Shown: positions 1-64,000 of the stretch, piece after piece | Numbering within the stretch: the stretch's first letter is position 1 | How the letters are laid out: the number at the start of each line of letters is the position of its first letter | Assembly: GCA_021776375.1 (NCBI GenBank) | Contig: JAJFGA010000031.1 | Coordinates: forward strand, 1 to 64,000 | Direction: 5' to 3' | DNA: 64,000 bases | Origin: Hyphococcus sp. | GTDB taxonomy: Bacteria > Pseudomonadota > Alphaproteobacteria > Caulobacterales > Parvularculaceae | Program-made: the position numbers and the translations under genes | Notes under the pieces: model-generated | What the model saw: the letters and a program-made list of their open reading frames with translations, nothing else | Told to the model about the DNA's origin: nothing | The model's database searches: none

Positions 1-48
1 GCCGACCCGGCGGTCAAGCTTGTGCTTGGCGCTGCTGCGCTTAGACAT
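1..48 (-). CDS. rpsD: 30S ribosomal protein S4, 5' end only
   Basis: Only the first 16 codons are inside the window, running off its left edge, and they are not in the ORF track. They translate to MSKRSSAKHKLDRRVG, which matches the conserved N-terminus of alphaproteobacterial ribosomal protein S4 (MSKR-SAK-K-DRR-G). S4 nucleates assembly of the 30S body and binds 16S rRNA. An AGGA Shine-Dalgarno sits a few bases upstream of the ATG. The call rests on a short but very conserved stretch. Confidence 0.85.
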   Translation of the reverse strand, partial: MSKRSSAKHKLDRRVG

Positions 49-180
49 CATTCCTCACTATCGACGTGGCCCGGCCCCAAGGCCTATCCCCGGGGCGATC
101 TCAACGGCGGTCCACACGCCATCCGTTATTCGAGGCCGGGCGTATACCGCCAGGCCCATCGGCTGTCAAATCGGCACGAT

Positions 181-221
181 CAGAAAAGCCCGCCGATGAG
201 GGCGGGCCGTTCTGTCTTTTT
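181..221 (-). terminator. Intrinsic terminator of the CTERM-protein gene
   Basis: A GCCCGCC/GGCGGGC stem with a six-base loop is extended by an outer CAGAA/TTCTG pairing across a small internal mismatch. Read on the minus strand it is followed by TTTTCTG. It lies just past the stop of the gene ending at 250 and before rpsD. A T-run on the other side means it could work in both directions. Confidence 0.75.
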
Positions 222-249
222 GGGGTAGTAAATTGTCGTCTTATGCAGC

Positions 250-813
250 CTATATCGCTTTGGCCTTACGGCGCGCAGCGCCAAGGCCAGCAAGGCCGAT
301 GCCCATCAGCCAGATGGCGCCTGGAATCGGGACCTCTCCAAACTCCGTATAATGGCTCAGACCTGAGCCCGCGCCGGCAAAAGAGGTGAAATCGACCGAC
401 AACATGCCACCGGATGTGTTGCGAATAAATACAGAGTCATTTCCGATTTTCAGCATCACGTATTCGGCAAGCGACGAAAACATCATGCTGCCGCTATTTC
501 CTATCGTTTTTAGCCCGTCTGCTCCGGAAAACACACCAGTGGCACCGCTGATAAGAATGCTCAAGCGATCAGCTTCCGCAGACTCGCTAGCCGGCTGGCC
601 ATCATAAAACCAGGCATCCGAGATGGACAGTATGCCCATCGCATTCGGCTCTGCGCCGAGCGCTGGTGCGCCAAGGGTGAATGCTTCACAGCTAGTGGAG
701 CAATCAATTGTGCCCAATCCACCCGCTATTGTAATTGTATTTGCCGTCGCAATGCCGATTGACGCTGCAAAAGCCATCGCGCCACTAAGCGCGGTAACAA
801 GAATTTTGTTCAT
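250..813 (-). CDS. Exported PEP-CTERM/VPLPA-CTERM-type protein
   Basis: A protein of 187 residues with an N-terminal signal peptide (MNKILVTALSG..., cleavage near ATA-NT), a body with no recognisable catalytic motif, and a C-terminal tripartite sorting signal: VPIPGAIWLM, a hydrophobic helix, then the basic tail ARRKAKAI. This is the layout of PEP-CTERM/VPLPA-CTERM substrates, which are exported and then processed by an exosortase before surface display or release. The start was moved from the ORF-track start to ATG 813 because GGGGAAGA stands just ahead of it and the signal peptide begins there. No exosortase is encoded in this window. Two cysteines close together (DCSTSC) may form a disulfide. 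The biological role is unknown. Confidence 0.75.
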   Translation of the reverse strand: MNKILVTALSGAMAFAASIGIATANTITIAGGLGTIDCSTSCEAFTLGAPALGAEPNAMGILSISDAWFYDGQPASESAEADRLSILISGATGVFSGADGLKTIGNSGSMMFSSLAEYVMLKIGNDSVFIRNTSGGMLSVDFTSFAGAGSGLSHYTEFGEVPIPGAIWLMGIGLAGLGAARRKAKAI

Positions 814-990
814 ATTCTTCCCCACTATACTGCCATGGATAATATTCTTCGCACCTGCAATAGGCAACAAGTATATATGGTTAAAGGCGGGTTTTCTACA
901 AAGAATACAATTGAGGGTTGTGTGGATTGCTGCTGAATACCCTCTGGGGCGAATTTTGTTCGTAGGTTTCGCTATGTGTTGGCACGTATA

Positions 991-1773
991 TCACGAGCGT
1001 ATCGAAAACGGCGTGAACTCCGTCTCGCTGTCATAGACATCAACACCTTCTGCGCGTTTCAACATCGCGACCAACTTGTAGGTGACCGGCGTCAGCAATG
1101 CCTCCCACAAAACCTTCAGAAAATAGTTAGTAATCAGCACAGTGATGACCTGGCCGGTGGTCCAGACGCCAAGAAACGCGATCGGATAAAACAGCAGGCT
1201 ATCGACGCCCTGACCGACAACGGTTGAGCCAATCGTTCGCTGCCACAGATGTTTGCCAGCCGACCAGACCTTCATGCGCGCCATCACAAAGGCATTGGCA
1301 AGCTCGCCGGCCCAGAAGGCGATCACTGAGGCCAGAACAATGCGCCAGGTCAGCCCAAACACTTCCTCATAGGCCGCCTGCCCGTCCCAGCCCGGCGCCG
1401 GCGGCATCGCCACCACGGCCCAGGCCATGAACGCCATAAACAACACCGCCGCAAAACCCGCCCAGACGACGCGGCGAGCCCGTGCATAGCCATAGACTTC
1501 GGTAAGGACGTCGCCGAGCACGTAAGACAGCGGGAAAAACAAAATGCCCGCACCAAACACCCCGACCGACCAGCCAAATATCTTCCACTCGGTAAACTGC
1601 ACCAGCTTGGCGGCGCCAATAAGGTTTGAGCAAATCAGGATCGCGACAAATGCCGCCATCGCGAAGTCATAATATTTGAAGCGATGCGTGGAGAGCGCGC
1701 TTGCTTCCACAATCTTGCGGACGCCATGCGGAGGCGCTTCGTTCGCCTCGGTCTGCGCTTGTTCTATCGTCAC
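991..1773 (-). CDS. yhhQ: Queuosine precursor transporter, YhhQ/VUT family
   Basis: A polytopic inner-membrane protein of about 260 residues with six likely membrane segments. The signatures fit the YhhQ (DUF165/VUT) family: ICSNLIGAAK near residue 48, PLSYVLGDVLTEVYGY near 82, and WAGELANAFVMARMK in the middle. Family members import queuosine precursors (preQ0/preQ1) used to modify tRNA wobble position 34. I prefer GTG 1773, which forms a GTGA overlap with the stop of the upstream M13 peptidase gene. The ORF track uses TTG 1776. The overlap suggests translational coupling, although no functional link with the peptidase is evident. The C-terminal tail after the last helix is hydrophilic and has no known domain. 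Confidence 0.88.
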   Translation of the reverse strand: MTIEQAQTEANEAPPHGVRKIVEASALSTHRFKYYDFAMAAFVAILICSNLIGAAKLVQFTEWKIFGWSVGVFGAGILFFPLSYVLGDVLTEVYGYARARRVVWAGFAAVLFMAFMAWAVVAMPPAPGWDGQAAYEEVFGLTWRIVLASVIAFWAGELANAFVMARMKVWSAGKHLWQRTIGSTVVGQGVDSLLFYPIAFLGVWTTGQVITVLITNYFLKVLWEALLTPVTYKLVAMLKRAEGVDVYDSETEFTPFSIRS

Positions 1774-3830
1774 CAAATACGGATCCTGTCTTCAGGGGCA
1801 AGATACAACGCATCGTCAGGTTGAATCTCGAACGCCTCATACCATTCATCGATATTGCGAACCACGCCGTTGACGCGCAGGTCCATAGGACTGTGCGATC
1901 CGGCGAGAAGCCTGCGGCGCAGCGCCTCCTCGGTCTGCTTGAAACGCCGCCCTTGAGCGCGCCCAAGAAACAAGCGTTGTTGACCCGTAAACCCGTCCAA
2001 CACCGGCGGATCGGCGCCATCAAGCGAGAGTAGATAAGCGTGATAGGCAACGATAACGCCGGCAAGATCGCCGATATTCTCGCCAAGTGTAGCGCGACCA
2101 TTCACGTTCACGCCCGGCAGCGGCTCATACTGGCTAAACTGATCGGCAAGCCTGTCGCCTAAAGCGTTAAAAGCAGCCCTGTCTTCCTGCGTCCACCAAG
2201 CGCCCAATAGGCCGTCTCCGTCGTATTTTGAACCCTGGTCGTCAAACCCGTGACCGATCTCATGGCCAATGATCGATCCAATAGCGCCATAGTTCAGCGC
2301 GGGGTCCGCATGAAGGTCAAACAGCGGCGACTGGATGTAGCCAGCTGGAATGAACAGTTCATTGCGGCTTGAGCTATAGTACGCATTCACAGTTTGCGGG
2401 CCCGTAAACCACTCGGCCTTGTCGACCGGTTTTGACAGTCTGGCTATATCCCGCAACGCACTGTCTACACGCACGCGTTTGAGGTTGCCGATAAGGTCGT
2501 TCGCCTTGATCTTCAATTTCGAATAATCACGCCATTTTTCTGGATAAGCAATTTTCGCGGTCATTTTTTCGAGCTTGCCAAGAGCGGCGGTTTTCGTATC
2601 CGGCGTCATCCAGGCGAGGTTTTCAATCCGGGTTTTTAACGCCGCGCGAACATGCTCAAACATCACCATAAGCTGGGACTTTGAGTCTTCAGAAAAGAAC
2701 CGCTCGATATATATTTTGCCGACGGCCTGATCGAGCTGTTCATTGACAAGTGCAATGGCGCGCTTTTCACGTGTCCGCTGTTTCTTCTGACCACTCAGCG
2801 CGGCGGCGTAGAATGCAAAATATTCTTGTTCGAAATACTGCGGCAAAAAGCGCCCATGAGTGCTTAACAGGTGGAAGGTGAGATAAGCGCTCCAGGTTTC
2901 AACCGGGGTTTCTGCAAAAAGGGTCGCCAACGCTGGAAATGCATCCTTTTCCCGTACAATCAGCGCCTCAACACCACCTAGTCCCGCCGCATCAAGATAA
3001 GTATCCCATGGAAAGCCCGGTGCGTGATCAGCAAGCATCGCGCGATCCATAAGGTTGTAGACCTGATCGGCTTCACGACGGTCCACACGCTCCCAATGCA
3101 AACCGGCAATAGCTTTTTCAAGATCAAATATAGCGTCGGCTTTTTCCGAAGCGCCGCCAACACCTGCTAGCGTCAGTATATTTTCAATATGGGCGCGATA
3201 AGCCTTTCGAACCGACGCCAGCCGTTCGTCATCGCGCTCGTAATATGACTTATCCGGCAAGCCTAGCCCGTCATGCCCGACCCATGTCGCGTAACGCATT
3301 GGGTTTTTGGAATCGATCCCCACATAAAACCTGAATGGGCCTTTCAGCCCAAGAGCGGGGTCAGCCATGACGCGGGCGACATGATGATGGTTTTTCAGGG
3401 CCGCTATACGCGCAAGATCTTTTTTGAGCGGCTTTAAGCCAAGCTTATCGACCCTTCCAACGTCCATAAAAGAGCTGTGGAGATCGCGAATCTTTTGTGC
3501 TTCGCTGCCGCGCGCAACGCGCGCAGTCGCCAGTTCGGAAACAACGGAGTTAATCCAGTCTTCATTGCGCTCCCTCATCGTTATGGAAAAGCCGACAGCT
3601 GTCCTGTCCGATGAAATTTCGGTTGCATCAAGCCAGCCGCCATTGGCGAAACGATAGAAATCATCACCCGGCCGCGTATCGTGATCCAAAGCGTCGAGCG
3701 GATAGCCCCAAGGCTCGATCATCGGCGCGTCAGAAGGCTTGTCGATCTCTTGAGCAAATCCGGAAGAAAATAGCGCCACCGTCGCCGCTGTCATTGCCAC
3801 TGCGGCCAGAAAATAAGTATTTCGAACCAT
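1770..3830 (-). CDS. M13 family zinc metallopeptidase (PepO/neprilysin type), exported
   Basis: A protein of 686 residues carrying the M13 signature: HEIGH (first His at residue 531 in ORF-track numbering, zinc ligands and catalytic Glu) and ENIGDLAG about 60 residues later, which supplies the third ligand (E592). NAYYSSSRNELFIPAG upstream is also typical, and the C-terminus RVNGVVRN...RIRIW is the conserved M13 end. A signal peptide (MVRNTYFLAAVAMTAA...SGFAQ) puts it in the periplasm or outside, so it probably cleaves peptides there. ATG 3830 is chosen over the upstream starts because it gives a clean signal peptide and has GAGGGG about 10 bases upstream. The length is usual for bacterial M13 enzymes. 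The substrate cannot be predicted. Confidence 0.92.
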   Translation of the reverse strand: MVRNTYFLAAVAMTAATVALFSSGFAQEIDKPSDAPMIEPWGYPLDALDHDTRPGDDFYRFANGGWLDATEISSDRTAVGFSITMRERNEDWINSVVSELATARVARGSEAQKIRDLHSSFMDVGRVDKLGLKPLKKDLARIAALKNHHHVARVMADPALGLKGPFRFYVGIDSKNPMRYATWVGHDGLGLPDKSYYERDDERLASVRKAYRAHIENILTLAGVGGASEKADAIFDLEKAIAGLHWERVDRREADQVYNLMDRAMLADHAPGFPWDTYLDAAGLGGVEALIVREKDAFPALATLFAETPVETWSAYLTFHLLSTHGRFLPQYFEQEYFAFYAAALSGQKKQRTREKRAIALVNEQLDQAVGKIYIERFFSEDSKSQLMVMFEHVRAALKTRIENLAWMTPDTKTAALGKLEKMTAKIAYPEKWRDYSKLKIKANDLIGNLKRVRVDSALRDIARLSKPVDKAEWFTGPQTVNAYYSSSRNELFIPAGYIQSPLFDLHADPALNYGAIGSIIGHEIGHGFDDQGSKYDGDGLLGAWWTQEDRAAFNALGDRLADQFSQYEPLPGVNVNGRATLGENIGDLAGVIVAYHAYLLSLDGADPPVLDGFTGQQRLFLGRAQGRRFKQTEEALRRRLLAGSHSPMDLRVNGVVRNIDEWYEAFEIQPDDALYLAPEDRIRIW

Positions 3831-3972
3831 CGCAGCGCCCCTCATACCTAACAACGGCGTTCCATATCCGTCGCCTCATTCAACCCAACACGAATGAATG
3901 CCCCTATGAAAGCCTGAATCCTGGCCGGGAATGTTTGAAAATGCAACCATTGGCCAGACGAGCCACGCTTTC

Positions 3973-4731
3973 TTATTTCGGCAATCTGGAAAGCGCTCTG
4001 ACAGCGCCGTGGAGTGTGCGGATTTCAGCTTCGGTAAACCCGGCTCTGGAAAACGCCGCGCGTAAGTTTCGCACCATGCCCGGACGCTTTTCCGTCGGGT
4101 AGAAATAATCCGCCGCATCGAGCGCCGATTCGAACCGGTCAAAGAAATGCGCAAGCGCCGCCTTGTCCGCCGGCGTATCCTGATCTCGCGGGGGCTCTAT
4201 CGTCGCCATATCTCCGGCGCGGGCCCATTCATACGCAACAACTAACGCCGCCTGCGCCAGGTTGATCGATGCAAAAGCAGGGTTCACCGGGATCGACAAA
4301 ATCGCATCCGCGCGCGCAACATCGTCGCTTGAAAGGCCGTTGCGCTCACCGCCGAAAAGCACCGCACAGCGTTGCCCGGAACCCACCCGCGCGCGCAGCT
4401 CTCTCGCCGCCTCCCCCGGCGCCAGCACCGGCGTCGCCAGCTCGCGCCGGCGGGCGGTCGTGGCGATGACATATTGGCAATCGCTCAGCGCTGCATCGAG
4501 GTCATCAAAAACTTGCGCTTGGTCGATCACAAGAGAGGCGCCAGACGCCATCGCCGCCGCCTTTGGATTGGGCCAACCGTCGCGCGGCGCGGCAAGCCGC
4601 AAGCCGGAGATCCCGAAATTTAACATTGCGCGCGCCGCAGCGCCGATATTTTCCCCCATCTGAGGCTCGACAAGCACGAAAATCGGCGCCGGCTCGACGC
4701 CCTCACGCGCTCTTGTTCTGCTAATCCGCAT
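3973..4731 (-). CDS. trmJ: tRNA 2'-O-methyltransferase TrmJ (SPOUT class)
   Basis: A protein of 252 residues of the SpoU/TrmJ family, which methylates the 2'-hydroxyl of tRNA position 32 using S-adenosylmethionine bound in a trefoil knot. Visible motifs: FVLVEPQMGENIGAAARAM (motif 1, with the Asn-Ile-Gly-Ala-Ala-Ala-Arg core), LFGGERNGLSSDD (motif 2) and IPVNPAFASINLAQA (motif 3). The start is placed at ATG 4731 because AGGGA lies upstream and the protein then begins just before the knot. The 30 extra residues of the track ORF look like untranslated leader. It diverges from icd across about 145 bp that must hold both promoters. Confidence 0.9.
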   Translation of the reverse strand: MRISRTRAREGVEPAPIFVLVEPQMGENIGAAARAMLNFGISGLRLAAPRDGWPNPKAAAMASGASLVIDQAQVFDDLDAALSDCQYVIATTARRRELATPVLAPGEAARELRARVGSGQRCAVLFGGERNGLSSDDVARADAILSIPVNPAFASINLAQAALVVAYEWARAGDMATIEPPRDQDTPADKAALAHFFDRFESALDAADYFYPTEKRPGMVRNLRAAFSRAGFTEAEIRTLHGAVRALSRLPK

Positions 4732-4877
4732 TTGTTTCACCCATCCCTGCCGTAGCGGCGTTCTTTGCTCTCGCGGGCCTTTGACCTCAGCCCACCGGAT
4801 GCTATAGCCCGGCCCACACATTAGACATTATGCGCGCATTCGCGCCGCGTCCAAAAGCAACTCCGGTAGGTCTTTCC

Positions 4878-6092
4878 ATGCAGAAAATCAAAGTCGAAAA
4901 TCCAGTCGTCGAAATGGACGGGGACGAGATGACCCGGATCATCTGGCAGATGATCAAAGACAAGCTCATCAATCCCTATCTCGATATCGACCTGAAATAT
5001 TTCGACCTCGGCATGGAAAGCCGCGACGCCACTGACGACCAGATCACCGTTGACGCCGCCGAAGCAACGCTGAAATACGGCGTCGCCGTCAAATGTGCGA
5101 CCATCACGCCTGATGAGGCGCGGGTTGAAGAATTTGGCCTCAAAAAAATGTGGCGCTCGCCCAACGGCACCATCCGCAACATTCTCGGCGGAGTCGTTTT
5201 CCGTGAACCGATCATTATCCGCAATGTGCCGCGCCTGGTCCCCGGCTGGACAAAGCCGGTAATCATCGGTCGCCACGCTTATGGCGATCAATATCGCGCC
5301 ACCGACATGTTGTTCCCCAGCAAGGGCAAGCTGACCCTCAAATGGGAAGGCGCCAATGGCGATGTGATCGAAGAAGAAGTGTTCGATGCGCCATCGAGCG
5401 GTATCTATATGGGGATGTATAATCTCGACGAGTCGATCCGTGATTTCGCCCGCGCCAGTTTCAACTATGCCCTGCAGCGTAAATATCCGCTTTATCTTTC
5501 CACCAAAAACACCATCATGAAAAAATATGATGGGCGGTTTAAAGATCTGTTTGCGGAATTGTATGAAACAGAATTCAAGGAACAATTTGCTGAGCATGGG
5601 CTAACCTATGAGCATCGGCTGATCGACGACATGGTTGCGGCTTGCCTGAAATGGTCGGGTGGCTATGTCTGGGCGTGCAAAAATTATGATGGCGATGTGC
5701 AATCGGACACCGTCGCGCAAGGCTTTGGCTCGCTTGGCCTGATGACCTCGGTATTGATTTCGCCGGACGGCAAAACCGTCGAGGCGGAAGCCGCACATGG
5801 CACCGTGACGCGCCATTACCGCCAACACCAGAAGGGCGAAGCGACCTCGACCAACTCAATAGCCTCGATCTACGCCTGGACCAGAGGACTCGCCCATCGC
5901 GGCAAGCTCGACGGCAATGACGCGCTGAGTAACTTTGCGACCACGCTGGAAGAGACCATCATCAAAACCGTTGAGGCCGGCCACATGACCAAAGACCTCG
6001 CCCTCCTCATCGGCGCTGAGCAGAAATGGCTCACCACAGAAGGCTTCCTCGACAAGGTCGCCGAAAACTTCGAGACCGCGCTCAGTGCATAA
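4878..6092 (+). CDS. icd: Isocitrate dehydrogenase, NADP-dependent (eukaryote-like subfamily)
   Basis: A 404-residue enzyme of the TCA cycle that oxidises isocitrate to 2-oxoglutarate and CO2 with reduction of NADP+. Recognisable elements are [16 protein letters not shown] at the N-terminus, [12 protein letters not shown] (substrate-binding Ser/Asn), [14 protein letters not shown], and GTVTRHYR in the nucleotide-binding part. This is the dimeric subfamily shared by many alphaproteobacteria and eukaryotes, not the E. coli type. ATG 4878 follows a GTAGG motif and matches the family N-terminus, and the 16 codons before it in the track are leader. recQ follows almost immediately, in the same direction. 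Confidence 0.97.
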
Positions 6093-6103
6093 CGCCTAGC
6101 TTC

Positions 6104-7915
6104 GTGGGCAATTTCGCAGACAACACGCCTTCCCCTGTTAGGACCGTCTTGAAATCCGTTTTCGGGTTTGACGCGTTCCGTCCGGGCCAGGAGGAAATCG
6201 TCTCGGCCATTCTGGATGGCCGCGATATTCTGGCGATCATGCCCACCGGCGCAGGCAAGAGCCTGTGCTACCAATTGCCGGCGGTGTGTGGGGACGGCCT
6301 CACCGTAGTGGTGTCGCCGCTGATTGCGCTGATGGAAAACCAGGTCGCGCAATTGCGCGCACTCGGCGCGCCGGTTGGCGTCATCCATTCAGGGCGCGAC
6401 CGAGAGGCAAGCATCGCCGATTGGCGTGCAGCCGCCTCGGGCGAGACCCGACTTTTATATATGTCACCCGAGCGGCTAATGACGCCGCGCATGCTGTCCG
6501 CGCTTGGCGGCGTCGATCTCCGGCGCATCGTCGTTGATGAGGCGCATTGCGTCAGCCAGTGGGGCCATGATTTTCGCCCCGACTATATGGCGCTGACCCA
6601 ACTTGGCGATCATTTCCCCAGAATTCAAATCGCCGCCTTCACCGCAACCGCCGATGCGCGCACCCGCGAGGAAATTGTCTCGCGTCTGCTCGGCCCCGGC
6701 GGGCAAGTGTTCGTTCACGACCTCGACCGGCCGAATATCGACATCGCCATTGAGCAAAAAGCCTCCTCAAAGGACCGCCTCGCCGAGCTGATGGATGAAC
6801 ATCGCGGCGAACAGGGCATCATCTATGCGCTGTCACGCAAAAACACCGAAGAGATAGCCGCCGACCTTGAAACCCGCGGCCACAAGGTCGCCGCCTATCA
6901 TGCCGGACTTGACCCGGAGACCCGCAATGACCGCCTCAACGCCTTTCTGACCGAGCCGGACCTGACCATCGTCGCCACGGTCGCCTTCGGTATGGGCATC
7001 GACAAACCTGATATCCGCTTTGTTTTTCATCACGATATCCCAGCGTCCATCGAGGGCTATTATCAGGAAATCGGCAGAGCTGGCCGCGACGGCGCGCCAG
7101 CGCGCGCGGTGATGTTATATTCCGGCGGCGATGTCGGACGGCGTATAAGGATGATTTCCCGCAATGACGGCGATGATGCCGCCTCGCGCGCAGAGATGCG
7201 CCGTCTCGATGAACTGACCACCTTATGCGAGCAATCCGCTTGTCGACGCCAAACATTGCTCGCGCATTTCGGACAACAGGCCGAGCCGTGCGGCAATTGC
7301 GATAATTGCCGCACGCCGCCGAAACGAGTTGACGCCAGCGCCGATGCTCGGCTTGTGATTGACGCAATCTTCGCTAGCGGGTCGATGTTTGGCGCGGTCC
7401 ATATCATCGATATTTTGCGCGGCGCCGATACTCAGAAGATCCGCAAGAGCGGCCATGAGGCGCTGCCCGTCTACGCCGCCGGCGCACACCGCCCGGCCGA
7501 TCAATGGCGCCACCTCATCCGCCAGATGACCGCAGACAAGCTGCTGATCGCCGAGCCGAGCTATGGCGGGCTGCAACCTGGCGAGGCGGCGCGCACACTG
7601 ATGTCGGGCGATAACGACTATGCGATGCGCGCCCCGCCGGCGCCGCGAAAGACCCGGCGCGCCCGCAAATCCGCGCCAGCCGCAGCCGTGGGCGACCAGG
7701 CCTTACTGGCGGCGCTCAAACAGCACCGCATGGCGCTTGCACGCGAGCGCGGCGCGCCGGCCTTCGTCATCTTCTCCGACCGCACGCTGATCGACATGGC
7801 CGCCCGAAGACCCTCCACGCGCGATGAGTTTGGCGAGGTCTTCGGCGTCGGCGCCGCCAAAACCGAGGCCTTCAGTGAGCAGTTTATCGCCATCATCCGC
7901 GATCATGCGGATTGA
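6104..7915 (+). CDS. recQ: ATP-dependent DNA helicase RecQ
   Basis: A 3'-to-5' DNA helicase acting in recombination and fork repair. Order of parts: FGFDAFRPGQEEIV (motif 0), Walker A PTGAGKS near residue 50, DEAH box VDEAHCVSQWGHDFRP near 145, helicase C domain ending QEIGRAGRDG, then an RQC zinc site with cysteines near 375, 380, 396, 399 and 402 (CGNCDNC), a winged helix, and a C-terminal HRDC domain (about 525-600). The track start (6026) lies inside icd and is unlikely. I list GTG 6104, while TTG 6149 has a better Shine-Dalgarno (AGGA, 5-base spacer) and is a real alternative. Length is normal. Confidence 0.93.
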   Translation: MGNFADNTPSPVRTVLKSVFGFDAFRPGQEEIVSAILDGRDILAIMPTGAGKSLCYQLPAVCGDGLTVVVSPLIALMENQVAQLRALGAPVGVIHSGRDREASIADWRAAASGETRLLYMSPERLMTPRMLSALGGVDLRRIVVDEAHCVSQWGHDFRPDYMALTQLGDHFPRIQIAAFTATADARTREEIVSRLLGPGGQVFVHDLDRPNIDIAIEQKASSKDRLAELMDEHRGEQGIIYALSRKNTEEIAADLETRGHKVAAYHAGLDPETRNDRLNAFLTEPDLTIVATVAFGMGIDKPDIRFVFHHDIPASIEGYYQEIGRAGRDGAPARAVMLYSGGDVGRRIRMISRNDGDDAASRAEMRRLDELTTLCEQSACRRQTLLAHFGQQAEPCGNCDNCRTPPKRVDASADARLVIDAIFASGSMFGAVHIIDILRGADTQKIRKSGHEALPVYAAGAHRPADQWRHLIRQMTADKLLIAEPSYGGLQPGEAARTLMSGDNDYAMRAPPAPRKTRRARKSAPAAAVGDQALLAALKQHRMALARERGAPAFVIFSDRTLIDMAARRPSTRDEFGEVFGVGAAKTEAFSEQFIAIIRDHAD

Positions 7916-8098
7916 GCGCTCCTGCCGGGCGGCCTGAAACCCGCCCCGCACCACGCCCAGAACGGTTTTTTCAGCTTTTCCTCCCAGAATCGGGGCGCTT
8001 TACCGCATCCCCGGTCGCCAAAACCGTTGGCGCGTGGCAATAAATCAGGTCGGGGCCCAATTCGGCGCACCCCAAAAGGGCGCCCCATGGAGTTTGTA

Positions 8099-8773
8099 AT
8101 GAGATCAGTACCGTTCGCCCTCGCCGCTAGCCTGTTCACCGCCGGTTTTCTGGCCGCCGCGCCGATCGCCGCCGCCGAAGAATCACGAAGCTTTGACTTG
8201 CCGGAATTCACCCGCATCGACGTATCCGCCGGCGTCATTCTTGTCGCCGATGTCGGATCGCAACAATCGGTTACCGTGAAGACCAACAAAGGCGATTACA
8301 GCGACTTCGCCATCGAAGTCCGCAATGGTGAATTGAACATCACACGCGAATGGAATCCGCTCAGCTGGCATAACAGTAAGTCGGATTATAAAGTGATCAT
8401 CAACGTGCCGACGTTAACTGCGCTCGACGCTTCGTCCGGCTCGCAGGCGAAGGTGTTCAATATCGACGCTGCGCGTTTTGCAATTGATCTCTCTAGCGGC
8501 GCGCATGCCCTCCTTGAGGGGAAATGCAAGAACTGTCTGCTTGACCTTTCGAGCGGCGCCGACCTTGATGCCAAAGAGCTTGAATGCAACAACGCCAATA
8601 TCGATGTTTCCAGCGGCGGCCACGGCGTCATCAGCGTAGTGGAAACCGTCAAGGGCGGCGCCTCGAGCGGCGGTCATGTCGCTGTTTATGGCAACCCGCA
8701 CCAGGTCAATGTCAGCAAATCATCCGGCGGGCGAATTAAGATTGTCGCCACCGCGCAAGCGACGCGGGATTAA
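8099..8773 (+). CDS. Exported DUF2807 (head-GIN domain) protein, copy A
   Basis: A protein of 224 residues with a signal peptide (MRSVPFALAASLF...APIAAA) and a DUF2807 fold, a right-handed beta-helix made of short repeated turns. The turn repeats are visible as SSG/SSGG motifs: DASSGSQ, DLSSGAH, DLSSGAD, DVSSGGH, GASSGGH, KSSGGR. Four cysteines in the middle may form disulfides. ATG 8099 is chosen because GGAG stands 7 bases upstream. The family is exported and described only as a putative adhesin or envelope protein. A paralogue with the same plan lies at 10320-10958, on the other side of the K+ channel gene. The 3' end overlaps the convergent channel gene by 4 bp. Confidence 0.85.
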   Translation: MRSVPFALAASLFTAGFLAAAPIAAAEESRSFDLPEFTRIDVSAGVILVADVGSQQSVTVKTNKGDYSDFAIEVRNGELNITREWNPLSWHNSKSDYKVIINVPTLTALDASSGSQAKVFNIDAARFAIDLSSGAHALLEGKCKNCLLDLSSGADLDAKELECNNANIDVSSGGHGVISVVETVKGGASSGGHVAVYGNPHQVNVSKSSGGRIKIVATAQATRD

Positions 8774-10026
8774 GACGCAGACGGATCGGCGGGTTCTACA
8801 CGCGCCGCATCGGCAAACGGGTCCAGCACTTCGGCCAGCGAGAGCTGCAGGCGCCGGTGCAGAAGCGGACGGGTGCGCGACAGGGTCCTGAAATCCTCCT
8901 GATCAAGCACAATCAGATCGCAGGTCGAAATCGCCGTCGCCGTCTCCGCCTGCACTCCCGTCAACAAAGACCGCGCGCCCCAATATTCACCTTCATCCAG
9001 TCGCACAGGTGCAAGCTCCGGACGGTCGGAATCAACGATTTCTACTTCGCCCGAGCCGATCATAAAAAGCGCGCCCGGCTTTTCGCCGTCAACCGCAATC
9101 ACCGATCCCGGCGGGGCCATGCGCGCTTTCAACACTTTCAGCACCTCGGTAATTTCTTCCGGCTTCAGGAGTGAGAACACCTTTGAGCGCGCCGCCATAC
9201 CCCAGGTGACGATGAAATCCTGGCGGCGAAATTCTTCCATAAAACCACTGGCGATAATTCCGATCGGCAGGGCGAAAAAACCAAGTCCGCTCACCATGAC
9301 GATGCCGGCCAGAATTTTACCGAGCGGTGTTTCCGGCGTTACATCGCCATAGCCAACCGTCGTCAGCGTCGCAATCGCCCACCACATAGCTTCCGGTACG
9401 GTCGAAAAATTGCTGCCCGGGCGGTTGCCTTCCGCCAGATAAAGCATCGATGCTGAGATGATGACCATACCGAGTAGGACAATCAAGACGCCCAATAGCG
9501 CAGAACGTTCACGCGCCAGAACGCGCAACATAGTGTTGAAAGCCGGCGAGAACCGCGCAAGCTTAAAGAATCGCAACAGCCGCATTATCCGCAGAACGCG
9601 CAGATCAATAGTGAATAGGAAACCGAGATAGAAAGGTGCGATCACCAGCAGATCGACGATCATTAAAGGTCCGCGTGCAAATCTCAGACGCGCACGCAGC
9701 GGCGACAGGCCGCGAAAAGGCGGGTGCTCAGTACACACCCAGAGCCGTGCAGCATATTCGAGCGAAAAGATTGAAATCGATACGACATCGAACAGTCTGA
9801 AAAAAACCATATGGCGGTCGTGGATCGCCGGTACGGTCTCCAGAGAAAACGCAATCACATTGAGAATGATCAGCGAGGCCATCGCGCCTTCAAAGACACG
9901 GCTCTGCCAATCATGGGAGTGACCGGCCTCAAGCACTTTATATAGCCTTGCTTTCAGCCTCTCACGGGAAACGCCTTGGGGAGATCGCTGCGGCGGCGCG
10001 CTGGATGGTTTAGCAAGGTCAGTCAA
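8770..10026 (-). CDS. Voltage-gated-type K+ channel with cyclic nucleotide-binding domain
   Basis: A 418-residue inner-membrane channel. S1-S6 are visible, with an arginine-rich S4 (RVLRIMRLLRFFKLAR), a pore helix, and the selectivity filter TTVGYGD near residue 225. After S6 comes a C-linker (EEFRRQDFIVTWGMAARSKVF) and a cyclic nucleotide-binding domain with FMIGSGEVEIVD and LDEGEYWGARSLLTG. This matches the architecture of MlotiK1-like bacterial CNG/HCN channels. K+ selectivity follows from the filter. Gating by cAMP is inferred from the family and the phosphate-binding cassette is only loosely conserved. It converges with DUF2807 copy A and diverges from copy B. Confidence 0.92.
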   Translation of the reverse strand: MTDLAKPSSAPPQRSPQGVSRERLKARLYKVLEAGHSHDWQSRVFEGAMASLIILNVIAFSLETVPAIHDRHMVFFRLFDVVSISIFSLEYAARLWVCTEHPPFRGLSPLRARLRFARGPLMIVDLLVIAPFYLGFLFTIDLRVLRIMRLLRFFKLARFSPAFNTMLRVLARERSALLGVLIVLLGMVIISASMLYLAEGNRPGSNFSTVPEAMWWAIATLTTVGYGDVTPETPLGKILAGIVMVSGLGFFALPIGIIASGFMEEFRRQDFIVTWGMAARSKVFSLLKPEEITEVLKVLKARMAPPGSVIAVDGEKPGALFMIGSGEVEIVDSDRPELAPVRLDEGEYWGARSLLTGVQAETATAISTCDLIVLDQEDFRTLSRTRPLLHRRLQLSLAEVLDPFADAARVEPADPSAS

Positions 10027-10260
10027 AATGGCGGTTCTCCTGCTGCTGCGGCGTCGCCAGTCTCCTTAGCGCGGCGAGCAAAAAACATGCAAAGGTTTTC
10101 GCAGTACGCATTCGGATCTTGCGGGAATGTCTATCAATTCTGCATCCGCCTCAAGTCCTGACGCGAACTTCTCCGCCAGATATGTTGCAACCAGACGGCT
10201 GCGCCGGTAGCCCGCCTCGAGAAAAGGGATTGCTCGCAAAAACAGCACGCCTTACCGCTT

Positions 10261-10287
10261 TTGACTTTCATAAGCCGCACAATATGT
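10261..10287 (+). promoter_or_regulatory. Possible sigma70-type promoter for DUF2807 copy B
   Basis: TTGACT is followed at 15-16 bases by ATATGT/TATGTC, about 35 bp before the ATG at 10320. The rest of the 293-bp space 10027-10319, which divides divergently from the channel gene, shows no gene or strong repeat. Confidence 0.3.
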
Positions 10288-10319
10288 CAGGGTCGGGAGC
10301 GACAGGATGGGAGAAGATC

Positions 10320-10958
10320 ATGAATACATTCAATCACGCAGCTTTATGCACCGCGGCAATTGCGGCGCTAGGCTGGACATCAGCAAACGCCGAAACACGC
10401 GATTTCGATTTTGATGGATTTTCCAGAGTTGGCGCTTCGGCCGGGGTCAGCGTGCAAATTACAACGGGTGCTGATTATTCAGTGCGCGCCGAGGGTAAAA
10501 CTGCCGGGCTTGACAATCTCAAAATCACCCAAAAAGGCGGTGCCCTTAATGTCGGACGAAACAAGAGCAAGCTCTTTAAACGCCGCTCGGATATTTCCGT
10601 CTATATAACAATGCCAGCGCTCGAAGGCGTTCGCGCCTCAAGCGGATCAGATGTCGATGCGACAGGCATTGATGCGCGCAACTTCTCCGTCACTGTGTCG
10701 AGCGGTGCAGATGTTTCGCTCGCCGGCCAGTGCGAAGATATTAGCGCCAGCGTGTCGAGCGGTTCGGACCTCGATGGCGAAAACATGCGCTGTCGCAGCG
10801 CCAGCGTCACCGCATCGTCCGGTGCAGATGCTTCCGTTTACGCCAGTGAAAACGTTACCGCCAATGCGTCCAGCGGCGGCGACATCGACGTTTATGGCGG
10901 GCCGGAAATCCGCACGATCAACAAGTCGAGCGGTGGCGACGTCTCAATCCGCAACTAA
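10320..10958 (+). CDS. Exported DUF2807 (head-GIN domain) protein, copy B
   Basis: A 212-residue paralogue of the protein at 8099-8773: signal peptide (MNTFNHAALCTAAIAALGWTSANA), the same opening (RDFDFDGFSRVGASAGV against RSFDLPEFTRIDVSAGV), then a series of SSGSD, SSGAD, SSGGD turns and the same end, NKSSGGDVSI. The turns are richer in Asp than in copy A, which could create a row of cation-binding sites, but that is inference. ATG 10320 has GGGAGAAG directly upstream, so the long N-terminal extension in the ORF track is not real. It reads towards alaS with only 20 bp between the two stops. Confidence 0.85.
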   Translation: MNTFNHAALCTAAIAALGWTSANAETRDFDFDGFSRVGASAGVSVQITTGADYSVRAEGKTAGLDNLKITQKGGALNVGRNKSKLFKRRSDISVYITMPALEGVRASSGSDVDATGIDARNFSVTVSSGADVSLAGQCEDISASVSSGSDLDGENMRCRSASVTASSGADASVYASENVTANASSGGDIDVYGGPEIRTINKSSGGDVSIRN

Positions 10959-10966
10959 GCCTAAAC

Positions 10967-10996
10967 CAGGCGTTCGCTTCAGGAAGCGATCGCCTG
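10967..10996. terminator. Hairpin between convergent DUF2807-B and alaS
   Basis: A 14-bp stem with one mismatch (CAGGCG...CGCCTG) spans the alaS stop codon. Neither side has a good T-run, so termination is possible but weakly supported. Confidence 0.35.
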
Positions 10997-13633
10997 TTCA
11001 ATCAACTTGATGGCATTATCGGCATTGGCGCCGTCTGGACCGCCGGCTTGCGCCATATCCGGCCGCCCGCCGCCACCTTTGCCGCCAATCGCTTCCGCGC
11101 CGACGCGCGCCAGGTCAACCGCTGACAAGCGTTCTTTCAAATCATCCGTCACGCCGACCGCGAGCGCTGCCTTGCCGTCATTGACGCCAATGAAAACAGC
11201 AACGCCGGCGCCCATTTTTTTCTTGGCCGCATCCACCAATCCGCGCAGATCCTTCGGCGCGACGCCGACAAGCACACGCCCGGTGAATTTGACTCCAGCG
11301 ATTTCCCGGACATCGTCGTCCTTTGCCTCACCGCCGCCGCCGAGCGCCAGTTGTTTTTTGGCCTCCGTGAGATCGCGCTCGAGTTTTTTGCGCTCAGCAA
11401 GCAGCGCGGCCACCCGGTCCGGCAATTGTGCAGGAACCGTTTTAAGCGCATCAGCCGCCGAGCCCACCAAGCCCGCCTGGGCCTCCAGATATTGCCGCGC
11501 CGCCTCACCGGTCAGCGCTTCCACCCGGCGCACACCCGCCGACACCGCGCTTTCAGCAATGATTTTGAATAACGCAATATCGCCAAGAAGCGAGACATGC
11601 AGGCCGCCGCAAAGCTCAACGGAGTAAGGCTTGCCCGATCCGTCAAGCGCTGCGCCCATCGTCAGCACACGAACATCATCGTCATATTTCTCGCCAAACA
11701 ACGCCATCGCACCCGATGCGACAGCATCTTCGTAGGGCATGATCCGGATCAGAACGGGCGTGTTCTGTCGGATTACCGCATTGACGCGACGCTCGACTTC
11801 CGCAGTTTCTTCGCACGACATGATTTTCGGGTTGGAGAAATCGAACCGCAACCGGTCCGGCGCGACGAGCGAGCCTTTTTGCGTTACATGCGCGCCCAAA
11901 ACTTCGCGCAGGGCGGCATGCATCAAATGCGTCACAGAATGATTGGCGCGGGTCTTGGTCCGGCGCTCCACATCAACCGACAGATGCGCCGCCTCTCCGG
12001 CTTTGATCTCGCCTTCTGCAACAACACCGATATGACCGAACAACGCGCCAGCGCGTTTTTTGACGTCGCGAATGATAATTTTCGCGCCGGTCTCAGTTTT
12101 GATCACACCGGCGTCGCCGACCTGGCCGCCGGCCTCTGCGTAGAACGGCGTCTGGTTGACAATTATCTCAACTTCATCGCCCTGGCTTGCTTGCATTACT
12201 GGCGCCCCATCCTTGACGATGGCCTGAATAACGCCTTCGGTTTCATCATGGATATAGCCGAGGAATTCCGTGGCGCCATGCTCCGTCCGCAGATCAAACC
12301 AGACACTCTCATCGGCGGCGTCGCCCGAACCCGCCCATGCGGCGCGCGCGGCCTTGCGCTGCACCTCCATCGCCGCATCAAAGCCCGCAACGTCAACCTC
12401 ACGCCCCTGGCGGCGGAGCGCATCTTGCGTCAGATCGAGAGGGAAGCCAAAGGTGTCATAGAGTTTGAACGCCGCCTTTCCCGACAGCGCCTCGCCATCC
12501 GGCAAGTTAGCAGTCTCATCATCAAGGAGCTTCAATCCGCGCTCGAGCAGCGAGCGGAATTTTTCCTCTTCTGACTTTAAGGTTTCGACAATCAGGGTTT
12601 GTGCACGCCCAAGCTCGGGAAAGGCGGCGCCCATTTCGCGCACCAGGACCGGCGCGAGGCGCGCAAGCAAAGGATCGCGCGCGCCAAGCCCGTGCGCATA
12701 GCGCATCGCCCGGCGCATGATCCGCCGCAACACATAGCCGCGCCCTTCATTGGACGGCGCGACGCCATCGGCGATTAAAAAACTCATGGCGCGCAAATGG
12801 TCGGCAATCACCCGGTGGGCCGGAGCGTCAGCGCCCTCCGCCTTGCGGCCGGTGAGGTCCACGGACGCAGCAATCAAGGTGCGGAACAGGTCGACATCAT
12901 AATTGTCATGAACACCCTGCAGAACAGCGGCCAGGCGCTCAAGCCCCATCCCGGTATCGATGGAGGGTTTGGGCAAATCGACCTGCTCGCCGGTGGCAAG
13001 CTTTTCGAACTGCATAAAGACGAGGTTCCAGATCTCGACAAAACGGTCGCCGTCTTCATCGGCGCTGCCGGGCGGACCGCCGGGGATGTGATCGCCGTGA
13101 TCGTAGAAAATCTCCGAACAGGGCCCACACGGACCGGTGTCGCCCATCGCCCAGAAATTGTCATGGGTTGGAATGCGGATGATACGAGCCTCTGGCAGGC
13201 CGGAGATTTTGCGCCAGAGGTCAAACGCCTCGTCGTCGGTGTGGTAGACGGTGACGGTGAGCTTGTCGGCGGGGAGCCCGAAATCCTTGTGCACCAGAGT
13301 CCAGGCGGCTTCTATCGCCTGGTCTTTGAAATAATCGCCAAACGAGAAATTGCCGAGCATTTCAAAGAAGGTGTGGTGGCGTGCGGTATAGCCGACATTG
13401 TCGAGGTCGTTGTGCTTGCCGCCGGCGCGTACGCATTTTTGCGACGAGGTCGCTCGGCTGTAATCGCGGGTCTCTGCGCCGGTGAAGACGTTCTTGAACG
13501 GCACCATGCCAGCATTGACGAACAACAAGGTCGGATCGTTGTACGGCACCAGCGACGCGGAGGGGACGACGAAATGATCGCGCGCGGCGAAAAAGTCGAG
13601 AAATTGCGCCCTTATGTCTTTCAGCGACGTCAT
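10979..13633 (-). CDS. alaS: Alanine--tRNA ligase
   Basis: An 884-residue class II synthetase that charges tRNA-Ala. In order: the aminoacylation core opening with [25 protein letters not shown], the tRNA-recognition middle, the editing domain with [19 protein letters not shown] (zinc ligands) and the CGGLHV motif, and the C-terminal C-Ala/DHHA1 domain with the glycine-rich [16 protein letters not shown]. Length and domain order are normal. The ATG at 13633 starts the standard MTSLKDIR N-terminus. Located near recA, as is common in alphaproteobacteria, but with a VOC gene between them. Confidence 0.97.
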
Positions 13634-13677
13634 GGTTTCATGGCCTCATCAAAGCCTTACGGCCTCTTAAAACAAAG

Positions 13678-13711
13678 ATCGCGCCGGCCCAAACGATTGA
13701 TCCGGCGCGAT
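13678..13711 (-). terminator. Terminator between the VOC gene and alaS
   Basis: A perfect 10-bp stem ATCGCGCCGG/CCGGCGCGAT with a 14-base loop. On the minus strand it is followed by CTTTGTTTT. It should end the VOC-gene transcript ahead of alaS. Confidence 0.7.
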
Positions 13712-13828
13712 GTATTTGTCTTAGCGCCCGAAGGGGCGGCGCGTCCAGATTTTTCACTGCACTGCTATAAAGGACGCGATTATCTTAACCCCACAAGACG
13801 GCAGCGCGCCGCGCGCACTCCGGCCCGA

Positions 13829-14197
13829 TCAGGTCATGCAGAAGAAGTTGAGCTTGTTGCCGTCGAGGTCACGGAAATAACCGGCATAGAACGTATCACC
13901 GCGCGGACCGGCCGGGCCTTCATCTGTTGCGCCGAGCTCAATCGCCTTTTTATAGAGCCGGTCAACGGTTTCTGGCTTGTCACAAGCGATCGCCACCATG
14001 GTTCCATTGCCGGCCGAGGCGGCTTTTCCGTCATGGGGTTTGATAATCGATATTGCCGGTTTTTGGGGATCGACGGCCCAGGCGATAAAGCTATCGGCCT
14101 CCATCATTCGTTTGGCGCCCATTTCACCCAGCAATGCGTCGTAAAACTTGCCGGCTTTTTCGAAGTCACCAACGCCGAGGGTCACATATCCGATCAT
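13829..14197 (-). CDS. VOC-superfamily (glyoxalase/bleomycin-resistance fold) protein
   Basis: A 122-residue single-module VOC protein with paired beta-alpha-beta-beta-beta units. It opens MIGYVTLGVGDFEKAGKFYDALL and ends with DTFYAGYFRDLDGNKLNFF, where the Asp-Leu-Asp-Gly-Asn-Lys-Leu stretch carries the usual metal/strand motif. Such small members include glyoxalases, dioxygenases and resistance proteins, and the substrate cannot be told from sequence. It sits between recA and alaS with terminators on both sides, so it is probably its own transcription unit. Confidence 0.8.
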   Translation of the reverse strand: MIGYVTLGVGDFEKAGKFYDALLGEMGAKRMMEADSFIAWAVDPQKPAISIIKPHDGKAASAGNGTMVAIACDKPETVDRLYKKAIELGATDEGPAGPRGDTFYAGYFRDLDGNKLNFFCMT

Positions 14198-14288
14198 TGT
14201 CTTCTCCTGATGAGGGGGTTATTCGCGTACCGGCCAGCATGCACCGGAAGCCCGTTCCTGAAAAGCAGCGCGAGCAGTTAGACGTTAA

Positions 14289-14313
14289 CAACCTGGCCGA
14301 TGAGGCCAGGTTG
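14289..14313 (-). terminator. Terminator-like hairpin downstream of recA
   Basis: A perfect 10-bp stem CAACCTGGCC/GGCCAGGTTG with a GATGA loop, placed about 60 bp after the recA stop. The T-run is weak on the minus strand (TGTTAACG) and better on the plus strand (TCTGTTTT). Confidence 0.55.
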
Positions 14314-14373
14314 TCTGTTTTACAAATCCAAGCGGCTACATTTGCACCGCAAGGCGTTGCCGGCAAATTCCAG

Positions 14374-15459
14374 CTAAGACGCCTCGGCCGCTGTGTCGTC
14401 ATCATCCTGCTTGGCCTCGCCGGCAAGCATTTCTTCAGCGACTAGCCCGGCGTTTTTGCGGATCTCGTGTTCGATCTCGGCGGCCATGTCGGGATTGTCT
14501 TTTAAGAACTGCTTGGCGTTTTCACGCCCCTGGCCGATGCGCTCAGAGTTATAGGAATACCACGAGCCGGCTTTTTCCACGACCTCGGCTTTGACGCCAA
14601 GATCGACCAGCTCGCCCATCTTGGAAATGCCTTCGCCATACATGATGTCGAATTCCACCTGTTTGAACGGCGGGGCGACCTTGTTTTTGACGACCTTGAC
14701 GCGGGTCTGGTTGCCGACCACTTCGTCACGCAATTTGATGGCGCCGATGCGGCGAATATCCAGCCGCACGGAGGAGTAAAACTTCAGCGCATTACCGCCA
14801 GTCGTGGTCTCGGGCGAGCCGAACATGACGCCAATTTTCATGCGGATCTGGTTGATGAAAATCACCAACGTGTTTGATTTCGCGATCGAGCCCGTCAGCT
14901 TACGGAGTGCTTGGCTCATCAGCCGCGCCTGCAGACCGGGGAGCGAATCCCCCATCTCGCCTTCAAGCTCGGCGCGCGGCGTTAGCGCGGCGACGGAATC
15001 GATGATGAGAATATCAACCGCGCCGGAGCGCACCAGCGTGTCGGCGATTTCAAGCGCCTGCTCGCCAGTGTCCGGCTGGGAGATAAGGAGATCGTCAAGA
15101 TTGACCCCGAGCTTTTGCGCATAGATTGGATCAAGAGCATGTTCTGCATCGACAAACGCCGCGGTGCCGCCAATTTTCTGGGTTTCTGCGGCGACATGCA
15201 GCGCCAGCGTCGTCTTGCCGGAACTTTCCGGCCCATAAATTTCAATCACCCGGCCCTTGGGCAGGCCGCCAATCCCGAGCGCGATATCAAGGCCAAGCGA
15301 ACCAGTTGAAATCGATTCCATCTCGACAACCTCGCGGTCGCCCAGGCGCATCAGCGAGCCCTTGCCGAACGCCTTGTCGATCTGCGACATTGCCGCTTCA
15401 AGCGCCTTAGATTTATCCACGTCACCCACCTCTACAAGTCTCAGACCGCCCTTGGCCAT
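14374..15459 (-). CDS. recA: Recombinase RecA
   Basis: A 361-residue DNA strand-exchange protein and SOS co-protease. Visible: Walker [10 protein letters not shown], the MAW region [16 protein letters not shown], Walker [11 protein letters not shown], loop L2 [21 protein letters not shown], and an acidic C-terminal tail ([10 protein letters not shown]). ATG 15459 is preceded by GGAGG with a 6-base spacer. The upstream codons in the track ORF are leader. A LexA-type box lies about 50 bp upstream, which suggests SOS control. Confidence 0.97.
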
Positions 15460-15508
15460 ATACCGCCTCCGTTGCCTACAGGGGAGCACCCTGTCAATAA
15501 GCGCATTT

Positions 15509-15523
15509 GTACGCTTTTTGTTC
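15509..15523 (-). promoter_or_regulatory. Candidate LexA (SOS) box upstream of recA
   Basis: GTAC-N7-GTTC on the plus strand is one base from the alphaproteobacterial consensus GTTC-N7-GTTC. It lies about 50 bp before the recA start. A second, one-mismatch candidate GTTC-N7-GTTT lies at 15576-15590, and either or both could bind LexA. The remainder of the 330-bp space 15460-15788 is AT-rich near 15540-15600 and then holds the repeat at 15669-15729. Confidence 0.55.
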
Positions 15524-15668
15524 TCATTTGGCAAGCTGAGCTATGTTAATGTTATTAAAAGAAGATATTTGTTCTGTTCTTTTTTTGTTTTAAAAAATAC
15601 CACCGCCTGCACGTCGATAAAATCAATCCTTGCGCACCACGATTCGTCGTTCGCGCACCGCTGTCTGG

Positions 15669-15729
15669 ACCCCCGCCCGACCGCAAAGCGGTCAACCACA
15701 ATCTGCGCGCTTTAGCGCGCGGGCGCCGG
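15669..15729 (-). repeat. Two-hairpin intergenic repeat, copy 1
   Basis: Two adjacent hairpins: GACCGC-AAA-GCGGTC and a GCGCGC-TTTA-GCGCGC stem. Read on the minus strand the order and flanks (CCCGCGCGC..GCGCGCAGAT..TGACCG..GCGGTCGGG) match the element at 34921-34977, with different loop bases but preserved stems. It follows the 3' end of the membrane-protein gene at 15789. Confidence 0.65.
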
Positions 15730-15788
15730 GATGAGCGGGTGGAGGGGTTTCGATTGACCGCCTCCCGCAGAGTGTGGGTTGGCCCGCG

Positions 15789-16712
15789 CTATCGCGCGCG
15801 TTCTTCGCCGACAAGATAGCGATAGGCAATGCCGGCGGGAACGACCCACAATGCTATGTAAATCAATGTGAAAAGATACGTCAAAATTAACGAGACCCAG
15901 GCGCCCGGTTTCGATAGATCCCACATATCGCCCTGCATTTCGAGCATGCGTGCATTAACCTGCTCCATAGCCGTCGGGTCAGACATCGATGACATCATCT
16001 CCATTATCAAAGGCAGGTAGCGCGGTGACACCAGCGCCAAAAATACAAGGCCGACGACGATCATCAGAAATACCCATAAAATCCAGTAGAAGAACAAGCC
16101 CCAGAAGTGACCTTCAGTAATGTTCCAGGATTCTGCGATTCCGACCTTTCTTTCACCAACCGTCGCCGCATAGATAATGGACATTCTTACAAAAAACCAA
16201 ATCAGTACGCCGACTAAAGCGAGCATACCAATGCCCATAAGGATGCCGCCCATGGCGCCGGCGACCAATGACAGGATAAGGCCGACCACCATGACCAGCA
16301 GGCCCCCTGCAATATACAAAATGATTGTCATTATGATCAGAAGCAGAAACGCCGCAACGATCCGCAACTCATCGGCGCCGAACCAAAGATAAAACGGCAG
16401 GCGCGGCGCCTCCCCCCGGATCACATGGCGCAAAAGCCCGGCGATCATCATCGGGTAGAAAATCGCCATAGCCAGATACAACAACCCCATTGTGCGCATC
16501 ATCGGCCCCATAGCGGCGAACATGGCGGCAGGGTCGCCGCCAGCTTCAACAGCGCCAAACTGTATTTCCGCTTCGGTCATTGACGGCATCAGATAGGTTT
16601 GCACCGCCATCAACAATAATATTGGCAGCCACAAGATTTTTATGATCGTAAAGAAGTGAGCAACTATATAGGCCAGGCCCGCGCTGAATGCTTTAAAAAC
16701 TGGAAAATTCAT
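15789..16712 (-). CDS. Polytopic membrane protein, function unknown
   Basis: A protein of 307 residues with about six or seven hydrophobic segments and conserved-looking stretches such as AESWNITEGHFWGLFFYWI between helices. The pattern (paired long helices, amphipathic Trp-rich connector) resembles the membrane region seen in DUF/GpdP-like 'glycerophosphoryl diester phosphodiesterase membrane domain' proteins, but I see no catalytic domain. The segment MEMMSSMSDPTAMEQVNARMLEMQGDMWD is unusually rich in methionine and probably forms an extramembrane helix. ATG 16712 has GGTGGGG upstream and is preferred to the GTG used by the track. It diverges from the AsmA gene. Confidence 0.65.
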   Translation of the reverse strand: MNFPVFKAFSAGLAYIVAHFFTIIKILWLPILLLMAVQTYLMPSMTEAEIQFGAVEAGGDPAAMFAAMGPMMRTMGLLYLAMAIFYPMMIAGLLRHVIRGEAPRLPFYLWFGADELRIVAAFLLLIIMTIILYIAGGLLVMVVGLILSLVAGAMGGILMGIGMLALVGVLIWFFVRMSIIYAATVGERKVGIAESWNITEGHFWGLFFYWILWVFLMIVVGLVFLALVSPRYLPLIMEMMSSMSDPTAMEQVNARMLEMQGDMWDLSKPGAWVSLILTYLFTLIYIALWVVPAGIAYRYLVGEERAR

Positions 16713-16869
16713 AATATACCCCACCGCCTTTGCGAATAACCCTATCGCATTATGGCGTCACAAAACAAGTTGGCGTGCGGGCCCGTTTTCGGGTAATTGT
16801 TAAGCGTCAAAGCGCATCATCAGGCGCATTTGCTGTGCGCCGGAACTGGCCTCGCTAAAGGGATTTGTA

Positions 16870-18885
16870 ATGAGCCGTTTATTCTTCTTTCTGGTTTCGA
16901 TTGTCGCCGTCATTCTTGCTGTGGCGGTGTTCGCGCCGGGATTGATCCCGACGGCGGCGTTCAAGCCGCGCATTGAAGCGGCGGCCTCCACTGCGATCGG
17001 GCGCGAGGTGACGATTGGCGATGAGCTATCCTTCCGGCTGTTGCCGCGCGCGGCGTTTCATGTGGAAGCGCTGACCATCGCCAATGCGGAAGGCTTTAAC
17101 GGTGATTATCTAATGCGTGTCGCCGAGGCGGATATTGGCGTCAATCTTTTCAAGCTGCTGACCAATGCTGTCGAGGTTGACCGTTTTGTGTTGACCGAAC
17201 CGGAGATTAATCTCGCGCGCAAGGCGGACGGCTCGGTCAACTGGAATTTCGCCAGTGAAGACGTGGACGCTGGCGACAGTGATGCTGGTGGCAGTGAAGG
17301 CGCGCGCGCGCCGCGGGACCTTCACCTCGGCGATGTCCGCATTGTCGATGGCCGCGCGCATTATAGCGATGCTGCAGCCGCCAAGACCTACTCAGCCGAA
17401 GATATCAATCTCAATATCTTTCTGAAAAGCCTCAAAGAGCCGTTGGAAGTTGACGGCCGGATGATCTTTCAGGGCGAGCCGACGACGGTCGATATGGTGC
17501 TCACCACACTCGCTGATACCATCGCCGGCGAGCCCAGCAATCTCAAACTCGACGTGACCATCGGCGCAACCAAGGCGGGCGCAGACCTTAAGATCGAGAC
17601 CGGCGAGACGCTGCGCTATAGCGGTCCGGTTGATGTCGATGCGCCGGACCTGCCTTCATTTGCCGCGCTTATCGGGACACAGCTTGCTGACGCGCCGGGC
17701 TTTGACCGGCTGTCGCTATCGGGTGAAGTCGATGGCGGCGATAATGCATTGCGCCTCTCCGATGCGCATATCGGGTTTGACGAGATTAAGGCTGAGGGCG
17801 TTTTCAACCTCGACTGGTCAGCCACGAAGCCAAAGGCCAGCGGCGTTCTGTCTACGGATAAACTCGACCTCCGGCCCTATATGCCGCCGCCAACGACCTC
17901 GTCGGAAGGCTTTCCAGAATGGTCGACGGCGAAGATGGACTTTACCAGCCTGCGCAATATTGATGCGGATTTCGATATTTCGGCAAATACGATTTTCCTC
18001 AACGACCTGGAGATCGGCGAAAGCCGTTTGAAGCTGCGGATCGACAATGGCCGGATGACGACCGATATCCCTGAGCTTGCAATGTATGGCGGTCAGGGCT
18101 CCGGCCGGCTGGTGGTCAATGCGCGCGGCGCGGCGCCGTCCTTTTCCGGCAATCTCGACATGAGCGCTGTGAATACTCAGCCGATGTCACTCGATCTTTT
18201 AAAGCACGACAATCTTCTAGGGCTCGGCTCGCTGAAGTTTGATTTTTCAGCTACGGGCGCCAGCCAGGCGGCGATCATGTCGTCGCTCGATGGCGATGGC
18301 GGTTTTGATATCGCCAATGGCGCGTTGAAAGGCGTCAATATCGCCAAGATTGTTCGCGCCGCCACAGCGCTCCAGCAAGGGTTTAATCCGGAGGCGCTCA
18401 CCACCGCCGTCAGCGCAGCGCGCGGCGCCGACGAGACCACCGATTTTTCAGAGTTTCTCTCTAATTTCAAAATCACCAACGGGATGGTCAACACGCCGAC
18501 GATTTCTCTTAACGGGCCGTATCTGACCATGTCGGGCAACGGCGAAATCAACCTGCCGCTACAGACTATCGATCTGCGACTGTCTCCGCGTGCAACGACG
18601 ACGGCTGACGGCAAGGAAGGGCGCACTGTCGCCGTGCCGATGCGGGTTGGCGGCACTTTTTCTGAGCCCACCATCAGCGTCGATATCGAAGCCTATTTGC
18701 GCAGCGGCGGCGTTAAACAAATTCGCGATCTCATCGGCGGCATCGGCAAACCTAAAGACCCGCCTGCCGATGGCGAAGAGGCAACGCCCGAAGCCGAACC
18801 ACAAGAAGAAACGCCAGAGGAAAAAGCGCTGCGCGCCATCGAAAGCATTTTTGGCGCGCCTGAAAAAGAAACGCCCGATCAATAA
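16870..18885 (+). CDS. AsmA family protein
   Basis: A 671-residue protein with one N-terminal membrane helix (MSRLFFFLVSIVAVILAVAVFAPGLIP) followed by a long periplasmic beta-rich region of AsmA type. Signatures are the family opening (RIEAAASTAIGREVTIGDELSFRLLPRAAFHVEALTIAN) and the C-terminal AsmA domain (GGFDIANGALKGVNIAKIVRA, TNGMVNTPTISLNGPYLTMSGNGEINL). AsmA-like proteins are bridge-like lipid-transfer candidates that affect outer-membrane assembly. The tail is Glu/Pro rich and disordered. AAAGGGA lies before the ATG. A strong terminator follows the stop. Confidence 0.88.
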   Translation: MSRLFFFLVSIVAVILAVAVFAPGLIPTAAFKPRIEAAASTAIGREVTIGDELSFRLLPRAAFHVEALTIANAEGFNGDYLMRVAEADIGVNLFKLLTNAVEVDRFVLTEPEINLARKADGSVNWNFASEDVDAGDSDAGGSEGARAPRDLHLGDVRIVDGRAHYSDAAAAKTYSAEDINLNIFLKSLKEPLEVDGRMIFQGEPTTVDMVLTTLADTIAGEPSNLKLDVTIGATKAGADLKIETGETLRYSGPVDVDAPDLPSFAALIGTQLADAPGFDRLSLSGEVDGGDNALRLSDAHIGFDEIKAEGVFNLDWSATKPKASGVLSTDKLDLRPYMPPPTTSSEGFPEWSTAKMDFTSLRNIDADFDISANTIFLNDLEIGESRLKLRIDNGRMTTDIPELAMYGGQGSGRLVVNARGAAPSFSGNLDMSAVNTQPMSLDLLKHDNLLGLGSLKFDFSATGASQAAIMSSLDGDGGFDIANGALKGVNIAKIVRAATALQQGFNPEALTTAVSAARGADETTDFSEFLSNFKITNGMVNTPTISLNGPYLTMSGNGEINLPLQTIDLRLSPRATTTADGKEGRTVAVPMRVGGTFSEPTISVDIEAYLRSGGVKQIRDLIGGIGKPKDPPADGEEATPEAEPQEETPEEKALRAIESIFGAPEKETPDQ

Positions 18886-18915
18886 AAAACCGCTTCGTCC
18901 AAGCGAAGCGGTTTT
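18886..18915 (+). terminator. Bidirectional terminator after the AsmA gene
   Basis: A 12-bp stem AAAACCGCTTCG/CGAAGCGGTTTT with a six-base loop. A-rich and T-rich flanks on each side fit termination from both the AsmA gene and the convergent small membrane-protein gene ending at 18946. Confidence 0.85.
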
Positions 18916-18945
18916 AGATTTTTAGCCTGAAGTCAAACTGGCGGT

Positions 18946-19317
18946 TTATTCAAGCGCCTCCGGGTCAGCGCTGGATTTTGATCGGCGCATCAAAAGAACA
19001 AACAAGATGATCGCGATTATCGGTGAAGCGACGATAAACAACGTCACCGCAATAGCGCCGCCAGCGGCGACAATCCCTATCAGCGCGCCGAAAAGACCTA
19101 ATACCAATCCAACAACGGCGGCGATCAATCCGAAAATGATTGCCGCGAGGCCGCCAAAGCCAGCCGCCATCGCTTCCACAATCGTCAGTTGCGGGTCGGC
19201 GTAAAAATAAGCGCCGAGTGTCAGCACGCCGCCGAGAAATAAAATCAACACAACCGGAACATAAAACCATGCGCCGCCGCCCCGTCGTCGGGTCTCGTGA
19301 TAATCAGAAGTCGCCAT
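18946..19317 (-). CDS. Small membrane protein, glycine/alanine-rich, unknown
   Basis: A protein of 123 residues with three hydrophobic spans: one after the basic N-terminus (ETRRRGGGAWFYVPVV) and two long Gly/Ala/Ile-rich ones (GFGGLAAIIFGLIAAVVG... and AVTLFIVASPIIAIILFVLL). The cytoplasmic tail is short (RRSKSSADPEALE). ATG 19317 is preceded by AAGGGG. The layout and the RRGGG-W start resemble small phage-shock PspC-like or PspG-like membrane proteins, but no family signature is certain. Convergent with the AsmA gene. Confidence 0.6.
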   Translation of the reverse strand: MATSDYHETRRRGGGAWFYVPVVLILFLGGVLTLGAYFYADPQLTIVEAMAAGFGGLAAIIFGLIAAVVGLVLGLFGALIGIVAAGGAIAVTLFIVASPIIAIILFVLLMRRSKSSADPEALE

Positions 19318-19544
19318 TTTCAGCACCCCTTCGAATAACTTTCGTCATCCGCCTTTTCTTTTGTCTATTTGCGTCGGTTCTTTTTGAACTCTTTACGGGG
19401 ACCATAATCGCCAACTCGCCCCACCGAAACAAGCCCTCCCGCCGCATCTGCCGGGCGCTTGGTCGATCCCTTGTCGGCTTTATTCCCCTCTGCTAGCTGT
19501 CACGCTAAACCTGTCTGACATTTCCATGAAAGCGACCTCGCACC

Positions 19545-20147
19545 GTGTCCAACACAAAAGATAACCCGCGCGCCTGGCAGCGCATGCTGTCGGGACGCCG
19601 TCTTGATCTGCTTGACCCCTCCCCGGTCGATGTCGAGATCGAAGATGTCGCCCATGGCATCGCACGGGTTGCGAGATGGAATGGTCAGACATTGGGACCG
19701 TTGCCGTTTAACGTCGCGCAACATTCGCTCATCGTCGAAGAGTTTTGCGGCGAGATAAAACCCGGCTGGCCAGCAAAATGGCGGCTCGCGGCCCTCCTCC
19801 ATGACGGTCCGGAATTCGTCATCGGCGACATGATCTCGCCATTCAAGGCGCAATTGGGCGAGCGCTACAAAGTCATTGAGCGCCGGCTGCAGCAGGCGAT
19901 CCATCTGCGCTTCGGTCTGCCCGCGGACCTTCCCGAAACGGTTGAGAAAACCATCAAGCGCGCTGACCGCGCCAGCGCGTTTTTTGAAGCGACGCAACTT
20001 GCCGGCTTTGATTTCGCTGAGGCGCGCAAATTCTTTGGCGCGCCGCGCGGGGTAATGCCCATTGAGCTTAAAACCATGACTTCAAGCCAGGCCCAAGCCG
20101 CCTTTCTGGCGCGTTTCAAGGTGTTGATGAAAGCTTGCGAAGGTTAA
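19545..20147 (+). CDS. HD-domain phosphohydrolase (YfbR-like)
   Basis: A protein of 200 residues of the HD superfamily. The metal-binding residues are in FNVAQHSLIV (His), ALLHDGPEFVIGD (His-Asp) and IKRADRASAFFEA (Asp), the same arrangement as in YfbR-type 5'-nucleotidases and related hydrolases. The start is GTG, with only a weak ribosome site. Downstream in the same direction come a Cys-phosphatase, nadQ and the nad genes, so a role in nucleotide or NAD turnover is possible, but this is inference from position. The 218-bp space before it (19327-19544) holds no gene. It contains a GTTC-N5-GAAC palindrome at 19377-19389 of unknown meaning. Confidence 0.8.
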   Translation: MSNTKDNPRAWQRMLSGRRLDLLDPSPVDVEIEDVAHGIARVARWNGQTLGPLPFNVAQHSLIVEEFCGEIKPGWPAKWRLAALLHDGPEFVIGDMISPFKAQLGERYKVIERRLQQAIHLRFGLPADLPETVEKTIKRADRASAFFEATQLAGFDFAEARKFFGAPRGVMPIELKTMTSSQAQAAFLARFKVLMKACEG

Positions 20148-20224
20148 GAAAGACAACGAACAAGCCCGCAACTTCAAAACTACGTGATCGCCCGCCTGTT
20201 TGCCACACAAAGCAGCGAGGTCAT

Positions 20225-20253
20225 TTGTCTTTTGTTAACGACGCATCTATTTC
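20225..20253 (+). promoter_or_regulatory. Possible promoter for the phosphatase-nadQ unit
   Basis: TTGTCT and TATTTC are separated by 17 bases, ending about 35 bp before the ATG at 20290. Sequence match only. Confidence 0.4.
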
Positions 20254-20289
20254 AATAGAACACACCGAATGCGGAGAGCCTGAAGCCTG

Positions 20290-20805
20290 ATGATTATTGT
20301 CAGTTCACTCGATCACGCCGAGGCGGCGTATAAAAAATACGCGCCCGCCTATGTGATTTCGATTCTCGAAAAAGATGAGCCCACACCGCCGGTGTTTGAC
20401 GCTGTAGCGGAAAAAAACCACCTTAAGGTGATCGAAGATTGCAGCCGCGCATCTGATGTTGAAGATTGCGAGAGCCGGTGCATAAAACTCCTCACCCTGG
20501 CCGAGCGCTGGCGCAACGATCCCGAGCCTAAAGCGCCTATCCTTATTCATTGCCATAAGGGCGTGGCGCGCTCTATGGCGGTCGCTTATGTTTTGATGTG
20601 CGCTATTGAGCAAGGCAATTGCGAGAGAAAAATCGCAGACCGCCTGCGCGACGCCGCACCGCATGCCGACCCCAATCTGATGCTCGTTTCTGAAGCCGAT
20701 GCGCTGATGCAGCGCGACGACCGCATGATCGAGGCGATATTAGATCTCTGTCCGAGCTGTGCTGCGGTCGAAAAACCTGTCGTCACGCTTCCCGTTACGA
20801 TGTAA
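20290..20805 (+). CDS. Cysteine-based protein tyrosine phosphatase-like protein
   Basis: A protein of 171 residues of the dual-specificity/tyrosine phosphatase fold. The P-loop is HCHKGVARS, i.e. C-X5-R with Cys88 as nucleophile and Arg94 binding phosphate. A general-acid Asp may be in the DCSRASDVEDCE loop. It is small and has no targeting signal, so it should be cytoplasmic. The gene is followed 19 bp later by nadQ and preceded by an HD hydrolase. The substrate could be a protein or a small phosphorylated metabolite. The C-terminal part has a CPSC pair of unknown purpose. GAGAG lies ahead of the ATG. Confidence 0.8.
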   Translation: MIIVSSLDHAEAAYKKYAPAYVISILEKDEPTPPVFDAVAEKNHLKVIEDCSRASDVEDCESRCIKLLTLAERWRNDPEPKAPILIHCHKGVARSMAVAYVLMCAIEQGNCERKIADRLRDAAPHADPNLMLVSEADALMQRDDRMIEAILDLCPSCAAVEKPVVTLPVTM

Positions 20806-20824
20806 ATCGGCCATAGACGGCGGG

Positions 20825-21853
20825 ATGAGAAAACCGCACGCTTCAGCTTCTCGCCCAACCTCCCTGGCGACAAACGTCGCCATCGCCCTCAATGCCGTAT
20901 TGGCGGCGATTGATGATGGCCGCCCGAAAGTCCTGTGTGTCAGGGCCAACGAACTTGGCCTTCCCTATGGGCCGTTTGACCCGGCGCGCCACCGCACTTT
21001 TGAAATCGGGATGCGCGAATGGGTCGAGCGCCAGACCAAGATATCGCTCGGATTTATCGAACAGCTCTACACTTTCGGCGATGAAGGCCGCGAAGCCCCC
21101 GCCGCCGCGCTCATCGGTAGAAACGCCAGTGAACGCATCGTTTCGGTGGGCTATCTTGCACTCGCCCCAGGACCGACTGAGACCATTGCCGAAGATGCGG
21201 TCTGGCGCGACTGGTATGGGTTCTTTCCCTGGGAGGATTGGCGCGGCGGTGAACCTAAAATCCTCCGTGAGCACATCATACCCGGCCTGACCGATTGGGT
21301 CGAACGCGGCCGCGACAAATCGATCCGCAACGCCCGCCTCGCCCGTGTCAATGTCGCCTTCGGTCTTGACGGCATGGGCTGGGCCGAAGAGCGCACCCTT
21401 GACCGCTATGAGTTGATGTATGAGGCGAGACTTGTGGTCGAGGCTGGGCGCGACCGTGCCGCCGCCAGCCCTGACAGAGCCCTGTCCGCCAGCGAAACGG
21501 AGCTGCAACAGACCGGCGCGCCGATGATCTCCGACCACCGGCGCATTCTCGCAACCGCTATCGGGCGCCTGCGCGGCAAGCTGAAATACCGGCCGGTGAT
21601 TTTTGAAATGACGCCGCCGGAGTTTACCCTGCTGCAACTGCAACGCACCGTTGAGGCGATTGTCGGCTTTGGGTTTCACAAGCAGAATTTCCGCCGCACG
21701 ATCGAAAAATCAGGGTTTGTCGAACCCACTGGCGAGACGACCCAAGAGGCGGCCGGCAGGCCGGCGGCGCTGTTTCGCGTCGACCGCGAGGGCCTGCGAG
21801 CACGCACTGCCACGGGCCTGGCCATCCCACGATTGCGCCGCGCCAAGGATTAG
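20825..21853 (+). CDS. nadQ: NadQ-type regulator of NAD biosynthesis (Nudix-like plus winged helix)
   Basis: A protein of 342 residues built like NrtR/COG4111 regulators: an N-terminal Nudix-like sensor (about 20-170, with GFIEQLYTFGDEGRE, a hallmark of the NrtR group) and a C-terminal winged helix-turn-helix (YRPVIFEMTPPEFTLLQLQRTVEAIVGFGFHKQNFRRTIEKSGFV). The catalytic Nudix box is degenerate: the REUXEEXGU core is missing around GMREWVERQTKI, so it probably senses a ligand and does not hydrolyse one. In alphaproteobacteria this family is assigned to control of nadABC, and nadA, nadB and nadC lie just downstream. ATG 20825 is chosen, 19 bp after the phosphatase stop. The track start overlaps that gene. 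Confidence 0.82.
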   Translation: MRKPHASASRPTSLATNVAIALNAVLAAIDDGRPKVLCVRANELGLPYGPFDPARHRTFEIGMREWVERQTKISLGFIEQLYTFGDEGREAPAAALIGRNASERIVSVGYLALAPGPTETIAEDAVWRDWYGFFPWEDWRGGEPKILREHIIPGLTDWVERGRDKSIRNARLARVNVAFGLDGMGWAEERTLDRYELMYEARLVVEAGRDRAAASPDRALSASETELQQTGAPMISDHRRILATAIGRLRGKLKYRPVIFEMTPPEFTLLQLQRTVEAIVGFGFHKQNFRRTIEKSGFVEPTGETTQEAAGRPAALFRVDREGLRARTATGLAIPRLRRAKD

Positions 21854-21892
21854 ACAATGATGCGCGCCATAGTCATCAAGGGACTGCCATCG

Positions 21893-22732
21893 ATGAAAAA
21901 CCTGGTCGCATTATTCACAACAAGCGCCTTCCTCGTTTCAAGCAATGGGCTTTTCGGCGGCGCCATCGCACATGACAGCGCGACAGCGACTTACCTTGGC
22001 AATGAAGGTGTGATGATCGCACATGGTGAGACGAAAATTCTGTTCGATGCGTTCTATGCTGACGGCTTTGGACAATATGCACTCGTCCCGGCCCCTATCT
22101 CCGAGGCGATGATGAAGAATGCGCCACCCTATGACGGCGTCGATGCGATTTTTGTGAGCCATGTCCATGGCGACCATTTCACCGCTGAACTCGCCGTTTC
22201 CTATATGCGCGCCCACCCAAACGTTCGCCTTTATGGACCGCAGCAGGTGCATGACGCGATCGTCAATTCCGGCGTTGCCGATAACGATCCTCTGATGGCG
22301 CGCGTCTTCGGCTATGATCTTGACCCTGAGGATAGTGCGTTAGGTTTTGATGTTGACGAATTACAGATTGCCGCCGTCGCCATTCCCCATGCCGGCAACC
22401 GGCCGCACATTCAAAACTTCGCCTGGCGGGTCACCCTTGGCGAGGATACCACCATCATGCATCTCGGCGACGCCGGGCCGGTAGTGTCTGACTTCTCACG
22501 CCATATACAGCACTTCAAATCGCGCAAAACCAATACAGCGTTCCCGCCCTACTGGTTTTTTGGCGACAAAAATGGCGAAACAATCCTGCACGACATCATT
22601 GAAGCCGATCAGACGGTTGGCATTCATGTGCCGAAGCGGGCGGCGGGCCATGGAGATGAATGGCGCGCCCGTGTCAACGGAGATCTCTTCACCGACCCCG
22701 GCGAAACGCGTGAAATGATCGATAAGCAGTAG
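21893..22732 (+). CDS. Exported metallo-beta-lactamase-fold hydrolase
   Basis: A protein of 279 residues with a signal peptide (MKNLVALFTTSAFLVSSNGLFGGAIA) and an MBL fold. The zinc motif is FVSHVHGDHF, with further ligands likely in IPHAGNRPH and MHLGDAGPV. This is the UlaG-like/'Zn-dependent hydrolase' branch, not a beta-lactamase. ATG 21893 with AAGGGA upstream gives a clean signal peptide. The track start at 21857 would hide it. It follows nadQ by 39 bp and may be in the same transcript. The substrate is unknown. Confidence 0.8.
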   Translation: MKNLVALFTTSAFLVSSNGLFGGAIAHDSATATYLGNEGVMIAHGETKILFDAFYADGFGQYALVPAPISEAMMKNAPPYDGVDAIFVSHVHGDHFTAELAVSYMRAHPNVRLYGPQQVHDAIVNSGVADNDPLMARVFGYDLDPEDSALGFDVDELQIAAVAIPHAGNRPHIQNFAWRVTLGEDTTIMHLGDAGPVVSDFSRHIQHFKSRKTNTAFPPYWFFGDKNGETILHDIIEADQTVGIHVPKRAAGHGDEWRARVNGDLFTDPGETREMIDKQ

Positions 22733-22751
22733 GTGTTTTCGGGGTATTAGT

Positions 22752-23675
22752 ATGACAGCGGATTTTTCCAACGCGACAAGCCGCCCGCATGTGTTGGTCC
22801 TAGGGCGCGCGAAAACCGGAACCACTTTCATCGCCAAGTCGATCGAAGCTGCCTGTCCGGCGACGCCTACGCGCTTCATTATGGAACCCGCGATGCAGCA
22901 CGACATTAACCGGGCCGCAAAAGCATCAAACCGTTCAACCCTTATCATGAAAGTGTTATTTGATCATTGGGACAAGCAGCGTGATGCATTAAGCGAGCTT
23001 GCAACAGGACAATCACAGCCCAATTTCCATGCCCGAATCGCTATTGTGCGCGATCCACGCGACGAAATCATCAGCCGGATATTGTTCCGCCCGTTCAGTT
23101 TTCTCGTCAGCGGTCACGCTCGGGCCGAAGATATAGAGCGGTGGGCGAATGTTCTTGAGCACCGTGAAAAAAATCACGAAATGACTTTCCTTGAGGTGCA
23201 AAAGGCATTTGCGGCGACGTTTTCCGGCGCTAGCGATCCTGCGGACGAGATCCGCACTATTGCTCGCTTATGCATGGGATATGCAGATTATCTGAAACTA
23301 AATCAGACTGTTTTCACGACCCTGCGATATGAAGATGCCGTCGCAGATGATTTTTCTGCTATTGAGCCGGCGCTAGGCTGGCAAGTCTCCAAGACCCAAG
23401 ATCTTGGTCGCTTTGGCTACACAAAGCGCTCCGGTGCAGCAACAAACTGGGCGAAGTGGTTCCATCCTTCCGATCTTGAAACCATCAAAGACTTGATGGG
23501 ACCGGCCTGCGCGGAGCTGGGGTATTTCGATTGGACAACGCCAGCCGATATCGACCGCACCATCGAGCCTGAGCACCACTCGGAATATGCGCGCGGCCTG
23601 TTGCGTCAATATCGCCGGCAGGGCGGTGCGGCGCGTACCTTTATTCAACGCCTTCGAAGCCGGCTGTTTGCCTGA
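22752..23675 (+). CDS. Sulfotransferase-family protein
   Basis: A cytoplasmic protein of 307 residues using PAPS as likely sulfate donor. The 5'-phosphosulfate loop is VLGRAKTGTTFIAKSI at the N-terminus and the 3'-phosphate motif is IVRDPRDEIISRI near residue 100. The C-terminus WAKWFHPSDLETIKDLMGPACAELGYF is typical of the family's adenine-binding end. Acceptors in this group are often carbohydrates or lipids of the cell surface. It starts 19 bp after the MBL gene. A TPR-fused relative lies at 35062-36684. Confidence 0.82.
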   Translation: MTADFSNATSRPHVLVLGRAKTGTTFIAKSIEAACPATPTRFIMEPAMQHDINRAAKASNRSTLIMKVLFDHWDKQRDALSELATGQSQPNFHARIAIVRDPRDEIISRILFRPFSFLVSGHARAEDIERWANVLEHREKNHEMTFLEVQKAFAATFSGASDPADEIRTIARLCMGYADYLKLNQTVFTTLRYEDAVADDFSAIEPALGWQVSKTQDLGRFGYTKRSGAATNWAKWFHPSDLETIKDLMGPACAELGYFDWTTPADIDRTIEPEHHSEYARGLLRQYRRQGGAARTFIQRLRSRLFA

Positions 23676-23786
23676 AACTGTTGATATAATTCGTCAAAAC
23701 TGTGATTTTGTAGCAGCAGCTTGACCTATCGGCTTGTTTCCGCCCCGGCTTGACCAAGCCGCCATTTCCGGTCATTTTTCAGCTCG

Positions 23787-23808
23787 GCCCCTTGCGGGGC
23801 AGTTTTTT
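23787..23808 (+). terminator. Terminator before nadA
   Basis: A compact GCCCC-TTGC-GGGGC hairpin followed by AGTTTTTT, about 110 bp after the sulfotransferase stop. It separates the upstream group from the nadA promoter. Confidence 0.75.
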
Positions 23809-23813
23809 AACCC

Positions 23814-23840
23814 TATATATGCTCTAGTTGAGCACATATG
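23814..23840 (+). promoter_or_regulatory. Candidate NadQ operator over the nadA promoter
   Basis: An inverted repeat TATATaTGCTC-TAGTT-GAGCAcATATg, with 5-bp perfect inner arms and AT-rich outer arms broken by one mismatch. The left arm includes a TATATA that can serve as -10, with TTGCGG 16 bases upstream as -35. It lies 41 bp before the nadA ATG. A dimeric winged-helix repressor bound here would block RNA polymerase. NadQ as the binder is inferred from family knowledge and the adjacent gene. Confidence 0.6.
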
Positions 23841-23880
23841 CCTGATGCGTATCTCAGACGACCACACTGGAGGCAGCGCG

Positions 23881-24984
23881 ATGGCTGATTTTGGCGGCGA
23901 ACCGACGACACAAACATCACTGCCTTATACAGATGCGGTGAAGGCGAAAACCGACCATCTTTATGCAAAGGTCGCGAAAGTTATTCCTGAACTCGAATGG
24001 CGGCTGCATGCGCCCTATATCGCGGCGATCAACGATCTCAAGAAACAGAAAAACGCGGTCATCCTGGCGCACAATTATATGACGCCGGAAATTTTCAACT
24101 GCGTCGGCGACTTTGCAGGTGACAGTCTGCAGCTCGCCAAGGAAGCGGCCAATACCGATGCGGACATTATCGTCCAGGCCGGTGTCCACTTCATGGCCGA
24201 AACATCGAAAATTCTGTGCCCGGACAAAACCGTCCTGATCCCGGATAAGGATGCTGGCTGCTCCCTCGCCGCCTCGCTCACCGGCGCTGATGTGCGATTG
24301 TTAAAACAACGCTATCCGGGCGCGCCCGTCGTCACCTATGTCAACACCACTGCCGATGTTAAAGCCGAGACCGACATCTGCTGCACTTCCTCCAACGCGG
24401 TCGAAGTGGTGGAACACGCTGCGTGCGAATTTAATTCCGACACGGTGATTTTAATTCCCGATCAGTATCTCGCCAAAAATGTCGCGGCGATGACCGATAT
24501 CAAAATCGTCACCTGGGCCGGCGCTTGCGAGGTGCATGAACGCTTTACCGCCGACGATATTCGTGAAATCCGCGAGGGTAATCCCGGCGTCATTGTGCTG
24601 GCGCATCCGGAATGTCCGCCGGACGTGCTCGCCGAAGCTGATTTCGCCGGTTCAACCAGCGGCATAAGCGATTACGTCAAGACGAACCAGCCCGAGCTGG
24701 TGGTTTTGATCACCGAATGCTCGATGTCGGATAATGTGGCGCTGGAAAACCCCAATGTGAAATTCGTGCGGCCGTGCAATCTGTGCCCTTATATGAAGCG
24801 GATCACACTGCCGAAAATTCTCCACGCGCTGCAAACCATGGAACATGAAGTTAAAATCGACGCTGACATCATCGAAAAAGCGCGGGCGCCAATTGAACGC
24901 ATGATGGCGCTGACTTTAACAAAACAGTCGATGTACACTCATGAACGCCCGCCGGAAGTGATGGCGATTGAGGCAAGAGCTTAA
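23881..24984 (+). CDS. nadA: Quinolinate synthase
   Basis: A 367-residue [4Fe-4S] enzyme that condenses iminoaspartate with dihydroxyacetone phosphate to quinolinate, the second step of de novo NAD synthesis. The three cluster cysteines are visible in [23 protein letters not shown] and [38 protein letters not shown] marks the substrate site. ATG 23881 has GGAGG 7 bases upstream, and the 49 extra codons in the track ORF run through the operator and terminator and are not translated. The partner NadB lies 1.15 kb downstream, with a propeller-protein gene between them. Confidence 0.95.
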
Positions 24985-25113
24985 GCACGTTGGTTGTGCA
25001 AAGCTTCCAATATAGGATAAGAAGCATCTCCTATGGGCATACGGATATCAACTTCTTATGCGTCCAGACTGATGCGCCAATTGCAGTTTCTTTACCGGAA
25101 CATCGGTAAAATC

Positions 25114-26040
25114 ATGAAAAGTGCATGGTTGGCCGCAACGGTGTTTCTTGTGGGTGCATGCTTCCCTAGCGTGAGCTATAGCTCTGAAAAAACCGTCTTG
25201 TCCGCCTCAACTGCCCACCCAGAATGGAGACCGGATGGTTCGCGCCTGCTAGTTGCGCATGCTGAGCCCGGAGCATTGGAGAAAATCGTCGAAATTGGTC
25301 TGGATGGAGCCGTGCTATCGCAATTCAACTTTTCTAACTGGCGAGAAACCTACCCTGCCTATTCACCGAATCAAAATGCTTTCGCCTTCATTACTCTGAT
25401 CCGGGACGGTGAAAAAGCGCCGCGTTTTACGATATCAGTTTATGATTTCCGAAGTGAAACATCAAAAGTGATCGTTAACAATGGTAGCACGTATGAACCG
25501 AGATTTTCACCCGACGGAAGCAAACTGGCTTATACTGTTGCACGCGACGATGGCCGCGGCATTGCTATACTGGATCTGGTAACAATGAAAGAATCCTGGC
25601 TTTATAAAAACAACAGTGCCGGATTTCCTTCATGGTCTCCGGACGGCGAAACCGTGATCTTCAATCAGAAAAACTCACGCGGTTTTTTTGAAATTGCCGA
25701 ACTCAGCTTAAGAACTGGGAACATCAAACCTGTCGTTAAATCTTCTGGCAATAGCTACTATGGCCACTATGCGCCAAATGGAAACGCTATTGTTTACATG
25801 TCCGATAAAACTAACCCCGGAGAAAGGAATGCTCGAGAAATATACGTGAAATCCATATCCGACAACTCAACCCGTCGGCTAACAAACAATCAGCATCGCG
25901 ACGGTTATCCGAAATGGAGCCCGGACGGAACAAAAATCGCATGGCATTCAGGGCAAACTGACGCCTTCAAAATTGCGATCATGGAATTGGCGTCAGGTGA
26001 AACCAGATATGTCTCCCCAAGAATTTCAGATCCCAAGTAA
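25114..26040 (+). CDS. TolB-like WD40/PD40 beta-propeller protein, probable lipoprotein
   Basis: A protein of about 308 residues with repeated PD40 blades: HPEWRPDGSRLL, YEPRFSPDGSKLAYT, FPSWSPDGETVIF, YPKWSPDGTKIAWHS. The N-terminus MKSAWLAATVFLVGACF is a signal peptide that could be lipid-modified at the Cys (VGAC). The start could also be further upstream at 25033, as neither has a good ribosome site. It lacks the TolB N-terminal domain and is not near tol-pal genes. Codon use is visibly more AT-rich than its neighbours (many AAA, ATT, TCT), and it splits nadA from nadB, both signs of a later insertion. Role unknown. Confidence 0.7.
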   Translation: MKSAWLAATVFLVGACFPSVSYSSEKTVLSASTAHPEWRPDGSRLLVAHAEPGALEKIVEIGLDGAVLSQFNFSNWRETYPAYSPNQNAFAFITLIRDGEKAPRFTISVYDFRSETSKVIVNNGSTYEPRFSPDGSKLAYTVARDDGRGIAILDLVTMKESWLYKNNSAGFPSWSPDGETVIFNQKNSRGFFEIAELSLRTGNIKPVVKSSGNSYYGHYAPNGNAIVYMSDKTNPGERNAREIYVKSISDNSTRRLTNNQHRDGYPKWSPDGTKIAWHSGQTDAFKIAIMELASGETRYVSPRISDPK

Positions 26041-26138
26041 TGCCGCTTAATTTCATCGCCTGCTCGAAGGGCGGTAAGATTAGGGGATACATCCGGATGC
26101 TACATTACAAAACACTCGACGAGCAGTGAGGTAGAATA

Positions 26139-27680
26139 GTGCGATCAGACATCCTCATTATCGGCGCCGGCGTGGCGGGGCTTTATACCGCTCTGAAGCT
26201 CAGCCCCCGGCCGGTAACCATCATCACCGCGCGCCCGCTCGGCGAAGGCGGCGCGACGCCGTGGGCGCAGGGCGGCATGGCCGCCGCGATTGGTGATGAC
26301 GACACGCCTAACCTGCATTTCGCCGACACGATGGAGGCCGGCGGCGGACTGGTTGACCCCGAGGCCGCAAGCCTGCTTGTCGATGGCGGCGCGGCGGCGG
26401 TGGAAAATCTTGCCCACTATGGCGTTGAATTTGACCGTGATGCAGACGGCGCCCTGAAGCTCGGGCGCGAGGCAGCTCATTGCCGCAATCGCATCGTTCA
26501 CGCCGCCGGCGACCAGGCCGGCGCCGCGATCATGGCGGCGCTGATTGCCGCTGCGCGCGCAGCAAAACACATCACCATTCTCGAGCGCATCGTCGTTGAA
26601 GATCTGCTGACGGATGATAATGGCGCCGTCGGCGGCGCTCTGGTTTATGATGTCGAGGCCGGCCAACGCGCCGTCTTTGACGCGGCGGAAACCGTGATGG
26701 CGACCGGCGGGCTTGGCGGACTTTACGCCGTCACCACCAACCCGACCCCGGCGCAGGGCCATGGCCTTGCTTTCGCGGCGCGCGCCGGCGCGATTATCCG
26801 CGATCCGGAATTTGTCCAGTTCCACCCTACCGCGCTTGATATTGGCGCCGACCCCGCCCCGCTCGCCACCGAAGCGCTGCGCGGCGCCGGCGCGTTGCTC
26901 GTCAACACCGACGGGAAAAGGTTCATGGAGGACTATCATAAGTCACTGGAGCTAGCGCCCCGGGACATTGTCGCGCGCGCGGTAGAGGCGGAGATAGTCG
27001 CCGGCCGCGGCGCTTTCCTCGATGCGCGCGAGGCAATCGGCGCAAGTTTCCCTGAACGCTTCCCCACCGTCTTTGCTTCCTGCCAGAAAGTCCGCATCGA
27101 TCCGCGAACGCAGGTGATGCCGGTCGCCCCGGCCGCGCATTATCACATGGGCGGCGTCGCTACGGACCTTAACGGCCAGTCCTCTGTCGATGGATTGTGG
27201 GCGGTGGGCGAGGTCGCCTCCACCGGCGTACACGGCGCCAATCGCCTCGCCTCCAACTCTCTGCTTGAGGCGGTGGTCTTCGGCGCCCGCATCGCCGATC
27301 AGCTCCGTGACAAGGAAGTGACACCGCCAGTAGAGCCCGGCGCCCCGGCAGACCGTATGGACCTTGCGTCAAAACCCGCTGACCCCGACGCAATGGCGCG
27401 CCTGCGCAGTAAAATGTCGGAGGGCTGCGCGCTCAATCGCTCACGGGAAGGCCTGTTGCAGGTTATCGATGTCATTCACGCGCTCAATATCAGCCCGTTC
27501 ATGACCAGCGGTCTGAAAAGCGCGCTCATCACTGCAGAGCTAATCGCGCAAGGCGCGCTGATGCGCGAGGAATCGCGCGGCGGACATTTCCGGACCGACT
27601 ATCCGGAGACGGATGAAGAGGCGTTTAATACGGAAATCTGCACCACTGCCGCCTATGAGGAAGGTGAGGACCCGGAATGA
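26139..27680 (+). CDS. nadB: L-aspartate oxidase
   Basis: A 513-residue flavoprotein that oxidises L-aspartate to iminoaspartate for NadA. It has the FAD dinucleotide motif IGAGVAGLYTALKL at the N-terminus, the conserved GGMAAAIG, FVQFHPTAL and YHMGGVATDLNG...VGEVASTGVHGANRLASNSLLEAVVFG of the succinate dehydrogenase/fumarate reductase flavoprotein family, and the shorter C-terminal helical domain typical of NadB. The start is GTG with GAGGTAG upstream. It overlaps nadC by an ATGA, so the two are translationally coupled. Confidence 0.94.
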   Translation: MRSDILIIGAGVAGLYTALKLSPRPVTIITARPLGEGGATPWAQGGMAAAIGDDDTPNLHFADTMEAGGGLVDPEAASLLVDGGAAAVENLAHYGVEFDRDADGALKLGREAAHCRNRIVHAAGDQAGAAIMAALIAAARAAKHITILERIVVEDLLTDDNGAVGGALVYDVEAGQRAVFDAAETVMATGGLGGLYAVTTNPTPAQGHGLAFAARAGAIIRDPEFVQFHPTALDIGADPAPLATEALRGAGALLVNTDGKRFMEDYHKSLELAPRDIVARAVEAEIVAGRGAFLDAREAIGASFPERFPTVFASCQKVRIDPRTQVMPVAPAAHYHMGGVATDLNGQSSVDGLWAVGEVASTGVHGANRLASNSLLEAVVFGARIADQLRDKEVTPPVEPGAPADRMDLASKPADPDAMARLRSKMSEGCALNRSREGLLQVIDVIHALNISPFMTSGLKSALITAELIAQGALMREESRGGHFRTDYPETDEEAFNTEICTTAAYEEGEDPE

Positions 27681-28525
27681 AATTGCCGCGCCTCGCCCCC
27701 CATGTGGTTGACGACGCGGTCGCGCGCGCGCTGCGCGAAGATCTCGGCGACGCCGGCGACATTACTTCCAATGCGACCATACCCGCCAGCGCTACGTCGC
27801 GCGCCGTCATTGCCGCGCGCAAGCCCGGCGTAATTGCCGGCGTTGACACCGTGTGCGCCGCCTTCCGCCAGGTCGATCCGGCAATCCAGATCGCCGTCGA
27901 GGCTGGCGATGGTGCACGGGTTGAAAAAGGCGATCCCCTGTTCTCGCTTGAAGGCCCATCGCGCGGCATTCTTTCCGCCGAACGTGTCGCGCTGAACTTT
28001 CTCGGTCATCTCTCCGGCGTCGCTACCGCAACCGCCGCCCTGGTGGACGCCGTCGCCGAGACCAAGGCGCAAATTGTCTGCACCCGCAAGACCACCCCCG
28101 GCCTGCGCGCACTAGAAAAATACGCGGCCTTATGTGGCGGCGGGCGCAACCATCGTTTCGGGCTTTATGATGCGGTGATGATTAAGGACAATCACATCGC
28201 AGCGGCCGGCGGCATCACTTCCGCCCTCGCCGCAGCAAAATCTGCAATCGGGCATATGGTCAAGGTCGAGATTGAAATTGACCGCCTAGACCAGCTGGAA
28301 GCCGCTATCGCAGGCGGCGCTGACGTTATCTTGCTGGATAATATGTCTACAGAGGATATGAAACAAGCGGTCGATATCAATCAAGCCCGCACCGTCCTCG
28401 AAGCGTCCGGCAACGTCACCGTCAAAACCGTCCGCGCGATTGCGGAAACCGGCGTTGACGTTATTTCTTCCGGCTGGATCACGCACTCCGCGCCAAGCCT
28501 TGATGTTGGACTGGATTTTAAATGA
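27677..28525 (+). CDS. nadC: Nicotinate-nucleotide pyrophosphorylase (carboxylating)
   Basis: A 282-residue enzyme that converts quinolinate and PRPP to nicotinate mononucleotide, CO2 and pyrophosphate, closing the de novo branch begun by NadB and NadA. Signatures are REDLGDAGDITS near the N-terminus, ERVALNFLGHLSGVATAT, TRKTTPGLRALEKYA, YDAVMIKDNHIAAAGG and the late VDVISSGWITHSAPSLDVGLDF. The start overlaps the nadB stop (ATGA) and its own stop overlaps the next start the same way, so three genes are tightly coupled. Confidence 0.95.
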   Translation: MKLPRLAPHVVDDAVARALREDLGDAGDITSNATIPASATSRAVIAARKPGVIAGVDTVCAAFRQVDPAIQIAVEAGDGARVEKGDPLFSLEGPSRGILSAERVALNFLGHLSGVATATAALVDAVAETKAQIVCTRKTTPGLRALEKYAALCGGGRNHRFGLYDAVMIKDNHIAAAGGITSALAAAKSAIGHMVKVEIEIDRLDQLEAAIAGGADVILLDNMSTEDMKQAVDINQARTVLEASGNVTVKTVRAIAETGVDVISSGWITHSAPSLDVGLDFK

Positions 28526-29478
28526 TTGGGCGCGTTGGCGCGGCTTTGGCGAGCGCCCTTCTCGGCGCATGTTCTGCCCCGTCGGAAACGCCAAACATCA
28601 CTCAATGCCAAGTTTCCCTCCTCGTCCTCGGCGTTGCCCAGGATGGCGGCAAACCGCAGATCAGCAATCCAGATGATCCGGCCTGGACTGATCCTTCGTT
28701 GCGCCGGCTGGCGTCTTCCCTCGCACTGGTTGACCGTCGCAGCGAAACGCCGAAACGCTGGCTGTTTGAGGCAACCCCTGACATCAAGGAGCAATTGCAG
28801 CGTCTCGATGGGATCGCACCAATCGACCGTCACCCGGGTCTTGATGGCATATTTCTAACCCATGCACATATCGGTCACTATACCGGGCTGATGTTGCTCG
28901 GGCACGAATCCGCGGGCGTTCAGAATATATCCGTATACGCACTTCCTAAAATGGCAGACTTTCTGACACGAAATGGGCCCTGGAGCCAGCTTGTAGAATA
29001 TCACAATATCATTCTTGCGATTATGGAGGCCGATGTAGCTGAGGAGTTGACCGAGAATATTCGCGTAACACCCTTTATCGTCCCTCATCGCCAGGAATTT
29101 TCCGAAGTCGCCGGCTATCGCATAGACGGCCCCACCCAATCGGTTTTATTCATTCCAGACATTGACAGCTGGGAAGACTGGGACGCCGCCGGAACACGCA
29201 TTGAGGAGATGATCGCCGCTGTCGATGTCGCCTATCTTGATGCAACCTTTTACGCCAATGGCGAAATTCCGGGCCGCGATATGTCAGGCTTCCCGCATCC
29301 TTTCGTCTCACATTCCATGGAACGGTTCTCTGGCTTGGCTGCGGAAGAGAAGATTAAAGTGAGGTTCATTCACATGAACCATACAAATCCGCTGCTGAAC
29401 CCCAAGGCGCAGGAGCGCAGGGTAGTCATGGACACAGGGTTTAATATTGCCGATGAAGGCGAAGAGATCTGTCTTTAA
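28522..29478 (+). CDS. PqqB-like metallo-beta-lactamase-fold lipoprotein
   Basis: A protein of 318 residues with a lipoprotein signal (MIGRVGAALASALLGAC, lipobox LLGAC) followed by a PqqB-like MBL domain: QVSLLVLGVAQDGGKPQ at the start, the metal motif LTHAHIGHYTGLMLLG, then VLFIPDIDSWEDWD and FIHMNHTNPLL. PqqB itself is a cytoplasmic hydroxylase for PQQ precursors, whereas this one should be anchored in the envelope. No pqqA, pqqC, pqqD or pqqE is in the window, so PQQ synthesis is not implied. It shares an ATGA overlap with nadC and so is made with the NAD genes. Ends 9 bp from the convergent wall-hydrolase gene. Confidence 0.78.
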   Translation: MIGRVGAALASALLGACSAPSETPNITQCQVSLLVLGVAQDGGKPQISNPDDPAWTDPSLRRLASSLALVDRRSETPKRWLFEATPDIKEQLQRLDGIAPIDRHPGLDGIFLTHAHIGHYTGLMLLGHESAGVQNISVYALPKMADFLTRNGPWSQLVEYHNIILAIMEADVAEELTENIRVTPFIVPHRQEFSEVAGYRIDGPTQSVLFIPDIDSWEDWDAAGTRIEEMIAAVDVAYLDATFYANGEIPGRDMSGFPHPFVSHSMERFSGLAAEEKIKVRFIHMNHTNPLLNPKAQERRVVMDTGFNIADEGEEICL

Positions 29479-29487
29479 ACAGACACT

Positions 29488-30261
29488 CTACATCGCCGCC
29501 GGCGCTGCGGCGATGGTGCGCCGGCTTGGTATTTTATAAAATTTGTGGGTGCCGATGCTGGCTGTCGGCGTCATCTTCGCGGCCCAATAGGGGTCGACAT
29601 AATTGGCGTGGTAGTGCGTTGCCTGACGGCTGACAGGTGTGCGAATGCCGGCAAGGATAGCGCCGGCGAGTTCCTTGGACGATTTCCATTTACGTTTATT
29701 GAGCCGCGCCTGCATGGAGCCGTCGCAGGTGAACGAGAACTGACAACCGGTGCGCCGCTTCGAGCCCTGAAAAACAACGCCGCAAACCGAGCCCGGATAA
29801 AGCGGGCTGGCGACGCGGTTCAAGACAACGTCGGCGACGGCCAACTGACCAACGCGCGGTTCGGACCGCGCTTCATAATATATAGCCTGCGCCAGGCAGG
29901 TGCGTTCTTCACCGCCGAGCTTGGCAACCGTCAATGTGGTGAAATCAAAATCAACGAAATCGGCCAGCGCATTATCGCCGGCGAGAACCGAAGCAGTGGA
30001 GCGCGCCGGCTTTAGCCGCGGCTCATTGAGCGCTGTGCGCGCCGCGGCGGTCTCAGAGGCGAGGTAGCGGGCGAGATCGGCGACAAGGCCGGCCTCTTCG
30101 GCAATCGCCAACTGCGCCTTACGTTCAGCCGCCGCACGGTCGGCATTCACCGTCGCGCTCAGTGCGGTCGCAACCACGCAGACACTCAGCAGCCCTACAG
30201 CCAACAGGCTGCGCAAGGTCCAATGGGCCTCATGGGGTTTATGTAGACGGCGATCAGTCAC
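29488..30261 (-). CDS. SleB-type cell wall hydrolase
   Basis: A protein of about 257 residues with one N-terminal membrane helix (LRSLLAVGLLSVCVVATALSA), a coiled stretch rich in Ala/Glu, and a C-terminal Hydrolase_2/SleB domain. Motifs are CLAQAIYYEARSEPRVGQLAVADVVLNRV (with the catalytic Glu), SVCGVVFQG and GCQFSFTCDG. The family cleaves peptidoglycan as a lytic transglycosylase or amidase-like enzyme. The start is uncertain: GTG 30261 precedes a basic N-terminus, while the track uses TTG 30312. A TTAA-N7-TTAA site in the upstream space suggests CtrA control, which would fit a wall enzyme used at a set cell-cycle stage. Confidence 0.85.
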   Translation of the reverse strand: MTDRRLHKPHEAHWTLRSLLAVGLLSVCVVATALSATVNADRAAAERKAQLAIAEEAGLVADLARYLASETAAARTALNEPRLKPARSTASVLAGDNALADFVDFDFTTLTVAKLGGEERTCLAQAIYYEARSEPRVGQLAVADVVLNRVASPLYPGSVCGVVFQGSKRRTGCQFSFTCDGSMQARLNKRKWKSSKELAGAILAGIRTPVSRQATHYHANYVDPYWAAKMTPTASIGTHKFYKIPSRRTIAAAPAAM

Positions 30262-30411
30262 GATATATTCTGCCTGCTTTACCGGCCAGAGAACCGGCCA
30301 TTTTAATCTCAATCCTTAAAGCTTCCCTACGCAACGCAAAAAACGCGCCTTCATCAGCGCGAGACGGCGTTATATGGCGCCCTGACGCCGCATGTGCAAA
30401 TAAAATCGGCG

Positions 30412-30433
30412 TATGTTAACCTTATGTTAACCT
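30412..30433 (-). promoter_or_regulatory. CtrA-type binding site upstream of the SleB gene
   Basis: Two perfect tandem 11-bp repeats of TATGTTAACCT. They contain TTAA-N7-TTAA, the full CtrA consensus spacing, and read TTAACATAAGGTTAAC on the gene's strand. It lies in the 256-bp gap between the SleB start and the end of ppdK. A further TTAACC lies near 30500. Binding is predicted from consensus only. Confidence 0.6.
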
Positions 30434-30517
30434 ATCCAAATGGGCCATAACCCATTGAAACTAGGCGGTTAAGCTCATGGTGAAATTAACCGTAACCAAT
30501 TATGCAGTTGTCTGGGC

Positions 30518-33187
30518 TTATTTTTCGCCAAGTTTTGCTTGCGCTGCAGCAAGACGCGCAATTGGCGTGCGGTATGGCGAACAGGACACATAATCTAGGC
30601 CAAGGCCTTCCACGAACGCAATCGACTCCGGATCGCCGCCATGTTCCCCACAGATACCCAATTTGAGCGCCGGACGCACTTTGCGGCCCTTTTCAGCAGC
30701 AATCTCCACCAGCGCGCCGACGCCTTTGATATCAAGCGTCACAAACGGGTCGCGCTCGAAAATTCCGCGGCGCATATAGTCCGGCAGGAACGAGGCCGCA
30801 TCATCGCGGCTCAGCCCGAAGGTGGTTTGGGTTAAATCATTGGTGCCAAAGGAGAAAAATTCAGCATCCACCGCAATCTCATCCGCTGTGAGCGCCGCAC
30901 GCGGCAATTCGATCATGGTGCCGACAAGATAGGCGACATCGCCGCCGGTCTCTTTCAACACCATCGCCGCCGCCGCATCAACGCGGGCTTTCACAAAGCT
31001 GAGCTCCGCACGTTTAGCAACCAGCGGGATCATGATTTCCGGTACAATCTTATCGCCGGTTTCAGCAGCAATTACACATGCCGCCTGCATGATCGCGCGC
31101 GCCTGCATCTCGTAAATTTCCGGGTAGGAAACCCCAAGACGGCACCCGCGATGGCCCAGCATTGGGTTAAATTCCTGAAGCCTGTGGGCGCGGTCTTTAA
31201 GCTTTTCTGCGTCCATGCCCGAGGCTTTGGCGACCTCTTCGATTTCTTCATCCGAATGCGGAAGAAACTCATGCAACGGCGGGTCCAACAGCCGTATCGT
31301 CACCGGCAGCCCGCGCATCACCCGGAACAGGCCTTCAAAATCCAATTGCTGCATCGGCAGAAGCTTATCGAGCGCCAGTTTACGGCCAGCGGCGTCTTCA
31401 GCGAGGATCATCTCGCGCATCGCGATAATCCGGTCGGCGTCAAAGAACATGTGTTCGGTGCGGCAAAGCCCGATGCCCTCGGCGCCGAAATCACGCGCGA
31501 CCTGCGCATCGTGCGGCGTTTCGGCATTGGCGCGCACCGCCATGCGCCGAACTGCGTCCGCCCATCCCATCAGCTTGGAGAAATCACCGGAAAGTTCCGG
31601 CTGAACCGTCGCCACCGCGCCGAAGAAGATCTTCCCCGCGGCCCCATCGACAGTGACGATCTCGCCTTTCTTCACGGTGCGCCCGCCGGCGATAAATTCC
31701 TTACCGTCCTTGCCAATTTTCAGATCGCCCGCGCCGCAAACGCAAGGCCGGCCCATCCCGCGTGCGACAACTGCGGCATGGCTGGTCATGCCGCCGCGCG
31801 CGGTGACAATCGCTTGGGCTGCATGCATGCCGTGAATGTCTTCCGGGCTGGTTTCCACCCGCATCAAAATTACCTTGCGGCCTTCCTGAGACAGGCGCTC
31901 GGCTTCATCGGAATTGAACACCACCTCGCCCGAGGCGGCGCCTGGCGAGGCCGGCAACCCGGTCAGCACAAGATCGCGCGGCGCATCCGGATCGAGCGAC
32001 GGATGCAAGAGCTGGTCGAGCGAATGCGCATCGACACGACAAATTGCATCTTCCTTGCTGATCAGGCCTTCCTCACACAAATCAACGGCAATTTTTAACG
32101 CCGCCTTGGCGGTCCGTTTGCCGTTGCGGGTCTGCAACATCCACAGCTTGTTGTCCTGAATGGTAAACTCGATGTCCTGCATGTCGCGGTAATGGCCTTC
32201 AAGCTGGTCAAACACAGCAATCAGCTCGCTATAGGCTTCAGGCATCACCTCTTCGAGCGACGGCTCGCTCTCGCCCATCGCCTCTCGCGCCCGCTTCGTC
32301 AGGGGTTGCGGAGTGCGGATGCCGGCGACCACGTCCTCGCCCTGCGCGTTGATCAGGAACTCGCCGTAATACTGGTTCTCGCCGGTTGACGGGTCGCGCG
32401 TGAACGCTACGCCGGTTGCCGATGTCTTACCCATATTGCCGAACACCATCGCTTGAACGTTAACCGCCGTACCCCAGCTTTCTGGAATATTGTGCAACCG
32501 TCGATAGGTCTCCGCGCGGTTATTGCGCCACGAGCCGAAGACCGCACTAATCGCACCCCAGAGCTGTTCGTTCGGGTCTTGCGGAAAAGGCTTGCCAATG
32601 GTTTGTTCAACAACCCGCTTGTAACCGGCGATCACATGCTTCCAGTCGTCGGCATTTAAATCCGTATCGAGATGATAATCGTTTTCTTCTTTGTGGGTCT
32701 CGAGGATGTCTTCAAATTCATGGTGTTCAACATCGAGGACCACGTCAGAATACATCTGCACGAAGCGGCGATAACTGTCATAGGCAAACCGGTCGTCGCC
32801 AGCGAGCGCGGCGAGACCTTCGACGGTTTCATCATTGAGGCCGAGATTGAGGACTGTATCCATCATCCCCGGCATGGAGGCGCGCCCGCCGGAGCGCACC
32901 GAGACCAAAAGTGGCTTTCGCTTGTCGCCAAAATGTCGCCCCACCACATCGCCGACCTTTGCCAGCGCGGCTTCGACGGCGTCCGCCAGCCCGTCGGGAT
33001 AGCCGCGGTCATTATCGTAGAATGCAGCGCAAACATCCGTGGTCAGCGTCAGGCCCGGCGGTACTGGCAGGCCGAGGCTCGCCATTTCCGCAAGATTGGC
33101 GCCCTTGCCGCCAAGCAAGTTCTTCATCGAGGCGTCGCCATCCGCGCCGCCCGCGCCAAAGGAATAAACCCACTTCTTTTTGGCCAT
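30518..33187 (-). CDS. ppdK: Pyruvate, phosphate dikinase
   Basis: An 889-residue enzyme interconverting pyruvate + ATP + Pi and phosphoenolpyruvate + AMP + PPi. Domain order: N-terminal nucleotide-binding domain (KNLLGGKGANLAEMASLGLPVPPG), a central phosphohistidine domain with GGMTSHAAVVARGMGRPCV (catalytic His), and a C-terminal PEP/pyruvate barrel with LFRVMRGLPVTIRLLDPPLHEFLP and FSFGTNDLTQTTFGLSRDD; the catalytic Cys is in LKLGICGEHGGDPES. ATG 33187 gives the family start MAKKKWVYSFG. The track ORF adds 48 unlikely residues, and ATG 33211 is a second choice. It diverges from the membrane-protein gene at 33388. Confidence 0.95.
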   Translation of the reverse strand: MAKKKWVYSFGAGGADGDASMKNLLGGKGANLAEMASLGLPVPPGLTLTTDVCAAFYDNDRGYPDGLADAVEAALAKVGDVVGRHFGDKRKPLLVSVRSGGRASMPGMMDTVLNLGLNDETVEGLAALAGDDRFAYDSYRRFVQMYSDVVLDVEHHEFEDILETHKEENDYHLDTDLNADDWKHVIAGYKRVVEQTIGKPFPQDPNEQLWGAISAVFGSWRNNRAETYRRLHNIPESWGTAVNVQAMVFGNMGKTSATGVAFTRDPSTGENQYYGEFLINAQGEDVVAGIRTPQPLTKRAREAMGESEPSLEEVMPEAYSELIAVFDQLEGHYRDMQDIEFTIQDNKLWMLQTRNGKRTAKAALKIAVDLCEEGLISKEDAICRVDAHSLDQLLHPSLDPDAPRDLVLTGLPASPGAASGEVVFNSDEAERLSQEGRKVILMRVETSPEDIHGMHAAQAIVTARGGMTSHAAVVARGMGRPCVCGAGDLKIGKDGKEFIAGGRTVKKGEIVTVDGAAGKIFFGAVATVQPELSGDFSKLMGWADAVRRMAVRANAETPHDAQVARDFGAEGIGLCRTEHMFFDADRIIAMREMILAEDAAGRKLALDKLLPMQQLDFEGLFRVMRGLPVTIRLLDPPLHEFLPHSDEEIEEVAKASGMDAEKLKDRAHRLQEFNPMLGHRGCRLGVSYPEIYEMQARAIMQAACVIAAETGDKIVPEIMIPLVAKRAELSFVKARVDAAAAMVLKETGGDVAYLVGTMIELPRAALTADEIAVDAEFFSFGTNDLTQTTFGLSRDDAASFLPDYMRRGIFERDPFVTLDIKGVGALVEIAAEKGRKVRPALKLGICGEHGGDPESIAFVEGLGLDYVSCSPYRTPIARLAAAQAKLGEK

Positions 33188-33387
33188 CTTAAATCCCGCT
33201 TCTTGATCCATTAGCGCCCGGCCCTGCATTAGCCCGCCGCGCCCGCTGTTCCAAGCAGGAAATTGCCGCAATGCACCCAAAAATTGCCCGGTGCACGCGC
33301 TGTACAGCGCCGGGCAAAATGTTAACTTCAAGGATCAACGAAAACAGCGTCAGTAAAGACGTAGTAAACAGCCAGAACGGGGTTTCG

Positions 33388-34860
33388 ATGGGGGCGTTTA
33401 AACGCAAGTCTTGGCGGCTCAGCGCCAGTATTGTCGCTGCCGGTGTTTTGTCGACGGGTGCGGCCGCCGCCAAAGTCGAACCGCCCTTTGATATCAACGC
33501 CCTACCGCCAGCTGCCGGCGTGCTTGGGGTCTTGACGGTGATGGCGCTGATGATCGGCGCGATCATGACCACGCGCCGCCTTCGGGGCTCATCGCTCTTC
33601 AACCGGCTGTTTATTGTCGTCGCCGTGGCGTCCGCCTTCTTCAGCGCGGTCAGCTCCGCCATCGGCTTCAGCCTCATCACCTCTCAAGAATCCGCCGACG
33701 CTTTTCGCAATTCAGTGTTGCCTGCCGCATTCGGGGTGTTTGTGTTCTTTCTCGCCGTAGCGGTCTGGGTCGGAGGGGCCGAGCTGGTGCGCCACCGCGA
33801 CTGGTTCCGCACGCTCGCGCGCGGCGTCATTGGCGATGCAATGTTTTTCACCGAGCGCGCCTTCAAGCTTTTGGCGGTGATCCCGATGTTGGCGATTTTA
33901 TTATTTTTCATCTCCACATGGACCACCGTCGTGGGCATCGGCGGCGTCGATGCAGTGCGCTACACTTATCAATCTGAAATCGAACGCCTACAGAGTGAAT
34001 GCGCCGGCATTACCGGATATCGGCAAAAAGATTTTCTGTTTTTGGAAGACCTTCGTTTGTCGGTCACTGGCGTCGCACGGGTCGCCAGGAGCGAGCGACG
34101 CGGCGGCGCGCAATCCGGCGCCGCTGGCCCCGGCGCCGTGACCGCCTATTTCTCCGGCATCGCCGACTGGCTGCGCGATCTGGAGACCAGCGTCGCGGCC
34201 ATCATCGACGGCGACGACCCTTCAGGTCTTGACCCTTATGATGCAGACATCTGCGCTGCAAAAATCGAACAGCTAAGCGAGTTGTTAAGCCGCAACGCCT
34301 TTGACAATTACGACTTGTGGGCGCGCGAATTTGAGGCTGCGTTTAACGATTTTGCCTCGATCCTCAACCGCTGGCGCCAGGACCGACGCATCGAAAAGCT
34401 GCTGGAGCAGCAATTGGCGAGTTTTTCCCGCGCCAACCCCAAGCCGGTCTCGGCGCTGTTGTCGCCGCCGCAAAGCGAAGCCATCGACAGCTATGCGGAG
34501 ACTGTAGAAAAGGCGCTGAAATCGATGATCCGAAAACAAAAGCTGACCAAACCGCCGGCGCCAAAAAAATCTGCAACGGAACGCTCGCCCGCACGCGGTC
34601 TTGATATTTTGAGAGAGATGATATTGCCGCCGCCAGAAGCGGCGGCGCCGGAAAAAGTCTCACGCACGCAAACCGTCGTCGCCGCGGAATTCGTTCCCGG
34701 CCTCTCGACTATATCGCCGCGCGACGCAGTTCTCAAAAACGCAAACATTTTTTCCGATATCTGGGCGCTGGCCATTAGTTGGGATTACGCAGCTTACCTG
34801 TTGATGTTCGTGTTTTTATTTTTTCCGAGCGCAGAGCGTGCTGCTGGATTTAAGGATTAG
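33388..34860 (+). CDS. Large membrane protein with extramembrane helical domain, unknown
   Basis: A protein of 490 residues. Hydrophobic spans: a possible signal helix (SASIVAAGVLSTGAAAA), then four likely helices up to about residue 190 (AAGVLGVLTVMALMIGAIM, LFIVVAVASAFFSAVSSAIG, AAFGVFVFFLAVAVWVGG, LLAVIPMLAILLFFISTW). About 270 residues of charged, helix-forming sequence follow, with a Pro/Lys-rich linker (TKPPAPKKSATERSPARG), and a last membrane helix (YAAYLLMFVFLFFPSAE) ends the protein. I recognise no family. A large domain held between membrane helices suggests a structural or sensing role. ATG 33388 has a GGGG site upstream. A very long terminator follows. Confidence 0.65.
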   Translation: MGAFKRKSWRLSASIVAAGVLSTGAAAAKVEPPFDINALPPAAGVLGVLTVMALMIGAIMTTRRLRGSSLFNRLFIVVAVASAFFSAVSSAIGFSLITSQESADAFRNSVLPAAFGVFVFFLAVAVWVGGAELVRHRDWFRTLARGVIGDAMFFTERAFKLLAVIPMLAILLFFISTWTTVVGIGGVDAVRYTYQSEIERLQSECAGITGYRQKDFLFLEDLRLSVTGVARVARSERRGGAQSGAAGPGAVTAYFSGIADWLRDLETSVAAIIDGDDPSGLDPYDADICAAKIEQLSELLSRNAFDNYDLWAREFEAAFNDFASILNRWRQDRRIEKLLEQQLASFSRANPKPVSALLSPPQSEAIDSYAETVEKALKSMIRKQKLTKPPAPKKSATERSPARGLDILREMILPPPEAAAPEKVSRTQTVVAAEFVPGLSTISPRDAVLKNANIFSDIWALAISWDYAAYLLMFVFLFFPSAERAAGFKD

Positions 34861-34863
34861 ATA

Positions 34864-34910
34864 CTAGATCACCGGGCGATTAACAGGAATCGCCCGGTGA
34901 TCTAGATTTT
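34864..34910 (+). terminator. Intrinsic terminator with perfect 18-bp stem
   Basis: CTAGATCACCGGGCGATT pairs without mismatch with its reverse complement over a six-base AACAGG loop, followed by ATTTTG. It starts 3 bp after the stop at 34860. The stem is unusually long for a terminator. Confidence 0.8.
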
Positions 34911-34920
34911 GTGTTGCGCG

Positions 34921-34977
34921 CCGGCCCGCGCGCGAAGGCGCGCAGATATTAATCTGACCGACTACGCGGTCGGGGGT
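34921..34977 (+). repeat. Two-hairpin intergenic repeat, copy 2
   Basis: Same element as 15669-15729 in the opposite genome orientation: a GCGCGC stem with GAAG loop, then GACCG-ACTAC-CGGTC. The stems agree and the loops differ. It is followed by ACCGGTTCCCACTTTTTCG (near 34982-35001), which resembles a sequence very common between genes of Rhizobiales and other alphaproteobacteria, and by further small palindromes (GCGC-TGTAA-GCGC). No gene lies in 34861-35061. Confidence 0.65.
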
Positions 34978-35061
34978 GAAAAACCGGTTCCCACTTTTTC
35001 GCCCGGCGCTGTAAGCGCTGGTCACTGCCGGGCTTTATGCTGTATATCTCAGACCGTCTGC

Positions 35062-36684
35062 TTATGATGCGCCATAGCCGTACTTTTTCACCCAAGGCTC
35101 AAGAACGGGAAGGATCGGCTCCATATGATGTTGGTAGTTCCGCCATTTGCCCATTGACGACGCATAAATCGGCTCGATCACCTGCTCGGCGCTAGGCGTG
35201 GAAATCCAGCGGTCACGGGCCTGCCCTCGGTAGTCCATCATCCCGTCTTCCCATTCAAGTTCCAAAAAGGCCAACACATCCGAAACCGTTTTTTGCATGT
35301 CCGAGACAACATCCTCATACCGGACAACATGGAGATTTAGCGGCATACGCGCACGACAGACCTCACCGATCGACATAACGAGATCGTAATACGCCGCCGT
35401 GGATTCGAGTTTGAGAAACTGAAACATCGCCGCGTTGATACCAAAGCGTTGTTGAAAGCAGCTCAAAACCACGTCGCGCGGGTCGCGCAATGCGAATATG
35501 ATTTTCGCCTCCGGGAACAGCCGATATATCAGACCAAGGAGGGTCGTATTGAGCGGCATCTTATCGATGATGACGCCATTCGCGTTGTTAATATTGAGCT
35601 CTTTGCGAACGCGTGACCAATAGCTCTTGCGGTGACGATTAACCTCATCGACTGTCATCGTCCGCAATTTTTCAAGCGCGCCTTCCGGCAAGAGCACCTC
35701 GTTTCGAATGTCGATCAGGTTCTCTTTTTCTTCAAGGCTCACCACCTTGCTGTGCGTTTTAAGGATTTGATCCAAGAGCGTCGTGCCGGAACGCGGAAAG
35801 CCCAAGAAAAAGACAGGGGCCGACTCTTCCATCTCCTTAGGCTTTGTCCATGCAGATATGCCCTCAGCTGCAAAAAAAGTATGAAGTTTGTGCAAAAATT
35901 CCGGCATCAGGACGGACGACGTCTTGGCAACCGATCCTTCATAGAGACGATGGAGCTTTGTTTTGGCGGCTTCATAGGCGACGAACGCTTCGTCGTATTC
36001 GCCCATTTTATTGCGCGCCTGACCGATCAGATACTCCACAGTAGAGGCGTCTAATGGGGTTACCCGCGGCGTTTGGAGCAGGGGTTCCAACTGTTCAATG
36101 GCTTGTTGCGCTCTGCCCATCCGTAGATCGACGGTCGCGAGGGTAATATTCGCTTGCACATGACCCGGTGCAAATTCCAGGGCGCTCTGCGCAACCGCTT
36201 GCGCTTCTTCCAATCGGTTGCCACGCTCATGAATAAAGGCGAGCTTGGCAAGCATATTGACATAGTCGGGTTTCATGGCGATGGCTTTTTCGCAACACTC
36301 TCTCGCCGCATCAACATCGCCATTTGCCTGATGAATATCGGCGAGATTGGCAAGCGCCTCAACCATCTTGGGGTCGAGTGCGAGTAGGTTTTCAAAGCGC
36401 TGTTTGGCTTCGTCACGCTTGCCGGTTTGTTTGTAGAGTAGCCCGAGCATAACCAATACGCGGATGTTTTCCGGCTCGATCTTCCTGGCGCGTTCAAGAT
36501 GCGTAATCGCTGCGTCGGTCTTGCCTCTCCTGGCTTCAATCGCGCCGAACCGCTGGAGCAAGTTCAAGTCGTCCGGATATTCCGCCAAAAGCGGTTCAAG
36601 AAGCGCCGCCTCCTGGTTGATGTCGCCTCGGTTGTCAGCCTCCACCGCCGCGCGCAGGCGCGGATCGTTAGGATCAAGCGTCAT
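35062..36684 (-). CDS. TPR-sulfotransferase fusion protein
   Basis: A protein of 540 residues. The N-terminal half (about 1-250) is a run of tetratricopeptide repeats, e.g. EALANLADIHQANGDVDAARECCEKAIAMKPD. The C-terminal half is a sulfotransferase: 5'-phosphosulfate loop FFLGFPRSGTTLLDQIL near residue 295 and 3'-phosphate motif IFALRDPRDVVLSCF near 400. This TPR-sulfotransferase arrangement is widespread in marine alphaproteobacteria, with unknown acceptors that may be proteins or surface glycans. Its ATG overlaps the glyS stop (ATGA), so it is translated with glyS, a striking partner for a housekeeping gene. Confidence 0.88.
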   Translation of the reverse strand: MTLDPNDPRLRAAVEADNRGDINQEAALLEPLLAEYPDDLNLLQRFGAIEARRGKTDAAITHLERARKIEPENIRVLVMLGLLYKQTGKRDEAKQRFENLLALDPKMVEALANLADIHQANGDVDAARECCEKAIAMKPDYVNMLAKLAFIHERGNRLEEAQAVAQSALEFAPGHVQANITLATVDLRMGRAQQAIEQLEPLLQTPRVTPLDASTVEYLIGQARNKMGEYDEAFVAYEAAKTKLHRLYEGSVAKTSSVLMPEFLHKLHTFFAAEGISAWTKPKEMEESAPVFFLGFPRSGTTLLDQILKTHSKVVSLEEKENLIDIRNEVLLPEGALEKLRTMTVDEVNRHRKSYWSRVRKELNINNANGVIIDKMPLNTTLLGLIYRLFPEAKIIFALRDPRDVVLSCFQQRFGINAAMFQFLKLESTAAYYDLVMSIGEVCRARMPLNLHVVRYEDVVSDMQKTVSDVLAFLELEWEDGMMDYRGQARDRWISTPSAEQVIEPIYASSMGKWRNYQHHMEPILPVLEPWVKKYGYGAS

Positions 36685-38930
36685 CCTTCAAGCCTCGAAA
36701 AATCAGCAACTTCGGCGGTCGCGGCGCGCAGCCGCGCGAGCAGCGCCAGGCGGTTGGCGCGCAAGCCTTCGTCATCGGCGTTCACCGTCACCTTGTCGAA
36801 AAAATGATCGACCGGCGCGCGCAAACCGGCAAGCGCCGTCATCGCCGCCTCAAAGTCCTCTGAGGCAACCGCCTTTTCAACCTTTGCCTCAGCGTCGCAA
36901 AGCGCGGCGAAGAAAGATTTCTCCTGCGGCTCGGCAAAGCGTCCCGCATCAACAATCAACGCGTCCGGTAGCGCGCCCTTCTTCTCCTCAGCCTTCAATA
37001 TATTCACCGCCCGCTTATAAGCCACAGCGAGATTGGCGCCGTCGTCGGTTTTGAGAAAGGCTTCGAGTGCTGTGAGTTTCGCAACGATGAGAACGAGATC
37101 GTCATGAAGATCACCGCCAGGACCTTCCAACACCGCATCCACATGATCATGACGGCTACCCCGTTCGCGGAGATATACCTTCAAACGATCATGGAAAAAC
37201 TCAACAAGATTTGAATCATGCGTTAGGTGTGCGCCAATCGAATCAAGGTGGACAGACTCAAGTCGCTTAAAGTTCGACAGAAAGACATGGAATAAATTTT
37301 GTCGGACTTTATTGTGCAGTGTGATTGAAATAACACCCAGCGCCGCCCGCCGCAAAGCAAACGGATCGCTCGACCCGGTTGGCTTTTTATCAATCGCCCA
37401 GAACGCTGTCAGCGTATCGATTTTGTCGGCCAACGCGACGGCGACGGAGACCGGCGCAGCGGGGACCGCATCGTCCTGTCCGGCGGGTTTATAGTGGTCG
37501 CGAATGGCGTCGGCGATTTGCTGGCTAGTTAGCGCTTGTTTGCCATCCTTCGCGACGCCTTCACTTCGTGAAGGCTCCTCAGGATGAGGGCTTTTGATTG
37601 TATCAGGCTTGCTGCTATTTCCAACCTCATCCTGAGGAGCGCCGTCAGGCGCGTCGCGAAGGATCGGCCGCGTTTCCTGCGTTAAACCGCTTTCAGCGAG
37701 GTAATAGTAACGCCCCATAACCCCTTGAAGTTCTGGGAACTCTTTGACCATGCCGGTAACCAGATCGGCCTTAGCGAGACCGGCTGCGCGCTCGGCCATA
37801 TCCGGGTTGGCGCCGACGGCTGGCGCAATCTCTTTGGCCAGCGCGGCAACCCGTTTCGCCTTATCACCGACCGATCCGAGGCCTTCGAAGAACGTTACTT
37901 TGTCGAGCTCGGCGATGCGGGCCTGGAGGCTAACTTTGCGGTCCTGATGATAGAGATACCAGGCGTCGCACAGGCGTGCCGTCAGCACCCGCTCATAGCC
38001 CTCGCGCATAGCCTCGCCCCCATCCGGCGCCTCAATATTGGCGACACAAACGAAGCGGTTGGCGAGCCCTCCAGTCTTCGGATCACGCACGGAAAAATAT
38101 TTCTGATGTCCGCGCATTGACGCCGTCAACACCTCATCGGGCAACGCCAGGAATTTTTCATCGAATGCACAGATCATCGCCGTTGGCCATTCGGAAAGCC
38201 CGGCAACCTCGCTCAACAGGCCCGCGTCCTCGAGCAGCTCAAGCCCTTGGGCTTGACACAAGGTCGCCGCATCGCTGGCGATGATTTCCTTGCGCTCTTC
38301 CGTATCGAGAATAACGCTCGCCGCGCGCAATTTCGTCGCGTAATCGTCAAAGCTGCGAGTTTGAATTTCGCCCGGCGCCATAAACCGATGGCCCTCGGTT
38401 TTGTCGCTTGCAACGAGTCCGCCGATTTTGAAATCAATCACCTCCCCGTCAAATACACACAATACGCGATGCAGCGGCCGCACCCACCGCAAATCGCTAT
38501 CCCCCCAGCGCATAGATTTCGGCCAGGAAAATTTCGCTATGATATCGGGCATGACGCCGGCGATCAGCGCAGCCGTATCGCTACCCTTCTGATCGATCAC
38601 GGCGACGTAGAATTCGCCCTTTTTGTCCTCGCGGCGCTCACATTGGTCGAGCGAGGAAAGCCCCGCCGACTTCAAAAACCCCTCCACGGCCTTATCCGGC
38701 GCGCCGACACGGGGGCCTTTTTTCTCCTCGCGCCGGTCTGGCTGGCGCGTTGGGAGCCCGGTCGCAACCAGCGACAGCCGCCGCGCACCGGCAAAGGCCT
38801 TCACGCCCTCCGGCGTTACCCCAGCATCCAGCAGTGTCTTGTTTATGGCGCGTTCAAGCGTCGCCGCGCCGCGCAATTGCATGCGCGCGGGGATTTCTTC
38901 GGAGAATAATTCAATCAGGAGCTCAGGCAT
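36681..38930 (-). CDS. glyS: Glycine--tRNA ligase, beta subunit, carrying an in-frame REP insertion
   Basis: Beta chain of the tetrameric (alpha2beta2) glycyl-tRNA synthetase, 749 residues, which is longer than the usual 690-700. Signatures are MPELLIELFSEEIPARMQ at the start, KKGPRVGAPDKAVEGF, FSWPKSMRWG, YYFSV-type MRGHQKYFSVRDP and, late, DPFALRRAALGVI. The excess length is explained by about 45 residues between YYYLAESGLTQE and TSQQIADAIRDHYKP, of which exactly 40 codons are two inverted palindromic repeats and their spacer (37545-37664). The reading frame is kept and the rest of the protein is intact, so it is probably functional. The alpha-subunit gene glyQ is not adjacent but lies 4.4 kb upstream. 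Confidence 0.93.
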   Translation of the reverse strand: MPELLIELFSEEIPARMQLRGAATLERAINKTLLDAGVTPEGVKAFAGARRLSLVATGLPTRQPDRREEKKGPRVGAPDKAVEGFLKSAGLSSLDQCERREDKKGEFYVAVIDQKGSDTAALIAGVMPDIIAKFSWPKSMRWGDSDLRWVRPLHRVLCVFDGEVIDFKIGGLVASDKTEGHRFMAPGEIQTRSFDDYATKLRAASVILDTEERKEIIASDAATLCQAQGLELLEDAGLLSEVAGLSEWPTAMICAFDEKFLALPDEVLTASMRGHQKYFSVRDPKTGGLANRFVCVANIEAPDGGEAMREGYERVLTARLCDAWYLYHQDRKVSLQARIAELDKVTFFEGLGSVGDKAKRVAALAKEIAPAVGANPDMAERAAGLAKADLVTGMVKEFPELQGVMGRYYYLAESGLTQETRPILRDAPDGAPQDEVGNSSKPDTIKSPHPEEPSRSEGVAKDGKQALTSQQIADAIRDHYKPAGQDDAVPAAPVSVAVALADKIDTLTAFWAIDKKPTGSSDPFALRRAALGVISITLHNKVRQNLFHVFLSNFKRLESVHLDSIGAHLTHDSNLVEFFHDRLKVYLRERGSRHDHVDAVLEGPGGDLHDDLVLIVAKLTALEAFLKTDDGANLAVAYKRAVNILKAEEKKGALPDALIVDAGRFAEPQEKSFFAALCDAEAKVEKAVASEDFEAAMTALAGLRAPVDHFFDKVTVNADDEGLRANRLALLARLRAATAEVADFSRLEG
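37545..37664. repeat. Inverted pair of REP-like palindromes inside glyS
   Basis: Element A (37545-37589) and element B (37625-37664) are reverse copies with identical arms ATCCTTCGCGACGC and GCTCCTCAGGATGAGG, and with different inner hairpins (CTTCAC-TTC-GTGAAG in A, GCC-TGAC-GGC in B). The spacer is 35 bp. Together they span 120 bp and 40 codons. The CCTCATCCTGAGGA arm is the type of interspersed palindrome seen across alphaproteobacterial genomes. I saw no other copy in the window. Confidence 0.85.
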
Positions 38931-39099
38931 AAGCGGGTTTTATGCAAGCCTGGCTAAGGGCGCAAGCCAGTCATTCAGGATGGCCATTTCGAGCATTGTT
39001 TTCTTGCCCTGAGCAGCCACTTTCTATAGTCCGTAACGAAATCGGACCTTAATTCTAGGTAGCCGACATCATAGTGATCTTGGGAAACCCACCATCAAT

Positions 39100-39990
39100 T
39101 TGCGAAGCAAACTCATCCGTCCATTCACCCAGCTCTATCCTTTTGTGAGCGGATGCACTTTTCCCAATCAAGAACGCTTCAAGCGCCTGTCCGGTACGCC
39201 GTCAGGCACTTTTTGGACACGTGTCAAAGGCGGTGAGCTTAAAGTCGATCTCGATGATTTTGTCGGGCGCTGCGCATATTTCGTCGGCGATCTTGACCCA
39301 AAAATCTCTTTGATATTTGAGCGTTTGATCAAGCCCGGAGACCATGTGATCGATGCGGGCGCCAATATTGGGCTGACGACATTGCGCATGGCGTCTCTCG
39401 CTGGGCCAAAGGGCATGGTACATTCCTTTGAACCAAACCCGCATCTCGTCGCGCGTCTGACAGAAACGGTAAAGCATAATAATCTGCTCAATATTTCGAT
39501 TTATAATATCGCGCTCGGGTCTGAGGAGGGACAATTAACGCTATTTGTGCCAACTGGAAATATGGGCGGCGGGTCTACCTTGCCAAACCGGAATCCCGAA
39601 ACAGCAAAACAATATGACGTCGTTTTACGCCGTCTGGATGATGTATTATCGGACGCGCCCGCTTTAAAATTAATAAAGATTGATGTTGAGGGCGCTGAGG
39701 CCAACCTCCTTAAAGGAGGCGCGCGACTAATCGAAAAGCATCGCCCAGAAGCCATTATTTTTGAATTTAACAAACAAGACGCCAGAACCGAGGAAGCAAG
39801 TTTTATTGATCTGTTTTTCTCAGATCTGGATTACGCCATCTTTAGCATCCGGAAATCGTTATTTACATTGAATTTGGTCCAAACAACACTCTGCACCAAT
39901 GCTGAGGGTCATGATTTCTGCGCGATCCCCAAAGGGGAACGGTTTGAAGAAATATGCAGAACGCTGAACGCCCGTTCGGCAGAAATATAA
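39100..39990 (+). CDS. FkbM-family methyltransferase
   Basis: A SAM-dependent O-methyltransferase of 296 residues with the FkbM fold. The SAM site is DHVIDAGANIGLTTLRMASLAGPKGMVHSFEPNP and the later motif is LKLIKIDVEGAEANLLKGGARLI. Family members methylate sugars, lipids or natural products, often for the cell surface. The start is TTG with GGGAA about 17 bases upstream, and other near starts are possible. It lies on the opposite strand to the flanking genes in the interval that separates glyS from glyQ, and its sequence is more AT-rich towards the 3' end, consistent with insertion. Confidence 0.8.
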   Translation: MRSKLIRPFTQLYPFVSGCTFPNQERFKRLSGTPSGTFWTRVKGGELKVDLDDFVGRCAYFVGDLDPKISLIFERLIKPGDHVIDAGANIGLTTLRMASLAGPKGMVHSFEPNPHLVARLTETVKHNNLLNISIYNIALGSEEGQLTLFVPTGNMGGGSTLPNRNPETAKQYDVVLRRLDDVLSDAPALKLIKIDVEGAEANLLKGGARLIEKHRPEAIIFEFNKQDARTEEASFIDLFFSDLDYAIFSIRKSLFTLNLVQTTLCTNAEGHDFCAIPKGERFEEICRTLNARSAEI

Positions 39991-40003
39991 ACCAAAGGCT
40001 CCC

Positions 40004-40450
40004 TCACCCGGTCATCCGCCGCACTTGCACCGCATGAATACGAACGGCGAGCTTTTTATCGGCGTTATAAAAGTCCGCCTCCACATGGATCAGCGTCTTT
40101 GCCGCATTTGTGACCCGGCCTTCAATCATCGCCAGGGGCATCGTTAACGGGCGGAAAAAATTGGTCTCGAGGCGCGAGGTCCGGAAGCGTTCTTTATCCC
40201 CCGTCAGCACCGTCATCGCCGTCAGCCCGGCGACATGATCGGCGACCGAGGCGATATGCCCGCCAAACATCACACCATCGGGCATCACAAAGCGCTCATC
40301 GATGTCCCAGTGCATTTTAATCTCGCCCCACGCCCAGTCGGTGAGCGCAAGCGCGCCAAGCTTTTCCTCCGCCCAATGATTGAAGCGCGAGTCTCCGGCC
40401 TTGTAGCCGTTCAAAATGTCGGTGTGACGTGCGGAAGTGGTTCGGGTCAT
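40004..40450 (-). CDS. Hotdog-fold thioesterase (PaaI-like)
   Basis: A protein of 148 residues of the 4HBT/PaaI group that hydrolyses acyl-CoA thioesters. The motif MFGGHIASVADHVAGLTAMTVL carries the helix and active-site Asp of the hotdog fold, followed by TSRLETNFFRPLTMPLAMIEGRVTNAAKTLIHVEADFYN. ATG 40450 with TAGG upstream is preferred. The track start lies inside the preceding mtgA gene region. It follows mtgA by about 56 bp in the same direction. The chain length and ring preference of the substrate are unknown. Confidence 0.8.
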   Translation of the reverse strand: MTRTTSARHTDILNGYKAGDSRFNHWAEEKLGALALTDWAWGEIKMHWDIDERFVMPDGVMFGGHIASVADHVAGLTAMTVLTGDKERFRTSRLETNFFRPLTMPLAMIEGRVTNAAKTLIHVEADFYNADKKLAVRIHAVQVRRMTG

Positions 40451-40506
40451 GGGGCGCCTATTCAAGCCAGTTTGCCGATGTCGGCAACGAATAAAATTCT
40501 TACGAT

Positions 40507-41253
40507 CTACTTCTTCGCCACCCAAACACAATTATCAAGTCGGTCGCGCTGCACTTGCCCCATCCGTCCCCGCAGCAAACGCGTGCGCTTTTTGACATAT
40601 GCCCCCGGCGGGTCAACGCGCCATTTATGCGGGTTCGGCAGGACCGCGGCGAGCAGCGCGGCTTCGCGTGGTGTGAGGTTCCGCGCGCTTTTACCAAATC
40701 GCTTTTGCGCTGCAGCCTCGGCGCCGAACAGGCCGTCGCCCCATTCGGCTATGTTGAGATAGACTTCCATAATCCGTCGCTTGGACCACAAGGTTTCGAT
40801 CACCAGCGTCATCCACGCTTCGGCGCTTTTACGCACCCAACCGCGATGCGACCACAAGAATGCATTCTTTGCGGTCTGTTGCGAAATTGTTGAGGCGCCG
40901 CGCAGACGCTTGCCGTTCTCTGCTTCCTCAAACGCCTCGTCGATTGCATCAAAATCAATACCGTTGTGAAGGCAAAAACGAGTGTCCTCCGCAGCGATAA
41001 CGGCGGTCACCAAATGCGGTGAAATTTTATCGAGCGGCGTCCAGGAATGAGTGATCTCCTGACCAGACAGGCTGCGCTCGACCATCAACAAGGTGCCCGG
41101 CGGCGGCTCAAACCGATAGATCACAGCCCAGGCGATCGATCCGATAACGAGCAGGACAAACGACCCTGCGATCACCCGCAATATCCGCGTCAAGCGATCA
41201 AGAACGCCAAAATCTTTCCATTTCCGACGTTTTTTCTTCTTTGTCTTCGCCAT
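40507..41253 (-). CDS. mtgA: Monofunctional peptidoglycan glycosyltransferase
   Basis: A protein of 248 residues of family GT51 that polymerises lipid II into glycan strands. A Lys/Arg-rich N-terminus (MAKTKKKKRRKWK) precedes one membrane helix (VIAGSFVLLVIGSIAWAVIY). The catalytic region has VIAAEDTRFCLHNGIDFDAI (first catalytic Glu in EDxxF), GASTISQQTAKNAFL and RRIMEVYLNIAEWGDGLFGAEAAAQKRF. No transpeptidase domain is present, which matches MtgA. Wall synthesis acts on the outer face of the inner membrane. Confidence 0.94.
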   Translation of the reverse strand: MAKTKKKKRRKWKDFGVLDRLTRILRVIAGSFVLLVIGSIAWAVIYRFEPPPGTLLMVERSLSGQEITHSWTPLDKISPHLVTAVIAAEDTRFCLHNGIDFDAIDEAFEEAENGKRLRGASTISQQTAKNAFLWSHRGWVRKSAEAWMTLVIETLWSKRRIMEVYLNIAEWGDGLFGAEAAAQKRFGKSARNLTPREAALLAAVLPNPHKWRVDPPGAYVKKRTRLLRGRMGQVQRDRLDNCVWVAKK

Positions 41254-41361
41254 TACAGGAGGGTTCGATCCGTTGGTTACGATTTCATCAGCTTCCTACA
41301 GTCTATTGTAAGACAGCCGGCGGATGCTACCGGAAAGTGACTGAAAGCGTGGGAGGCTCCA

Positions 41362-42270
41362 TTGGTCAGACATATTCAGGTGATCAAAAGTGCGCTTACG
41401 GGGGCCGTATGCGCCTTGGCGGCCAGCACGACCGCGACGCCGCAGGAACCGGCGCCGGAGCACCGCCTTGATGAAATTGTGCTGCCCGCGCCCAACCAAC
41501 TTGTCGGCACTGAAAGGCGCGCGAGCACGACCCTTTATGATGAGCAGGGCGCATTAACCCAGAGATATATTGTTATCGATCTCGGCAAAGTAGAAGGTCG
41601 CCCGACGCCCAAATTTGAGGATTTTCAGAACTGGACCATTCTTGGCGAGCGCGGCTGGGCGCATGCGGTCAAGATCGACATCGAAAAGCGCTGTGAATAT
41701 CTGTGCGGTGGCGAGGAGGAAAGTTGCTACTATGTTGCGATTGTCAGCCTATCCGATCCAGACGCGGATATAGGCCTCCCGCTTGCAGCCATCGAAGGGG
41801 TCTATGATCTGGAAAACTACGCCCGCCCCGCGTCATCTGATCTAACCCAGATCCCGCTAGTTCCTTCCGATCAGTATACAGGGCTATTTGAAAAAGAAGA
41901 GTATCGCATTGTCTCTGCCGGAGACGATGGGATGAAGATTGCTTTTCGCTGGCGCAACGACAGCAACGAGCATCAGTTTGAAGTTGATGCAGCGCAATGT
42001 AAGGCGCAAAGCTTCGGAGAATTTGGGCTGGAAAACACGCAATGCAACGCGATCACTGTTTTATCGGGCTCGGGCGCGCCGCTGATTGCAAGCTATGCCG
42101 ATTATAACTCATCAAAAACGACGCCGCTTGTAGCCTTTGAGTATGATGGCGCAAGATTTTACGCCGTGCGCTATGGCGCCAAGGCGCAAGATATCATTGG
42201 CCTTGTCGCTGCGACGCCGCAAGGCTGGCGCGGCCATTTTAAAGGCCGCGACCGAGCCTTGCTTTGTTAA
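41362..42270 (+). CDS. Exported protein of unknown function
   Basis: A protein of 302 residues with a signal peptide (VIKSALTGAVCALAASTTATPQ) and a beta-rich body with no recognised domain. The middle has a Cys-rich patch (RCEYLCGGEEESCYY) that could form disulfides in the periplasm. The start is TTG, supported by GGGAGG five bases upstream. No family signature could be named. It stands alone on the plus strand between mtgA and the DUF1761 gene, and its stop is 14 bp from the convergent DUF1761 stop. Confidence 0.65.
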   Translation: MVRHIQVIKSALTGAVCALAASTTATPQEPAPEHRLDEIVLPAPNQLVGTERRASTTLYDEQGALTQRYIVIDLGKVEGRPTPKFEDFQNWTILGERGWAHAVKIDIEKRCEYLCGGEEESCYYVAIVSLSDPDADIGLPLAAIEGVYDLENYARPASSDLTQIPLVPSDQYTGLFEKEEYRIVSAGDDGMKIAFRWRNDSNEHQFEVDAAQCKAQSFGEFGLENTQCNAITVLSGSGAPLIASYADYNSSKTTPLVAFEYDGARFYAVRYGAKAQDIIGLVAATPQGWRGHFKGRDRALLC

Positions 42271-42284
42271 AGAACTAGCGCGCT

Positions 42285-42683
42285 TTATTTCATCACAGTC
42301 AAAATAACCGCACTCACCAGCCAACCGACCAGAAGATGCGACGCGTCGATCATAAGCAGTGTCGAGTTATGCGCCGGCAGGTAAAGATAAGCGTACATGA
42401 TAATCGGCAGCGCCAGCAAAAACCATAGCGTGAGCGCGGTCTTGACCGCATCGCTGATCCCGCTGACATTGCGCCAGCTTAAAACAAACGCCAAGCCCAC
42501 GACCTGTAAGAGTGTAATGAGTATGCCGCCAACCATATAGATGTCGAAGCTGCCGGCTTGATCGGCGGGAATGCCCTGACCGGCCATCCACGCATCCATA
42601 AATACGACGCCATACCAGACGTAACCCAGCACCCAGAAGACAAGTGTCGCCAACACAACAGGAATAGGTTTTAAACCAAACAT
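42285..42683 (-). CDS. DUF1761 family membrane protein
   Basis: A protein of 132 residues with four membrane helices and the DUF1761 pattern: VLATLVFWVLGYVWYGVVFMDAWMAGQG at the N-terminus and HLLVGWLVSAVILTVMK at the end. Members are small integral membrane proteins of unknown function. ATG 42683 has GAGG upstream, whereas the track begins at the GTG four codons earlier. Confidence 0.75.
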   Translation of the reverse strand: MFGLKPIPVVLATLVFWVLGYVWYGVVFMDAWMAGQGIPADQAGSFDIYMVGGILITLLQVVGLAFVLSWRNVSGISDAVKTALTLWFLLALPIIMYAYLYLPAHNSTLLMIDASHLLVGWLVSAVILTVMK

Positions 42684-42836
42684 CAGTATCCTCACTTATG
42701 TAGCTTGCTATAAATCTAGCGGCGTTTGCACGCCTTGAAAAGCGCTGCAGAGTGGCGGATATACTGGCATTTTTGGAAAAATGGTGACATCAGAATAGAT
42801 GGATGCAACTTTTCTATTCAGTTTTGACGGCGCTGC

Positions 42837-43310
42837 TTAGTCGTCAAACTGGCCTTGCGATTTAAATTTTTCGATAAACAGCGTATAGTCCGTTGGCTGA
42901 GCGTCAAAAAGAATATCATCCTCATTGAACCGGACCCATGGCTGCGCGCTCTTTGTCCAGATATGGCCTGATGGCTCAACCCAGCTGGCATCGTCAAAGG
43001 TTCCGGCACGCAGGCTCAAAATCCCGATTGTCGGCGCCTGGCCGTGGGCAATGCGCGTGCCGCAATCGCCGCAGATATATCCATAACGCTGATTGCCCGC
43101 ATCAGATAGCCACTCGGTTTTTCGAGCCTCACCAGCGGTAAACTCAAACGATGTTTCAACAATCGTCGCCGAGATTGCAAAGGCGCTGCCGGAAATTTTC
43201 TGGCAGTTCGTGCAATGACAACAATAAAGCATCAATGGCGGCTGGTTGACCCGGTAGCGCAGCTTGCCGCACTGGCATCCGCCCTCAAGCGGCAGAGGTA
43301 TTTTCGTCAT
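42837..43310 (-). CDS. GFA/CENP-V-type zinc protein
   Basis: A protein of 157 residues of the glutathione-dependent formaldehyde-activating (GFA) fold. Zinc-binding cysteines are in GGCQCGKLRYRV, YCCHCTNCQKISGSAF and GYICGDCGTRIAHG. Only some family members bind glutathione, and many have no assigned reaction. Its ATG directly follows the glyQ stop with no gap, so it is co-translated with glyQ and takes the place glyS has in most genomes. Confidence 0.88.
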   Translation of the reverse strand: MTKIPLPLEGGCQCGKLRYRVNQPPLMLYCCHCTNCQKISGSAFAISATIVETSFEFTAGEARKTEWLSDAGNQRYGYICGDCGTRIAHGQAPTIGILSLRAGTFDDASWVEPSGHIWTKSAQPWVRFNEDDILFDAQPTDYTLFIEKFKSQGQFDD

Positions 43311-44249
43311 TCAAGCCTCCGTGAAATCGACAATGCCGGCGCCGGGTTCGCGCCCTTGCGGGCTTTCCAGCCACGCCTCGCAACAGGCTTTGGAGAGCGT
43401 TCTGATCCTTAAAATATAGGATTGGCGCTCGGTCGCAGAGATGACGCCGCGAGCGTCGAGCAGGTTGAACAGATGGCTCGCCTCGATGCATTTGTCATAG
43501 GCTGGCAGCGCATAGGATTTTCCGTCGCGCTTGCTGGCGGCGATGATGGCCGCACAGGCATCCTCCGCCGCTTTAAACTGGCTGAACAAAATCTCCGTAT
43601 CGGCAAGTTCAAAATTATAAGCGGAAAATTCAACTTCCTGCTGATGGAAAACATCGCCATAGGTGACCGCATCGTCGCCCTCGGCGCCGTTGAAATCGAG
43701 ATCAAAACCATTATCAACGCCCTGCACATACATCGCCAAGCGTTCAAGCCCATAGGTGATCTCGCCGGTGACCGGTTTGCAATCGATTCCGCCGACCTGC
43801 TGGAAATAGGTAAATTGCGTCACCTCCATGCCGTCGCACCACACCGCCCAGCCGAGGCCCCAGGCGCCGAGTGTAGGACTTTCCCAATCATCCTCGACAA
43901 AACGTATGTCGTGCACGGAACGATCAACGCCGATGGCGTCTAGCGATCCGAGATAGAGCTCTTGAATATTGTCCGGCGACGGCTTCAAGGTCACCTGAAA
44001 CTGGTAATAATGTTGGAAACGGTTGGGGTTGGCGCCGTAACGCCCATCTGTCGGCCGCCGACAGGGCTGCACATAGGCCGCCTTCCACGGGCGCGGTCCA
44101 AGCGAGCGCAACGTCGTCGCCGGATGAAAAGTCCCCGCCCCCATTTCCTTGTCATAGGGCTGCAAGATAACGCAGCCCTGATCAGCCCAATAGTGCTGCA
44201 ACTCCAGGATGAGGCCTTGAAAGGACCGCTTTTTTTTCAAATCACTCAT
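43311..44249 (-). CDS. glyQ: Glycine--tRNA ligase, alpha subunit
   Basis: A 312-residue catalytic class II chain of the alpha2beta2 glycyl-tRNA synthetase. Signatures are [64 protein letters not shown]-type with [11 protein letters not shown], and [25 protein letters not shown] 44249 begins [12 protein letters not shown]. The track's TTG adds 13 residues. The beta-subunit gene glyS is separated from it by a GFA gene, a DUF1761 gene, an exported-protein gene, mtgA, a thioesterase gene and fkbM. Confidence 0.96.
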
Positions 44250-44321
44250 GACACTCGGGCTACGTAAATTCTCGTTGCCGCGTTGCACCTGAAATTGCCG
44301 CCACAGTCAACAAGCGGCGCT

Positions 44322-44939
44322 CTACCCCAATTGCAGCGCGGTTTTTTTCCAACAATCGAGGCCACAAAGGCGCTCATACCAAGCGCGAATATTGGCGTAA
44401 TCTCCCCACGGAAACTGCGCTGCATCGGCATGGGTCAATCCGGCGCCGACGGCGATATCGGCAAGCGTCGGACTGTCGCCCACCAACCAGGTCTTGCCGT
44501 CGAGCACAGTATCAAGATGCGCGGCCTCGCGGTGAAACGCTTTCGTCGCGGCCTCAACAACCGCCTCATCGGTCTCGCCGCGGCCGAGCATCGGCTTGAT
44601 CAACCGCTCAAACTGAATGGGCTGATAGGCCGGCGTCCAATGGGCGGCATCCCATGAGAGCCAGGATTGGATCTCGGCGCGGGCGGCCGCATCCTCGGGA
44701 TAGATGTCGCTCGGCTTTTTGCTGGCGAGATAGACCATAATCGCATTCGACTCGCCAAGCGTGAACCCGTCATCATCCATCGCCGGAATGCGCCCGCACG
44801 GGTTGACCGCCTTGACCGCGGGGTCATGCGGTCCAACGGGAATAGACTCAACACTGATGCCAAGATGCGCGGCGACGGCGAGCGGCTTGCGCACATTTTG
44901 CGAAAGCGGTGCGCCATAAATTTTGATCGGTTCGGGCAT
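44322..44939 (-). CDS. Glutathione S-transferase family protein
   Basis: A cytoplasmic protein of 205 residues. The N-terminal thioredoxin-like domain has IKIYGAPLSQNVRKPLAVAAHLG (Ser as likely catalytic residue), the cis-Pro region NPCGRIPAMDDDGFTLGESNAIMVYLA, and the all-helical C-terminal domain has WLVGDSPTLADIAVGAGL. This resembles the theta/phi-like bacterial GSTs used in detoxification or catabolism. It lies between glyQ and the Rieske gene in the same direction and could serve the catabolic group upstream, which is inference. Confidence 0.85.
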   Translation of the reverse strand: MPEPIKIYGAPLSQNVRKPLAVAAHLGISVESIPVGPHDPAVKAVNPCGRIPAMDDDGFTLGESNAIMVYLASKKPSDIYPEDAAARAEIQSWLSWDAAHWTPAYQPIQFERLIKPMLGRGETDEAVVEAATKAFHREAAHLDTVLDGKTWLVGDSPTLADIAVGAGLTHADAAQFPWGDYANIRAWYERLCGLDCWKKTALQLG

Positions 44940-45020
44940 TAAAGATACTCCAGAAAGTGAAATAGAGCGGGACGCTATGCGCGCCTCGTCTGCCGGTCAA
45001 GCGCGTGATGAGAATTGGTT

Positions 45021-46175
45021 TCAGGCGTTAAGCAGATTGCGCAGCGCATCAGGACCCGGGTTCTGCGGCTCACGGCACACCGGCAGCTCGCGGCGCATGC
45101 GTTCGGCGAAATCAACCAGGCAAATCTCATCGCGCGAGATTGGACCCGGCTCATAATCGCCCACGCCAAACCCCGCCTGAACGCGTTCAATGATATCCAT
45201 ATCTTCAATATTCACCACGCGATTAATGCGCCAGTTGAGGTAACGCGCCGCGCGCATTTCTCGCCGAGCATCCGGCAGGGCGTAAGAAATTTCACGCAAC
45301 AATGTTCGTTCCGGCGACAGGGGAATAAACTGCATAAAGTCGATTTGATCGGGATAAATATCGAAGGCGAGATTGGGCCAGAGCTTGACATAGACCCAAC
45401 GGCGCTGCCGCTCCAACGGCAGATGCGCAACTTCGGGAAGAAACTTGCGATAGGCGCGCACCGAAAGCGATTGGTTCGGCAAATCTTCTACGCTCGCATC
45501 GATATTATACGCATCGCCTTTGATGTTCAGCTTGTAAGTATCCCCGACAAGGCCGTTCAGGCCGTCATGGGCGACAGGCAAATGCAGACAGTCGACATAA
45601 TTTTCCGTTGCGATCTTCCAGTTAACCTCGCGCTCGCGCAAGGTGATGCGGCCAAGCGCGCGCATCTTTGCCGTTTTGTAAATCCCGAACTCTTCGCGCA
45701 AAGGTTCTGCGAAATCGTCAAACGACTGTCCCTTCTCACCAAAGCGCACAAACACAAAACCGCCACACTCGCCAAGCGCCAATGGCTTTAGCCCGTATTT
45801 CTTTTTATCAAACGCCTCATAGCCATCCTGCCCCGGCACGCCAACAAGTCGGCCTCCAAGATCATATGTCCATGCATGATACGGGCAAACGATGCGCGAA
45901 GAACACTGGCCGAACGGGTCATCCAGAAGCCGCGCCGCACGATGGCGGCAAACATTTTGAAACGCGCGAATGACGCCGTCATCACCGCGGATGACAAACG
46001 CAAGAGCGCCGAGAAAGTTCAGCGTCGCATAGGCGCCGCGCTTGGCGATGTCGCTTTCATGGCAGACAATCTGCCAGCTTGATGCAAAAAGTTTGGCGCG
46101 CTCAAGCGCGAAAAAATCGGGGTCCGTATACGCCCATGCCGGTAGGCCGGTCTCAATCTCTGTTTGCGCCGCCAT
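45021..46175 (-). CDS. Rieske-type ring-hydroxylating/demethylating oxygenase, alpha subunit
   Basis: A protein of 384 residues. The Rieske [2Fe-2S] site is VCRHRAARLLDDPF...IVCPYHAWTYDLGG (C-x-H and C-x-x-H). The mononuclear iron site is in ENYVDCLHLPVAHDGL (D..H....H). The whole resembles the single-component alpha family that includes choline, glycine betaine and carnitine monooxygenases as well as aromatic dioxygenases. A reductase partner is not adjacent. It lies 15 bp after the APC permease gene and in the same direction, so the permease may import its substrate. The substrate is not predictable, and a quaternary amine or aromatic amino-acid derivative would fit the neighbours. Confidence 0.85.
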   Translation of the reverse strand: MAAQTEIETGLPAWAYTDPDFFALERAKLFASSWQIVCHESDIAKRGAYATLNFLGALAFVIRGDDGVIRAFQNVCRHRAARLLDDPFGQCSSRIVCPYHAWTYDLGGRLVGVPGQDGYEAFDKKKYGLKPLALGECGGFVFVRFGEKGQSFDDFAEPLREEFGIYKTAKMRALGRITLREREVNWKIATENYVDCLHLPVAHDGLNGLVGDTYKLNIKGDAYNIDASVEDLPNQSLSVRAYRKFLPEVAHLPLERQRRWVYVKLWPNLAFDIYPDQIDFMQFIPLSPERTLLREISYALPDARREMRAARYLNWRINRVVNIEDMDIIERVQAGFGVGDYEPGPISRDEICLVDFAERMRRELPVCREPQNPGPDALRNLLNA

Positions 46176-46190
46176 ATCGCTCCGCCCTAA

Positions 46191-47519
46191 TCAACGCGTG
46201 GACCGTTTTGTCAAATAAAATACCGGAAGCCCAGCAGCAAGCAGTAACCCAAACCAAAGCAATGGTTTGAGGCCAGCACCAGCTATCGCGACAGCCGCGT
46301 AAATCAAGGCGACGATAGCAATCACCGCCCAGGCCCGCGCGGCTTTCATTGAATGGCACAACTCCACAAACGCCGACACTGCATAGGCCATCAACGTCGC
46401 CAGCGTCGATACCGTAATCAGGAAGGTGAACGCAGAAACCGTCCCGTCGCTGTAGTTGAAAATCAATAGCAAGGTCGCCAGCACCGATGAAACAATCAGC
46501 GCGACAATCGGCGCATGGCCGGTGTTTTTTTTCGCCAATATTGTCGGCGCCAATCCGTCGCGCGCCACCGCCATCGGCATTTGCCCGCTGAGCAGGATGT
46601 TGCCGTTGAGCGACCCGGCAGTTGAGACCAGCGCGCCAATGGCGATCAGCGGTCCACCAAATACGCCGAGCGCGCGGGCGGCGTCTGCGAACGGCGCTTC
46701 GGATTGGGCAAGTGTTTCCACTGGCACCAGCATCATCACCGCGGCGGTCGCGGCAATATAGAGCGCGGCGACTGAGAGCGTTCCGGCGATGACAGCGCGC
46801 GGAATTGTCCGCTTGGCGTCGATGACGTCCGCGGCGGGAACAACGCCGGCCTCGATGCCGATAAACGCCCACATGGTCAGCAGCGCCGTTGTCGCCAGCG
46901 CTTCGCCAACCGGCAGCGCTTGCGGATTGAAAGGCGGGATATTGTCCGGCGTCCCGACAAAGACCCCGAGCGCGATGATTACCAGAAGTGGAATGATTTT
47001 TAAAATCGTCATCACCAACTGCACGGAGGCCGCTTCCGAGACGCCTTTGATGTTGACGCCCGTCAGTATCCAGATGATGGACATTGCGACCAGCGCTTGC
47101 GTGATCGTATTGGCGCCAAGCGCCGGAATGACCGCGCCGGCATAGCCGGCAAAGGCAACGCTAATGGCCGCGACAGCAAACAGGATGCTGAGCCAATAGC
47201 TCCAGCCAACAATGAAGCCTGCAAGATCGCCGAACGCATCGCGGGTGTAAACATAAAACCCGCCGCTGCGCTCAGTGCGCCCCGCCAGCCGCCCAAGAAC
47301 GAGGGCGATAAAAATGGCGCCGATGCTGGTGACGATCCAGCCGAGAAAACTGATCGATCCATAAGGCGCGAGCACAGCGGGAAGCAGAAACACGCCGGAG
47401 CCGATCATCACCCCGACCGACAGCGACCAGCATTTCCAGAACCCAAAGCCCGCAACGGGGCCTGTATCGGGGCCCGTATTAAGCTTGGCGTCGCTCAATT
47501 GCTCAGCAGGCTGATTCAT
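46191..47519 (-). CDS. APC-family amino acid permease
   Basis: A protein of 442 residues with 12 predicted membrane helices. The first helix has SVGVMIGSGVFLLPAVLAPYGSIS, the family's substrate-binding GSG motif; FGDLAGFIVGWSYWLS follows, and TMWAFIGIEAGVVPAADVIDAKRTIPRAVIAGT marks helix 6. It should import or exchange an amino acid or amine with a coupling ion. Transcribed with the Rieske gene and, probably, the dimethylargininase-like gene just upstream. Confidence 0.88.
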   Translation of the reverse strand: MNQPAEQLSDAKLNTGPDTGPVAGFGFWKCWSLSVGVMIGSGVFLLPAVLAPYGSISFLGWIVTSIGAIFIALVLGRLAGRTERSGGFYVYTRDAFGDLAGFIVGWSYWLSILFAVAAISVAFAGYAGAVIPALGANTITQALVAMSIIWILTGVNIKGVSEAASVQLVMTILKIIPLLVIIALGVFVGTPDNIPPFNPQALPVGEALATTALLTMWAFIGIEAGVVPAADVIDAKRTIPRAVIAGTLSVAALYIAATAAVMMLVPVETLAQSEAPFADAARALGVFGGPLIAIGALVSTAGSLNGNILLSGQMPMAVARDGLAPTILAKKNTGHAPIVALIVSSVLATLLLIFNYSDGTVSAFTFLITVSTLATLMAYAVSAFVELCHSMKAARAWAVIAIVALIYAAVAIAGAGLKPLLWFGLLLAAGLPVFYLTKRSTR

Positions 47520-47575
47520 CGTCAAACCTTCATGCGCCTCTCCGGCGGCGTCAACTTAAAAAACCTCGTGAAAAC

Positions 47576-48394
47576 TCACGCCGAAGGGCGCCGCCACCGC
47601 AGAGACATGCAAGACAGTCCAGCGTCGATTTTGCCGATCTCCGTCGTCTTCAGCGGAACGACAGCGTATCCGCGATTGTCGAGCAGCTCGATAGTGCGCG
47701 GAAAATCGGCGCCGACCATCACCGCGTCATTGACACGCAACGCATTGGCCGCGGCTTCTTCGCCTTCAGGCGTGAGGACGACATCAAAACCGTCAAAGAC
47801 GCCCGAGCGCGCCAGCCGCGCCGTCGATAACACAGTTTCCTGGTCAAGCAGTGAGCAATCGGTCTTAAAATGCAAAACATCGGCCGGCGTCTCGACGATC
47901 TCACTGGCGCGGTCGAACTCGGCCAGCAGCTTTTGCAATGCACCAGCGCCGGCAAGGTCGGTACGGCTCGACAGACCGATCATGACTTTTTTAGGCGTCG
48001 TTAATATATCGCCGCCCTCGACAAAGCCCTCCCCCGGCAGTTCGAGTACGGTAGAAAATTGCTCGTGCAAGACGCCGGCGATCTCGGAAACCTCACCAGC
48101 GCGGCTTTCCGCACCCGGGCGAAGCAAAATGGCACCCTCTGGAAAGACCAGCGCCGGATCCTCAACAAAGACGGCGTCGGGATAGCCCTCAAGTGCGCCA
48201 AGCGTAGTCACCGCAACACCGGCCTTGCCCAACGCCGCAACATAGGCCTCGTGCTCTGCCCGCACGCCCGCATAGTCAGGATCGCCCCCGTCGCCAGCGC
48301 GTAAACCGCCAATCACGGATTTAGACGGCTGCCGCACGATAGCCGCATCAAACGCGAAAACAGGCTCCGCCAGCGTATTTACGTAGGTCATCAT
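47576..48394 (-). CDS. Dimethylargininase-like amidinohydrolase
   Basis: A protein of about 272 residues of the amidinotransferase/DDAH superfamily. The acid and substrate site is in GYPDAVFVEDPALVF, the active-site His in VLHFKTDCSLLDQ, and the nucleophilic Cys near the C-terminus in DAGLSCMSLRW. N-terminal RQPSKSVIGGLRAGDGGDPDY is shared with DDAHs, which turn methylarginines into citrulline plus methylamines. The position in front of an amino acid permease gene supports arginine-derivative breakdown. ATG 48394 or 48391 is the likely start. It diverges from kynB over 78 bp. Confidence 0.8.
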   Translation of the reverse strand: MMTYVNTLAEPVFAFDAAIVRQPSKSVIGGLRAGDGGDPDYAGVRAEHEAYVAALGKAGVAVTTLGALEGYPDAVFVEDPALVFPEGAILLRPGAESRAGEVSEIAGVLHEQFSTVLELPGEGFVEGGDILTTPKKVMIGLSSRTDLAGAGALQKLLAEFDRASEIVETPADVLHFKTDCSLLDQETVLSTARLARSGVFDGFDVVLTPEGEEAAANALRVNDAVMVGADFPRTIELLDNRGYAVVPLKTTEIGKIDAGLSCMSLRWRRPSA

Positions 48395-48472
48395 CTTCGG
48401 GTAACACTGCTGTGCAATAAGCCCCGCAGTCAAGCAGACAGTTCACACAACACCCGAGAGCATGCACTTAAA

Positions 48473-49111
48473 TTGAACCGCTTCATCGATATCACGCCCG
48501 CCGTCTCCGCAACAACGCCAGTCTTTCCCGGCGACACGCCGTTTGAGGCGCAACGGACCATAACGATCAGCAAAGACCTTCCGGTCAATGTCTCCCGGAT
48601 GACCCTCTCGACCCATACCGGCGCCCATGCGGATGCGCCCTTGCACTATGATGCTGACGGCGCGCCAATCGATGCTGTTGATGTCGGCGCCTATATTGGT
48701 CCGTGTACGGTTGTTCATATAATCGAAGATGCGCCCCTGCTGAACCGGGACATGATCCGCGACGCCCTAGCCCGGACCGTTACGGAAATCGCGCCGCGGG
48801 TTCTAATCCGCACCTATCAACGCCAACCGAAGGTCTGGGACCCAGCCTTTACCGTTATCAGCGCGGCGGCGATCACATGGCTCGCCGATGAGGGCGTCCG
48901 GCTGATCGGCGTCGATACACCGTCGCTCGACCCCGCATCGTCGAAAATCATGGATGCCCATCGCGCCGTCTTCGCCCATAATATGCGAATTTTAGAAGGC
49001 CTATGCCTCGATGATGCGCCGGCGGGTTCGTATGAATTGATCGCACCGCCATTGAAACTGGAAGGACTCGACGCCGCGCCGGTGCGTGCTTTGCTGCGGG
49101 TTCTCGAATGA
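48473..49111 (+). CDS. kynB: Kynurenine formamidase
   Basis: A 212-residue metal-dependent hydrolase of the cyclase family that splits N-formylkynurenine into kynurenine and formate. The metal motif is STHTGAHADAPLHYD, with further family motifs DITPAVSATTPVFPGDTPF at the N-terminus and GVDTPSLDPASSK near residue 150. The start is TTG with a weak ribosome site. It overlaps kynU by ATGA, so the two steps are made together. Tryptophan 2,3-dioxygenase (kynA) is not in this window. Confidence 0.92.
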   Translation: MNRFIDITPAVSATTPVFPGDTPFEAQRTITISKDLPVNVSRMTLSTHTGAHADAPLHYDADGAPIDAVDVGAYIGPCTVVHIIEDAPLLNRDMIRDALARTVTEIAPRVLIRTYQRQPKVWDPAFTVISAAAITWLADEGVRLIGVDTPSLDPASSKIMDAHRAVFAHNMRILEGLCLDDAPAGSYELIAPPLKLEGLDAAPVRALLRVLE

Positions 49112-50322
49112 CGCCCGCCACACGGGAAGAAGCCTCTGCGCTCGACGACAAGGACCCGCTGGCGCGCCACAAAGCCCGGTTCGATCTGCCCGACGGGGTT
49201 ATCTATCTTGATGGCAATTCGCTCGGCCCTCCGCCAAAGGCGGCGCTTGCACGTCTTCAATCGACCGGCGAGGCTGAGTGGCGCGGCGGTCTGATTAAGT
49301 CCTGGAATGACGCCGGGTGGATCGACTTGCCAAAGACCTGCGGCGCCAAAATCGCGCGACTTATCGGCGCGCGCGATGATGAAGTCATCGTCGCGGATAG
49401 CGTGTCGGTCAATATTTTCAAACTCACCGCCGCGCTCTGCGCCAAAGCGCCCGGCGCCATTGCATACCATGCGGATGAATTTCCTACCGATGGTTACATT
49501 CTGCAAGGATTATCAAATCTCACTGGTTCGCCGCTGATATCGCTGGCGCCGGACGCCAGCCATGGCGCCCTCTATTCTGATATCAGCGTGCTGGTCAAAA
49601 GCGTCGTTCATTATAAAACCGCAGCAGTCGCCGATATCGCCGCCTGGGAGACGGCGGCGCAAAACCATGTGGCGATCATCTGGGATCTGAGCCACGCGAC
49701 CGGCGTTCTTAATATTGACATGCAAGCGGCCGGCGCGCGTTACGGCGTTGGCTGCGGCTATAAATATTTAAATGGCGGCCCCGGCGCGCCGGCCTTCGTT
49801 TATGTAGAGCGCCGAGCCGCCGCGACGCTTAATCAGCCATTATCCGGCTGGATGGGGCATGCCGCACCGTTCGATTTCGCCCCGGACTATGCTCCCGCCC
49901 CCGGGGTTGAACGTTTCGCCTGCGGCACGCCGCCCATCCTTTCGTTGAGCGCGCTTGATGCAGCGCTCGAAATATTTGCGGATATCGATATCGCCGCCAT
50001 CGAAACAAAGGCGAAACTGCTAGGCGATTTGTTCCTTGCGCGCTGCGCGGCGCTCGACCTTGAAAGCATTTCACCACCGCCATCGAAGCGCCGCGGCGGC
50101 CATGTCTCGGTTCGGTTTGATCATGGCTATGAAGTCGTCCAGGCGCTGATCGCGCATGGGGTTATCGGTGACTTCAGAGAGCCGGACCTGATGCGGTTCG
50201 GGTTCTCACCGTTGTTTCTTGGCTATAGAGATGTTTGGGATGCGGCGGAGACATTACGAAACATTCTTGAGACGGAAGAATGGCGTGAGGCCAAATATTC
50301 TATGCGCCGCAAAGTCACCTGA
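49108..50322 (+). CDS. kynU: Kynureninase
   Basis: A 404-residue PLP enzyme that cleaves kynurenine to anthranilate and L-alanine. Signatures are VIYLDGNSLGPPPKAA at the N-terminus, WDLSHATGVLNIDM (PLP-binding Asp) and GCGYKYLNGGPGAPAFVYV with the Schiff-base Lys. The C-terminal half has RGGHVSVRF and DFREPDLMRFGFSPLFLGYRDV. Length is normal. A 154-bp space follows before the convergent exported-protein gene, with only a weak 6-bp hairpin. Confidence 0.94.
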   Translation: MTPATREEASALDDKDPLARHKARFDLPDGVIYLDGNSLGPPPKAALARLQSTGEAEWRGGLIKSWNDAGWIDLPKTCGAKIARLIGARDDEVIVADSVSVNIFKLTAALCAKAPGAIAYHADEFPTDGYILQGLSNLTGSPLISLAPDASHGALYSDISVLVKSVVHYKTAAVADIAAWETAAQNHVAIIWDLSHATGVLNIDMQAAGARYGVGCGYKYLNGGPGAPAFVYVERRAAATLNQPLSGWMGHAAPFDFAPDYAPAPGVERFACGTPPILSLSALDAALEIFADIDIAAIETKAKLLGDLFLARCAALDLESISPPPSKRRGGHVSVRFDHGYEVVQALIAHGVIGDFREPDLMRFGFSPLFLGYRDVWDAAETLRNILETEEWREAKYSMRRKVT

Positions 50323-50476
50323 GTTTTTTAAAAGCATTTCCGGCCAAGTGGCTGCCGCCCCACGCCACAAAATAGAATCGCACACCCTTACCCCCGCACA
50401 TCCCGGTTTCCATCGGGACGGGCAAAGTGTCGTGTCGTGATGATTGGGTTCGTTAGAGCACGAAAGGCTCTAGACG

Positions 50477-51574
50477 CTACTCCAACGCCGCCATCGCCTG
50501 AACGATACGGTTGGACTCTTCAATCGGCGGCAGGGAGTTGAGCGCCTCCTGATAATATTTGCGGGCGACGCCTTTTTCTTTGGCCTGTTCGGCGATCAAC
50601 GCACGCCCGACCAATGCTTCGTAATTGTCAGGCGTATATTCCAGCAAACGCGCCAGTGTAACGTCGCCCTGAACCACATCGCCCCGCGCCGCCGCACACA
50701 AGCCAACATCGACCATCGCGCCAAGCGCCCACGCATCCGCCTGCAACGCCGCGGCTGCATTGTTACAGAATGCGGAGGTCAGATCTTTTTTCAGAAGCGT
50801 TTTCACGCGCGCAGTGAAATCCACCTTAACCGGCTCAACCAGCGGCCGGCTTTTACGGATCGCCGGTTTGCGCACTTCGACGGAGGGCTCGATCGGCTGG
50901 ACCTTTGCGAGGATAACGCCCGCCGGCGGCGCCAGGCGTTCCGGCGCCGCGAGCTGCGCAAACCTTTTAAAACGCTCCGGCTCGCTCTCGCGCAAAACCG
51001 GCTTGGCCACCGGCGGCCCGGCGGCGTCTGAAGCGGCGACCGCTGAGGCCTGCTGCTCGGGTTTGCGTTGCTTGGACGGCGCCGGCGGCGGCGGATTTTC
51101 CTGCGCCGCGGCGACAAAAAACAGATCCAGGCACGCCGCATCACGCCCGCCGACCGTGCAGCGTTTCACACTCGTATGGCCGATGACGTTGTCTGTGCGG
51201 ATGCGCAGCATCGAGCCATCGCCTTGTGGGATGGCGCGAAGGCTTTGAACGCGCTTGCTGCGCCGGGAAAGATCTAGGATGAACGACGCATCAACGCCGC
51301 TCAGATAAAACGCCTCAGCTTCGCGTTTTTCCAAAATGCAGGCGCCGTCGCATAAAAACGCGATCCGGGTCTGGTTGCCGCGCTCGCCAACCTGAATATC
51401 CCCAATCGCCATGCGTGCGTCGGCCCCCTCGCCAACCGACGCCTCCGTGATAGAAGATTGAGGAGGTCCTTCAGGCGCTGCCGTATAGGCGACAGCCGCC
51501 ATGCCCGCAGTGGCGAGCATCCATGCACAAATGGTTGGCGCGAGAACGCGCTTTCTGAAAGTTATGGCCGCCAT
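50477..51574 (-). CDS. Exported protein with C-terminal TPR-like repeats, unknown
   Basis: A protein of 365 residues with a signal peptide (APTICAWMLATAGMAAVAYTA), an N-terminal beta-rich domain (about 60-150) holding two Cys pairs (FLCDGACILEK and VKRCTVGGRDAACLDLFF), a Pro/Lys/Arg-rich disordered linker (about 155-250), and a helical end with TPR-like sequence (LLEYTPDNYEALVGRALIAEQAKEKGVARKYYQEALNSLP). The N-terminal domain resembles AMIN-like beta domains used for envelope localisation, but the match is loose. It is a candidate envelope assembly or polar protein. Confidence 0.6.
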   Translation of the reverse strand: MAAITFRKRVLAPTICAWMLATAGMAAVAYTAAPEGPPQSSITEASVGEGADARMAIGDIQVGERGNQTRIAFLCDGACILEKREAEAFYLSGVDASFILDLSRRSKRVQSLRAIPQGDGSMLRIRTDNVIGHTSVKRCTVGGRDAACLDLFFVAAAQENPPPPAPSKQRKPEQQASAVAASDAAGPPVAKPVLRESEPERFKRFAQLAAPERLAPPAGVILAKVQPIEPSVEVRKPAIRKSRPLVEPVKVDFTARVKTLLKKDLTSAFCNNAAAALQADAWALGAMVDVGLCAAARGDVVQGDVTLARLLEYTPDNYEALVGRALIAEQAKEKGVARKYYQEALNSLPPIEESNRIVQAMAALE

Positions 51575-51681
51575 ACTTTTCGGGTGCCCAGCTGAAGGCC
51601 GTAGTCTCGCCGGAGTCGGGGGTAATCGTCAATCTAGGGACTTGGCGCAAAACAGCGCGCCTTCACGAAAAGCAGCTGTGG

Positions 51682-51709
51682 AAAAAGCCGGGCGCAGAGT
51701 GCGCCCGGC
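51682..51709 (-). terminator. Intrinsic terminator of the Arg/Asp repeat protein gene
   Basis: A perfect 10-bp stem GCCGGGCGCA/TGCGCCCGGC with a 3-base loop. On the minus strand it is followed by TTTTTC. It lies about 25 bp after the gene's stop at 51734. Confidence 0.85.
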
Positions 51710-51733
51710 AAGAATCGTTGAGACAAGCCAAGG

Positions 51734-52888
51734 TTAATAGGTGCGATAAACCTGGCGGCTGCCTCGCTTAATATAGCCGTAGCCATAAGAGTCGTAGCAA
51801 AGCAGCGCGACTTCCTCATAGCGCCGACCGCGGCGATAGAAGGTTTGCGAGACCACATCGCAGTCATCGAGATGACGGGCTGAAAAAAGGTCATAGCCAA
51901 AGCTCACAAACAGCCAGCCGAGCGGGTCATAGCCGGAATTATAGTGAAACAGGTTATGAAACGAGCAGTAATACCCGTGCCCGCGGCTAGGGCCGTAACC
52001 GTGGCGGTAGTGGCGCCCGGAGTAAACCGCCGGATGCGTGTAATGGCCGGTGCGGTAATGGCTCCGGCTGCTCCTGCGGTGATCGGAGCGGCGGCGGTCA
52101 GAGCGACGATCAGCACGCCTGTGATCGCGGCGATGATCAGCGCGGCGGCGGTCACTGCGGCGATCAGCACGGCGGTGATCGCGTCGATGATCGGCGCGAC
52201 GGCGATCGGAGCGATGATCGGCGCGGCGGTGATCAGAGCGACGGTGATCTGCGCGCCTTTGGTCGCGACGATTGTCAGCGCGACGGTGGTCGCGGCGGCC
52301 ATCAGAGCTGCGGTGGCTATTGCTACGGTGAGCGTCGCTACGACGATCGCTGCGGCGGTTGTCGCCGCTGCGGCGATCGTTGCCACGGTTGGCGCGGTGG
52401 TTGTCAGCACGCCGGTGGTCGCGGGCCCGATCCGTGCGACGATGATCAGCGCGGCGGCTGTCACGGGTTCCTTGCGTGCGTGTAGCGTTGCGTTGGCGAC
52501 TGCTGCGTTGTTCCGATGAGCGACGACGATCCTGCCCGGCGGCCCTGCGGTCATTGCCTTGGCGATCCGACCGGCGTTGCTGTCTATTTTGCTGGGTTTG
52601 CGTCTCACGCCTTTGCGCGCCATTCGCGTTGCGGCGTCGCTCTTGGATCTGCGATTGGCGCTCTTGGCGTATGCGCCTATTCTCTCCGCGATCTCGCCGC
52701 TGGTCGGAGCGGCCGCCATAGGCGTCGTCGGCCTCAGGGTCGCTCAAAAGCATTGCGAGCTGAAAAGTTTCTACGGCCTCGGCGCCTGGCGCCTGATTTT
52801 CCGCCGCCTGCGCCGGCGCCGCCAAAATGGCGAAAACCAACATCAATGCTGCGACGAAGCCTGTGTTCTTAATATCCATCAAGGGCAT
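51734..52888 (-). CDS. Exported Arg/Asp/His-rich repeat protein
   Basis: A protein of 384 residues. A signal peptide (TGFVAALMLVFAILAAPAQA) is followed by a Gln/Arg-rich stretch, then about 130 residues (roughly 145-275) of near-repeats built from Arg, Asp, His, Ala and Ser (ADHRR, RRSDRR, RDHRRADRRSD). After this comes a Tyr/Gly/His segment and an apparently folded C-terminus with four Cys (GHGYYCSFHNLFHYNSGYDPLG, HLDDCDVVSQ, ALLCYDSYGYG). GGAGAAG stands 5 bases before ATG 52888. The alternating charges and histidines could bind metal, nucleic acid or wall polymers, but no function is known. An AT-poor tandem repeat array in DNA (52075-52450) encodes the central part. Confidence 0.75.
   Translation of the reverse strand: MPLMDIKNTGFVAALMLVFAILAAPAQAAENQAPGAEAVETFQLAMLLSDPEADDAYGGRSDQRRDRGENRRIRQERQSQIQERRRNANGAQRRETQTQQNRQQRRSDRQGNDRRAAGQDRRRSSEQRSSRQRNATRTQGTRDSRRADHRRTDRARDHRRADNHRANRGNDRRSGDNRRSDRRSDAHRSNSHRSSDGRRDHRRADNRRDQRRADHRRSDHRRADHRSDRRRADHRRDHRRADRRSDRRRADHRRDHRRADRRSDRRRSDHRRSSRSHYRTGHYTHPAVYSGRHYRHGYGPSRGHGYYCSFHNLFHYNSGYDPLGWLFVSFGYDLFSARHLDDCDVVSQTFYRRGRRYEEVALLCYDSYGYGYIKRGSRQVYRTY
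52075..52450. repeat. Degenerate tandem repeat coding for R/D/H-rich units
   Basis: Repeated GATCNGCGCGGCGGCGGTC-like units encode the ADHRR/RRSDRR blocks. One block of about 18 residues (ADHRRDHRRADRRSDRRR) occurs twice in tandem. Such an array can expand or shrink by slippage and recombination. Confidence 0.7.
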
Positions 52889-53101
52889 TCGCTTCTCCTA
52901 GTTCGTCAGCGAGCCCCCTTAGCGCCCGCAAGCAATTTGCGATATGGAACCGGCTGCGTCAATGCATTATGGTCAATAGGGTGTGCGTAATTTGCTTGAA
53001 AAAAGGCGGAAACATGGCGATTGTGACGCTATTAAGACCGATGTCATGCGTATGCGGACAAATGGGGCGGAAATGCGGCGAAGCGCGATAATATCACAAT
53101 C

Positions 53102-54244
53102 ATGATGCAGCCATTTTCATTCCTCGAATTCTTCGCCGGCGGCGGAATGGCCCGTTTGGGCCTGGGTGATTCGTGGGCGTGTTTGCTGGCGAATGATTTC
53201 GATGCGCAAAAATGCGCCGCCTATCGCGCCAATTTCGGCGGCGATGACCTCATTGAAGCCGATATCGCATCTCTCAGTAAGAGCGACCTGCCGGCGATGC
53301 GCGCCGACCTGATGTGGGGCTCGTTCCCCTGTCAGGATCTGTCGCTCGCCGGCGCGCGCGGCGGCATTAACGCGAAACGCAGCGGCGCCTTTTTCGCGTT
53401 CCGACGCCTCACCGAAGAATTGCGCGCCGCCGGGCGGGCGCCGCATATAATCGCTCTTGAAAATGTCGCGGGATTGTTGACGTCAAATGGCGGGCGCGAC
53501 TTCGCCGTCGTCGTGGAAGCGATGGCGGCGCTTGATTATCGAATGACGGCGATGGTTCTCGACGCGGAAGCGTTCACGCCGCAATCGCGCCCGAGGCTTT
53601 TCATTCTTGGGTTTGGACCGGAGACATCGCCCGCCGCCTTACCTGCTGGCGACGCCGACGAAGTAAGGAAAAACGCCCCGCCGGCCCTTTTATCCGCTCT
53701 TGATCAGTTGCCCGATGCGACGCGCGAACACTGGCTCTGGCTGCGGCCCTTCGCGGCGGCGCGCAGGAACATCCGCCTTGGCGACCTTATCGATTGGGAT
53801 GCGCCGGATTGGCATTCGCCGGCGCAAACCGAAGCGCTTCTTGCCATGATGAGTTCTTCGCAACGCGCGCGGGTGGACGCTATTGCGCGAAACGGCGCGC
53901 GGCGCGCCGGCGCCGGTTTCCGTCGCACGCGGACGCAGAACGGTGAAAGCGTTCAACGCTTCGAAGCGCGCTTTGATGGCGTTGCGGGGTGTTTGCGCAC
54001 GCCCGCGGGCGGCTCGTCGCGCCAGATCGTCATCACGATTGAAAACGGCGACGTGCGAACGCGCCTGATGACCTCACGCGAAGCGGCGCGGCTGATGGGA
54101 TTGCCGGAGACTTACGCACTACCCACAAGCGCGACGGCGGCCCTCAAACTGTGCGGTGACGGGGTTTGCGTTCCGCTGGTGCAATGGCTTGGCGAAAACA
54201 TTTTCGCGCCGGCGCTGCAAAAGCGCGCCAGCAAGGCCGCATGA
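53102..54244 (+). CDS. dcm: C5-cytosine DNA methyltransferase
   Basis: A protein of 380 residues that methylates cytosine at C5 with SAM. Motif I is FSFLEFFAGGGMARLGL, motif IV with the catalytic Cys is GSFPCQDLSLAGARGG, motif VI is ALENVAG, motif VIII QSRPRLFILG, motif IX/X is SRQIV...LMTSREAARLMGLP. The target-recognition region between about 190 and 290 is not like E. coli Dcm, so the recognition site cannot be read off. It overlaps vsr by ATGA. No restriction endonuclease is beside it. Confidence 0.9.
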   Translation: MMQPFSFLEFFAGGGMARLGLGDSWACLLANDFDAQKCAAYRANFGGDDLIEADIASLSKSDLPAMRADLMWGSFPCQDLSLAGARGGINAKRSGAFFAFRRLTEELRAAGRAPHIIALENVAGLLTSNGGRDFAVVVEAMAALDYRMTAMVLDAEAFTPQSRPRLFILGFGPETSPAALPAGDADEVRKNAPPALLSALDQLPDATREHWLWLRPFAAARRNIRLGDLIDWDAPDWHSPAQTEALLAMMSSSQRARVDAIARNGARRAGAGFRRTRTQNGESVQRFEARFDGVAGCLRTPAGGSSRQIVITIENGDVRTRLMTSREAARLMGLPETYALPTSATAALKLCGDGVCVPLVQWLGENIFAPALQKRASKAA

Positions 54245-54663
54245 CCGCCAAGCGCCGCACGGATGTCTTTTCGCCCGAAAAACGCTCGGCGGTGATGCGG
54301 GCGGTCAAATCCGCCGATACAAAACCGGAAATCGCGATCAGGAAAGCGCTGCATGCCTTGGGGTATCGCTACCGGCTGCATGTGAAAAACCTGCCCGGCA
54401 AGCCGGACCTCATCTTTCCCAAACATCGCGCCGTAATATTCGTCCACGGATGTTTCTGGCATGGTCACAGTTGCAAACGCGGCCGGCGCGTGCCCAAAAC
54501 CAATACCGACTACTGGCTAGAGAAAGTCGCTCGCAACAAAGCGCGTGACAGGAAAAACACGGCAGCGCTCAAAAAACTCGGCTGGCGCATCATCACAGTG
54601 TGGGAGTGCGAGGTCAAAACGCTTGACCTCGCATCCCTGCCGATAAGGGCGCTGGACGCCTAG
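54241..54663 (+). CDS. vsr: Very short patch repair endonuclease
   Basis: A 140-residue endonuclease that nicks next to T:G mismatches made when 5-methylcytosine deaminates. Opening DVFSPEKRSAVMRAVKSADTKPEIAIRKALHALGYRYRLH is typical, followed by LPGKPDLIFPKHRAVIFVHGCFWHGHSC with the catalytic Asp and the zinc Cys/His set, and WRIITVWECEV at the end. ATG 54241 overlaps the methyltransferase stop, so the guard is made together with the enzyme that causes the damage. Length is normal. Confidence 0.93.
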   Translation: MTAKRRTDVFSPEKRSAVMRAVKSADTKPEIAIRKALHALGYRYRLHVKNLPGKPDLIFPKHRAVIFVHGCFWHGHSCKRGRRVPKTNTDYWLEKVARNKARDRKNTAALKKLGWRIITVWECEVKTLDLASLPIRALDA

Positions 54664-54686
54664 AGCCGCCCGGCGCCGATGGGGCG

Positions 54687-56558
54687 TCAGGGCGCTTGCT
54701 GCGCCGCAATCCACGCATCGACCCGCCGCTCCAGCACCGCCAACGGCAAGGCCCCGCCGCCTAGCACTGTGTCGTGGAAGCCGCGAATGTCGAAGTCATC
54801 ACCGAGTTCCGATTGCGCTTTTGCACGCAATTCGAGAATCTTCAGCATACCAATCTTATAGGAGGTCGCCTGGCCGGGCATTACGATATAGCGGCGCACT
54901 TCGGAGCGAATCTGGCCTTCGGCGGCCGGAGAATTCGCGATGAAATATTCCACCGCCTGTTCCTGCGTCCAGCCTTTGGCGTGGAGCCCGGTGTCCAGGA
55001 CAAGGCGGATCGCCCGCCAGATTTCCGTCGTCAGGCGACCAAAGTCGGAATAAGGATCTTCATAGGCGCCCATCTCTTTGGCAAGGAGTTCTGAATAAAG
55101 CGCCCAACCTTCTCCATAGGCGGTAAAACTCGCCTGATTGCGGAATTCGGGCAGGCCTTCGACTTCCTGCGCGATCGAATTTTGCATGTGGTGGCCGGGA
55201 TTGCCCTCGTGATAGGCGATCACCTCAAGCTGAGGCTTCGGCATCGCGCTCATGTCGGAAAGATGTGCATAGAAAGTGCCGGGACGCGAGCCGTCCGGCG
55301 TCCCAGGGAAGTAATGCTGAGCGCCGCCATCGCGTTCGCGAAACGCTTCGACGCGTTTCACAATCAGATCCGCTTTCGGCAACAGGCCGAATTTTTCCGG
55401 CAGCCGCTCTTTGATGAAAGCAAGATGGTCACGCGCTGATTGCAGATAGGCGTCTCGCCCTTCATCGGTGTTTGGGTAGTAAAACTGCTCGTCTTCTCGA
55501 ACGAAGCTAAAGAATTCATCGAGCGTTCCGTCAAAGCCGACCTTGGTTTTGATCGCCTCCATCTCGCCCTTGATCCGCGCGACCTCTGCTAACCCGAGCG
55601 CATGCACCTCATCCGGCGTCATGTCCGTCGTGGTGGAGAAAGCAAGACGCTCAGCGTAATAGGCTTCGCCATCGGGGAGCGAACCGACGCCCGTCGCGAT
55701 CTCCGGCGCATTCGGCCTTTCTTCTTCGACCCAGGCGATCAGTGCGTCATAGGAAGGTTTGAATGCATCGACGAGCGCGGCGCGCGCCGCCTCACGCAAC
55801 GCCCCTGCCTCTTCTTCCTCGACAGCGCCAGATTCAAGCAGCGCGTCTATTTTTGAGTTTGCATCCGCCCAGAGCGGCGCATTCCCCTCACCTTCAAACG
55901 GGGCGCCGGCGATCAGCGCGCGCGACTGTTTTAATACGCCGTCATATGCAAAGTCCGGCGCATGCACGCCTTCCGCAGCCGCCAGCTGCGCAAGTTCTAG
56001 CGCCTGGTCCAGCGCACGGGAGACGCCGCTGATACGTGTAATATAAGCGCGCATATCGTCGGCGGTCTCAACTTTGTGAAAGTTGATCAGGAAATTGGGT
56101 AGGAAAGAATGCACGCCACGCATCTGATGAAAGACGTAACCGCGCCTGCGAAATGGGTAGGAGGCCTCAGCCTGAGCCAATTGATAAAGCCAAATATCGT
56201 AGGAAGTTTTCGCCTCCGGCGTAAGCAGCGCGTAGTCAAAGCTTTCTTTCAGCTCCTGACCATTTTCGCGGCGCCAGGCGAGATGCAAGTCCTCAGCGGC
56301 CTCTGACAAGTCGTCGATCTTGTCATTGTCGTCCTTGCGGCCGAGAAACGTTTTGGTGACCGGCGAGAAATCAAGCTCTTCTTCCCAACGTGCCGCGAAC
56401 CATTCATTAAGCCGAGCGGTTTCCGCTGTGATCGCTTCAGCGCTTGGCGTAGCTGCGCTTTCTTGCGCGGCTGGGCCGACGCCCTGTTTTTCTTCGACTT
56501 GTTGTCCGCAGGCCGCCAGCGCGGCCGACCCGATCAAAGCAAGTAAATACAGACGCAT
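54687..56558 (-). CDS. DUF885 metallopeptidase-like lipoprotein
   Basis: A protein of 623 residues with a lipoprotein signal ([17 protein letters not shown], lipobox LAAC) and a DUF885 domain. The putative zinc motif is [15 protein letters not shown] near residue 475, followed by [15 protein letters not shown]. The family is related to M32-like and angiotensin-converting-enzyme-like helical zinc peptidases and is common in this class of bacteria, but most members have no proven substrate. ATG 56558 with GAGGGA upstream is chosen, because the track start would place 29 residues before the signal peptide. Confidence 0.85.
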
Positions 56559-56640
56559 ATTCGTTCCCTCTCCATTGGCGCAGGCGCGGACCCTAGCGTG
56601 CCCGCTTTGGCAGCACAAACCGTTTAACGGTCGGGCAGCA

Positions 56641-56670
56641 AACAAAAAGGCGGCGCCATCAGCGCCGCCT
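56641..56670 (-). terminator. Terminator of the acyl-CoA dehydrogenase gene
   Basis: A 9-bp stem AGGCGGCGC/GCGCCGCCT with a five-base loop, followed on the minus strand by TTTTTGTT. It starts about 30 bp after the gene's stop at 56700. Confidence 0.8.
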
Positions 56671-56699
56671 CGATTTAGTGTCCCGGTGCGTCAAGTCGC

Positions 56700-58484
56700 C
56701 TAAAACGCCTCCGCCGGCAGCGCCATCATCGAATCAGCGCCGGCCTTGACTTTCTCAAGATGGGCGGCGGTGTCCGGCAGCATCCGCTCAAGGAAATAGC
56801 GTCCTGTGATGAGTTTGTTTTTGTAAAAATCATCGCCGGAATCTTTTTTCTCAAGGGCGGCTTTCGCCATCTGCGCCCAGGCGAATGTAAGGCAAGTGAG
56901 CGCAAAGAGATTGAGGTAATCCATCGAGCTTGCGCCGGCATTGTTGAAGTTCTGCATGGCGTTCGCGCCCATCCACTGGGTCGCTTCGAGCGTGCGTTCT
57001 TTCGCCGTGGCGAGACCGTCAAGATAGGGTTTCAGGTCTTCATTACCCTGATTGTCGCTGGTGAATTCGTCGATCTCAGCGAAATAGGTCTGCCAGGCGC
57101 GCCCACCGTCTTTCATTAGCTTGCGGCCGACAAGGTCGAGCGCCTGAATGCCATTGGCGCCTTCATAGATCATGGCGATGCGTGCATCGCGCACAAACTG
57201 CTCCATGCCCCATTCCTGGATATAACCATGCCCGCCAAGCACCTGCTGCGCGTTGGTGGCGTGCGCATAGCCCTTATCAGTGAGATAGGATTTAAGGATG
57301 GGCGTCATCAGGCCCATATAGTCGTCCGCCTTCTGGCGGGTCGCTTCATCTTCAGCCTTGCTGTGCAGATCACCATGGAGCGCGGTCCAGTACATCCAGG
57401 CGCGCGCGCCTTCGATGAAGGCGCGTTGATCCATCAGCATGCGGCGCACATCAGGGTGAACGATAATCGGATCGGCGGATTTTTCCGGCGCCGCGGGTCC
57501 TGTCAGCGCCCGGCCCTGCAAGCGGTCATTGGCGTAGGCTGCGCCGTTTTGATACGAGACTTCCGAAATCGCCATCCCCTGCATGCCGACGCCGAGACGC
57601 GCTTCGTTCATCATCGTGAACATCGCTTTGAGGCCCTTGTTCTCCTCGCCGAGGAGATAGCCGGTCGCGTCGTCGTAATTCAGAACGCAGGTGGAGTTGG
57701 CGTGAATACCCATCTTTTCTTCGATGGATCCGCAGGCAACGCCGTTGCGCGCGCCCAGCGAGCCGTCATCGTTGATCATGAATTTCGGCACGATGAACAA
57801 AGAGATGCCTTTGACGCCCTCCGGCGCGCCTTCGATCCGCGCCAGGACGAGGTGAATAATATTGTCTGTAAGGTCCTGTTCGCCGGCGGAAATAAAGATC
57901 TTGGAGCCGGTGATCTTGTAGCTTCCATCGCCTTGCGGAACCGCCTTGGTGCGAAGAAGCCCGAGATCCGTTCCACAATGGGCCTCGGTGAGGTTCATCG
58001 TCCCGCCCCATTCCCCAGAAATCATATTCGGCAGATAGTTTTGTTTCTGTTCATCTGTGCCATGGGCGTAGATGGCTTCCGCTGCGCCGCGCGCCAGACC
58101 GGGATACATCCCGAACGCCATATTCGCCGCAGACATCATTTCGCCGACAGCAACGCCAATGAGATAAGGCAGCCCCTGCCCGCCATATTCAGGATCGAAG
58201 GAAAGCCCCTGCCATCCGCCTTCCTTGTAGGCTTCATAGGCTTCTTTGAAACCCTTCGGCGTGGTCACCGAGGCGTCATCATGACGGACGCAGCCTTCCT
58301 TGTCGCCGGACTGGTTTATCGGGTGGAGAACATTCGCCGCTAGCTTACCGCCTTCTTCAAGGATCGCCTCAACAAGATCGTCAGAAATATCTGAAAAGCC
58401 TGGCAAATTTGAATATTTGGAAATCTGCAGCACGTCATTCAGAACAAACTGCATGTCTTTGATCGGGGCGGCGTATTCGGTCAT
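56700..58484 (-). CDS. Acyl-CoA dehydrogenase with C-terminal extension (DmdC/FadE-like)
   Basis: A flavoprotein of 594 residues that makes the alpha-beta double bond of an acyl-CoA. Motifs are MNLTEAHCGTDLGLLRTKA and KITGSKIFISAGEQD (FAD site), DRLQGRALTG, and QQVLGGHGYIQEWGMEQFVRDARIAMIYEGANGIQALDLVGRK with the catalytic Glu in YEGANG. About 130 extra residues at the C-terminus place it in the long subfamily that includes 3-methylmercaptopropionyl-CoA dehydrogenase (DmdC) of DMSP breakdown and medium/long-chain FadE-like enzymes. The substrate cannot be fixed here, as no other dmd or fad gene is adjacent. ATG 58484 has GAGGAA upstream. Confidence 0.9.
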   Translation of the reverse strand: MTEYAAPIKDMQFVLNDVLQISKYSNLPGFSDISDDLVEAILEEGGKLAANVLHPINQSGDKEGCVRHDDASVTTPKGFKEAYEAYKEGGWQGLSFDPEYGGQGLPYLIGVAVGEMMSAANMAFGMYPGLARGAAEAIYAHGTDEQKQNYLPNMISGEWGGTMNLTEAHCGTDLGLLRTKAVPQGDGSYKITGSKIFISAGEQDLTDNIIHLVLARIEGAPEGVKGISLFIVPKFMINDDGSLGARNGVACGSIEEKMGIHANSTCVLNYDDATGYLLGEENKGLKAMFTMMNEARLGVGMQGMAISEVSYQNGAAYANDRLQGRALTGPAAPEKSADPIIVHPDVRRMLMDQRAFIEGARAWMYWTALHGDLHSKAEDEATRQKADDYMGLMTPILKSYLTDKGYAHATNAQQVLGGHGYIQEWGMEQFVRDARIAMIYEGANGIQALDLVGRKLMKDGGRAWQTYFAEIDEFTSDNQGNEDLKPYLDGLATAKERTLEATQWMGANAMQNFNNAGASSMDYLNLFALTCLTFAWAQMAKAALEKKDSGDDFYKNKLITGRYFLERMLPDTAAHLEKVKAGADSMMALPAEAF

Positions 58485-58758
58485 GGCGTTCCTCGGTTCT
58501 TGATCATCCAATGTTAATTGTCGAAATGGCCATAGCGGCCTGAAAGCAGGACGTAGCTCCTAAAGGGTGAGATTAGAAACGGCATCCTAACAGTTATACG
58601 GGAGTTGATAACCACTGCAGGCCAAACGCGCCATTGCGCGCACTGTTAATTCCCGCCAATTTCGGCGCCTATGGCGCACAGAAGGGTCCAATGCGTAAAA
58701 TCGAGCAATATTTCTCCCCAACAGCAATGAAATGAACCCGCCCGGGGCCGAATCGCCG

Positions 58759-58773
58759 TTAAGGTTTCGTTAA
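58759..58773. promoter_or_regulatory. CtrA-type site between the acyl-CoA dehydrogenase gene and podJ
   Basis: TTAA-GGTTTCG-TTAA has the exact half-site spacing of the CtrA consensus. It lies 170-180 bp before the podJ start, beside a GANTC (GAATC) methylation site at 58750. The 457-bp divergent space 58485-58941 has no gene that I can support. A TTAACAGCTTAA sequence with the wrong spacing lies near 58852. Confidence 0.5.
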
Positions 58774-58941
58774 TAGTCGGCAATTGTGATGTCGCAAGCT
58801 GTTCGAAGCGCCGTGGCGGCAGTAAAGCTTTGCCAGCAATGCAAAGCGCTTTAACAGCTTAATGTTAGGTCCCGGCATTGACAGCGCCGCGACCGCTCTA
58901 ATTCGGGGGAATAGGCCCTCGCGAAAGACGGGTACCTTAAG

Positions 58942-61920
58942 ATGAAGTCGAATGCGCCCTGGAGCGTCAAAGGCATCGAACGCGACGCTCGTGAAACGGC
59001 GAAAGATGCGGCCAAGCGCAAAGGCCTGACCGTTGGCGAATGGCTCAACCAGATGATCTACACCGCTGGCGACCCGCAATCTTCCGGCGGCGAAGTCGAG
59101 GGGCTGAAGCTGCGCGATATCATCACCGCGATCGAGCACCTCCACAAACAGGTTGCGCAAACCCACGCCGCCGGCGCCGAGAATGTTGGCGAAGTCACCC
59201 GCAAGATTGGCGATGTAGTTGAACGGGTGCAGCGGCTGGAACGGGTTAAGCCCGCTGGCGGCGACGACAATGGCGACCTCGCAGCACGGATCGACAAACT
59301 AGAAGTCGATAGCAATGACCGCGAACGCATCAACGCGCTCAAGGCGCTTGAAAAAGCAGTGACGCAAGTCGCCGTCCAATTTAACACCGCGCAAAAGATG
59401 ACGATTGAGCGTCTCGATGCGAGCGAACGTCAATTGCAGGAATTTGCAGAGCGCGTTGATGGCGAGCGCAGCGATGGCGGCGGCGCTTCCGATCTCGGAT
59501 TTGTCAAAGACGCCATCGACGGACTGTCCGCACGCCTCACCCACAATGAGAAATTAGCCAGCGACGCGGCTGCGCAAAAGCAAGATACCGGAGCCGGGGC
59601 CGATCCGGCGTTTGTCGAAAGCACTGGCAACCGGCTGCGCGTGCTCGGCGATGAAATCAAACGCAGCGGAGACCAGATACGCATCTTTGAAGGCGCCGTC
59701 GCAAAATTATCCGGCCAAATCGACGCTGCAGAACGGCGCAATGCGGAAGGCCTCCAGAAAGTCATGGAAACACTTGCTGAATTGCAAGGGAGTTCCGGCA
59801 AGGAAACATCGGGCGCCGCCAGCCGGGAAGACATTGACGCCGCCGTCACGGCGGCGACCCGGGAGACCGACGCGCGCTTTGAAAAGCTGCAAATCTCGCT
59901 TGAATCTCTGGCCAAGCGCCTGGAGACCTCAGATGAGGCGCCAACCGCATCCTCTGCTGAAAACGTTTTTCCCCAGTCCGCTTCTACTGAGCCAGCTTCT
60001 ACTGAACCCAACGCCGAGGCGCCGGACGCGGAACCAGACGATGATGCAACAGGAAAGTCCGCCTTCTCATCTCTCGCCGCCGCACTCGGCTTTGGCGACA
60101 AGGATGACGCCGGTAAAGACGACGAAACTGTAAGCGAGGACGAAACCGCAAGCGATGATGCGGTGAGCGCCAACGCGATTGCGGCGGATGACGATACGCT
60201 AAACGCCGACGCCAGTCCGGTGGATGAAAGCGACAGCCCGGAAAGCGATGAAGACCCGTTCGCCTTCGCTGACGAAATCGACGCCGCTCTCGACGAAGTC
60301 TCCGCCAGCGACGACGCCAAAGATGATTTTTCTTTTGAGCTGGACGAGGAACCGCGAGGCGCAGACGAAAATGACGCTGACGCAGAAGCACAAGCCCTGT
60401 TGTCAGAAGTGCACGGCGTGTTCGGCATGAACCCGCAAGGGGCCGCATCGTCTTCCACCGCCGATAATACCGAGATCGAACCGGATCAACGTGACGACCT
60501 CGATCAGATCCTGTCCGACCTCGACGACATGACCGGTGACGTTCAACCTGACCTTGCCGCCGATACGCTAGACCTTAATGCGCCCGATATAAACAACGAC
60601 GCCGATACGCCCGACACAGACGAAGAACTTGAGGCGGAAGCCCGGGCGAGACAACAAGCCATGTCGCTGCTGTTCGGTGAAGAAAATACCGAAACCCATG
60701 CGTCGGAAAACAAACCGGAAGACGCTCTGCAGGCCGCGCCACGGCCAACAACAGATGCGGACGCGCGTGCGGAAGATGACAAAAAACCCCGCCGCCGAAA
60801 GTTGACGCCGAAACAAAAAGCTATCCTTGTCGCGCGGGCGCGGAAAAAACGCCTCGCCGAAGCGCGCGGAGAGACCGAAAAGCCGATCGATCATATTAAA
60901 GTCGCGGCCGCAAAAGAAGCGTTGCAGGAAGCCGCCGCCCAGCCTGAACATACTAACGAAGACGATCGCCCTTCTGGCGCGACCGGCGTCTTCGCCGCGC
61001 TGCGCAGCAAGCTGCCTTTTATTGGCGCTAAGAGCAAAACCGAAGAGAGCGCCATCGCACCGGAAGCGCCTGAGACTGAAGAAGCCCGCTTGCGCAACGG
61101 CGACCGGGCGGCGTTTGAAACCTTGAAATCAACCGCATCAGCGCGCCCTTTAACGCTCGCGCTGATCGTCGGCATATTCCTCTCGCTGGCCGTCCTGTTC
61201 TTTATGGTCAAAGATATTGTTTTTAAATCTCCTGACGGCGCTGACCGCATCGGCCCTGCCGCGACGTCGTCAGTTGGTGAAACGCCGCCCGCCGCCGCTG
61301 AGAATACGCTGGATGTCCCGAACCTGCCGACAATTGACCCGCGCTCGCTTTATAGCGATGCAATGGCGGGGCTTGGGGTTGCTGAAACGGACGCAGAATC
61401 GGCCGCCGCGATCGCCAAGCTCCGCGAGGCCTCCGCGCTCGGCCATCCGCCGGCGCAGTTGCAGCTTGGTGAGTTTTACAAAACCGGCCAGGGCGTTGAT
61501 GTCGATCTCGGCCGGGCGCGCACCTGGTTCCGCCGCGCCGCAAATGGCGGCAATGTGCTCGCCATGCACCGCATCGGCATCATGACCGCACGCGGCGAAG
61601 GCGGTCCCGCTGACGCCGGCGAAGCGATCGGCTGGTTTGAGCTTGCCGCCAATCGCGGGTTAGTGGATTCACAATATAATCTCGGCGCGATTTTCCACCC
61701 CAGCGGCGATGGAAGCCCGTCTGCGGTGCAGGATGCCGGCAAGGCTTATTACTGGTACTCGCTCGCCGGCCGTAACGGCGATGAGCAGGCAAAACCCCTA
61801 GCTGCAAGCGTGGCTAACGCGCTCAGCCCGGCGCAAAAAGCTGAACTCGACAAATCAATCGCCGAGTGGCAAGCACGCACACCAGATGGCGAAGCCAACG
61901 AGATCGCGCCCGCCGGATAG
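58942..61920 (+). CDS. podJ: Polar organelle development protein PodJ-like
   Basis: A protein of 992 residues. The N-terminus PWSVKGIERDARETAKDAAKRKGLTVGEWLNQMI is the PodJ family start. Residues 60-330 are heptad-rich coiled coil, and about 330-600 is a very acidic, low-complexity linker (many Asp/Glu/Ala). A basic patch follows (DKKPRRRKLTPKQKAILVARARKKRLAEARG, near 615-650), then one membrane helix near 735-757 (PLTLALIVGIFLSLAVLFFMV), and a periplasmic end with Sel1-type repeats (AKLREASALGHPPAQLQLGEFYKTGQGVDVDLGRARTWFRRAA). In Caulobacter PodJ marks the new pole and recruits pilus, holdfast and signalling proteins. This one keeps the same layout. Confidence 0.85.
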   Translation: MKSNAPWSVKGIERDARETAKDAAKRKGLTVGEWLNQMIYTAGDPQSSGGEVEGLKLRDIITAIEHLHKQVAQTHAAGAENVGEVTRKIGDVVERVQRLERVKPAGGDDNGDLAARIDKLEVDSNDRERINALKALEKAVTQVAVQFNTAQKMTIERLDASERQLQEFAERVDGERSDGGGASDLGFVKDAIDGLSARLTHNEKLASDAAAQKQDTGAGADPAFVESTGNRLRVLGDEIKRSGDQIRIFEGAVAKLSGQIDAAERRNAEGLQKVMETLAELQGSSGKETSGAASREDIDAAVTAATRETDARFEKLQISLESLAKRLETSDEAPTASSAENVFPQSASTEPASTEPNAEAPDAEPDDDATGKSAFSSLAAALGFGDKDDAGKDDETVSEDETASDDAVSANAIAADDDTLNADASPVDESDSPESDEDPFAFADEIDAALDEVSASDDAKDDFSFELDEEPRGADENDADAEAQALLSEVHGVFGMNPQGAASSSTADNTEIEPDQRDDLDQILSDLDDMTGDVQPDLAADTLDLNAPDINNDADTPDTDEELEAEARARQQAMSLLFGEENTETHASENKPEDALQAAPRPTTDADARAEDDKKPRRRKLTPKQKAILVARARKKRLAEARGETEKPIDHIKVAAAKEALQEAAAQPEHTNEDDRPSGATGVFAALRSKLPFIGAKSKTEESAIAPEAPETEEARLRNGDRAAFETLKSTASARPLTLALIVGIFLSLAVLFFMVKDIVFKSPDGADRIGPAATSSVGETPPAAAENTLDVPNLPTIDPRSLYSDAMAGLGVAETDAESAAAIAKLREASALGHPPAQLQLGEFYKTGQGVDVDLGRARTWFRRAANGGNVLAMHRIGIMTARGEGGPADAGEAIGWFELAANRGLVDSQYNLGAIFHPSGDGSPSAVQDAGKAYYWYSLAGRNGDEQAKPLAASVANALSPAQKAELDKSIAEWQARTPDGEANEIAPAG

Positions 61921-62022
61921 AGGCGAGACGAAAAGGCTGGCGCTTGCCGCGAGCGACCCGGCGCCTCTATAAACAAGCCCTTAAGTTCACTTCTTTCCGG
62001 CACGTATTCCGGCGTAGGCGCC

Positions 62023-62937
62023 ATGCTCATTTATCTCCCCATCGCGGAGATTCCCGTCGATCCGTTCGTTGTAATTTTTATGGGCGCGGTGGTCGGTTTT
62101 CTCTCCGGCATGTTCGGCGTCGGCGGCGGTTTTTTGATGACGCCGCTGTTGATCTTCTACGGCATCCCCCCAGCGATCGCGGTCGGCACGGAAGCCTCGC
62201 AAATCGTCGCCTCGTCGGTCTCCGGCGTCTTGGCGCATTTAAAGCGCAAGACCGTCGACTTTATGATGGGTGGGTTTTTGGTCGCCGGCGGCGGCGTCGG
62301 CGCGATTGTCGGCATTTTTATCTTCCGATATTTCCGCGCCATGGGACAGATCGAGACCTTTATCTCGCTCGCCTATATTATTTTCCTCGGTCTGATCGGC
62401 GCTCTGATGATGGTGGAATCGATGCGCGCCTTGTTGCGCTCACCCGATGCGCCGCGCCCGCGCCGCAAACACCGCAGCGTTGAGTGGATGGCGGTCATGC
62501 CGTTCGCGATGCGATTTCGGCGCTCACAAATTTATATCAGCCCCATCCCGCCGATCATACTCGGCTTTTTGGTCGGCGTGCTTTCGGCAATCATGGGCGT
62601 CGGCGGCGGCTTCATCATGGTTCCGGCAATGCTCTATATTCTCAAGATGCCAACCAATGTAGTGATCGGCACGTCGCTGTTTCAGATCATTTTCGTCACC
62701 GCGATTGCAACCATTCTGCATGCGGCGGCAAACCAGACCGTCGACATTGTGCTTTCGCTTCTGCTTCTGACCGGCGGGGTCATCGGCGCGCAGATTGGCG
62801 CCCGGGCGGGGCGGAGATTAAAAGGCGAGCAATTGCGCGCGCTGCTGGCGTTGATCGTGCTCGGCGTTTGCGCCCGGCTCGTATTCGGCCTGGTCACGCC
62901 GCCGGCCTCGCCCTTTATTGTTGTGGGGGCGCCATGA
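62023..62937 (+). CDS. TauE/SafE-family (sulfite exporter-like) membrane protein
   Basis: A protein of 304 residues with about eight helices in two related halves, each carrying the family glycine motif: VVGFLSGMFGVGGGFLMTPLL and VGVLSAIMGVGGGFIMVPAML. The family exports or imports sulfur-containing anions and some organic acids across the inner membrane. A basic loop (RSPDAPRPRRKHRSVEW) joins the halves. It overlaps the next gene by ATGA, and the TauE plus TIGR02186 pair is a recurrent arrangement in alphaproteobacteria. Confidence 0.88.
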   Translation: MLIYLPIAEIPVDPFVVIFMGAVVGFLSGMFGVGGGFLMTPLLIFYGIPPAIAVGTEASQIVASSVSGVLAHLKRKTVDFMMGGFLVAGGGVGAIVGIFIFRYFRAMGQIETFISLAYIIFLGLIGALMMVESMRALLRSPDAPRPRRKHRSVEWMAVMPFAMRFRRSQIYISPIPPIILGFLVGVLSAIMGVGGGFIMVPAMLYILKMPTNVVIGTSLFQIIFVTAIATILHAAANQTVDIVLSLLLLTGGVIGAQIGARAGRRLKGEQLRALLALIVLGVCARLVFGLVTPPASPFIVVGAP

Positions 62938-63710
62938 TGCGTTTGGCCGCCATCATCTGGATAGGGTTCGCGGTTGCATCGGCGCAGGCCGCTGAAATCG
63001 CCATTGCCCTGACCAATGACCACGTTGAGGTCGATACAGGGTTTTCCGGCGCCCGGCTGACTTTGTTCGGCGCCATCAGCGGCATTGAAGCGCCGGAAAC
63101 AGGCGCTGGCGTAGACATTATTTCGGTCATCCGCGGGCCCGCGACGCAATTTGAAATTCGTCAGCTGCAAAAGAGCGGTCCGATATGGATGCCGGGCAAC
63201 ACCCATGCGATCAAGGATGCGCCCGGGCTGTACCTGACCAACGCCAACAGACCGATCACCGACATCGCCCCCTTGCCGGACCAGGCCGCCTATCATCTTG
63301 GTACGGATTTTCTAAAAATCGATGCCACACAAGATCATCGCGAGGCGCCGGATGAGGCGCAAACCAGCGCGCAGGCCGAATTGTTCGCCAAAGCTTTTGT
63401 AACCGAGGTCGAGGACGCCGGCCTTTATCGCGACCGGATCGGCGGCGTCGAATTTAAAAAAGGCTCCCTCTTCGCCATCAATGTCGATCTGCCCGCCAAC
63501 ACGCCGGTCGGCGACTACAGCGTCGCAGTCTATCTCTATCAGGACGGCGTCTTACTGGGGCGCGACGAGGCTGATCTGGTGGTCAATAAAGTCGGTATTG
63601 AGCGGCGCATTTTCGACCTCGCCCACAACCAGCCGGTGACTTACGGCATCCTCTGCGTCGCCATATCACTTTTTGCAGGTTGGATTGCAGCGCTTGCATT
63701 TCGCAAATGA
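62934..63710 (+). CDS. TIGR02186 family envelope protein
   Basis: A protein of 258 residues with a signal peptide (MMRLAAIIWIGFAVASAQAAE), a periplasmic beta-rich domain that begins IAIALTNDHVEVDTGFSGARLTLFGAISG, and one C-terminal membrane helix (VTYGILCVAISLFAGWIAALAFRK). This matches the TIGR02186 group, which is usually encoded beside TauE/SafE transporters, so it is probably a transporter accessory. The start at ATG 62934 overlaps the transporter stop, and the long N-terminal part of the track ORF is a frame shadow of the transporter gene. Confidence 0.82.
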   Translation: MMRLAAIIWIGFAVASAQAAEIAIALTNDHVEVDTGFSGARLTLFGAISGIEAPETGAGVDIISVIRGPATQFEIRQLQKSGPIWMPGNTHAIKDAPGLYLTNANRPITDIAPLPDQAAYHLGTDFLKIDATQDHREAPDEAQTSAQAELFAKAFVTEVEDAGLYRDRIGGVEFKKGSLFAINVDLPANTPVGDYSVAVYLYQDGVLLGRDEADLVVNKVGIERRIFDLAHNQPVTYGILCVAISLFAGWIAALAFRK

Positions 63711-63744
63711 GAATTATGGGCTAGGCTGAGGCCGGAGGGGTGAT

Positions 63745-64000
63745 ATGGCCAACCGGCAAAAAGAACAGATGACGCGGCTCGGCCTATTGTCGTTGACGCC
63801 GTTTATCCTCGCCGCCGTCGCTTTATGGCTGAGCCCGTGGCTGTTGCCGCAATACATCGCGCTCGATTTTCATCAGCTCGCGCTGATCTATGGCGGCGCC
63901 ATGGTCGCCTATCTTGCCGGCGCAGGCGCCGGTGTCACACTATCGCCGGCGGTGAAGCAATATGAATCCTTCCTACCCGGCCAACTCATCACCCTCCTCG
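63745..64000 (+). CDS. DUF3429 membrane protein, 5' part, cut by window end
   Basis: An open frame of 85 codons running off the right edge and absent from the ORF track. It begins MANRQKEQMTRLGLLSLTPF, with GGAGGGG ahead of the ATG, and has hydrophobic stretches ILAAVALWLSPWLL and LALIYGGAMVAYLAGAG. The pattern (LGLLSLTPF, then a Tyr-Gly-Ala helix with a small-residue run) is that of DUF3429 proteins, small inner-membrane proteins of unknown function. It follows the TIGR02186 gene by 34 bp and may be in the same operon. Confidence 0.65.
   Translation, partial: MANRQKEQMTRLGLLSLTPFILAAVALWLSPWLLPQYIALDFHQLALIYGGAMVAYLAGAGAGVTLSPAVKQYESFLPGQLITLL

Follow-up and report, generated by a model that had tools for sequence, protein, structure and literature searches.

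NadQ repressors of the Agrobacterium type (COG4111, PDB 7q91; regulon PMC5343134) combine an NrtR-type winged helix with a degenerate Nudix-like N-terminal part, have nadABC as neighbours and act at a palindromic operator with a published consensus, ttATRCTCannntGAGYATaa (PMC5343134). The title of Minazzato et al. (2022), cited in PMC11452294, describes NadQ as ATP-responsive. Among HD-domain phosphohydrolases the closest relative of the one studied here is Atu1052 from Agrobacterium (PDB 2gz4), a protein of unknown function whose structure entered the PDB in 2006; the literature searched yielded no paper that assigns it a role. DatZ, a dATPase with the same fold, has H34, H66, D67 and D119 as its metal ligands, an arginine (R19) that stabilizes the alpha-phosphate and a tryptophan (W20) that hinders the ribose 2′-hydroxyl (PMC8065100). 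A literature search on COG5350 gave one phosphatome survey only.

All three types of protein are encoded in a row in the window, which is a 64,000-nucleotide stretch of contig JAJFGA010000031.1 from Hyphococcus sp. The initial annotation had placed this row ahead of the nad genes and read it as a possible NAD-linked signalling unit. The features of the locus are:

19545 to 20147, + strand: HD-domain phosphohydrolase, Atu1052/YfbR-like group (Pfam families, PDB 2gz4, invariant residues), called HD below
20148 to 20289, + strand: 142-bp gap between HD and phosphatase, with a T-rich, partly conserved block that is a weak candidate for a separate promoter
20290 to 20805, + strand: small dual-specificity-like Cys phosphatase, HCX5RS (signature, conserved residues, model fold)
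20759 to 21853, + strand: nadQ, repressor of NAD synthesis, COG4111 (PDB 7q91 match, NrtR_WHD, 48 orthologues aligned)
21857 to 22732, + strand: hydrolase with a metallo-beta-lactamase fold, located between nadQ and nadA (among relatives, detected in the closest ones only)
22752 to 23675, + strand: sulfotransferase-like protein (weak), likewise between nadQ and nadA (among relatives, detected in the closest ones only)
23787 to 23800, + strand: stem of an intrinsic terminator, GCCCCTTGCGGGGC then AGTTTTTT (conserved in Marinicaulis relatives)
23817 to 23837, + strand: NadQ operator, ATATGCTCTAGTTGAGCACAT (the window's only site of at least 10 bits)
23881 to 24984, + strand: nadA, quinolinate synthase (the listed ORF begins at TTG 23734)
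26139 to 27680, + strand: nadB, L-aspartate oxidase
27677 to 28525, + strand: nadC, quinolinate phosphoribosyltransferase (own sequence, place after nadB, conserved position in relatives)

The ATG at 20825 is a more likely start for nadQ than the GTG at 20759, and nadA most likely starts at the ATG at 23881 since the TTG-extended ORF would run through the NadQ box. A consensus sigma-70 site was looked for in the 142-bp gap and none was found. The three genes do lie in a row, but two unrelated genes (for the metallo-hydrolase and the weakly matched sulfotransferase) separate nadQ from nadA in the window, so the trio is ahead of the nad genes and not directly joined to them. A TolB-like beta-propeller gene (25033–26040) lies between nadA and nadB and is not in that place in the relative L035.

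The regulator of the window is a NadQ of the known type with near full-length homology, matching PDB 7q91 (‘NADQ transcription factor’) at E 5e-72 over residues 43–360 and NrtR_WHD (PF21906) at E 8e-20 over residues 282–340. When the Nudix signature Gx5Ex7REUxEExGU is read onto GPFDPARHRTFEIGMREWVERQT (residues 71–93), His stands in place of the first Glu and Arg in place of the second Glu in the EE pair, so the site is degenerate as had been proposed. Like the members of the known regulon (PMC5343134) it has a consensus operator at nadA and nadABC as neighbours; no feature distinguishing it from known NadQ was found, and its own gene lacks an operator in the window. If NadQ senses ATP, as the title mentioned above has it, no dedicated enzyme is needed to provide its ligand and the proposed unit loses its chief rationale. 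One nadQ match elsewhere (locus L059, genome G211) contains three in-frame stop codons (two TGA, one TAA) and is likely a decaying copy.

Operators were sought in two ways, by the published consensus and by a matrix derived from the regions upstream of nadA in 37 loci. Near the trio the consensus scan gave a single close match, ATGCTCTAGTTGAGCAC at 23819, a short way upstream of the probable start of nadA (23881); the operator (23817–23837) has one mismatch in its core. A NadQ box with at most two mismatches precedes nadA in 37/37 loci with a collinear nadA downstream, a count that is partly by construction as nadA sites served to train the matrix, which is not true of the absence of sites at HD. 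No site of at least 15 bits was found by the matrix before HD or the phosphatase gene in 33 linked loci, nor any of at least 10 bits elsewhere in the window beyond the nadA operator (shuffled windows gave 0 sites of 15 bits). Control of HD or the phosphatase gene by NadQ was rejected on the strength of these two scans. Sites of at least 15 bits lie solely before nadA, apart from L107 and L117, two loci of one family, where a weak box (19.9 bits) lies a little upstream of nadQ, some 150 bases ahead of the NadQ match, and might indicate autoregulation. Two tandem boxes precede nadA in L078, L081, L083, L085, L094, L098, L106, L108, L109, L116 and others, mostly 52–71 bp apart and often with TAATGCTCAAATGTAGCATAA as the distal box, in which the second half-site is altered; this points to repression through two sites or by looping in many alphaproteobacteria. 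In L092 nadQ is divergent from nadA and two boxes lie in the common intergenic region.

Directly before the nadA operator, in the region 23787–23837, is a terminator-like stem (GCCCCTTGCGGGGC followed by a T-rich stretch) that is kept in six of seven close relatives (L032–L037, slightly altered in L037). The number of terminator-like matches in the region overall (10 versus 7.4 in shuffles) is not clearly higher than expected, so the case for this stem rests on its conservation and its position before nadA. As the operator is at nadA with none at HD or the phosphatase gene, and the stem lies between the two groups of genes, the trio seems to be transcribed separately from the nad genes in the window.

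The HD protein (200 aa) matched PF12917 (YfbR-like) and PF01966 in a family scan and Atu1052 at E 7e-70, with 57–58% identity over nearly the full length and the same fold; structure comparison gave Atu1052, OxsA, DatZ and YfbR as its fold neighbours. The metal ligands of the H, HD, D pattern (H60, H86, D87 and D141) and the catalytic Glu (E90) are all present and, together with R44, W45 and K138, are invariant in 60 orthologues whether linked to NadQ or not. The Arg-Trp pair R44-W45, which precedes the first metal His, aligns in a PDB profile search with the RW of OxsA, and the HD-E-GD-P-K block aligns with YfbR; the YfbR profile alignment falls short of the RW segment, so the RW correspondence is with OxsA. 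Likeness to YfbR, OxsA and DatZ thus lies in the metal site, the Arg-Trp pair at the nucleotide pocket and the fold (15–20% identity), whereas HD is set apart from them by PRAWQRMLSGRRLDLLDPSP, an N-terminal segment that hardly varies within the alphaproteobacterial group. HD falls in this deoxynucleotide group, and by analogy a preference for deoxynucleotides is predicted. NMN, NaMN, NAD and ADP-ribose would be unlikely substrates because all carry 2′-OH riboses, the tryptophan argument being an analogy with distant relatives at 15–20% identity. A PHROG match (‘deoxyribonucleoside 5′ monophosphate phosphatase’, E 4e-39) and relatives in 197 phage records are consistent with HD being a nucleotide-pool enzyme. 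A MESH1/SpoT-like NADPH or ppGpp hydrolase was considered and rejected, since such structures match at no better than E ~0.6, well short of OxsA and DatZ.

The phosphatase (171 aa) carries the signature HCHKGVARS, with a sub-threshold match to Y_phosphatase in the family scan. The loop residues H87, C88, R94 and S95 are invariant among orthologues, as are D50 and N129, D137 being near-invariant, and the active site is intact. The structure model (mean pLDDT 88) has a DUSP-like fold whose best PDB fold matches are DUSPs at TM 0.5–0.6, and it puts D50, a candidate general acid, on a loop before helix 54–76. The protein shares its HCX5RS loop and fold with DUSP15, DUSP8 and baculovirus PTP-2 but differs from them in belonging to an alphaproteobacterial family of its own, with 13–19% identity (the PDB profile search used an alignment of 19 rows, one of them with a single wrong residue, which is not expected to alter the outcome). 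Both hydrolases were correctly recognized at the outset as a YfbR-like HD protein and a C-X5-R phosphatase, and no assigned role in NAD control was found for either in the literature searched.

It had further been suggested that NMN, NaMN, ADP-ribose or phosphorylated derivatives are substrates of these two enzymes, which would in this way make or remove the ligand of NadQ. The adjacency with nadQ and nadABC is conserved and both enzymes have intact active sites, as such a model would need, but the effector reported for NadQ is ATP, the NadQ operators are at nadA only and the Trp of HD that would select for deoxyribose is invariant. Nor do the genes always occur together, HD being undetected in 16/57 genomes with NadQ and the phosphatase in 10/26 linked loci. 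We therefore regard ligand processing as highly improbable.

Conservation of the gene order was surveyed in 240 alphaproteobacterial genomes drawn from across the class. Of these, 69 have HD (a few weak matches being left out), 43 the phosphatase and 57 NadQ, and 41/240 genomes have both HD and nadQ. In 26 of these 41, from 16 families, HD lies upstream of nadQ on one strand and within 3.5 kb, so the adjacency is not restricted to the window's genome, nor an accident of it. The phosphatase gene is between the two in 16 of the 26 linked genomes; in the remaining 10 nadQ follows HD directly and the phosphatase search gave no hit at E 1e-3, and the phosphatase was therefore rejected as an obligatory part, although a very diverged copy might lie elsewhere in these genomes. 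Adjacency of HD and nadQ is far above chance, and the co-occurrence of the two proteins has a Fisher p of 3e-15 (genomes counted as independent, kinship ignored). On the HD tree the linkage label needs 7 changes, compared with 18.9 when shuffled, so linkage clusters on the tree and has been inherited, with gains or losses along the way. HD without a detected NadQ was seen in 28 of its 69 genomes, and where nadQ is not beside HD no recurrent other partner was found in the HD neighbourhoods of the surveyed genomes.

The neighbourhoods (up to 20 kb around NadQ, HD or phosphatase at 80 places, with neighbour names read from sequences) have a conserved order of pyrC (divergent), ygfZ, tag, fabH-like, sometimes a universal stress protein gene, HD, phosphatase, nadQ, nadA, nadB and nadC, from which members drop out singly across loci. 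Thus L097 has ygfZ-tag-fabH-nadQ-nadABC without HD, L152 has ygfZ-tag-phosphatase, and in L142 (ygfZ-HD-nadABC) HD is directly before nadABC in a genome (84% complete) in which NadQ was not detected. The products of tag and ygfZ have no role in NAD metabolism. As the string reaches these genes and HD occurs in 28 genomes without a detected NadQ, an NAD-linked signalling unit as originally proposed is unlikely.

The same string raises the question of whether nadQ is a bystander at its end and HD works instead with Tag (3-methyladenine glycosylase) and YgfZ in a block for nucleotide or nucleic-acid maintenance. The order ygfZ-tag-(fabH-like)-HD recurs and tag is within 6 kb of HD in about 12 genomes; however, linkage within this distance is weaker for tag (~12/57) and ygfZ (~14/60) than for nadQ (26/41), the tag and ygfZ counts being approximate as a few positions came from neighbourhood maps or placeholders. 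In the window's own genome, moreover, tag and ygfZ are on other contigs, and we consider a maintenance block improbable.

The tight HD–nadQ linkage, their co-occurrence and the arrangement in L142 hint at some functional pull toward the NAD genes. A looser metabolic coupling would be one form of this, with HD trimming adenine (deoxy)nucleotide pools and forming one adenylate–NAD balance module with an ATP-sensing NadQ without making a specific ligand. It would be in keeping with the ATP response of NadQ named in the title of Minazzato et al. (2022), with HD being more tightly linked to nadQ than to its other neighbours and with the dATPase activity of DatZ, but HD has no NadQ operator, it also occurs in phages and in the genomes without a detected NadQ, and its invariant Trp predicts, by analogy, that ATP and AMP are poor substrates. 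Such coupling is rather unlikely. A more specific version, in which HD, phosphatase and NadQ form a previously undescribed adenylate/NAD homeostasis module and HD reduces the level of an adenine nucleotide competing with ATP for NadQ, is a doubtful proposition; if it were true, HD would set how strongly NAD synthesis is repressed.

The reading we prefer, with a probability of roughly 0.6, is that of an ancestral alphaproteobacterial nadQ–nadABC locus, with a pair of ordinary phosphohydrolase genes lying immediately ahead of the repressor gene. NadQ would be an ATP-responsive repressor acting on the single nadA operator, HD a metal-dependent phosphohydrolase of the YfbR/DatZ type that acts on 5′-deoxynucleotides and the small phosphatase a DUSP-fold enzyme. 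The two hydrolase genes are probably expressed with nadQ in a unit that ends before nadA, and their products would neither make nor destroy the NadQ ligand.

The HD-(phosphatase)-nadQ gene order may not have been described so far, and it is a robust and widely conserved order beside a central cofactor pathway. A vague connection with NAD is replaced by the sharper prediction that HD acts on deoxynucleotides and is indifferent to NadQ; should HD not be indifferent, control of nucleotide pools would be tied to NAD repression in alphaproteobacteria.
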